Source: Acidobacteriaceae bacterium (lineage in GTDB: Bacteria; Acidobacteriota; Terriglobia; Bryobacterales; Bryobacteraceae). Taken from it: a stretch of DNA of 34,246 nt. The notes beneath the pieces were generated by a model that saw only the letters and a list, made by a program, of their open reading frames with translations, had not been told where the DNA came from and did not search any database. The DNA lies in assembly GCA_903970405.1 (NCBI GenBank), contig CAJCIT010000036.1, positions 1-34,246 of the forward strand, given 5' to 3'. The translations under genes were made by a program, and so were the position numbers. Below, piece by piece: positions 1-34,246 of this stretch (its first letter is position 1; the number at the start of each line of letters is the position of its first letter).

Positions 1-188
1 CTGAGCCGCAGCGCCATTTCTTGTTCCAGAAGTTGCTTCGACGGAGTGTCGTAGAGCGTGTTGGCTTCGAACTCGCGGGGTTGTGTGATGGAGAAGCCGG
101 CTTGTTCGATGGCCAGGCAAACCGCCGCCACGTCTTCGATATGAATCTTGACTTCGGTTTCGAGTGGACTTGGCGCGGAGCTTGGCAT
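1..188 (-). CDS. CYTH-domain protein, N-terminal part (runs off left edge)
   Basis: About 62 codons are visible from an ATG at 188 to the window edge. The N terminus carries ETEVKI at residues 9-14. This fits the ExExK signature of the CYTH superfamily (class IV adenylate cyclases, thiamine triphosphatases, inorganic triphosphatases), where the acidic and lysine residues line the triphosphate tunnel. Further along, the stretch EANTLYDTPSK followed by ALRLR matches the usual second and third tunnel strands of the family. The catalytic C-terminal half is outside the window, so the substrate (ATP, thiamine triphosphate or polyphosphate) cannot be decided. Two upstream ATGs are out of frame. The gene is divergent from the tRNA gene and its start lies only 23 bases from that gene's presumed -10 element. 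Confidence 0.75.
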   Translation of the reverse strand, partial: MPSSAPSPLETEVKIHIEDVAAVCLAIEQAGFSITQPREFEANTLYDTPSKQLLEQEMALRL

Positions 189-211
189 GACGCCATTCTG
201 GCATTTGGATC

Positions 212-217
212 TATACT
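212..217 (+). promoter_or_regulatory. Probable -10 element for the tRNA-Arg gene
   Basis: TATACT followed by GG lies 13 bases before the first base of the mature tRNA, a sensible place for a -10 hexamer. The -35 is weak: ATGACG at 187-192 matches four of six TTGACA positions, with a long 19-base spacer. The same TATACTGG string occurs before two other genes in this window. Confidence 0.45.
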
Positions 218-230
218 GGTGGAGAAATGT

Positions 231-307
231 GCGCCCGTAGCTCAGTTGGATAGAGCGAATGACTTCGAATCATTAGGCCGGGGGTTCGAGCCCCTCCGGG
301 CGCACCA
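231..307 (+). tRNA. tRNA-Arg (anticodon TCG), CCA encoded
   Basis: The cloverleaf folds fully by eye. The acceptor stem GCGCCCG (231-237) pairs with CGGGCGC (297-303), followed by discriminator A304 and an encoded CCA (305-307). The D-stem is GCTC/GAGC. The anticodon stem AATGA/TCATT (258-262 with 270-274) encloses the loop CTTCGAA, giving anticodon TCG at 265-267, which reads CGA and, by wobble, other CGN arginine codons. The T-arm GGGGG-TTCGAGC-CCCTC has the standard TTCGA loop. No terminator hairpin is obvious just downstream. tRNA genes of this kind are common integration sites, and the stretch after it is accessory in character. Confidence 0.97.
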
Positions 308-512
308 AATTACGTCGACCGCGAATTTAAGCCGGCTCGCTTTCTCTTTCGCTCAGCGCGGGCCCACATGGTGCGCCGTCAAAAGGTCACGCTCGATCGC
401 GACCGTGCGGCATTGCATGAGGTCGAAACAATGCACGAATCGGGCGGTAAAACGGAACCTGTCCCGATTTCCTGAAGACCCGATGACGAACTCACTGACG
501 AAGAAGGGAATC

Positions 513-539
513 TTGGAGGTGCCAAACTGGCACCTCCAA
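513..539. repeat. Perfect 12-bp inverted repeat, 3-base loop
   Basis: TTGGAGGTGCCA, then AAC, then TGGCACCTCCAA: both arms match at all 12 positions. No T-run follows on either strand, so it is not a standard intrinsic terminator. It could be the end of a lost mobile element, a REP-like unit or a protein-binding palindrome. Confidence 0.7.
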
Positions 540-936
540 ACGCGGGGCGCGATGGTCCGCTATCTTCGCCATGTTTTTACCGAACATCGGGTGGTGACGC
601 TTTGCTCTGTCCTCAAGAGCGAGCGCACCAACCAGACGAACCTTCTGATTCCGCCCGCATTGAGACGCTTGATCGCGGCCACGAGGGTACAGTACGGAGT
701 CGGTGATCGAGATTTCGGTGGAGGACATCGACCGCCTGGCGCGCACGGTCAAGGGGATGAAGGCGCTGCGGCCGCTGACGAAGCGGAAGATTGGATACGT
801 CCTCCACGGGGAGTGATGTCTCTAAGGTCACAGGAACAGGGCAGAAATGTTTAGCGTCCGACCGGTGGCGGTCCATTAACGGCGTTTTCACGCCAAAAAC
901 ATGCAACATGAAAAGTGGGAAAATGTTTTAGACTGC

Positions 937-943
937 TATAAAT
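937..943 (+). promoter_or_regulatory. Possible -10 element for darTG
   Basis: TATAAAT lies about 46 bases before the darT start in a locally AT-rich patch. No clear -35 is seen at the matching distance, so this is only a positional suggestion. Confidence 0.3.
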
Positions 944-988
944 GGAGTGGCACCATGGCGACGTCCATAATCGATTGTTAGCTTCCGC

Positions 989-1636
989 ATGTATGATCCG
1001 CCCGCACATCCGAAGATCTATCACATCACTCACATCGATAATCTCCCCTTGATCGTTGGGGGTGGCCTTGTCTCCGATGCCGCAATGATGGCCAGGGGTG
1101 GTCCCGCAACACCAGTCGGCATGTCCAAGATCAAGCAGCGGCGCCTGAAAGAACTCTTGGTCACTTGTCACCCGCACGACTTCGTGGGTGATTATGTGCC
1201 GTTCTATTTTTGTCCGCGTTCCGTTATGCTCTATATCCTTCATATGGGCAACGACCCCGAACTTACCTATCGGGGTGGCCAAGATCCCATCGTTCACCTG
1301 GAGGCGGACATGAAGGCGGTCGTAAAATGGGCGGACGAAGCCGGCAGACGCTGGGCATTCTCCCTGTCAAACGCGGGAGCCTACTATACCGAGTTCCGCA
1401 AGGACATCGCTAAACTGAACGAGATCAACTGGCCCGCCATTGCCGCCAGTAATTTTCGGCCGCCGGACATTAAGGAAGGCAAGCAGGCCGAGTTCCTTCT
1501 GCACGGTTCATTCCCGTGGGAGTTGGTTAGCCGTATTGGCGTCGGCTCTCAAATGATCGCGCAGCGGGCACATTCCGCTCTGGGCAGCGCAAATCACAGG
1601 CCGGTTATCGAGATCAAGACCGATTGGTATTTTTGA
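989..1636 (+). CDS. darT: DarT: DNA ADP-ribosyltransferase toxin
   Basis: The 215-residue protein matches the DarT family (DUF4433). These toxins transfer ADP-ribose from NAD+ onto bases in single-stranded DNA, which blocks replication and can abort phage infection. Family landmarks are clear: YHITHIDNL at 11-19, the arginine pair at 51-52 (NAD-binding arginine), DYVPFYFCPRSVMLY at 68-82, GGQDPIVHL at 96-104, and KQAEFLLHGSFPW at 165-177, whose Glu168 corresponds to the catalytic glutamate. The C-terminal KTDWYF is also typical. Length equals that of characterised homologues, so the toxin looks intact. In-frame upstream codons reach a stop (TAG) before any alternative ATG; no strong ribosome-binding site is seen. 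darG follows 13 bases downstream. Base composition is more AT-rich than the housekeeping genes, in keeping with acquisition. The arrangement resembles DarTG2, but the target base and sequence are not determined here. Confidence 0.93.
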   Translation: MYDPPAHPKIYHITHIDNLPLIVGGGLVSDAAMMARGGPATPVGMSKIKQRRLKELLVTCHPHDFVGDYVPFYFCPRSVMLYILHMGNDPELTYRGGQDPIVHLEADMKAVVKWADEAGRRWAFSLSNAGAYYTEFRKDIAKLNEINWPAIAASNFRPPDIKEGKQAEFLLHGSFPWELVSRIGVGSQMIAQRAHSALGSANHRPVIEIKTDWYF

Positions 1637-1649
1637 GGAACGCATCCAC

Positions 1650-2714
1650 ATGATCGAATTCAGAACAGGCGATATTCTCGCGCAGCAGGATGTCGAAGCT
1701 ATCGTTAACACTGTGAATTGCGTCGGCATCATGGGCCGTGGCATAGCCTTGCAGTTTAAGAATGCCTTTCCAGAAAACTTCAAGGCGTATCAGTTGGCCT
1801 GTGAGCATAAGGAAGTCCAGCCGGGCCGCATGTTTGTCTTCGAGACCGCCAAACTGAATGGCCCCCGGTATATTATCAATTTTCCAACCAAGCGTCACTG
1901 GCGCGGGAAAAGCCGGATGGAAGACATCGACTCTGGTTTGAAGGCGCTTGTTACGGAAATCGGTGCCCGGGATATTCGTTCCATTGCGATCCCGCCCCTT
2001 GGCAGCGGCCTAGGTGGGCTCAATTGGGAGGATGTCCGGCCGCGAATCGAGCGTGCCCTGGCCGGGCTCGAAAACTTTGTCGCTTTTGTTTATGAGCCCA
2101 AGGGGGCTCCCAAGGCCCGCGACATGGTTTCCTCCCACAAGGTGCCGAACATGACGCCAGGCAGAGCGGCACTTGTGGTCCTGATGGATCGTTATCTGAG
2201 CGGCCTGCTTGATCCTTTTGTCACGCTTCTGGAAGTGCATAAACTGATGTATTTCATGCAAGCGGCAGGACAGAAGCTGAGCCTCAACTATGTCAAGGGT
2301 CCCTACGGCCCCTATGCGAACGAGCTTCGACATGTGCTGACGAAGATCGAAGGGTATCTTGTCTTCGGTTATGCTGATGGGGGTGATGCGCCCACTAAAC
2401 AGTTGGAGCTTGTGCCTGGCGCGGTTCAAGATGCTGACGCGGTGCTTAAGGAAGATGAAGCAGCCCGGCACCGGTTCGAGCGGGTAGCTGACCTGGTGCA
2501 GGGTTTTGAAACTCCGTTCGGCCTTGAGCTTCTCTCAACCTTGCATTGGGTTGTCACTCAGGAGGGAGCTACTTCCGCAGATGAGGCGGTTCAACTGACT
2601 TACAGCTGGAACGACCGGAAGCGTCAATTCAGCAAACATCAAATCAGGCTGGCTCTTGATGTGCTCTCGACCAAAGGCTGGATAGGCCCTGGCTTTCCTG
2701 TATCTACACGCTAA
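1650..2714 (+). CDS. darG: DarG: macrodomain antitoxin (DNA ADP-ribosylglycohydrolase)
   Basis: 354 residues. The N-terminal macrodomain (about 1-150) shows GDIL at 7-10, IVNTVNCVGIMGRGIALQF at 18-36, INFPTKRHW at 76-84 and PPLGSGLGGLNW at 115-126. Lys81 in the FPTKRHW motif matches the catalytic lysine of characterised DarG proteins. This domain removes ADP-ribose from DNA and so reverses DarT action. The C-terminal part (about 170-350) contains KLMYFMQAAGQKLSLNY and KGPYGPYANELRH, a module typical of DarG that inhibits the toxin by direct contact. A GAGGA ribosome-binding sequence overlaps the darT stop codon, 10 bases before this ATG, so the two genes should be translated from one message. 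Toxin first and antitoxin second is the usual darTG order. Confidence 0.93.
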   Translation: MIEFRTGDILAQQDVEAIVNTVNCVGIMGRGIALQFKNAFPENFKAYQLACEHKEVQPGRMFVFETAKLNGPRYIINFPTKRHWRGKSRMEDIDSGLKALVTEIGARDIRSIAIPPLGSGLGGLNWEDVRPRIERALAGLENFVAFVYEPKGAPKARDMVSSHKVPNMTPGRAALVVLMDRYLSGLLDPFVTLLEVHKLMYFMQAAGQKLSLNYVKGPYGPYANELRHVLTKIEGYLVFGYADGGDAPTKQLELVPGAVQDADAVLKEDEAARHRFERVADLVQGFETPFGLELLSTLHWVVTQEGATSADEAVQLTYSWNDRKRQFSKHQIRLALDVLSTKGWIGPGFPVSTR

Positions 2715-2815
2715 AGGTCAAATGCTTGTTGACGAGTCCGAGGTCACGCTAGATACTGCTTAGATAGTCTTGCCTCGCTGGGGATTTCCGGCAGCATGCC
2801 CGTCAATGCCCTATG

Positions 2816-3130
2816 CTAGCCCCTCGCGGTGTAGTAGCCGTTAATCCAAGCGATCAAAGTGCCGCCGATCATCGCGCCTGCCAGAACAAGTAAGAACTGT
2901 GCCCACGTTACGATGATGCCAGGCTTTCGAAGCTGCAACTCAACGTCCACTTGGAGCTCGTCACAAGTGAGGCCGAAACTTTTATGATCGGGATTTGTTT
3001 CGCAAAGCACCTTAATGGACGTCAATCCCTTTAGCGTCGCCCTGTCCGCCCCCCAGTCCGAAGCGAAGCCTATGTCGGCAACACTCATGAAGATTGTTAA
3101 AAGAATTGCACCGCGTTGGTATCTAGACAT
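2816..3130 (-). CDS. Small exported protein with C-terminal membrane segment, probably truncated family member
   Basis: I choose the ATG at 3130 because it places a signal-like segment (AILLTIFMSVADIGFAS) at the N terminus and is preceded by AGGAT; an upstream ATG at 3169 would add 13 basic residues. The middle, with TLKGLTSIKVL followed by GLTCDELQVDVELQLRKPGI, resembles a widespread family of small secreted proteins that I know only as hypothetical. In that family the RKxGI motif normally leads into more soluble sequence. Here a hydrophobic helix (FLLVLAGAMIGGTLIAWI) and a short tail follow directly, so the protein is either a shortened or a rebuilt version. Two Cys residues (in KVLCE and GLTCDE) could form a disulfide outside the membrane. 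Function is unknown. Confidence 0.6.
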   Translation of the reverse strand: MSRYQRGAILLTIFMSVADIGFASDWGADRATLKGLTSIKVLCETNPDHKSFGLTCDELQVDVELQLRKPGIIVTWAQFLLVLAGAMIGGTLIAWINGYYTARG

Positions 3131-3285
3131 GGGAACAATCCTACGCCGCAGAAAGCGTTTCCGCCACATACTGAGACCGCCATGCCGTGGACCGCACGCC
3201 GGAGGCTCGATTGTTTAGGGTTCCGGCCACCTCGATCCGCGAGATGGTGCGCATCCCGAAGCAGGTCATCGGCAAAAGCTATGTC

Positions 3286-3549
3286 TTATGCCCAAGCCTC
3301 TTCCCGTAAAACCGATTGTTCGGACTCGCTCCTGAAATTGTGATAAGGAAAGACGCCAAGAGCGGCAAAATCAAGGTGCTCCGCGAGACGCCACGCCACT
3401 TCGGTCGCCACTTCCCGCAGGCGATGTTTGGCTGCGTCATCGGATAGAACTACTCGGAAGAAGATCGCCGGCTGACCGCTCCAGTCCTCTGCGATCTCAT
3501 GCCTGATGTGAACGACATCGGGCGTGAGCGAAGCTTCGACGGCGCGCAC
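3286..3549 (-). CDS. Conserved hypothetical protein, 87 residues
   Basis: The sequence runs LTPDVVHIRHEIAEDWSG then PAIFFRVVLSDDAA, a mixed helix/strand segment AKHRLREVATEVAWRLAEHL, and a closing FPYHNFRSESE. I recognise the pattern as a small conserved protein of unknown role found in scattered acidobacterial and proteobacterial accessory regions, and can give no function. The start is a GTG at 3549; no ATG lies nearby in frame and no strong Shine-Dalgarno is seen. The gene lies back to back with a broken Uma2-type gene on the other strand, so both may be remnants of one transferred cassette. Composition is polar and cytoplasmic, with no signal or membrane segment. Confidence 0.6.
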   Translation of the reverse strand: MRAVEASLTPDVVHIRHEIAEDWSGQPAIFFRVVLSDDAAKHRLREVATEVAWRLAEHLDFAALGVFPYHNFRSESEQSVLREEAWA

Positions 3550-3639
3550 TTCAGACGATTTTCTCTTGTTGCGCGATTGCGATCGACATTTGCAGGGAGC
3601 CCGTCACCACGAGCATAACGCTTTTGGGGGCGGTGACGC

Positions 3640-3886
3640 CGGTCTTTGGCACGACGGAAGTCTGGTCATCGAAGTCTTGTCGCGCTCCAACACTCAGACG
3701 GAAATGCGCGAAAGGGCCCCTCTCTATCTCTCGACAGAATGCCGGGAGGTTTGGGTAGTGAATCCCAGACGAAAAGAGGTCACTGTCATGCGGTGTGACG
3801 GCGGCACGAGCGTCTATGACATCGACGCGCGGATTCCCTTACCTCTATTTGGCGGCGCATTGGGCGTGGCGGCGATTTTTTCGTGA
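3640..3886 (+). pseudogene. C-terminal remnant of a Uma2-family nuclease (DUF820)
   Basis: From about 3640 the frame reads LVIEVLSRSNTQTEMRER, then REVWVVNPRRKEVTVMRCDG, and ends with IPLPLFGGALGVAAIF. This is the second half of a Uma2-type PD-(D/E)XK protein, including the VIEVLS strand and the VWVV-P strand. The N-terminal half with the substrate-binding helix and first acidic residue is absent: upstream codons in the same frame bear no family resemblance. It is therefore a decapitated copy and probably inactive. A complete Uma2 gene occurs at the right end of the window, but the two are only distantly alike, so this is not a recent duplicate of it. Confidence 0.7.
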
Positions 3887-3900
3887 GGTGCTCGCCGACG

Positions 3901-4181
3901 GAGCCGCGACCGTCAGGGAGCGACCGGTCGGCGGTCCCGGATGCAATGGCGATCTGACTCGCTTACTGAACCGCGCGTAAAGAAAGTAAGCAAGCGGGTG
4001 ACGGCAACCAATCATATTCAATCGGTCCAGATTTTCCCAAACTTCAGGCAGGAAGCGACTGCGGCGACGGGGAGCTGCGGGTTTACCCGCTTGCTCACGC
4101 GCGCGGTTCAGAAGGAGGGCGTCGGGCCGGTCCCGCGAGCGTGTGGAACAGCAACCGGTCGCTCCCTGACGGTCGCGGCTC
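3901..4181. repeat. Nested inverted-repeat element, about 280 bases
   Basis: The outer arms are a perfect 28-bp inverted repeat: 3901-3928 (starting GAGCCGCGACCGTCAGGGAG) and 4154-4181. Inside are two further arm pairs: CTGAACCGCGCG (3966-3977) with its complement at 4100-4111, and GCAAGCGGGT (3990-3999) with its complement at 4085-4094. The inner arms are in register with each other, so the unit could extrude a long, partly paired hairpin. It encodes nothing recognisable. A degenerate relative with the same two end motifs lies at 25675-25743, so it belongs to a dispersed family. Confidence 0.85.
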
Positions 4182-4285
4182 TGAAGGCTTGCGGGCGTCT
4201 ATGGCAAGCGCCAATTTCTTCGCGCCTTTTCGGTATCGAGGAGCGACCGCAGCCTCTCCACATTACGAGATATACATTGAGAAAC

Positions 4286-4310
4286 AATCTCCGCAAGTTC
4301 TGCGGAGATT
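4286..4310 (-). terminator. Probable intrinsic terminator of the TPR/FHIPEP gene pair
   Basis: A perfect 10-bp stem, AATCTCCGCA with its complement around a 5-base loop, begins 18 bases past the stop codon at 4328. Read on the minus strand the stem is followed by GTTTCTC, a short T-rich tail. The tail is imperfect, but position and orientation fit termination of the two-gene unit. Confidence 0.6.
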
Positions 4311-4327
4311 ATAGCCCGGAATCGCCG

Positions 4328-7300
4328 CTACGCACCGGCCGAGCGCGACGGAGGATCCTCGGAGCCTCGAGTATGCACCAGATCGAAGATCTCCAAATGC
4401 TCCGGTTGACCCGGCCCCTTCACTTTACGAGCGAATTCAACCGCGTCGAGATTATCCTCGGCATCGGTCAGATTCGGATCCAATGCCAACGCTTTCTTCC
4501 AGTTATCCACTGCCTTCGTGCGCGCTTGCCCGGACCCGTCGTCTACAGCCCACATGCCGACGCCGAGATTAAAAAGCGCCTCAATCAGCGTGCCATCCAA
4601 GTTGGATGCCTTCTCCCACTCGACGATTGCCAGATCCCGCTCCCGCAGTTTCTCGTAGCAGTTACCTAAATTGAGGTGCGCGGGAGCAAACGTCTCATGC
4701 AGCCGGACGGCCTCCATGTAGGCGTCTCGCGCTTCCTCGATGCGTCCCATTCGATAATTGCTGCTACCCAGGTTGTATCTCGGAACGAATTGATTCGGCG
4801 CCAGAGCGGCGGCCTGCGCATAGCATTCTTGTGCTCTGTCCGGCTGATCGAGACCGTCATACGCTGTCCCCAGGTTGTTGTGCGTTAGAGGTTCTTCCGG
4901 CGCCAGCCCACAGACAATCTCCCACTCTTGAATTGCGCCTTCGTAGTCGTCCAATTTATAAAGCGTATTGCCCAGGAGACGTCGATACTCCAGATTCGGC
5001 TTGGACAGATCAAGCGACGCCGCCCTTCGGTACTGTCCGGCGGCGGCTCGCAAATTCCCTATTCTGGCTTGGACAGTGCCAAGAGCCGCGTAGAGTTCGG
5101 CGTTCTTCGGATCGGCGGCCAGTTTCACGGCGACCTCCTGAGCACCGCGCAAAACCATGAGGAATTCAGCCGCCTCTTTGGGCGGCGTGTCGCCGCTGTT
5201 TACCGCATCCAGGGTGGCAACCGCCTTCTGGTAGTCATCCGCTTGGGCGTAAGCCCTCGCCAACTCCATCTGGATTTCTAATACTGAAGGGAACGCCGTT
5301 CTGGAGGCCTCCAACTCCTGGACTGCCTCGGCGAATTTGTCCTGCTGCGACAGGCAGCGGGCTAAGCTGAGCCGGGAAGAAACATTTTTCTCATCCAGGC
5401 GAATGGCCTCACGAAGCTCGATCACGGCGTCATCCAGGCGCCGCAGCCGCCGCAAGGGGACGTGCATGCCATCGTGAAACCACGCAATGTCGGGATTCAA
5501 TTCGATCGCCTGCTGAAGCTCCTGCAGCCCTTCTGTCCAATACCTCCGTTTTCGCGCCGCGCTGGAGACATAATCGCCCTGAAAGGTGAGCGCATAGCCC
5601 AAATTCGCGTGAATTAACGCCTGGTGGGGCGCCAATTGGCTGGCGCGAGAGTAAGCGTCAATGGCTCGCCGATATGCCCCCGTCTCGTAAAGGCAATTGC
5701 CCAATTGGCTGAAATAAGTCGAGCTTGCGGGGTCGAGTTGCGTTAGTTCACGATAGAGGCGAATGGCCTCCTTAAAAGCCCCCCGCTGGCGGAAAGTGTT
5801 TGCGATCTCCTCTCGCCAAGCGGGATCGTTGACAACCCGCGCCGCAAGCCGATATTCGGCCGTTGCTTCCTGGGTGCGATTCAAGGCGTCGTAGATTCTC
5901 CCGAGTTCGAAGTGATAAGGCACCTCTTCCGGTTGGAGGCTTTTAGCCATCGAGATGGCTTCAAGCGCTTCCTCGTAGCGTTTGAGTTCATAAAGAGCCC
6001 TCGACAGTGCTTGATACCCCAGCGCGAGAACGTGTTTCGGGACCTCGCTGGACCCCAGTACCGGCACCTCCGGAAATTCGCAGCGGATGTGCTCTCTCAC
6101 CCGGGCTCGAAGGCTTTGGCTGACAACCACGGCGGGCTTTTCCTTCGGGATCGAGTTGAGCAACTCAATGATCTGCTTACCCTCCTGCTCAGAAAGAACT
6201 TCATCTCCGCTTCGGGAGGCGAGCCTCGACGCCAGGCTGGGCGCCAGCGGCAAGACGGGAAGCAGCAGCCGGACTGTTTCCTGGTTCCGCACGGCCAATG
6301 ACCGGACCCCCAGGCGGGCGGCGAAAACACAGGCATCGATATCCAACTCTGCTATCGCCTGGCCCTCGGCTACAAGTATCGGAGAGTCCTCCAGTTCGGA
6401 GAAATGGTAGACGCTGATGCGCTCGCCGCCTTGTATCACCTCTCGTAAAGACAATAGACTATCCAAAATGCCCACTAAGTTCGCAATGGAAACCTGTTCG
6501 TCGAGCAGACGCCGCAGAATCATCGTCAACCGGCGTTGAAATAATGGCGGGACGCCGAAATGGGTCCGTACATCCTTGACGAGATCCTGCGCGTTCCGCA
6601 GATTTTCCAGCAGCAAGTGTACGATCGGGGATGTCAGCAAGCTACCGGCGATCGCTGCCATGGCAGGCAGGGCTGAGTTCTTGAGAAAACCGGACGGACC
6701 AGCGAGAAAATCGGGGCTGATTTTCGTCACGATTTCGGGAGAATCCTCCCCGCAGAGAAACCAAGATCCGAGAAGGGGATCGAATAGCTCGAAAGTCTCG
6801 ATTCCGTGCTTAGTGACCTCCGACTTACTTCTCAGGATTACGATTTCGGTGCGCGCCAGGCCGCGAATGACGGGCAAGTGGATGTCGTTGAGCTGAATTT
6901 GAAACTCGCCCGGCAGCAACGGCCCGGATTCGACGCGGACCGGGGGACAGATGAGACCGAAGCGGCTATTGAGATCCTTCGCAAGGTCCGAGGCGAATTT
7001 CTCATATTCAGGCCTGTATTGCGCGCTACATTCTTCCGGACAGATGGCGATGCGTATGCCTAAGACAAGCTCCGAGGTTTGCTCGATGGCCTGTTCGAAC
7101 AAATAGGCGGCCTCGGATTCGGAGGCGGTGCCGTCCGGGTTGGCGCAGACGAAAGCCCGGGCGTGGCGGAGCGAGAAATTGTATTTCGCGAACGCACGGA
7201 GAAACGAAAGAAAGGCGCCGGGGGACCAGCCGTTGCGGTAGCCGTTCGCATCGGCTGCGCCCCAATCCGTGGCTATTGAACGCGCCAGATCGCTGGTAAG

Positions 7301-7621
7301 CAGAAATTCCCGGCTTTGATAGAGGGCCAAACCGATCAATGCGGCGACATCTTGAACCGACGGCTGTTCCGGTAGGAAGGGCTGTGGCCACCAACGCGAT
7401 CGGCAGGGCCTGCCGCCAGCCACAATGCTGACTAACTCTGTTTCGGACCAAGTCTGCCGGGGCAGGCCGGTGAGTGAAACAGTCACCGCCGCGGGCAACC
7501 CCAGATCGGCGCACAAGGCGGCCGCATACTGGCTGACCGCTGCTTCCACTTTGGCCAGGTCCGCGAACTGGGGTAGCTTAATTTCCAGCGGCAGCGGATT
7601 GGCTATCGGGTTGGGTGGCAT
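4328..7621 (-). CDS. Large protein with FlhA/FHIPEP-like central domain and C-terminal TPR array
   Basis: About 1097 residues, soluble, with no signal peptide or membrane helix. Numbering below is from an in-frame ATG two codons upstream. Residues 1-185 are unassigned. Residues 185-532 resemble the cytosolic domain of FlhA/FHIPEP export proteins: FGLICPPVRVESGPLLPGE at 223-241, DEQVSIANLVGILDSLLSL at 376-394, and a VVVSQSLRARV strand-helix at 500-510 leading to FPEVPVLGSSEVP at 518-530. The eight-helix membrane channel of true FlhA is absent. Residues 533-1065 form about a dozen TPRs, for example YEEALEAISMAKSLQP and THNNLGTAYDGLDQPDRAQE. I start at 7621 because AAGGA lies five bases before that ATG; the next ATG upstream (7627) sits directly on the AAGG. 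The start lies inside the 3' end of the preceding gene (44-base overlap), so translation is probably coupled. A role in protein-protein assembly is likely; a secretion role is unsupported since no export genes are nearby. Confidence 0.85.
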   Translation of the reverse strand: MPPNPIANPLPLEIKLPQFADLAKVEAAVSQYAAALCADLGLPAAVTVSLTGLPRQTWSETELVSIVAGGRPCRSRWWPQPFLPEQPSVQDVAALIGLALYQSREFLLTSDLARSIATDWGAADANGYRNGWSPGAFLSFLRAFAKYNFSLRHARAFVCANPDGTASESEAAYLFEQAIEQTSELVLGIRIAICPEECSAQYRPEYEKFASDLAKDLNSRFGLICPPVRVESGPLLPGEFQIQLNDIHLPVIRGLARTEIVILRSKSEVTKHGIETFELFDPLLGSWFLCGEDSPEIVTKISPDFLAGPSGFLKNSALPAMAAIAGSLLTSPIVHLLLENLRNAQDLVKDVRTHFGVPPLFQRRLTMILRRLLDEQVSIANLVGILDSLLSLREVIQGGERISVYHFSELEDSPILVAEGQAIAELDIDACVFAARLGVRSLAVRNQETVRLLLPVLPLAPSLASRLASRSGDEVLSEQEGKQIIELLNSIPKEKPAVVVSQSLRARVREHIRCEFPEVPVLGSSEVPKHVLALGYQALSRALYELKRYEEALEAISMAKSLQPEEVPYHFELGRIYDALNRTQEATAEYRLAARVVNDPAWREEIANTFRQRGAFKEAIRLYRELTQLDPASSTYFSQLGNCLYETGAYRRAIDAYSRASQLAPHQALIHANLGYALTFQGDYVSSAARKRRYWTEGLQELQQAIELNPDIAWFHDGMHVPLRRLRRLDDAVIELREAIRLDEKNVSSRLSLARCLSQQDKFAEAVQELEASRTAFPSVLEIQMELARAYAQADDYQKAVATLDAVNSGDTPPKEAAEFLMVLRGAQEVAVKLAADPKNAELYAALGTVQARIGNLRAAAGQYRRAASLDLSKPNLEYRRLLGNTLYKLDDYEGAIQEWEIVCGLAPEEPLTHNNLGTAYDGLDQPDRAQECYAQAAALAPNQFVPRYNLGSSNYRMGRIEEARDAYMEAVRLHETFAPAHLNLGNCYEKLRERDLAIVEWEKASNLDGTLIEALFNLGVGMWAVDDGSGQARTKAVDNWKKALALDPNLTDAEDNLDAVEFARKVKGPGQPEHLEIFDLVHTRGSEDPPSRSAGA

Positions 7622-10600
7622 TATCATCCTTCATTCGCGAGGCGACGGCGGGAATCAGCTCGCGGCGAGACAGCACGCTCACATCAAGGTTCTCAACCAT
7701 CTTCCAGACAAACGGCCGGAGGGCGGCGCTGGTGAGAAGAACGGCACAGCGCTTCCCGGCCTCGCGTTTTGCGCTCAATGCAACCAGGCGAACTTCCTGG
7801 CGGATTTCGGTGGATGGAGCCATCATTGGCTCGGAAGCGGTCCAATCGATGGTCTTGTAAATGCGGTCCTCCAAGTCGCGAGTCAAAGCCTTCACTGAGG
7901 CGGGCTCCTGTTCCGAATTCCCCCACAACTTGCTTCGGATCTGAGGCAGCGATCGGATCTCTTCCGCTGTGCTCATCATGCTAAGACCGCGCTGGCGGCA
8001 ACGGCGAAACTCCGCAACGATGACGGCAAATTCGGAGATTGGCGTCTTTTCATTGAGCAGCGCTTTTAGGACCCAGGTGAGCGCGAACAGGGCCCCGCCA
8101 TTGTCTTGCAGATCCAAATAATCTGAGCCGTCCTGTTTTGCGAGTTCGCGAAGTTGGTAAGTACAGTCCTGCGAAGAGTAGAAGTGGGCGGCCATCCGCA
8201 GCGCGGCCTGCTTGATGGAAAGCGTTATTTCATCCCATTGCGCTTCCTGGGCCTTGTCCTTCTGGAGTCTCTCAAAGAGCTGAGGCACGCCGCGAACCAG
8301 GAGCCGGTACAGGCCTTGCTCGAACGCCGTGTTGTCCCGGAAGTTGACTCCGGGCAAAACAAATCCGGCGTCGGTCTTCAATGACTCGCGTAGCCCGGTA
8401 ATCCTTTGACGCAGTCCGTCGGGGAAATTCGAGTCGTCGAAACCCAGCTCCGAAATGGACAGATTCGAGAACTCCACCTCAATCAGCCGGGGCGCCTCGG
8501 TTTTGGCCAACGGATCGTCGTAAGTGTTACCTGCTATCGCTTGACGGCCAAGCGAAGTAAGTAACCTATCCCGATAATCCTGGTTTTGAGGATCGAGCCG
8601 GCACGCCATCTTGCGTGTTTCCAGAGCCAGTTGGCTCATCGTGACGAGCGAGTCTCTGTTTCTTGCATCGCCGGCGGCGCTTGACGGCTCGGCGGTCAAT
8701 TGCCTGGTTCTATTTTCATAAGCGGTTGCCAGCGAGTGATGATAGGCCGGCAAGCCTTTGCAATGCTGCTCCGCTTTCTTATACAAGTCGATGACCGCAT
8801 CGTAATCCGCGTCTTTTGAAAACCAAGGCCAGTCCGGGCAGGTTCTGAAAACGAAGTCATCGCAACGCGAAAGCCGCCATGATTTGTAGTTACAGGATTT
8901 CGGATCGTAGCCTAAGGATCTTTCCACGCCTCCGTCAATCAGCGAGTTCAGCTTCAGTAGCCGGGCCGGATCGGTGGTGGAAGCCAGCAGAGTGAGGGCG
9001 GCCTCAAAACCCTCCGGGTAGTAGAAAGTCAGAATGTGATTGCAAATCGCCCGGCTTCCTTGCTGTTCATCGCTTCGCGACCTCCAGAGTTTCGCCAAGA
9101 CCAGCAAGGCAAACACCTCTCTGTCCCCGAAATCAGGCCAAAGGCTGTCGCTCGCGATGAGTCCTTCGATAGTTCCGAGGAGGTTGCCAATCTGAGGGGG
9201 GCTGAGATACTCTTTGAACGACGCAAGAGTGCTCTTCTCTTTCAGAAAAGTAAGAAGCGGTTCGCTCAATTCATCGAATTGAGTGATTTTGACTTGCTGG
9301 CGGAGCGCACGCGGCCGGCTCTCCTCGAGTGAGCGCGCCGGCTGTTGCTCCGATTGCGTCTTGTTTCCAATGGTATCTACAGCCTTCGGCTGGCTTAGAG
9401 CGGCGTCGGAGACTTCAGGCGGGGCCGGTTCATTGCGCTCCGAAAACACGTTCGCCAAAGCGGCCGGAGGCAACTCCGCGCTGTGCTCAATCAACATCTT
9501 GGTCAACCCGCCGGCCAACTTCCTGGACGCCTCATCGCCCCACTTGAGCGCGGAGAAGTGGTTATAAACCGCCATGACGCTGTTTGGATACAATCGAACT
9601 GCTTCCTCCAGAAGACCCAGCGCCTTCCTTAGTTGCGCGTCCGTGCCGGTGCTCACCTCAAAACGAAGATAGTAATTGAAGCAGGCATTTCCGTAATCGT
9701 TCAGGGCATAATGTAACGCCTGGCAGGTTGCAGTCTTATCGAACTTGCCGGTGTCTGAGAGGCTTCTCGCCCGTTCCGCGAGCCGCCGGTATGCATCCAG
9801 CATTGTCGAGTTCAGCAATTCATAGTAAGTATTCCGGCTGCTGCTTTGCGAATCGGGGTCGCTGGCGGCCACCGATCTGTCAGCCAGAAGCGCTTCCTGA
9901 TAATCGAGAACTGCCTGGTTAAGCAGGCCGGCGGCTCTCAGGGTGGCTTCCTCTTCCGGCTCGTCCGGAAGCTTCGGGAGGGCGGCGCACTCCACCTCCA
10001 CCCGGGCCAGGCAATATTTCAAATCCCCGACGAATGTTTGCGCGACAATCTTCTGGAGTTCAATTCCGGTTCGCAGCTTTCTTCGGGCATGATCCAAATC
10101 GCCAACCAGCCAGAGTAAGTAGCCCTGACCGATCAGGGAGGTGATGTTGGCCGGGTTCACTTTCAGGACGGCTTCATACTTTCCCACCAGGTCGTCGACG
10201 CGCGGCTTCGTGATGTCGTCGTTATCCCGCGCCAGCAGGTCGGAAAAGAAGGCGAATCGATAGAGAGTAATCTCCGAGTCAGGATTCAGTTCGCGCGCTT
10301 CATTCAGATAGCTCAGCTTTTGGGGCGGTCCGGGCGCCAGTTGGGCCTTGGCCAGCAACAGAAAGATCCGCACGCGGGCGGGAGTGCTCTCAGCCGCGAA
10401 AGCATCGGCCAACTGCAGAGCATTCAGGGCTTTGCCCGAATCGGCAAGCAGGGAATAGGCCAGCGCAGCCACGGCAAATGTTTCGCAAAGATCCTCGCGA
10501 GCCTTCTCATATAGTGACTTGCGCCAGATGGGTTCAGAAACGGCGTCTTGGGCCAGTGCGATCGCCGACGTGGGCAAGGCCTCAATGAGTTGCTCCAGAC

Positions 10601-11759
10601 TGGCAGGCAGCCGCGCGCTTCCGTGAGGGAGGAAGGCGTTGTAGCAGTGAGCAAACAGCTCAGTGGCGCCCTTCAGCTTTGGCCGGGTTTCGAAAATGGG
10701 ATTGCGCTGGCGTCCCGCCATCTCTGAGACAAGCCGGCGGTAAATGAGGCAGCGCGAGTACCCCAGCTTGGTCTTCGCTTCCGCATCGAGGGCGGCTCTG
10801 AGTCCGGTGGATTCCCACGAAACCAGCCAGTTGTACTTGAGCGCGATTCGCTTCATCAGCCGGTGCGTGGGGCTGGCCCTCAACTCGTCGAGTGACGACC
10901 GGTACATTTCGAGAGCGCGGTCATAGGCATCGATGGTGTTCGAGGTCTCAAAGTCCTCGGCTTCCACGGCGCGGGCCAACGCCCGCAGCGCGTTGGTCGG
11001 GAACAGCGTCATCTTATCTTCGAGATCGGTCTCAATCTGTTTATAGATCTCCGTCGCGGCGCTGGAGTAGACGCGCTCCACCAGACGCGAATATTCGGTT
11101 GAACTCAGCGTGGCGCGGTCGTTTTTCCCATCGGGGCTGCGCTCTAACGGAAGACGCACCGGATAGGCCAGAGTGAACGAGTTGCCTTCCGCGCCGATGC
11201 GAACGCGCGGCCAGACATGAAGCATCCATCCGTCGTCCTCTTCTTCGCGGATGGCATAGCTTCCTTCAATATGGAAGTGTGAAGTGGGGTTGGTCCCTTT
11301 CGCCGCTCCGACAGCAGGATTTTCGAGTAAGGAAAAGCGGCGAACACGCCGGTTGAGGCGTTCAGTCAGGTCGAAGCTGAGCAGGTTCATCTGGTCGATT
11401 CGATCCACTGTGAAGCGAGCGCCAGGCGTCGAGTCCACGTTCGCGAAGGCCTTCATCGAAAAGGTGTAGCGAAACGGCTCCTTCGATTGCTTAAAAAGGA
11501 AGCCAGTGTAACGCGCTAGCACCCAGACCGCCGCCGCCACGAAGAAAACGAGAACCGGAAGGAAGGCGAATTTTCCCAAACCGGGAGCCAGTTTGGAGAG
11601 GTCGCCAAGTTTCACCAGTAGAGCGATCTGGCTTAGGCCGGAGACCACCGCGATAACGAGGCTCCATCTGCCGGTATAGCGCCTGGATTCCAGGGTCTTC
11701 TCGATGCCTTGCAGGCTGTCGAGCGTCTTGGTCTCTGGAATCCAGTCGGTGAGCGTCAT
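7578..11759 (-). CDS. Membrane-anchored helical-repeat protein with C-terminal FHIPEP-like domain
   Basis: 1393 residues. Two hydrophobic helices lie at about 33-49 and 63-88, followed by a large cytoplasmic part. Residues 100-260 form an unassigned domain with strands (HFHIEGSYAI and DGWMLHVWPRVRIGAEGNSF). Residues about 260-1088 are helical, with TPR-like pieces such as KYEAVLKVNPANITSLIGQG and ALGLLEEAVRLYPNSVMAVY. A low-complexity linker occurs near 770-830. From about 1089 to 1369 the order of motifs again follows the FlhA cytosolic domain: GFVLPGVNFRDN at 1132, KTPISEFAVIVAEFRRC near 1238, and AVLLTSAALRPFVWKMVENL near 1339, ending in SVLSRREL. The likeness is weaker than in the downstream gene. 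With its partner it forms an isolated two-gene unit, this protein presumably holding the complex at the membrane. Family and function are not established. Confidence 0.85.
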   Translation of the reverse strand: MTLTDWIPETKTLDSLQGIEKTLESRRYTGRWSLVIAVVSGLSQIALLVKLGDLSKLAPGLGKFAFLPVLVFFVAAAVWVLARYTGFLFKQSKEPFRYTFSMKAFANVDSTPGARFTVDRIDQMNLLSFDLTERLNRRVRRFSLLENPAVGAAKGTNPTSHFHIEGSYAIREEEDDGWMLHVWPRVRIGAEGNSFTLAYPVRLPLERSPDGKNDRATLSSTEYSRLVERVYSSAATEIYKQIETDLEDKMTLFPTNALRALARAVEAEDFETSNTIDAYDRALEMYRSSLDELRASPTHRLMKRIALKYNWLVSWESTGLRAALDAEAKTKLGYSRCLIYRRLVSEMAGRQRNPIFETRPKLKGATELFAHCYNAFLPHGSARLPASLEQLIEALPTSAIALAQDAVSEPIWRKSLYEKAREDLCETFAVAALAYSLLADSGKALNALQLADAFAAESTPARVRIFLLLAKAQLAPGPPQKLSYLNEARELNPDSEITLYRFAFFSDLLARDNDDITKPRVDDLVGKYEAVLKVNPANITSLIGQGYLLWLVGDLDHARRKLRTGIELQKIVAQTFVGDLKYCLARVEVECAALPKLPDEPEEEATLRAAGLLNQAVLDYQEALLADRSVAASDPDSQSSSRNTYYELLNSTMLDAYRRLAERARSLSDTGKFDKTATCQALHYALNDYGNACFNYYLRFEVSTGTDAQLRKALGLLEEAVRLYPNSVMAVYNHFSALKWGDEASRKLAGGLTKMLIEHSAELPPAALANVFSERNEPAPPEVSDAALSQPKAVDTIGNKTQSEQQPARSLEESRPRALRQQVKITQFDELSEPLLTFLKEKSTLASFKEYLSPPQIGNLLGTIEGLIASDSLWPDFGDREVFALLVLAKLWRSRSDEQQGSRAICNHILTFYYPEGFEAALTLLASTTDPARLLKLNSLIDGGVERSLGYDPKSCNYKSWRLSRCDDFVFRTCPDWPWFSKDADYDAVIDLYKKAEQHCKGLPAYHHSLATAYENRTRQLTAEPSSAAGDARNRDSLVTMSQLALETRKMACRLDPQNQDYRDRLLTSLGRQAIAGNTYDDPLAKTEAPRLIEVEFSNLSISELGFDDSNFPDGLRQRITGLRESLKTDAGFVLPGVNFRDNTAFEQGLYRLLVRGVPQLFERLQKDKAQEAQWDEITLSIKQAALRMAAHFYSSQDCTYQLRELAKQDGSDYLDLQDNGGALFALTWVLKALLNEKTPISEFAVIVAEFRRCRQRGLSMMSTAEEIRSLPQIRSKLWGNSEQEPASVKALTRDLEDRIYKTIDWTASEPMMAPSTEIRQEVRLVALSAKREAGKRCAVLLTSAALRPFVWKMVENLDVSVLSRRELIPAVASRMKDDNATQPDSQSAAAGN

Positions 11760-11792
11760 CGGGCCTTCGAGGCGATGTCTCGTCAGTTAGCC

Positions 11793-11798
11793 AGTATA
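11793..11798 (-). promoter_or_regulatory. Probable -10 element for the TPR/FHIPEP gene pair
   Basis: On the minus strand TATACTGG begins at 11798, about 33 bases before the ATG at 11759. It is identical to the string before the tRNA and metY genes. No convincing -35 hexamer is seen. Confidence 0.45.
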
Positions 11799-11820
11799 TT
11801 GCTTCCGGAACTGGGTCCCC

Positions 11821-11903
11821 CGTGGCGCGGCTGACGGAAGAGGAGACAGGAATGTCGGCTCAGCCGGCTAAAAGCCCGCGCCACGGAGATTCTTGTCTCC
11901 TCT
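11821..11903. repeat. Interleaved inverted repeats (pseudoknot-like order)
   Basis: Two arm pairs interlock. CGTGGCGCGG (11821-11830) pairs with 11876-11885, and AGAGGAGACAGGAAT (11839-11853) pairs with 11889-11903 with one mismatch. The order A-B-A'-B' cannot form two nested stems; as RNA it would be a pseudoknot or two competing hairpins. It fills the gap between rapZ and the TPR/FHIPEP pair. A self-complementary GGCTCAGCC sits between the arms. Confidence 0.75.
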
Positions 11904-11913
11904 AACCACTCCG

Positions 11914-12843
11914 TCACCCTCTTTGCACGTCGCGGTGGGATTCCTTCACGCCGTAGCCGGCTTTTTTCAATCGCGCCGTGATCTCATGTGCAATCATCAC
12001 CGAGCGATGCTGCCCGCCCGTGCATCCGATCGAGATTGTCAGATAGCTCTTCCCCTCGCGAATGTAGTGCGGCAACAGATACACAAGCAACGCCGTGATC
12101 CGGTCCAGGAACTCCACCGTTTGTGGAAACGACCGGATATAGCGCGCCACGCTAGGATGCCGCCCGCTCAGCGGCTTGAACTCGGGAATGTAATTCGGAT
12201 TCGGAAGAAAGCGGACATCGAATACCAGGTCGCTATCGGTGGGCACGCCGTTGCGGAACCCGAAGCTGTTCACATAAATCACAATCTGCTTGGCTTCGCG
12301 TTTGCCGCCGAAGCGCTCCACAATCAACGCGCGCAGGTCATGCACGGTCAGCTTCGACGTGTTGATACTGAAATCGGCCAGCGCCTGAATCGGCGTCAGT
12401 TGTGAGCGCTCCTCCTGAATGCTCTTCAAGACGGACGCCTCGGTCCCCAGCGGATGCGGACGCCGCGTCTCGCTGAAACGGCGCTGCAGAACCTCATCTT
12501 CGGCATCCAGGAACAGCAGCGTGGAGTCGATCTTTTGGCGCAGGCTGTTGTATATGGACGGGAACTCCTTCAGCGCGTCCCCTTCGCGAATATCGATCAC
12601 CAATGCCGCGCGGCGGGCGCTGCGGGATTCACGCGTCAAATCGGCAAACTTCGGCACCAGCGCGATGGGAAGATGGTCGACACAGTAATAGCCGAGATCC
12701 TCAAAGGCTTTGAGAACCGTGAGCTTACCGGAGCCGCTCAGCCCGGTAATGATGACCAGCCGGGGCTTGTTGGCCGCCTCGATGGCCTCCACATTGGCCT
12801 TCACCGGCTTTGCGGTTTTCGGCGGTTGCTTCGCTTTGGCCAT
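11914..12843 (-). CDS. rapZ: RapZ: RNase adapter / nucleotide-binding protein
   Basis: 309 residues from the ATG at 12843; an in-frame ATG further up (12924) adds an unconserved basic tail. The N-terminal P-loop domain has GLSGSGK at 34-40, then AFEDLGYYCVD, typical of RapZ/YvcJ. The C-terminal domain has SFGFRNGVPTDSDLVFDVRF, RFLPNPNYIPE and TISIGCTGGQHRSV, the family's RNA/metabolite-binding region. In E. coli RapZ delivers small RNA GlmZ to RNase E and so controls glmS; whether that operates here is unknown. Two conserved positions differ: the residue after the P-loop lysine is Leu41 rather than Ser or Gly, and CVDNLP reads CVDHLP. The gene is last in the lptB-rpoN-hpf-rapZ series. A 12-base palindrome lies just before the start. 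Confidence 0.93.
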   Translation of the reverse strand: MAKAKQPPKTAKPVKANVEAIEAANKPRLVIITGLSGSGKLTVLKAFEDLGYYCVDHLPIALVPKFADLTRESRSARRAALVIDIREGDALKEFPSIYNSLRQKIDSTLLFLDAEDEVLQRRFSETRRPHPLGTEASVLKSIQEERSQLTPIQALADFSINTSKLTVHDLRALIVERFGGKREAKQIVIYVNSFGFRNGVPTDSDLVFDVRFLPNPNYIPEFKPLSGRHPSVARYIRSFPQTVEFLDRITALLVYLLPHYIREGKSYLTISIGCTGGQHRSVMIAHEITARLKKAGYGVKESHRDVQRG

Positions 12844-12848
12844 TCGTT

Positions 12849-12860
12849 TCCCATATGGGA
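12849..12860. promoter_or_regulatory. Perfect 12-base palindrome before rapZ
   Basis: TCCCATATGGGA reads the same on both strands and ends five bases before the rapZ start codon, where a ribosome-binding site would be. It could be an operator or a small hairpin affecting translation; chance is possible. Confidence 0.35.
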
Positions 12861-12960
12861 CCTTGGTGTTGGATAGCGCCCCGTGCCCTGTGTTTGACTG
12901 CCGGCCAGAGAAGCTCGTTAGCAAAACCGAACGGCGCCCGTTTCAAGGGCATGCCGTCCG

Positions 12961-13575
12961 TCACGTTTCGATCAGATCCAGATGGCCATCGCGGCGGCGG
13001 ACCAGAACAGTCAGGGCGTCTTTGTCGACATCCCGATAAACAACATAATCCTCGCCGTTGTCAAGCGAGAGAATCGCTTCTTCCAGCGACATCGGCTTCT
13101 GTCCTTTGCCGTATGCGATTGTAAATACCCTGGGAATTCTCTTCACCGGGGCCGTCTTGGCCACCGCTCGACCCTGCGATTTGGTCTGGACAATCGGCCC
13201 CGCCGCGGTTTTCACCGGGGCAGCCGCTTGAGCCTTCTCAATCAGCTTCGCTTTCGTGGCTCGCGTGTTATTCGAGTCGCGATGCGTATCCCGCCACCGG
13301 GTTCGCAGCTTGATGATCTGTTTATCGAGATTTTCCACCGCTTCGGTGACCGCGGTGAGCAGATCTCCAGCCGAGCTGACGCCGCACAACTGGCGATCGT
13401 AGATATTCAGCTTCACCTCCACTTTGTGAAGATGCCGCTCCTCCTGGTGAAAGACGTGTGCTTCCCGCTCGCCTCGCTGCTCAATCATTCTGCCGAGCTT
13501 TGAAAGCTTCGCCTCCACCTTCTTCTCAAGTTGCGGAGTGAATTCCTTGGTTTTGCCGGTATAGACAACCTTCAT
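12961..13575 (-). CDS. hpf: Long-form ribosome hibernation promoting factor
   Basis: 204 residues. The N-terminal S30AE domain starts MKVVYTGKTKEFTPQL, with KLSKLGRMIEQRGEREAHV and KVEVKLNIYDRQL following; this part binds the 30S decoding region. A basic Ala/Lys-rich linker (about 110-145) leads to the C-terminal dimerisation domain, PRVFTIAYGKGQKPMSLEEA then DGHLDLIE, which marks the long form that makes 100S ribosome dimers in slow growth. Tandem ATGs at 13578 and 13575 follow GGGGAG; I choose the second because its spacing (six bases) is better. Codons upstream remain open but show no conservation. The gene follows rpoN by about 100 bases, the usual position of hpf next to the sigma-54 gene. 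Confidence 0.93.
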   Translation of the reverse strand: MKVVYTGKTKEFTPQLEKKVEAKLSKLGRMIEQRGEREAHVFHQEERHLHKVEVKLNIYDRQLCGVSSAGDLLTAVTEAVENLDKQIIKLRTRWRDTHRDSNNTRATKAKLIEKAQAAAPVKTAAGPIVQTKSQGRAVAKTAPVKRIPRVFTIAYGKGQKPMSLEEAILSLDNGEDYVVYRDVDKDALTVLVRRRDGHLDLIET

Positions 13576-13677
13576 CATCGTCTCCCCTGGCGGACCGTCG
13601 TGCCAGACTGGCGGCTCCCAGATAACATCTTTCGGGCCTGGATTCCGCCCCAAAGGGCGCACCGCGGACCTCTATTC

Positions 13678-15264
13678 TTACTCTCGAACGCGGCGTTGGT
13701 GGGTGGAAGGAATCTTCAAATCCTCACGATACTTCGCCACCGTTCGCCGCGTCACTTGAATCCCTTCATCTTCCAGGCGCGAAGTGATCTGCTCATCGGT
13801 CAAGGGGTGCGCCGGGTTCTCTTCCTCAATCATCTTTTTCACCCGCCGCTTCAAAATCAACAGAGGCGTGCCGCCGCCCGAAGGACCCTGCACGGCTTCC
13901 GAGAAGAAGTACCGCAATTCGAATACCCCTTGCGGCGTGTGAGCATATTTGTTCGCTACCGCCCGGCTCACCGTGGATGGATGGACACCTATCTCTTCGG
14001 CAACTTCCTTGATCATCATCGGCTTCAAACAGTCCAGGCCGTGTTCAAACAAGTCGCCCTGCCGGCGGACAATCGACTGGCAGACGCGGAGGATGGTCTG
14101 CTTCCGCTGCTCGATGTTCTTGATCAACTGCAAAGCGGAGGCGTAGCGCTCCTTCACGTAGTTGCGGACATCCTTGCTCGGCTCCCGGTCGCGGTCCAGC
14201 ATCCGCTTGTAGTCGCCATTCAGCCGCAACTGCGGAACGTCCTCATCGTTTAACGTGATCAGATAATCGTCGCCGTCTTTGGTGATGTAGACGTCGGGCT
14301 CCACCTGGCGCGCATCGCTTCCGCCGTAACGCAGGCCCGGCGCCGGGTCCAGATGCCGGATCGCATCGATGGCAATCTGGATGTGTTCCGGCGGCCGCCC
14401 CAGCACCTTGGCTAACTGGCTGAGCTGCCGGGTTTCCAACAGCTTCAGATGGTCATGCACAATCTGCCAGGCGACTCCGTCCTTGCCGCCGCGGGCTTCC
14501 AGTTGCAGCAACAGGCATTCGCGGAGGGTCGAGGCCCCAACGCCCGTCGGTTCGAGTGACTGGACTGCCTTCAGGCCGGCGCGGACCGCTTCGAGGGTCA
14601 GCCCTTCGGAGACCGCAATCTCCTCGAGCAATGTGGTCAGATAGCCACTCTCTTCGAGGTTACCGACAATCGATCTGGTCGCCTGTCGGACTTCCTCCGG
14701 CAGCAACAGCACGCTCAACTGCGATTGCAGATGATCGGCTAACGTGACCGGCGATGAGAGAAATGTCTCAAACGACGGCTTCTCGACGCTCTCCGAGGCG
14801 GGACTCTTGAATCCCGGATCGAGGTAGTCATCGAAGAAGCTTCCGAAATCAATCTCGTCGAAGGGATCGGTCTTGGCAGGCTCCTCTACCGGACTCGCTC
14901 CAATTTCGCCGCCCACCAAGGCTGGGGGCGCTTCAACTTCCGGTGCGTCAAAGACTTGCAGGGATTCAGTGGCCGCTGACCGGTCCAGAAAGTCATGATC
15001 GGCGGGTTCAGCGTGGTGCTCGCGCTCAAGCAACTCCTGCACTTCCGCCTGTGTGAGTTCCTCACCGCCATCGGCGGCCTCTTCCAGAACCGGGTTTTCG
15101 GCGATTTCATTGATAATCATGTCCTTCAACTCCAACCGGTTGAGTTGAAGAACCGTGACCATCTGCACCAGTCCGGGCGTGAGTACTTGCTTCTGCTGGA
15201 CTCCTAAATGCAGGCGTTGCGAAAGCGAACTCATGAGACTCAGTTTAACACCCGAGCGCGCCAT
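13678..15264 (-). CDS. rpoN: RNA polymerase sigma-54 factor
   Basis: 528 residues from the ATG at 15264, preceded by AAGGTGG at proper spacing; ATG 15234 (MSSLSQRLHL) is the other option. Region I is Gln/Leu-rich and binds activators (QKQVLTPGLVQMVTVLQLN). Region II is acidic. Region III carries the core-binding part and the helix-turn-helix (KEVAEEIGVHPSTVSRAVAN). The RpoN box near the C terminus reads TRRTVAKYRE, one residue off the consensus ARRTVAKYRE, and contacts the -24 element. The protein directs transcription that depends on AAA+ enhancer-binding proteins; none of those is encoded in this window. It lies 105 bases after lptB. Confidence 0.96.
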   Translation of the reverse strand: MARSGVKLSLMSSLSQRLHLGVQQKQVLTPGLVQMVTVLQLNRLELKDMIINEIAENPVLEEAADGGEELTQAEVQELLEREHHAEPADHDFLDRSAATESLQVFDAPEVEAPPALVGGEIGASPVEEPAKTDPFDEIDFGSFFDDYLDPGFKSPASESVEKPSFETFLSSPVTLADHLQSQLSVLLLPEEVRQATRSIVGNLEESGYLTTLLEEIAVSEGLTLEAVRAGLKAVQSLEPTGVGASTLRECLLLQLEARGGKDGVAWQIVHDHLKLLETRQLSQLAKVLGRPPEHIQIAIDAIRHLDPAPGLRYGGSDARQVEPDVYITKDGDDYLITLNDEDVPQLRLNGDYKRMLDRDREPSKDVRNYVKERYASALQLIKNIEQRKQTILRVCQSIVRRQGDLFEHGLDCLKPMMIKEVAEEIGVHPSTVSRAVANKYAHTPQGVFELRYFFSEAVQGPSGGGTPLLILKRRVKKMIEEENPAHPLTDEQITSRLEDEGIQVTRRTVAKYREDLKIPSTHQRRVRE

Positions 15265-15369
15265 GCCACCTTTTGAACCACCAGGATTTATTGGTGTTTG
15301 AACGCGCCGGTTAGGTGTTGCATGCCCCAGTTTCAATGGTGTGAGAAGGCCGGAGCGGGCGAGTGGAGC

Positions 15370-16116
15370 TTACTGTATTTCGCCGGGGCTGGGCGGCAGC
15401 GAGAAGTTCTCGCCCAGGTAGATGCGCCGGACTTCCGGATCGTCCGCCAGGGCGCGCGGAGAGCCCGACCGGAAAATCCGGCCGTCACTGATGATGTAGG
15501 CGCGGTCTGTCACGGCAAGCGTTTCGCGGACGTTATGATCTGTGACCAGAATGCCGATTCCCGACCGCTTCAGATCCCAGATGATCTTCTGAAGCTCTCC
15601 TACCTGGATCGGGTCGATACCGGAAAAGGGCTCGTCAAGCAACAGGAAACTCGGCTCCAGCACCAAAGAGCGGGCGATCTCAACGCGCCGCCGCTCACCG
15701 CCCGACAACATATAACCTTTGCTGCGCCGAACTGTCTCAAGGCCCAACTGCGAGATCAGCACCTTCATCCGCTCACGCCGTTCCCGCCCCCCGATGGGCA
15801 GGGTCTGGAGAATGGCCATCAGGTTGTCTTCCACGCTCAGCTTACGAAACACCGATGCTTCCTGCGGCAGGTAGCTGACGCCGCGCCTCGCCCGCTGATA
15901 CATGGGCAGGCGGGTCATGCGGTCGTCATCCAGCAGCACTTCGCCGGAATCGGGATTGATCAGGCCAACGATGATGTAGAAGGATGTCGTCTTCCCGGCG
16001 CCGTTCGGACCCAGCAGACCCACCACCTCGCCCTGTTGCACTCTTACCGACACGTTATCCACGACACGGCGTCCGTTGTAGGATTTGGAGATTTCCTGGG
16101 TTTGCAGAACTCTCAT
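15370..16116 (-). CDS. lptB: LptB: ATPase of the LPS export complex
   Basis: 248 residues, a lone ABC ATPase. The Walker A is GPNGAGKTT (36-44), the Q-loop follows YLPQEASVF, the signature is [15 protein letters not shown], and Walker B is [25 protein letters not shown] and the [12 protein letters not shown] run are characteristic of LptB rather than other ABC ATPases, and the position next to rpoN confirms it. LptB powers extraction of lipopolysaccharide from the inner membrane together with LptFG and LptC, none of which is in the window. The usual upstream partners lptC and lptA are absent; def precedes it by about 65 bases. The gene implies a diderm envelope. Confidence 0.95.
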
Positions 16117-16181
16117 GAATGCTTGCGGGGGCTGTCTCCCACCATAACAGGGGCTGCCAGGTTAGGGCCCGAGGGACTTCC

Positions 16182-16697
16182 CTAATCCCACTCGCCGGCC
16201 TTTTGCAACTTCTTGATCTTCCGGCGAATGATGTCGCGCTTCAGCGGACTCAAATGACTCAAGAATAGAATTCCATGCAGATGGTCGATCTCATGCAGCA
16301 TGGCTCTTGCCAGAAGCTCCATGCCGTCGAGCTCGATGCGGTGTCCGCTTTCATCGTGGCCGGCCACCCTGACAAGGTTGGCCCGCTTCACCGGCTCGCG
16401 GAACCCGGGGATACTCAGGCAGCCTTCTTCTCCCACCTGCATGCCTTCCTGGTTGAGGATTTCCGGGTTAATGAGAATGAACTTCTTGCTTTCGTCTTCG
16501 CCCGCGGACGTGTCGATAACCGCTACACGGAGGCTGATTCCGACCTGCGGAGCGGCCAGGCCCAGGCCCTTCGCCGCGTACATCGTCTCCCACATATCCG
16601 CGATTAATCCGCGCAGCTCGGGCGTGTTGAAGTTTGTCACCGGGCCAGCCGGCTTCTCCAGTACCGGGTCCCCATATTTCACAATCTTTCGAATCAT
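16182..16697 (-). CDS. def: Peptide deformylase
   Basis: 171 residues from ATG 16697 (MIRKIVKYGDPVL, the standard N terminus). All three metal-site motifs are present: GLGLAAPQ at 44-51, EGCLS at 91-95 and HEIDH at 135-139, giving Cys93, His135 and His139 as metal ligands and Glu136 as catalytic base. The enzyme removes the formyl group from new proteins in the cytosol. The C-terminal basic helix (KRDIIRRKIKKLQK) is typical of bacterial forms and lies near the ribosome exit. It follows aroC by about 70 bases in the same direction. The ribosome-binding site is weak (GGACAG). No methionyl-tRNA formyltransferase gene is adjacent, unlike in many genomes. Confidence 0.95.
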   Translation of the reverse strand: MIRKIVKYGDPVLEKPAGPVTNFNTPELRGLIADMWETMYAAKGLGLAAPQVGISLRVAVIDTSAGEDESKKFILINPEILNQEGMQVGEEGCLSIPGFREPVKRANLVRVAGHDESGHRIELDGMELLARAMLHEIDHLHGILFLSHLSPLKRDIIRRKIKKLQKAGEWD

Positions 16698-16767
16698 TTT
16701 CTGTCCACTCAAGGGCCTGATCGGCGATGCCGCCACTAATTATGTGCTGAACCGGAGACTTTATTTC

Positions 16768-17973
16768 TTAGTAACTCTTCACCTGCGCCAAGTAGCCCTC
16801 GTAATTTCGCTTGGTTTCGCGCAGCGAATCGCCCCCGAACTTTTCGAGGAAGGCGGCCGCCAGAACAATGGCCACCATGGCTTCTCCCACCACCCCCGCC
16901 GCCGGAATTACGGCCACGTCACTGCGCTCATAAGCCGCCAGCGCCGAATCGCGAGTGGTCAGATCCACCGATTCCAGCGGCCGCCGCAGCGTGGAAATCG
17001 GCTTCAAAAGGCCACGCACCACTACGTCCTGTCCATTGGTAATTCCGCCCTCTAGTCCTCCAGCCCGGTTCGAGCCCCGGTGGAAGCGCGATTCGGCTTT
17101 GTCGTAGTGAATGGTGTCCTGCACCGCCGAGCCAAAAGACATAGCGCCCTCTTCGGCCTTCCCGATCTCGACGCCCTTTACGGCCTGAATGGAGACGATG
17201 GCTTGTGCCAGACGGCCATCCAAACGGGTGTCCCACGCAATATGCGAACCCAAACCGGTAGGAAGTCCGTGGGCCACTACTTCAAAGATGCCGCCCACCG
17301 TGTCTCCGGTGCGGTAGGCTTCGTCGACCACGGCCTTCATGTCATTTTCCGTGCCGGGGTCGACGCAACCGAGCAAGACTTCGTCGCGTTCGCTGAGCTC
17401 AACAAGTTCCCGCCAGGTGGCCTCACGCTTCAGCCGGACTGGGCCGACGCCAATCACATGGCTCAATACGCCGATATCGAACTCGGCGAGAAAAGCCTTA
17501 GCCAGAGCGCCGACGGCAACGCGCGCCGTGGTTTCGCGTGCACTGGAGCGCTCCAGAATGTAGCGGGCTTCCGGAAAATCGTACTTAATGGCCCCGGCGA
17601 GGTCGGCGTGTCCGGGGCGAGGACGGGTGATGGGCTTGTTGCCAATGGGACCCCCCCCTCCCGATGCATCGGCCCCTACGGCGGCCGGCACAGGCGATTC
17701 CACAGGTAGGACGCCGCTCCAGTTTTTCCAGTCTTTGTTCTCCAGCAAAATCGCAATCGGGGAGCCGATGGTGATGGAATGGCGAACGCCGGAGACAATA
17801 TGGGCCCGGTCGGTCTCAATCTTCATGCGTCCGCCCCGGCCGAAGCCTTGTTGGCGCCGCCAAAGTTGCCTGTTGATGGAGCCAAGCGAGATAGGAATAC
17901 CGGACGGCAGGCCGGTTAGGGTTGCAACCAGGCACTCGCCATGCGATTCCCCCGCCGTTTCAAAGCGAAGCAT
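16768..17973 (-). CDS. aroC: Chorismate synthase
   Basis: 401 residues from ATG 17973. The frame stays open another 44 codons upstream but that part lies within an intergenic repeat and has no conservation. The N terminus MLRFETAGESHG is signature 1 of the family, and RSSARETTARVAVGALAK matches signature 2. Further conserved parts are RPGHADLAGAIKYDF and HRGSNRAGGLEGGITNG. The enzyme converts EPSP to chorismate with reduced FMN, the last common step to aromatic amino acids and folate. A Gly/Ala/Pro-rich segment (about residues 87-110) matches the variable insert of bacterial enzymes. Other shikimate genes are not nearby. Confidence 0.96.
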   Translation of the reverse strand: MLRFETAGESHGECLVATLTGLPSGIPISLGSINRQLWRRQQGFGRGGRMKIETDRAHIVSGVRHSITIGSPIAILLENKDWKNWSGVLPVESPVPAAVGADASGGGGPIGNKPITRPRPGHADLAGAIKYDFPEARYILERSSARETTARVAVGALAKAFLAEFDIGVLSHVIGVGPVRLKREATWRELVELSERDEVLLGCVDPGTENDMKAVVDEAYRTGDTVGGIFEVVAHGLPTGLGSHIAWDTRLDGRLAQAIVSIQAVKGVEIGKAEEGAMSFGSAVQDTIHYDKAESRFHRGSNRAGGLEGGITNGQDVVVRGLLKPISTLRRPLESVDLTTRDSALAAYERSDVAVIPAAGVVGEAMVAIVLAAAFLEKFGGDSLRETKRNYEGYLAQVKSY

Positions 17974-18016
17974 GCGTTTCACTAATGGTAACGTGCAGCG
18001 CGGCGGAGGCTCAGCG

Positions 18017-18099
18017 GGTGTAGGGCAGGTTGTAAACCTGCGGCCGATTGTCAATCGGCCTCCGGAGTTATCTGCCCGACGCTGCACCTGCCCCACACC
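18017..18099. repeat. Composite hairpin repeat between yjbQ and aroC
   Basis: Outer arms GGTGTAGGGCAGGT (18017-18030) and 18086-18099 are complementary with one mismatch. Between them sit two tight hairpins: GCAGGTT/AACCTGC around GTA (18025-18041), and GGCCGATTG/CAATCGGCC around a single T (18042-18060). The first hairpin shares bases with the outer arm, so the folds compete. The layout is that of a dispersed palindromic (REP-like) unit. It lies in the gap just upstream of aroC. Confidence 0.75.
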
Positions 18100-18101
18100 T
18101 C

Positions 18102-18521
18102 TCACTCCCCCATTAGTTGCAGCACCACGCTGCGCCGGTGCGGGACGTCGCGATGTTCAAACAAGTAGAGTCCCTGCCAAGTGCCCAATTCCATCTTTCC
18201 CCCGACCACCGGAATGCCGGTAGAGACGCCGGTGAGCGTGGTTTTGATGTGGGATGTCATGTCGTCCGCACCCTCCGCCGTGTGACGATACTCCTTGATG
18301 TTCGGAGGCACCAGGCGCTCGAAGTAGTCCCGCAAGTCCGCCGTGACGTCCGGATCCGCGTTCTCCTGAATGACGAGTGAGCAGGAGGTATGGCGCACAA
18401 AGACCGTCAGCAGGCCATTCGAAATGCCTTGCTCCGCCACCCATCGCTCCACCGCCCGCGTGAAGTGGTAGAACCCCTTGCCGGACGTCGCCACCTGAAT
18501 CTGAGTATGCGCCTGCTTCAT
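18102..18521 (-). CDS. yjbQ: YjbQ/UPF0047 family protein
   Basis: 139 residues, full length for the family. Landmarks are TSGKGFYHFT near the N terminus, VFVRHTSCSLVIQENADPDV (the HTS-x-S-x-xQEN metal-site motif), EGADDMTSHIKTTLTG and the closing GTWQGLYLFEHRD. Homologues form a trimer with a metal site and have been credited with a side activity of thiamine-phosphate synthase; the true role is not settled. The gene lies 24 bases after glmS in the same direction, so the two are likely cotranscribed. No signal peptide. The stop codon abuts the composite repeat ahead of aroC. Confidence 0.9.
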   Translation of the reverse strand: MKQAHTQIQVATSGKGFYHFTRAVERWVAEQGISNGLLTVFVRHTSCSLVIQENADPDVTADLRDYFERLVPPNIKEYRHTAEGADDMTSHIKTTLTGVSTGIPVVGGKMELGTWQGLYLFEHRDVPHRRSVVLQLMGE

Positions 18522-18545
18522 GTTCTCGAGCGGTGCGGAAAAAAG

Positions 18546-20399
18546 CTATTCGACGGTGACACTCTTGGCCAGATTTCGTGGCTGATCCACGTCGCAGCCT
18601 CGCCGCACGGCAATGTGATAGGCCAGGAGTTGCAGCGGAATCATCTCGAGCACCGGCAGCAGCAGCTCGCGAGTCACCGGAATCTCTATCACGAAGTCGG
18701 CCATCTTCGCCACATCGTCGTCTCCCTGACAAGCCACCGCCACCACGATGCCGCCGCGTGCCTTCACTTCCTGGATGTTTGAGAGGGTCTTCTCATAGTG
18801 AACACGGCTCTCTTCGCTCTCCGGATCCTTCGTCGCGAGCACCACAACCGGCAGATTCTCGTCGATCAGCGCGTTGGGGCCGTGCTTCATCTCACCGGCC
18901 GGATATCCTTCCGCGTGAATATACGAAATCTCTTTGAGTTTCAAAGCGCCTTCAAGGGCAATCGGAAAGTGAACGCCGCGGCCCAGATAGAGGAAGTCCG
19001 ACGCCCGAAACAGCGCCTTGACGATGTGGTCATAGATAGCCGTGTCACAAAGCACCTGCTCCAACTTGCCGGGAATCTGCGCCAACTCCTCCACCAGCCG
19101 GAGAGATGCTTCAGCGCTCATCGCCTTACGCACCTGGCCCAGGTACATGGCGAGAATCAACAACGCCGTCAGTTGCGACGTGAAGGCCTTCGTCGACGCG
19201 ACGCCGATTTCCGGGCCCGCGTGAGTGATCAGCGTGCCATCGGCCTCGCGCGTGATCATGGAGCCGACCACATTGCAAATCGCCAGCACCACCGAGCCCC
19301 TCTTCTTCGCCTCTCGCAGCGCCGCCAGCGTGTCCGCCGTCTCGCCCGATTGCGAGATGACGATGGTCAGCGTATTCGGTTGAACGATCGGGTCGCGGTA
19401 CCGGAACTCGCTGCCGTAGTCCACCTCCACCGGGAGCCGTGCCAGGCGTTCAATGAAATATTTGCCTACCAGGGCCGCGTGCCAACTGGTGCCGCAGGCA
19501 ATGATTTTGACTTGCTCAAAGTTCAGGAACTGCTTTTCGCTAATGTTCACCTCATCCAGGAACACGCGGCCGCTCTCCTGGCCGATCCGCCCCAGCAGCG
19601 TGTCTTTAACGGCGCGCGGCTGCTCAAAGATCTCTTTGAGCATGAAATGCTTGTAGCCGCCTTTTTCCGCCATGATCGGGTCCCACAGAATGCGTGAAAC
19701 CTGCCGCTTCACTATCTTGCCGTTGAGATCGGTTACTTTTACGCCCTCAGCCGTCAGAACAGCCACGTCGCCGTCAGCCAGGAAGAACATGTCGCGCGTG
19801 TAACTGAGGATGGCCGGAACGTCAGATGCGACAAAGGATTCGTTCTCACCGACTCCAATCACCACCGGCGGCCCATGCCGCGCCGCCACAATCTTATTCG
19901 GATCGAGGCTCGAAATGGCGCCGACCGCATAGACGCCATGGACACACCTCAGCGCCGCGCGAACGGCGTCTTCCAGTTTCCCGGGCAGATACTTCTCAAT
20001 CAGGTGCGCCAGAATCTCGGTATCGGTCTCAGTCTTGAAGACGTGCCCCTCGGCGATGAGCTGCTTTCGCAGCGTCAGATAGTTTTCGATGATGCCGTTA
20101 TGCACCACCACCACTTCGCCTTTGCAATCGCGATGCGGGTGGGCGTTCTCTTCAGTGGGGCGGCCATGGGTGGCCCACCGCGTATGACCGATTCCGTAAG
20201 CACCAACCAGCGGATTCAGTCTGATCACTTCTTCCAGATTGCGCAATTTGCCCGAAGCGCGACGCACTTCTATGGACTGATTCGCGCCGAGTACGGCCAC
20301 CCCGGCGGAATCGTAGCCGCGGTATTCCAGGCGCCGCAGGCCATCGATAATCACCGGGACGGCCTCACGCCACCCGATGTAACCCACAATGCCGCACAT
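18546..20399 (-). CDS. glmS: Glutamine:fructose-6-phosphate aminotransferase
   Basis: 617 residues from ATG 20399, the usual length. The start MCGIVGYIG exposes the N-terminal nucleophile Cys after Met removal, which fixes the start; codons upstream are open but meaningless. The glutaminase half has [11 protein letters not shown] and [11 protein letters not shown]. Two SIS domains follow ([15 protein letters not shown] and [37 protein letters not shown]). The C terminus is [11 protein letters not shown]. The enzyme makes glucosamine-6-phosphate, the entry to peptidoglycan and LPS amino sugars. The leader between purS and glmS is only 94 bases and shows no glmS ribozyme. A possible -10 (TAAGAT) lies 11 bases before the ATG. 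Confidence 0.97.
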
Positions 20400-20493
20400 G
20401 AACCAAGGGTATCTTACGGTGGAGGGGAGGGGCCTTTGACTAAGGCGGAAGGGCCGAATGCTATCGGCGAATAGAAGGTAAGCGTGGAATCCG

Positions 20494-20739
20494 TCAGTCA
20501 ACAATCTCGACGCGGTAGTCCTCGATCACCGGGTTCGCCAATACGTCTTGCGCCAGAGTCTCAAGCGTGGCCTGTGCCGTCTCCTTCGTCAGGTCGCCGC
20601 TCAGGCCGATCTCGAAGTACTTCCCCTGCCGGACCGACGCAATCTCCTGATGCCCCAGACCATTCAACGCGTGGCAAATTGTTTGACCCTGCGGATCGAG
20701 GACCGAAGGCTTCATCCAGACGTAAACGTGTGCTTTCAT
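20494..20739 (-). CDS. purS: PurS subunit of FGAM synthase
   Basis: 81 residues, the size of PurS. It begins [18 protein letters not shown], then [20 protein letters not shown], both characteristic, and ends [12 protein letters not shown]. PurS bridges PurL and PurQ in the complex that turns FGAR into FGAM in purine synthesis and channels ammonia between them. Here it stands alone, as purL, purQ and purC are not adjacent. GAGGATGG immediately before the ATG is the ribosome-binding site. It is followed by glmS on the same strand. Confidence 0.93.
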
Positions 20740-20806
20740 CCATCCTCATTGTAGGGCTTCAGGAACGGCAACCCGCCAGACTACGCGCCGGCGCGCCTCG
20801 ACTCGT

Positions 20807-20812
20807 TATACT
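20807..20812 (+). promoter_or_regulatory. -10-like TATACT close to a start codon
   Basis: TATACT ends seven bases before the ATG at 20820, and no Shine-Dalgarno lies between. If it is used, the transcript would begin at or next to the start codon (leaderless). Confidence 0.45.
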
Positions 20813-20819
20813 CAGCCCT

Positions 20820-22633
<1,814 letters not shown>

Positions 22634-22755
22634 CCTGCGCTGACCGGTAGCGCGCTAAACTGCATCGTCGCTTTTGGCACGCCGTCCGTAGCGCGGTGCG
22701 GGCGGTTCCTGCCTGGCCACCCACCCAGAAAAACTGGGATAAAATAAGCAATCCG

Positions 22756-23172
22756 ATGACGCAAATAGATCGCAATCTGCACACCTTGTCCATTTGTTAC
22801 CGCATCCTGGGCGGTATCTCGGGACTGGTCGTCACCTTGTGGGCACTCATCTTCTTCGGCGGCATTTTCCTGGGCAACGGCTCGATCTCGCTTCTGGGCG
22901 CCGCTTTCTTGCTGTTTGTAGTTCTGGTGGGTGTCACCGCGGTGGTGGTTGCCTTTGAGGTTGCCGGCTCACTTCCGAAACACGAGAGCCGTACATTCTG
23001 CCTGGTGGTGGCTTGGCTGATTTGCGCCCTGTTCCCGCTAGGCACCGTCCTTGGCGTTCTCACGATCCTACAATTGATCCAGCCCGACGCTGAGCGTGCG
23101 TTCTCAGAGGCTGGACAGCCCCGCGCGACGATTGAAGATTCCGGCGCCCCGGCGGCCAGCCCGTCTTCGTAG
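22756..23172 (+). CDS. Small integral membrane protein, unknown function
   Basis: 138 residues from ATG 22756. After a short polar N terminus (MTQIDRNLHTL) there are three to four hydrophobic helices: ILGGISGLVVTLWALIFFGG, then LLGAAFLLFVVLVGVTAVVV and LVVAWLICALFPLGTVLGVL. The C-terminal 40 residues are polar and end in an Ala/Pro/Ser tail, probably cytoplasmic. I do not recognise a family beyond resemblance to small hypothetical membrane proteins. Upstream, a CCCAG-AAAAA-CTGGG hairpin (22724-22738) and the AT-rich GATAAAATAAG precede the start; the latter may be a -10. Confidence 0.7.
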   Translation: MTQIDRNLHTLSICYRILGGISGLVVTLWALIFFGGIFLGNGSISLLGAAFLLFVVLVGVTAVVVAFEVAGSLPKHESRTFCLVVAWLICALFPLGTVLGVLTILQLIQPDAERAFSEAGQPRATIEDSGAPAASPSS

Positions 23173-23234
23173 CCGGTAGAGCTCGATTTTTTTCGGGCTC
23201 CTTCCCTGTTACCTCCGTCCTTTACCATGGAGGT

Positions 23235-25637
23235 TTGCCACCCGTCGATTCACGCCCCGCCGAAACCAACGCCGTTCCAGTGAAGCGAAGTTGGCCCCAA
23301 ATCTACTTCGGGGTCGCTTTCACGACGCTCGCCACTCTGCTGTTAGAGCTTTCCCTGACGCGGGTTTTTTCAGTCATATTTTTCTATCATTTTGCGTTTC
23401 TCGCCATCTCAATCGCCCTCTTCGGCCTGGGTGCGGGTGGCGTGTTTTCATACGTCGTCGCCGGTTGGCGGGGAACGCTGTTCAGCAAACTGGGGCGTCT
23501 GGCCATCGCGAACTCGTTTGCCATTGTCGGCTGTCTGGTTTTCCTTCTCACCCAACAGCCGCCGGTCACCATCGGGAAGCTGGCCGCGGTGTATTTTTGC
23601 ACCTCCATTCCCTTTCTGCTCTCAGGCGCCATCGTCTCGCTGGCCATTGCCGACACCGTGGAGCGCGTTGACCGCGTTTACTTTTTCGACCTTATGGGCG
23701 CCGCCGCCGGCTGTGCCTTGCTGGTGGCTTTTTTGAATTTCATCGGCGGTCCGAACACAGTGATCGTTGCGGCGGCGCTTTTCGCTGTCTCGAGCGCCGT
23801 TTGGTTCAACCTCGCCAAGTCCGCCCGCGGGCGCATCGTCTCGGTCACACTGGCGCTGGCGCTGGTCGCGCTCATTACCTACAACGCCAAGAACTCCGTG
23901 CTGGATGTGCGCTACGCCAAGGACAAGGAATTGAAAGGCGAGGAGTTTGTGAAGTGGAACAGCTTCTCGCGCATTGCCGTCCAGCCCGAGCCGGGCTCCA
24001 GCATGAAGAGCATCGTCATCGACGCCGACGCCGCCACCGGCATCGCGAACTTCGATATCGATCGTCTCTCGGTCAAAGAAGTCGAGGATCTGCGGTTTCA
24101 CGGCCCCGGCTTCCCGTATCTGTTGCGGCCTGGCGCGAAGGCGCTCATCATCGGACCGGGCGGCGGATGGGATGTGGCCCGCGCTCTTGCCTCCGGCAGC
24201 AAAGACATTACCGGTGTCGAGATTAACCCGATCATCGCCACCACCATCATGCGGCAGCGTTTTCCCGATTACAGCCAGCGCCTTTACTTCCGCCCCGAGG
24301 TGCGCATCGTCGTGGAAGACGGCCGCTCTTTCGTGCGCCGCAGCCCCGAGCGCTACCAGGTTTTGCAGGCCACGCTTGTTGACACGTGGGCCTCCACAGC
24401 CGCTGGCGCTTTCGCCCTTTCCGAAAACAATCTCTACACCACCGATGCTTTTCGCGACTACCTGACTCATCTCACCGGCGACGGCATCATGGCCTTTACG
24501 CGTTGGGGCTTTGTGCCCCCCCGTGAATCGTTGCGTGCCGTCGCGCTGGCCCAACGCGCTCTCCAGCAACTCGGGGAGAACGACGCCGCGCGCCATATTA
24601 TGGTGGTGCGGGAGGATGTCGGTAAACTCCAGGGCTGGGGCGCGCAAGATACCATCCTTGTCTCCCGCAATCCGTTCTCGCCAGGCGATATCGCGACGGT
24701 GCTGAATTCGCTCGGTCCGGCGAAGATGGAAGCCGTCTATGTACCGGGAACCGCCCGCGCCACTCCCTTCCGCGACTTATTACTGAGCCCGAATCCCCAG
24801 ACCTTCTTTGAGAGTTACACCTTCGACGTGCGGCCCGTCAGTGACGACCGGCCCTTCTTCTTCTTCACCGTCCAGCCCCGCGATCTTTGGCATTACTTCC
24901 TGACCGGCTCGCATGAGACCGAGGATTACAAGGTCAATCGGGCGCTTCCATTGCTCTTCGGGTTAGTGGCCGTCAGTATCGTTGCCACGCTGATCATTCT
25001 GGCTCTTCCGCCGCTGCTGCTGGGCCATCGTCTGCCGCGCCAGCCCGGCTCCCTGAAGTCTCTGCTGTACTTTCTCGCTATCGGCGCCGGATACATCCTC
25101 ATCCAGGTGGCGCTCATTCAGAAGTTCGTTCTCTTTCTCGGGCACCCCACTTACGCGCTGACGGTGATCATCTTTTCCATGCTCGTCTTCAGCGGTCTCG
25201 GCAGCCTGCTCAGCAAGAAGGTGATTCGGGATTCGGACCGCCGCCTACAGCAAGTGTTGCTGACCATTGCGGCGTTGGTCGGCGTTCTGGCGATAGTGGT
25301 GACGCCCATCACAGAAGGCGGCGTCGGCTTGCCGTTTGCGGTAAAGGCTTTGATTTCCGTCCTGCTGATTGCCCTGCCGGCCTTCGCCATGGGTATGCCA
25401 TTTCCAACCGGACTCGGACGCCTGGAGAAAACGATGCCGGCGTCAGTGCGCTGGGCTTGGTCCATCAACGCCGCGTCCAGCGTGCTGGGCTCAGCCGGCG
25501 CTATCTTCCTGGCCATCTATCTCGGCTTACAAACCACGCTCATGATCGGCGGCGCGCTTTATCTCTGCGCGCTGCTGACCGCGAGCTTCTCACCGCTGAT
25601 GCACCGCCGCGCGGCGGCACGCGCCCAGCCCTACTGA
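23235..25637 (+). CDS. Membrane protein with spermidine-synthase-like core
   Basis: About 800 residues. The N-terminal part (20-215) has about six or seven membrane helices, beginning FGVAFTTLATLLLELSLTRVFSV, a motif typical of membrane-embedded spermidine-synthase-like proteins. A soluble domain (about 215-560) follows with the nucleotide-binding loop ALIIGPGGGWDVA, the acidic VEINP strand end and VVEDGRSFVRRSPERYQV, matching the SAM/decarboxylated-SAM site of aminopropyltransferases. Another set of about six helices closes the protein (570-795). The real substrate is unknown, and the usual catalytic Asp region reads LVDTWAS. The start is uncertain: TTG 23235 is directly after GGAGG (too close), and GTG 23280 is possible; no in-frame ATG lies near. 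Confidence 0.8.
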   Translation: MPPVDSRPAETNAVPVKRSWPQIYFGVAFTTLATLLLELSLTRVFSVIFFYHFAFLAISIALFGLGAGGVFSYVVAGWRGTLFSKLGRLAIANSFAIVGCLVFLLTQQPPVTIGKLAAVYFCTSIPFLLSGAIVSLAIADTVERVDRVYFFDLMGAAAGCALLVAFLNFIGGPNTVIVAAALFAVSSAVWFNLAKSARGRIVSVTLALALVALITYNAKNSVLDVRYAKDKELKGEEFVKWNSFSRIAVQPEPGSSMKSIVIDADAATGIANFDIDRLSVKEVEDLRFHGPGFPYLLRPGAKALIIGPGGGWDVARALASGSKDITGVEINPIIATTIMRQRFPDYSQRLYFRPEVRIVVEDGRSFVRRSPERYQVLQATLVDTWASTAAGAFALSENNLYTTDAFRDYLTHLTGDGIMAFTRWGFVPPRESLRAVALAQRALQQLGENDAARHIMVVREDVGKLQGWGAQDTILVSRNPFSPGDIATVLNSLGPAKMEAVYVPGTARATPFRDLLLSPNPQTFFESYTFDVRPVSDDRPFFFFTVQPRDLWHYFLTGSHETEDYKVNRALPLLFGLVAVSIVATLIILALPPLLLGHRLPRQPGSLKSLLYFLAIGAGYILIQVALIQKFVLFLGHPTYALTVIIFSMLVFSGLGSLLSKKVIRDSDRRLQQVLLTIAALVGVLAIVVTPITEGGVGLPFAVKALISVLLIALPAFAMGMPFPTGLGRLEKTMPASVRWAWSINAASSVLGSAGAIFLAIYLGLQTTLMIGGALYLCALLTASFSPLMHRRAAARAQPY

Positions 25638-25674
25638 GCCGCGTCCGTTTATCTCGAGGATTTTTCCCACGTCC

Positions 25675-25743
25675 TCAGGGAGCGACCGGTTGGCAAAGCA
25701 GGGTCAGCACCGCAGTCGCGCCTTGAGACGGACGGTCGCGGCT
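25675..25743. repeat. Degenerate copy of the 3901-4181 repeat family
   Basis: TCAGGGAGCGACCGGT (25675-25690) matches the inner end of the left arm at 3913-3928, and GACGGTCGCGGCT (25731-25743) matches the outer end of the right arm at 4168-4180. The two are only 40 bases apart, and the arms no longer pair over their whole length. Flanking CGGTTGGC (25687-25694) and GCCAACCG (25769-25776) add another inverted pair. It occupies the gap between two plus-strand genes. Confidence 0.6.
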
Positions 25744-25840
25744 GAAGTAGAAATCGCAGCTTGCCTCGGCCAACCGCTTCGGGAAAACTACGAGGATGCA
25801 GGCGCGTCCCAACGGGGTTAAACTGTTGGTGGACATACTT

Positions 25841-26356
25841 ATGCATCGCAGATTCCTTGTGCCTTTGGCCGCCGTCTCGTTCCTTGTATCCTCCACCCTG
25901 GTGTTAGCTGACGAACATCGCGAGGGCGGTGGGACTTTCCATCCTGGTCCAGCCCCCGCGCACGGGCCCGCCCCCTTTAAGGAGGGACATCCAGCCCCTA
26001 AGGACGTTCAGGGCCACCCGGAAGCGCCGCACGTCCATGAAAATGGGAAGTGGGTCGGTCATGACCAGGGCCGCAACGACCCCCGCTTCCATTTAGACCA
26101 CCCCTTTGAGCATGGCCGTTTCACGGGTGGTTTTGGCCGGGGACACGTGTGGCATCTCGCCGGGGGCGGACCTTCCCGCTTCGGATTCAACGGATTCTTC
26201 TTCAGCGTCGCTGCCTTCGACCTCGGCTATGTTGGCGACTGGCTTTGGGACTCTGACCAAGTCGTGATTTACGAAGATCCCGACCATATCGGTTGGTACC
26301 TGGCGTACAACATGCGCCTTGGCACGTACGTCCACGTGATGTACTTGGGCGCCTAA
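25841..26356 (+). CDS. His-rich exported protein, unknown function
   Basis: 171 residues. A signal peptide ([23 protein letters not shown]) ends before DEHREGG. The mature N-terminal 90 residues are rich in His, Pro and Gly ([38 protein letters not shown]), which suggests metal binding or an unfolded, surface-exposed segment. The C-terminal part is aromatic ([39 protein letters not shown]), with the feel of a small beta-structured domain. GGTGGA upstream serves as ribosome-binding site. I recognise no named family. It converges on kdpC, with only 18 bases between the stop codons. Confidence 0.75.
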
Positions 26357-26374
26357 CTACTAAGTCAGAAGGCC

Positions 26375-26947
26375 TTATTTGCCGGGGAACTGGCGATCGA
26401 GATCGAGATTCGCTTCTAGAACGTTGACCCGCGGCTCGCCCAGAAAGCCGAGTTGGCGGGATTCGGTATGCGCCGCCAAAATGCTGCGGGCCTGATCGAC
26501 CGTGATATGACGGGCGGACGCAATGCGTGGCAGTTGCGAATCGGCAAAGGCCGGGCTGATGTGCGGATCGAGACCGCTGGCGGAAGTGGTGATCGCGTCC
26601 GAGGGAATCGGCCCCGTGAAAGCCGGGTTGTCCTGCCGGAACTTCACCGCATCGGCCTTCACACGGTCAAGCAGCTTTTGACTGGTGGGGCCCAGATTGG
26701 TGGCGGCCGATGCGGCAGCATCGTAGTTTGCCGCCGACGCCCGAGGATGAAAATACGCGGCGTTGGCAAATGACTGCGCCAGAAGACTGGAGCCGACCTC
26801 ATGCCCGTTCCGCGAGACCAGACTCCCGTTGGCCTGACGCGGCAGCAGGAGCTGGCACAGCACGGTGACGGCGCCCGGATAGACGAGGCCGGTGAGGACC
26901 GTGAGGACCAAGGTGATTCGAAATGCCGGTGCGAGTTGACTCCACAT
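26375..26947 (-). CDS. kdpC: KdpC: potassium pump subunit
   Basis: 190 residues. One membrane helix (FRITLVLTVLTGLVYPGAV) is followed by a periplasmic domain with family marks: GSLLAQSF, YFHPRASAANYDAAASAATN, NLGPTSQKLL, DAITTSASGLDPHISP and RIASARHITVDQARSIL, then FLGEPRVNVLEANLDLD. KdpC stabilises the KdpFABC complex and supports ATP binding and potassium uptake. It starts 26 bases after the kdpB stop, with only a purine-rich leader (AAGAAAAG) before the ATG. It is the last gene of the operon; no kdpD or kdpE follows. Confidence 0.97.
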   Translation of the reverse strand: MWSQLAPAFRITLVLTVLTGLVYPGAVTVLCQLLLPRQANGSLVSRNGHEVGSSLLAQSFANAAYFHPRASAANYDAAASAATNLGPTSQKLLDRVKADAVKFRQDNPAFTGPIPSDAITTSASGLDPHISPAFADSQLPRIASARHITVDQARSILAAHTESRQLGFLGEPRVNVLEANLDLDRQFPGK

Positions 26948-26973
26948 AGTCTTTTCTTTCTTCTCAATTCTCT

Positions 26974-29088
26974 CTATGCCAGGTGCAGATAGTGCAGCAT
27001 CTGATCCAGCACCCAGATACCCGGGAACGGCGCGAACAGGCCGCCGACCCCATAGATCAGCAGGTTGCGGCGCAGCAGTGAAGCCGCATTGGCCGGACGG
27101 TATTTGACGCCGCGCAACGCCAGCGGCACCAGCGCGATGATGATCAGCGCGTTGAAAATGACAGCGGCAAGGACAGCGCTTTGCGGCGAATGCAGGTGCA
27201 TGATGTTGAGTGCGCCAAGAGCCGGGTAGGTCACGGAAAACATCGCCGGAATGATCGCGAAATACTTCGCAACGTCGTTCGCGATCGAGAACGTGGTGAG
27301 CGCTCCGCGCGTAATCAGCAACTGCTTTCCGATGGCGACCACTTCAATCAGCTTGGTGGGATTACTATCGAGATCCACCATGTTGCCGGCCTCTTTGGCA
27401 GCCATGGTTCCGGTGTTCATGGCGAGGCCAACGTCGGCTTGGGCCAGTGCCGGCGCGTCATTGGTGCCATCGCCGGTCATCGCCACCAAGCGGCCTTCGG
27501 CCTGTTCGCGCTTAATATAGTTGAGCTTGTCAGCGGGCGTGGCCTGGGCCAGAAAATCGTCCACGCCCGCCTCGGCGGCAATGGCGGCGGCGGTCAGTGG
27601 ATTGTCGCCGGTGATCATAACCGAGCGAATGCCCATGGCCCGCAACTGGCCGATGCGATCCTTCATGCCGCCTTTGACGATGTCCTTGAGATGGATGATA
27701 CCGAGGACGCGAGCGCCATCGGCCACCGCCAGTGGCGTGCCCCCATGGCGTGAGATGCGGTCAGAGAGTTCGCGGACCGAGTCGGTTGAACGCCCGCCTT
27801 GTTCCTCCACGAAGCGAATAATGGCCTCTGTGGCGCCTTTGCGCAGATGGCGGCCCCTGATGTCCACGCCGCTCATGCGCGTGTATGCCGAAAATGGCAG
27901 GAAAGTGGCCTCCTGTTCCGCAACATTACGTCCGCGCAACCCATACTTCTCTTTCGCCAGCACCACCACCGAACGCCCTTCGGGAGTCTCATCGGCGAGG
28001 CTTGAAAGCTGCGCGGCGTCGGCCAGTTCAGCCTCCGTCACGCCCTCGGCTGTGAGGAATTCAACGGCTTGCCGGTTGCCAATGGTGATGGTACCGGTCT
28101 TATCCAGCAGCAGCGTGTTCACGTCGCCCGAGGCTTCCACGGCTTTACCGCTCATGGCCAGGACGTTATGCTGCATCACGCGATCCATGCCGGCAATGCC
28201 GATGGCGCTCAGCAATCCGCCGATGGTGGTGGGGATCAGGCAGACCAGCAGCGAAACCAGCACGGCGATGGAGGGCACGGCGCCGGCGCCGGCGCTGGTC
28301 ACGCTATAGGACGCGAAAGGCGGCAGCGTGGCAACGGCCAGCAGAAAGATCAGCGTGAGGCCCGCGATCAAAATGTTCAAGGCAATTTCGTTAGGCGTCT
28401 TTTGGCGCTCGGCGCCCTCCACCAACGCGATCATGCGGTCAAGAAATGTCTCACCGGGGTTGGACGTAATCTTGATCTTGATGCGGTCGGAGAGCACGCG
28501 CGTGCCACCGGTGACGGCGCTGCGGTCGCCGCCAGATTCGCGAATCACGGGCGCGCTTTCGCCGGTGATCACCGATTCATCCACCGTGGCGATGCCATCC
28601 ACCACTTCGCCGTCGCCGGGAATCAATTCACCGGCGTCCACCTGGACTAGATCGCCGGCGCGGAGTTGAGCGCCGGTTACTTCTTCGATCTTTCCGCTGC
28701 CTGTGATGCGCTTGGCGATGGCGTCGGTCTTTGTCTTTCGCAGAGCGTCGGCTTGGGCTTTACCGCGGGCTTCGGCCATCGCTTCCGCAAAGTTAGCGAA
28801 GAGAACGGTGAACCAGAGCCACAGGGCGATCTGGAATTCAAAGCGGAGATCGCCGGCGCCTTTCACCGCGTCCCGGATGAGCAGCAAGGTGGTGAGCGCG
28901 GCGCCTACTTCGACGACGAACATCACAGGATTCTTGGCGAGCCAGAGCGGATTCAGCTTGCCGAAGGAATCGCGGACGGCGCGGCCGAGTATCTCTTTGT
29001 CGAAGAGCGGACGCGCCCGCACCAGCTTCTTTGGAATGAGACTGGTGGGATCGTTATCCACAGCGGGAGGAGGGAACGTCGTAGCCAT
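26974..29088 (-). CDS. kdpB: KdpB: ATP-hydrolysing subunit of the potassium pump
   Basis: 704 residues from ATG 29088, a P-type ATPase of the KdpB class. The phosphorylated aspartate is in DKTGTIT (Asp329); TGES (175-178) is the dephosphorylation motif, [20 protein letters not shown] the hinge, and KTPNEIAL plus [20 protein letters not shown] are KdpB-specific. It lacks heavy-metal domains, as expected. Ribosome-binding TGGAG lies in the last codons of kdpA and the two genes are separated by two bases, so translation is coupled. The frame is open further upstream, but that part lies within kdpA. Confidence 0.98.
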
Positions 29089-29090
29089 GG

Positions 29091-30938
29091 TCAACTCCAG
29101 AAACCAATCATTGAAAACAATTGTCCGCTCTGCATGAGGAAGTGCTCGACAAGCGGCCCCAGCGACAGGGCGGGGAAGAAGGTCAGGGCGCCGACAATAA
29201 TCACAGTGCCGACTAAGAGTCCCACAAACAAGGGCCCGTGAGTGGGAAACGTCCCGGAAGTGGTGGCGATCTTCTTCTTGGACGCAAGACTGCCGGCCGC
29301 GGCCAGCAAAGGCAGCAGAAACAGAAAGCGGCCGATCAACATCGCAAATCCGGTGGTGAGGTTGTACCAAGGCGTATTCGGCGAAAGACCGCCGAAGGCG
29401 CTGCCGTTATTGCCGGTGGCGCTGGAGTAGGCGTAGAGAATTTCGCTGAAGCCGTGCGGACCGCCGTTCCCGAGGTTCGCCGTGGCGGGAGCGCTGGCGG
29501 TGGGCGCGGGCTTCGGCGCGCCGGAGGCCGGATTCAGGTACTGGCTCTTATCCCAATCGAAGTGGATCACGCTGGTGACGCCGCTGAAGCAAAGGATACT
29601 GGCGGCGGTGGCGATCAGGGCCAGCATCGCCATCTTGACCTCTTTCCCTTCGATCTTCTTGCCAAGGTATTCCGGCGTGCGGCCCACCATCAAGCCGGCG
29701 ATGAACACCGCGAGGATGGCGTACAGCAGGATGCCGTAAAGTCCAGCGCCGGTACCCCCGAAGATGACCTCGCCCGTTTCAATATTGAAGAGCGGGACGA
29801 GGCCGCCGAGCGGCGTAAAGCTATCGTGCATGGAGTTCACCGCGCCGCAACTTGCGTCCGTAGTGATCACGGCGAAGAGCGCCGAGCCGGCAATGCCGAA
29901 GCGGAGTTCCTTGCCTTCCATGTTTCCGCCGGGCTGCGTGTCGCTGGCCGCGACGGCCACGCCTTGACGCGCCACCAGCGGATTCCCGGCCTGTTCCGCG
30001 GGGTACGCGATGAAGACTCCGGCCAGGAACATGATGCTGCACGCGGCGAAGATGGCCCAGCCTTGGCGCGTATCGTTCACCATCTTTCCGAACGTGTAAG
30101 TGAGACCCGCCGGGATGAGGAAAATCATCAGCATCTGGATGAAGTTCGAAATCGGCGTGGGATTCTCAAACGGGTGCGCCGAGTTGGCGCCGAAGAAACC
30201 GGCGCCGTTGGTGCCGATCATCTTGATGGCTTCCTGCGACGCCACCGGGCCCTGCGCGATCGTTTGAGTAGCGCCTTCCAAAGTCTTTACCACGTCATAG
30301 TGCTTTAGGTTTTGAATGACGCCCTGTGAGCATAAGACCAGCGCGCCAACGACGGAAAGCGGCAGAAGAATGTATAGAACAGACCGCGTCATGTCCACCC
30401 AGAAGTTGCCTACCGTCTTGGCCTGTTGCCGGGCAAAGCCCCGGACCAGAGCGATGGCAATGGCGATGCCCGCGGCGGCTGAACAGAAGTTCTGGACGGT
30501 GAAGGCAGCCATCTGAACGAAATAGCTGAACGTCGATTCCCCGCTATAGGCCTGCCAGTTGGTATTGGTGGGGAAACTGGCGGCGTTATTGAAGGCCAGA
30601 TCGGGAGTTACAGGCGTTGCCCCCGTGGGAGCATGCGCGGTGCCAAAGCCTTGCGGGTTGAACGGCAGAATACCCTGCAGGCGCTGAATCAGGTAGGTAA
30701 ATAGGATGCCGGCCAGGCTGAACGCCAGCAGGCTGGCGGCGTAACGGGTCCAATGCTGCTCTTCGTCCTCGCGCACACCTGAGAGCCGGTAGATCAGGCG
30801 CTCAATGGGTTGCACGATGGGGTGAAGGAAGGTCCTTTCGCCAGAGAAGACGCGGGCCATGAACAGGCCCAACGGTTTCGTCAGCAGCAACAGCAGAAGA
30901 AAATAGACGGCAATTTGAAGCAGGCCAACGGCGGTCAT
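29091..30938 (-). CDS. kdpA: KdpA: potassium-binding channel subunit
   Basis: 615 residues with about ten membrane helices. KdpA selectivity-filter regions are seen: TFVQ-like [52 protein letters not shown] and [11 protein letters not shown]. The N terminus ([21 protein letters not shown]) and [18 protein letters not shown] loop fit well. A Pro/Ala-rich insert ([19 protein letters not shown]) sits in a loop near residue 470-490 and makes the protein slightly longer than the E. coli one (557). It forms the path by which potassium enters before KdpB hydrolyses ATP. It follows kdpF by 45 bases. Confidence 0.97.
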
Positions 30939-30983
30939 AGATGAAGCTTTCGGGGAGCCATTCTCGCGAGTGGAGGGAACGCC

Positions 30984-31067
30984 CTAGAATTTTTCGGGGC
31001 GCAGCAGAGCATAAATGAGATAGATAAAGAGGGCCAGCGATACGATTCCAGCAAGCAGGTAGTCCAT
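30984..31067 (-). CDS. kdpF: KdpF: small stabilising subunit
   Basis: 27 residues, single membrane helix: MDYLLAGIVSLALFIYLIY, then ALLRPEKF. This closely matches KdpF proteins, which typically end in an xRPExF motif. KdpF sits at the KdpA-KdpB interface and stabilises the complex. AAGGGA lies seven bases before the ATG. It lies between a second tiny gene and kdpA, all on the minus strand. Confidence 0.93.
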   Translation of the reverse strand: MDYLLAGIVSLALFIYLIYALLRPEKF

Positions 31068-31091
31068 GGTGTTTCCCTTCAGGCGCACCGC

Positions 31092-31178
31092 CTAGAGGCG
31101 ATCACAGGCTTTTGTAAAGGCCCAGCAGACGCCCAGGAACAGAATCGCGAGGGCGCAGTACACAAGGTCAAGCAGCAT
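31092..31178 (-). CDS. 28-residue membrane peptide leading the kdp operon
   Basis: ATG 31178 to TAG 31092, 28 codons: MLLDLVYCALAILFLGVCW, then AFTKACDRL. One hydrophobic helix with a short basic/acidic tail CDRL. I recall similar tiny proteins ending in a CE/DRL motif before kdpF in other bacteria, mostly unannotated, but I cannot check this here. TGGA lies five bases before the ATG. It stops 24 bases before kdpF on the same strand, so the two share a message. It might be an extra pump subunit or a leader peptide. Function is unproven. Confidence 0.65.
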   Translation of the reverse strand: MLLDLVYCALAILFLGVCWAFTKACDRL

Positions 31179-31203
31179 AAATTCCAGGGTAAACGCGAGC
31201 CAC

Positions 31204-31241
31204 TAAGGATGTCCTTACGCGGACCTAAAGATCTCCTAAAG
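31204..31241. promoter_or_regulatory. Spaced repeats in the kdp / GH127 divergent region
   Basis: TAAGGA-TG-TCCTTA (31204-31217) is a perfect palindrome. Next to it CCTAAAG occurs twice (31224-31230 and 31235-31241), start to start 11 bases, one helical turn. Tandem sites with that period are typical of response-regulator dimers such as KdpE. They lie 26 to 63 bases upstream of the first kdp gene, and 33 to 70 bases before the divergent glycosidase gene. Confidence 0.5.
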
Positions 31242-31273
31242 GAAAGCCACGGCTCGGACCCCACTCCGATACC

Positions 31274-33115
31274 ATGAAAGCCGCTATGCCCCTCACGTCG
31301 CGCCGTAGTTTCCTGCGAACATCCGGATTTGTTGTCGCCGCCCCCAGCTTGGCCGCTCTTGTGGCCAAGCAGCCGCTGGACGAAGCTGGTTACGGGGACG
31401 TTGACCTCGCGCCCGGCCTCGCTCAAACCCAGTTTGAGCAGACGCAATCGGTTCTGCTGGCGCTGAACGAGGACAGCCTCTTGAAGCCCTGGCGGCTCCG
31501 CTCCGGACTCCCAGCGCCGGGACCCGATCTTGGCGGCTGGTATGACGAACTGCCGCTCGATAAGACGGAAAGCGGCGGCCACGGCTTCGCGCCCGGCCAC
31601 TGCTTCGGCCAGTGGATCTCTGCCCTCGCGCGCGGCTACGCCATCAATCGTGCGCCTGCCACCAGGGTGCGCCTGATCCGGCTCCTCGACCTCTATGAAC
31701 CCGCCATCTCCACTCGGTTCTATACAAACTTCCGCTTCCCGGCCTATAACTACGACAAGATGGTGATCGGTCTCATCGATGCACACCGCTTCGCCGGCCT
31801 GAGTCAGGCGTTGCCGCTGCTCGAAAAAACCACCGATGCGGCCGAGCCCCGTCTTCCCCCGCGCGCCCTGGACCGCGATGAGCCGCAGCGCCGATGGCGC
31901 GCCTCCATGGGCGAAAACCTGACTGACGACTACACGTGGGACGAGTCGTACACACTCGCCGAAAACCTCTATCTCGCGGCCCGGAACGGCGGCGGCGAGC
32001 GCTACCGCATACTGGCTCGCCGGTTCCTTCTGAACGAGACCTACTTCGACCCGCTCTCCGAAAACAAGAACGTCCTCCCTAACCATCACGCTTACAGCTT
32101 CTGCAATGCGCTGAGTTCCGCCATGCAGGCCTACCTTTCAGACGGCAGCCAGAAGCATCTGCGCGCCGCGAGCAACGCGTTCGACATGATCGAGTCTACG
32201 CAGAGCTTTGCCACCGGCGGCTGGGGGCCAGACGAGGGCTTCGTAAAACCAGGCCGCGGCGAACTTTACCGAAGCCTCGGGACGCATCGGGGCTTTGAAA
32301 CGCCGTGCGGAAGCTATGCCCATTTCAAGCTCACCCGCTATCTACTACGCGTCACCCGCGATGGCCGCTACGGCGACAGCATGGAGCGCGTGTTCTACAA
32401 CACCGTGCTGGGTGCGAAGAGACTTGAGGCTGACGGCCGCGCCTTCTATTACTCCGACTACCGTCCCTCCGCGCGCAAGGTATACTTTCCGGACGCTTGG
32501 CCGTGTTGCTCCGGCACGTTGCCGCAAGTGGCCGCCGATTACCGCGTGCTCATTTATTTCCTCGATCCGGAAGGCATTTACGTCAACCTCTATCTGCCTT
32601 CCACACTGCACTGGACCAGCGCCAACGGAGCACAAGTCTCGATCGAACAAAGCGGCGATTATCCATTGGATGGAAACATTGCGATGCGCGTGCGGATGTC
32701 GCGAATGTCTGCCTTCGCGCTACGCCTAAGAATTCCAGCCTGGGCCACCACAACGCCCGGCGCGGCGCTGAGCGTTAATGGCCAGCCTGTTGTACTGCGA
32801 ATCGAGAAGGGCTTCGCCAGCGTGCGCAGGACATGGAAAGACGATGACCGCGTTCAGCTCCAGCTTCCGATGGCCACGCGGTTGGAATCGATTGACGAGA
32901 GCCACTTGGACACAGTCGCCTTGCTGCGCGGTCCGCTTGTTCTGTTCGCGATGGGGGGGCAGCCATCCGCGGTAACAAGGCAACAGTTGCTCGCCGCGGA
33001 GCGCGTTCCACAAGAACCGAACTGGCGAGCGAAGACCGAGGCTGGCCCGCTCTTGTTCCGTCCCTTCCTCGCGATCGACGACGAGCCCTATTCCACCTAT
33101 CTCAACGCCAGCTAG
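31274..33115 (+). CDS. GH127-type glycoside hydrolase, Tat-exported
   Basis: 613 residues. TSRRSFLRTSG (8-18) is a Tat signal, followed by the hydrophobic FVVAAPSLAALVA. The body matches the beta-L-arabinofuranosidase-like GH127 family (DUF1680): the (alpha/alpha)6 barrel has GHGFAPGHCFGQWISALAR, and the metal/catalytic cluster reads FETPCGSYAHF (Glu342, Cys345) and WPCCSGTLPQ (Cys411, Cys412). A C-terminal beta domain ends the protein (RLRIPAWA; VALLRGPLVLFA). In the characterised enzyme HypBA1 a Glu and three Cys hold zinc and one Cys is the nucleophile. The first motif here is ETPC rather than ETC, so substrate is uncertain. ATG 31286 is an alternative start. It is divergent from kdp and has no carbohydrate-gene neighbours. 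Confidence 0.85.
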   Translation: MKAAMPLTSRRSFLRTSGFVVAAPSLAALVAKQPLDEAGYGDVDLAPGLAQTQFEQTQSVLLALNEDSLLKPWRLRSGLPAPGPDLGGWYDELPLDKTESGGHGFAPGHCFGQWISALARGYAINRAPATRVRLIRLLDLYEPAISTRFYTNFRFPAYNYDKMVIGLIDAHRFAGLSQALPLLEKTTDAAEPRLPPRALDRDEPQRRWRASMGENLTDDYTWDESYTLAENLYLAARNGGGERYRILARRFLLNETYFDPLSENKNVLPNHHAYSFCNALSSAMQAYLSDGSQKHLRAASNAFDMIESTQSFATGGWGPDEGFVKPGRGELYRSLGTHRGFETPCGSYAHFKLTRYLLRVTRDGRYGDSMERVFYNTVLGAKRLEADGRAFYYSDYRPSARKVYFPDAWPCCSGTLPQVAADYRVLIYFLDPEGIYVNLYLPSTLHWTSANGAQVSIEQSGDYPLDGNIAMRVRMSRMSAFALRLRIPAWATTTPGAALSVNGQPVVLRIEKGFASVRRTWKDDDRVQLQLPMATRLESIDESHLDTVALLRGPLVLFAMGGQPSAVTRQQLLAAERVPQEPNWRAKTEAGPLLFRPFLAIDDEPYSTYLNAS

Positions 33116-33146
33116 GGCACGCTGCACACAAAGGCAGGGCAGCGCA

Positions 33147-33608
33147 CTATTTCGTCTCAGGCGGACCCAGCGGGCTGGGTATGCAGCCCGTGGTTTCAGC
33201 CGTATAAGCGATGCTCGATATCTTCCAGCCGTCGGGAGTCTTTACCAGACTCACCGAATCGATGCCGCAGTGATGAAACTTGCCGTTCAGATAGAAATCG
33301 TAGTCCGCCCAAACCACGGCAATGGCGCCGTGCTCCAGAACCTTCGGATTCCACATTCGTTCGAGCCACGCGTCCGTGTTGGAGCCGATGCGGTCCACAA
33401 ATTTGTCGTATGGCGTCAACGCCGGCGCCTTGCCATCGTTGCGCATCGAGACCATGGTGGCCTCGGGAAGGGCAAAGGCCCGCGCGGCTGTGGCATTGTG
33501 AGCCTTCATCGCGTCGAAAAGAGCTTGGACGGTGGCGGCGGGCGTGTCCGTGGCGGCGGACAGCGAGAGCGGAATCAGGAGGGTCAAAAGGGCGCTGAAG
33601 AGTCGCAT
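33147..33608 (-). CDS. Exported NTF2-like protein
   Basis: 153 residues. The signal peptide MRLFSALLTLLIPLSLSAAT ends near the Ala-Ala-Thr. The mature part has the NTF2/SnoaL pattern: ATVQALFDAMKAHNATAARA, the strand LEHGAIAVVWADYDFYLNGK, HHCGIDSVSLVKTPDGWKIS and IAYTAETTGC. Two Cys may pair in the periplasm. Ligand unknown. On the minus strand a TACACT element (33620-33615) ends six bases before the ATG and no Shine-Dalgarno fits between, again suggesting a leaderless message. It is convergent with the GH127 gene, 31 bases apart. Confidence 0.8.
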   Translation of the reverse strand: MRLFSALLTLLIPLSLSAATDTPAATVQALFDAMKAHNATAARAFALPEATMVSMRNDGKAPALTPYDKFVDRIGSNTDAWLERMWNPKVLEHGAIAVVWADYDFYLNGKFHHCGIDSVSLVKTPDGWKISSIAYTAETTGCIPSPLGPPETK

Positions 33609-33666
33609 CCAGATAGTGTATCGGTGGACGGGGCTACGGAAGGTTAGGATGGACGCAGGGGTTGCG

Positions 33667-34164
33667 ATGGCGACGGTTGCGCAGAGACTGAGTGTGGCGG
33701 AATTCGAGGAGAGATACCGCCACGAAAAACCGTACTACGAATTTTGGCGCGGGGAGGCAATCCAAAAGTCGATGCCGACGTGGTTGCATAGCCTGATCGT
33801 CCTGGTCCTGATCGACCTTCTTAAGGAAGCCGGGTTCAAAACAGGTACCGAAGTCAAGCTGAAGATCGATCCGGAATTTCACCCCATCCCCGATGTGATC
33901 GCTACTCGGGGACAGTTTGAATTCCCTTACCCGACCCGACCGATGGAAGTGGTAGTCGAAGTTCTGTCCGAGGACGATTCGATGTCTCGCGTGCTCGCCA
34001 AGTGCCGTGCTTATCGAGACTGGGGCTTCCAGGAGATTTATGTTGTTGATCCGGCTTCCCGGGTGATCTACCGTTGGGTGGACCGCGGGTTGGAGGAAGT
34101 CACCGAGTTTGCGGTCATCCCCGTCGAGCGCGTCTGGCTTTCGCTCGATGATCAGCTTCGCTAG
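33667..34164 (+). CDS. Uma2-family putative nuclease (DUF820)
   Basis: 165 residues from ATG 33667, chosen because AGGGG lies five bases upstream and MATVAQRLSVAEFEERY is the usual start; ATG 33649 adds six residues. The PD-(D/E)XK core is complete: HPIPDVIATRG supplies the Asp, MEVVVEVLSEDDS the Glu strand, and the family's conserved VLAKCRAYRDWGFQEIYVVDP follows with the Lys and the later strand. The C terminus is VERVWLSLDDQL. These proteins are numerous in cyanobacteria and acidobacteria and have a restriction-endonuclease-like fold, but no established function. No methylase or other restriction gene is close by. It is intact, unlike the fragment at 3640. Confidence 0.85.
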   Translation: MATVAQRLSVAEFEERYRHEKPYYEFWRGEAIQKSMPTWLHSLIVLVLIDLLKEAGFKTGTEVKLKIDPEFHPIPDVIATRGQFEFPYPTRPMEVVVEVLSEDDSMSRVLAKCRAYRDWGFQEIYVVDPASRVIYRWVDRGLEEVTEFAVIPVERVWLSLDDQLR

Positions 34165-34246
34165 CCGGGCGGTTGCTCGATTCCTGCACGACCGGTGACA
34201 GGAGGCGAAGCCACCGCGGTGGGAGAAGGGATGGAGAGAAAGGCCT

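Follow-up and report, generated by a model that had tools for sequence, protein, structure and literature searches.

Channel-free FlhA-type cytosolic domains on two overlapping acidobacterial genes: a candidate membrane-attached docking platform

What could the cytosolic domain of FlhA/SctV be doing on two overlapping genes that lack the export channel? This question is raised by a stretch of contig CAJCIT010000036.1 from an Acidobacteriaceae bacterium (the window hereafter, that is, the whole 34,246 nt analysed), in which two large genes, here P1 and P2, had been proposed by a sequence-only reading to combine helical repeats with an FlhA-like domain away from any secretion system. The open frames of both are present in the sequence and are organised as follows.

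4328..7621, minus strand: P1, 1097 aa; N-terminal segment, FlhA-C domain (C2 type) and TPR array
7067..7621, minus strand: N-terminal segment of P1 (residues 1-185), from alignment A2 and P0014
6029..7015, minus strand: FlhA-C domain of P1, C2 type, with the stretches of SD1-SD4 all present
4421..6037, minus strand: P1 residues 529-1067, a TPR array for which 30 helices are predicted
7578..7621, minus strand: overlap between the end of P2 and the start of P1, 44 nt given a P1 start at 7621
7578..11759, minus strand: P2 (1393 aa), in which two predicted membrane helices precede a small alpha/beta domain, a helical solenoid and an FlhA-C domain of C1 type
11604..11660, minus strand: first membrane helix predicted in P2 (residues 34-52), by hydropathy; helix 10-51 in the model, of low confidence there
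11514..11570, minus strand: second membrane helix predicted in P2 (residues 64-82), by hydropathy; helix 66-92 in the model, of modest confidence there
9435..11468, minus strand: P2 residues 98-775, comprising the alpha/beta domain and the helical solenoid, from the AlphaFold2 model
7623..8513, minus strand: FlhA-C domain of P2, C1 type, with most of SD2 missing

An FlhA/SctV cytosolic domain in both proteins

The FHIPEP family (PF00771) was matched by Pfam at residues 206-533 of P1 (41.0 bits, E 1.2e-10) and at 1178-1371 plus a second stretch of P2 (56.5 bits, E 2.4e-15), in both cases over the curated cut-off of 29.1 bits, and the model positions involved, 348-656 of 657, correspond to the cytosolic part only. 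Comparison by hhalign with a profile of five FlhA proteins from the host and related genomes, the host's own FlhA included, put P1 at a probability of 97.7% (E 2.1e-12) and P2 at one of 99.3% (E 4.4e-20), the best probability among the controls (the reversed FlhA profile and 20 column-shuffled profiles per query) being 1.9%. Profile searches thus recovered FlhA-C in both of the regions where it had been suspected, and the borders initially proposed for it (185-532 and 1089-1369) proved correct to within about 20 residues. The eight-helix export channel domain is absent from P1 and P2, as judged from Pfam model coverage and hydropathy and as had been anticipated. Both proteins score far below the cut-offs of the NCBIfam whole-protein models of FlhA and SctV (P1, 34.5 vs 772.1 bits and 38.8 vs 692.25 bits; P2, 47.8 and 38.7 bits on the same models). 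SD3 is about 20% identical to that of FlhA and SD4 17-19%, the SD2 of P1 just 10%. The stretches of SD1, SD3 and SD4 are retained in P2's kind of domain, with SD2 cut to 12-23 residues in 15/15 copies of this window-type C1, and those of SD1-SD4 are all retained in P1's kind, with the length of SD2 kept in 11/11 copies at the said 10% identity. Given these low identities, the ring contacts and the docking surface may have gone.

A start of P1 at 7621 agrees with the starts of its relatives; the gene would span 4328-7627 if an earlier ATG were taken instead. The N-terminal segment of P1 recurs in P0014 and in all 10 rows of alignment A2, one of which is P1 itself, and reached at most 1.6% in hhalign comparisons with the C1, C2-tandem and FlhA profiles. 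Of the helical repeats expected in both proteins, those of P1 are a clear TPR array, whereas Pfam did not recognise TPR in the helical part of P2 (best E 0.15), which is a predicted helical solenoid according to an AlphaFold2 model of residues 1-860 only (mean pLDDT 74.7). The hydropathy scan returned one weak segment in P1 (320-338), within FlhA-C, and in P2 the two membrane helices that had been ascribed to the larger protein. Five structure models of P1 were of uneven confidence (mean pLDDT 64.8 to 80.6, pTM 0.53), and the list retrieved by a fold search with the P1 model was filled by TPR arrays, the FlhA-C part being barely probed.

Two lineages of the domain and their tandem relatives

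Judged by their profile scores, the FlhA-C domains of the two proteins are different paralogues, C1 in P2 (E 2.6e-45 with the C1 profile, 3.5e-13 with that of C2) and C2 in P1 (1.1e-34 with the C2 profile, 1.1e-19 with that of C1). In a quick tree, built without SctV rows, 57 C1 rows clustered with an SH-aLRT support of 99, and the 11 P1-type and 23 tandem C2 rows did so with a support of 87 and on long branches. The FlhA-C-bearing family is far wider than the P1/P2 pair, with 68 proteins that bear the domain, and 23 of the 72 proteins collected carry C1 and then C2 on a single chain, e.g. P0063 from Thermoanaerobaculia and P0068 from Nordella sp. HKS 07. These tandem proteins share with the window the C1, C2 order and the TPR repeats, and differ from it in being one chain, in placing TPR ahead of C1, in lacking the membrane front (21/23) and in having the SD2 length in both domains (21/23, the exceptions being P0065 and P0068), as opposed to the mostly missing SD2 of P2. 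Two of the 23, P0055 and P0056, have P2's membrane front as well, and in P0014 a P2-like front and partial C1 are fused to a P1-like N-terminus and C2. The window preserves the order of C1 and C2 but splits them over adjacent genes, and by sequence the P1/P2 pair looks like a tandem that was split, or else the tandem like a pair that was fused.

Since a docking domain free of its channel is found on two genes here and in tandem in relatives, this piece of the secretion machinery was probably put to a new use, likely that of a docking platform attached to the membrane. The reading we favour, with a probability of about one half, is that P1 and P2 together make up a C1/C2 docking platform below the inner membrane, tethered by P2 and with the TPR array of P1 as a partner-binding arm; a role in defence and an accessory role to the flagellum are its main rivals.

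Occurrence, genomic neighbours and competing explanations

P1 was found in 2 of the 257 genomes of the order, with P2 adjoining it in both, and the front of P2 in 1 of the 396 genomes of the phylum, the host's being counted in each case. The homologues do occur as a pair, as the sequence-only reading required: adjacency was observed in the window and in a related draft genome, G580, and two further pairs are suggested by contigs of equal length. So patchy an occurrence would suit a conflict system, i.e. a membrane-tethered repeat scaffold sensing an invader and relaying to an effector, and the surroundings offer some encouragement, with DarTG, a toxin-antitoxin pair, at a distance of about 1.6 kb, genes downstream of rapZ that differ in the majority of 12 relatives, a transposase-like gene next to the pair in G580 (integrase-core and helix-turn-helix matches, just one over its cut-off) and a patatin-like lipase gene directly after the P2-front relatives on two Balneolaceae contigs (L006, by Pfam; L005, by sequence likeness, the gene being cut by the contig end). 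However, those Balneolaceae relatives are devoid of FlhA-C and a lone neighbouring defence pair may be a coincidence; furthermore, neither P1 nor P2 has an effector domain according to Pfam, and at E 0.01 no PADLOC family matched P2 and just a generic TPR model matched P1, weakly (E 7.3e-7). We consider a defence function unlikely.

The pair might instead serve the flagellum of its host, by collecting chaperone-cargo complexes near the flagellar export gate or by modifying the FlhA ring. FlhA-C is the cargo-docking part of FlhA according to PMC8166844, and flhA and flhB lie side by side in the host on contig C217. Nonetheless, the rarity described above speaks against such a role, and so does the absence of flagellar or injectisome families, P1 and P2 aside, from those 27 of the window's open frames that were run against Pfam, as had been noted from the sequence. 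Besides, G580 has the pair and yielded neither FlhB nor any FHIPEP match beyond it (draft, 96% complete), which argues against an export role, although in a draft of 640 contigs a single missing one could conceal flhA and flhB together. Taken together, we hold a flagellar accessory role to be quite improbable. A minimal secretion or membrane-insertion device, whose FlhA-C platform would feed some other channel, has a membrane anchor and a cargo-docking type of domain in its favour, but is highly improbable: the scanned window frames include no export-channel family, and a simple hydropathy scan predicts at most two membrane helices for each of the 72 collected proteins.

A putative docking platform compared with known systems

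In the proposed docking platform P1 and P2 would meet under the inner membrane, anchored by the two predicted membrane helices of P2, and C1 and C2 would contact each other via SD3/SD4 by analogy with the subunits of FlhA/SctV rings. PMC9163089 reports that SD3 and SD4 of SctV are required for its nonameric ring and that the cleft between SD2 and SD4 is where YscY, a TPR chaperone, docks. TPR arrays on the same chain may keep client proteins in cis, compared with the separate TPR chaperones operating in trans in type III secretion, and the platform itself would play no part in export. The likeness to FlhA/SctV lies in the presence of SD1, SD3 and SD4 in both proteins, of an SD2-length stretch in P1 and of a predicted membrane attachment ahead of the domain in P2. 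The differences are the missing eight-helix channel, the confinement of predicted membrane helices to P2, which has two, the long repeat array in cis, the distribution of the domain as C1 and C2 lineages on two genes, the loss of most of SD2 in P2 and the lack of other export-apparatus genes in the window frames scanned, the flhA-flhB genes of the host being elsewhere.

The type III secretion chaperones SctY/YscY and LcrH/SycD provide a second comparison, as TPR folds that partner the SctV cytosolic domain (PMC9163089). The TPR array of P1 is far longer and is carried on the FlhA-C chain itself; it stays below the NCBIfam cut-offs of LcrH_SycD (96.1 vs 104.8 bits) and SctY (37 vs 70), and MamA outscores both, so the chaperone likeness is generic.

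A wider and more tentative proposal is that in scattered bacteria C1 and C2 paralogues, on one chain or from two genes, form a membrane-attached hetero-ring outside secretion, with TPR arms capturing clients in cis; if true, this would be the first export-gate ring at work without an export channel. To our knowledge, FlhA/SctV has been regarded as a component of one machine only. A channel-free TPR family with FlhA-C, often in tandem and present in at least one draft genome without a detectable gate, would mark the ring domain as a portable module and provide simpler systems for studying its partner recognition. Our search of open-licence papers retrieved none on such proteins; the FHIPEP domain itself is already known, and what is new to the literature searched is the architecture, the split tandem and the putative use outside secretion. 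The databases do hold names for the tandem relatives, e.g. 'type III secretory pathway component EscV/tetratricopeptide (TPR) repeat protein', and automatic annotation that calls such proteins type III secretion components could be corrected.

Two overlapping genes with the cytosolic domain of FlhA

The pair consists of two minus-strand genes:

7578-11759, minus strand: P2, 1393 aa, overlapping P1
4328-7621, minus strand: P1, 1097 aa, downstream of P2, with an alternative ATG six bases earlier

The sequence-only reading had proposed domains resembling the cytosolic part of FlhA (FlhA-C) in both products, and this was borne out. Pfam FHIPEP matches P1 and P2 above its curated cut-off, the match being confined to the cytosolic half of the model, and profile-profile comparison with five FlhA sequences from the host and related genomes gave probabilities of 97.7% for the P1 region and 99.3% for that of P2, against at most 1.9% for the control profiles (reversed FlhA and 20 column-shuffled profiles per query). 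Both proteins score far below the cut-offs that NCBIfam sets for whole FlhA and SctV proteins, as expected because the channel is missing. The host, by its gene order probably an acidobacterium, also encodes a full-length normal FlhA (811 bits) on another contig, adjoining FlhB.

The finding is real, and broader than the window alone could reveal. Searches with three queries (P2, residues 1-540 of P1 and the FlhA-C part of the relative P0018) collected at least 72 proteins, 39 of them first met with the P0018 query, which was restricted to long proteins and by design excluded true FlhA (about 700 residues); each search scored only some 8000 candidates, those with the most words in common with the query, so that the protein lists are lower bounds. 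An FlhA-C profile matched 68 of the 72 and found no domain in P0019, P0020, P0021 and P0023, all with the front of P2. As a single sequence P0018 matched the solved SctV domain 6wa6 (E 1.7e-21) and FlhA 3myd (E 1.1e-16). TPR families appear in the precomputed Pfam lists of 38 of the 39 P0018-query proteins, P0070 being the exception. The names given at source, for example 'FHIPEP family type III secretion protein', seem to come from automatic annotation. One TPR and FlhA-C protein, P0040, bears a name pointing to a Hodarchaeota archaeon assembly, an origin that may reflect a binning error or contamination; FlhA is not known from archaea.

A tandem of two domains and its relation to the gene pair

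Two consecutive FlhA-C domains, C1 followed by C2, occur in 23 of the 72 collected proteins. The P2 domain is assigned to C1 (E 2.6e-45 with the C1 profile, 3.5e-13 with C2) and that of P1 to C2 (E 1.1e-34, and 1.1e-19 with C1). A quick maximum-likelihood tree of 96 domain rows, with five FlhA as outgroup and built without SctV rows and the partial C1 of P0014, separated the 57 C1 rows (SH-aLRT 99) from a group made up of the 11 P1-type and the 23 tandem C2 rows, which has long branches and an SH-aLRT of 87, below the tool's star. In P0055 and P0056 the membrane front of P2 is followed by C1 and C2 on a single chain, and P0014 joins a P2-like front and part of C1 to the N-terminal segment of P1 and C2. 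Given these assignments, these composite proteins and a P2-P1 gene order that matches the C1-C2 domain order, the pair reads as a tandem divided between two genes or, seen the other way, the tandem would be the two genes fused.

Subdomain 2 and a putative docking platform

The cytosolic domain of SctV is described as subdomains SD1 to SD4, with SD2 inserted in SD1; the nonameric ring requires SD3 and SD4, deletion of SD2 was tolerated in one SctV with some secretion kept, and the SD2-SD4 cleft is the binding place of the TPR chaperone YscY (PMC9163089). The ring is reported to be held by contacts of SD3, which is more conserved than the remainder of the cytosolic domain (PMC8223533). Located through an alignment of P0018 with YscV, the SD2 stretch is nearly lost in P2 and its kind:

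Length of the SD2 stretch in each kind of domain
C1 of the window type: 12 to 23 residues, 15/15
Other C1: 55 to 63 residues, 40/42
Tandem C2: 59 to 69 residues, 21/23
C2 of the P1 type: 55 to 59 residues, 11/11
FlhA: 55 to 66 residues, 5/5

The exceptions are both domains of P0065 and of P0068. Identity to FlhA in both window kinds is 20-22% in SD3 and 17-19% in SD4. SD2 of the P1 kind shows only 10% identity to FlhA, being thus preserved in length more than in letters; P1 has a D-P motif where FlhA has E-P-A-F (nine of ten aligned rows read FDP and the tenth FNP), presumably the position of the Salmonella dimple. On these lengths and the presence of SD3 and SD4, P2 would retain the parts needed for a ring with most of the docking clamp gone, and P1 would have room for both.

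The analysis shows the identity, lineage and order of the domains, the near-loss of SD2 in P2 and the lack of a channel. The reading that we favour is a membrane-tethered docking platform, whose assembly, clients and purpose are inferred. In it C1 and C2 would lie adjacent to each other through SD3/SD4, with the TPR arm of P1 beside the SD2 stretch of C2, and clients would be bound in cis. Type III secretion instead delivers clients on separate TPR chaperones, in trans, whereas P1 carries its TPR array on the same chain as FlhA-C. The domain itself is well known, while tests for what defines a type III system came out negative for the pair.

Distribution and surroundings of the pair

Homologues occur as a pair, as the two-gene unit of the sequence-only reading implied. 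A search of 257 genomes in the order recovered P1 from two, the host and the draft genome G580, with P2 directly upstream in both (P1 of G580 is truncated by a contig end), and two more pairs are likely, P0006/P0027 and P0008/P0032, whose members share longest-contig sizes of 14,645 and 14,619. Across 396 genomes of the phylum the P2 front turned up in the host alone, and 100 relatives yielded no P2 beyond six short matches, four of which fall inside the region common to FlhA. In G580 (96% complete) no FlhB was found and FHIPEP matched nothing beyond the pair, which argues against a role in export, though in this 640-contig draft one missing contig could hide both genes. The two Balneolaceae genomes that carry the P2 front, of unstated completeness, likewise gave neither FlhB nor FHIPEP.

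The pair has rapZ, hpf and rpoN on its right, and on its left:

231-307, plus strand: tRNA-Arg (tcg), left edge of the stretch ending at rapZ
989-2714, plus strand: toxin-antitoxin pair of DarT and the macro-domain protein DarG, PADLOC 223 and 440 bits, about 1.6 kb from P1
3524-3886, plus strand: short Uma2-like frame, a partial match to the Uma2 nuclease family
3894-3937 and 4145-4188: 44-nt inverted repeat, 84% complementary, 207 nt apart, just past the P1 end

The tRNA gene is a possible insertion site and the Uma2-like frame perhaps a remnant. An 800-aa frame at 23235-25637 (plus strand) matched no Pfam family. In 12 relatives, with up to 10 kb seen after rapZ, there was no match to P1 or P2, and visual comparison showed different genes next in line, only L066 and L068 agreeing; the site is therefore variable. 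G580 has a transposase-like gene upstream of the pair; the majority of Pfam hits to this gene stay below their cut-offs. These features, like the Balneolaceae gene order described next, are hints compatible with an accessory, possibly defensive, role. In the Balneolaceae contigs L006 (10001-16578) and L005 (889-5931) a relative of the P2 front has TPR repeats in place of FlhA-C, and is followed 26 and 270 bases on, respectively, by a patatin-like lipase (phospholipase) gene, identified by Pfam on L006 and by likeness only on L005, where the contig end cuts it.
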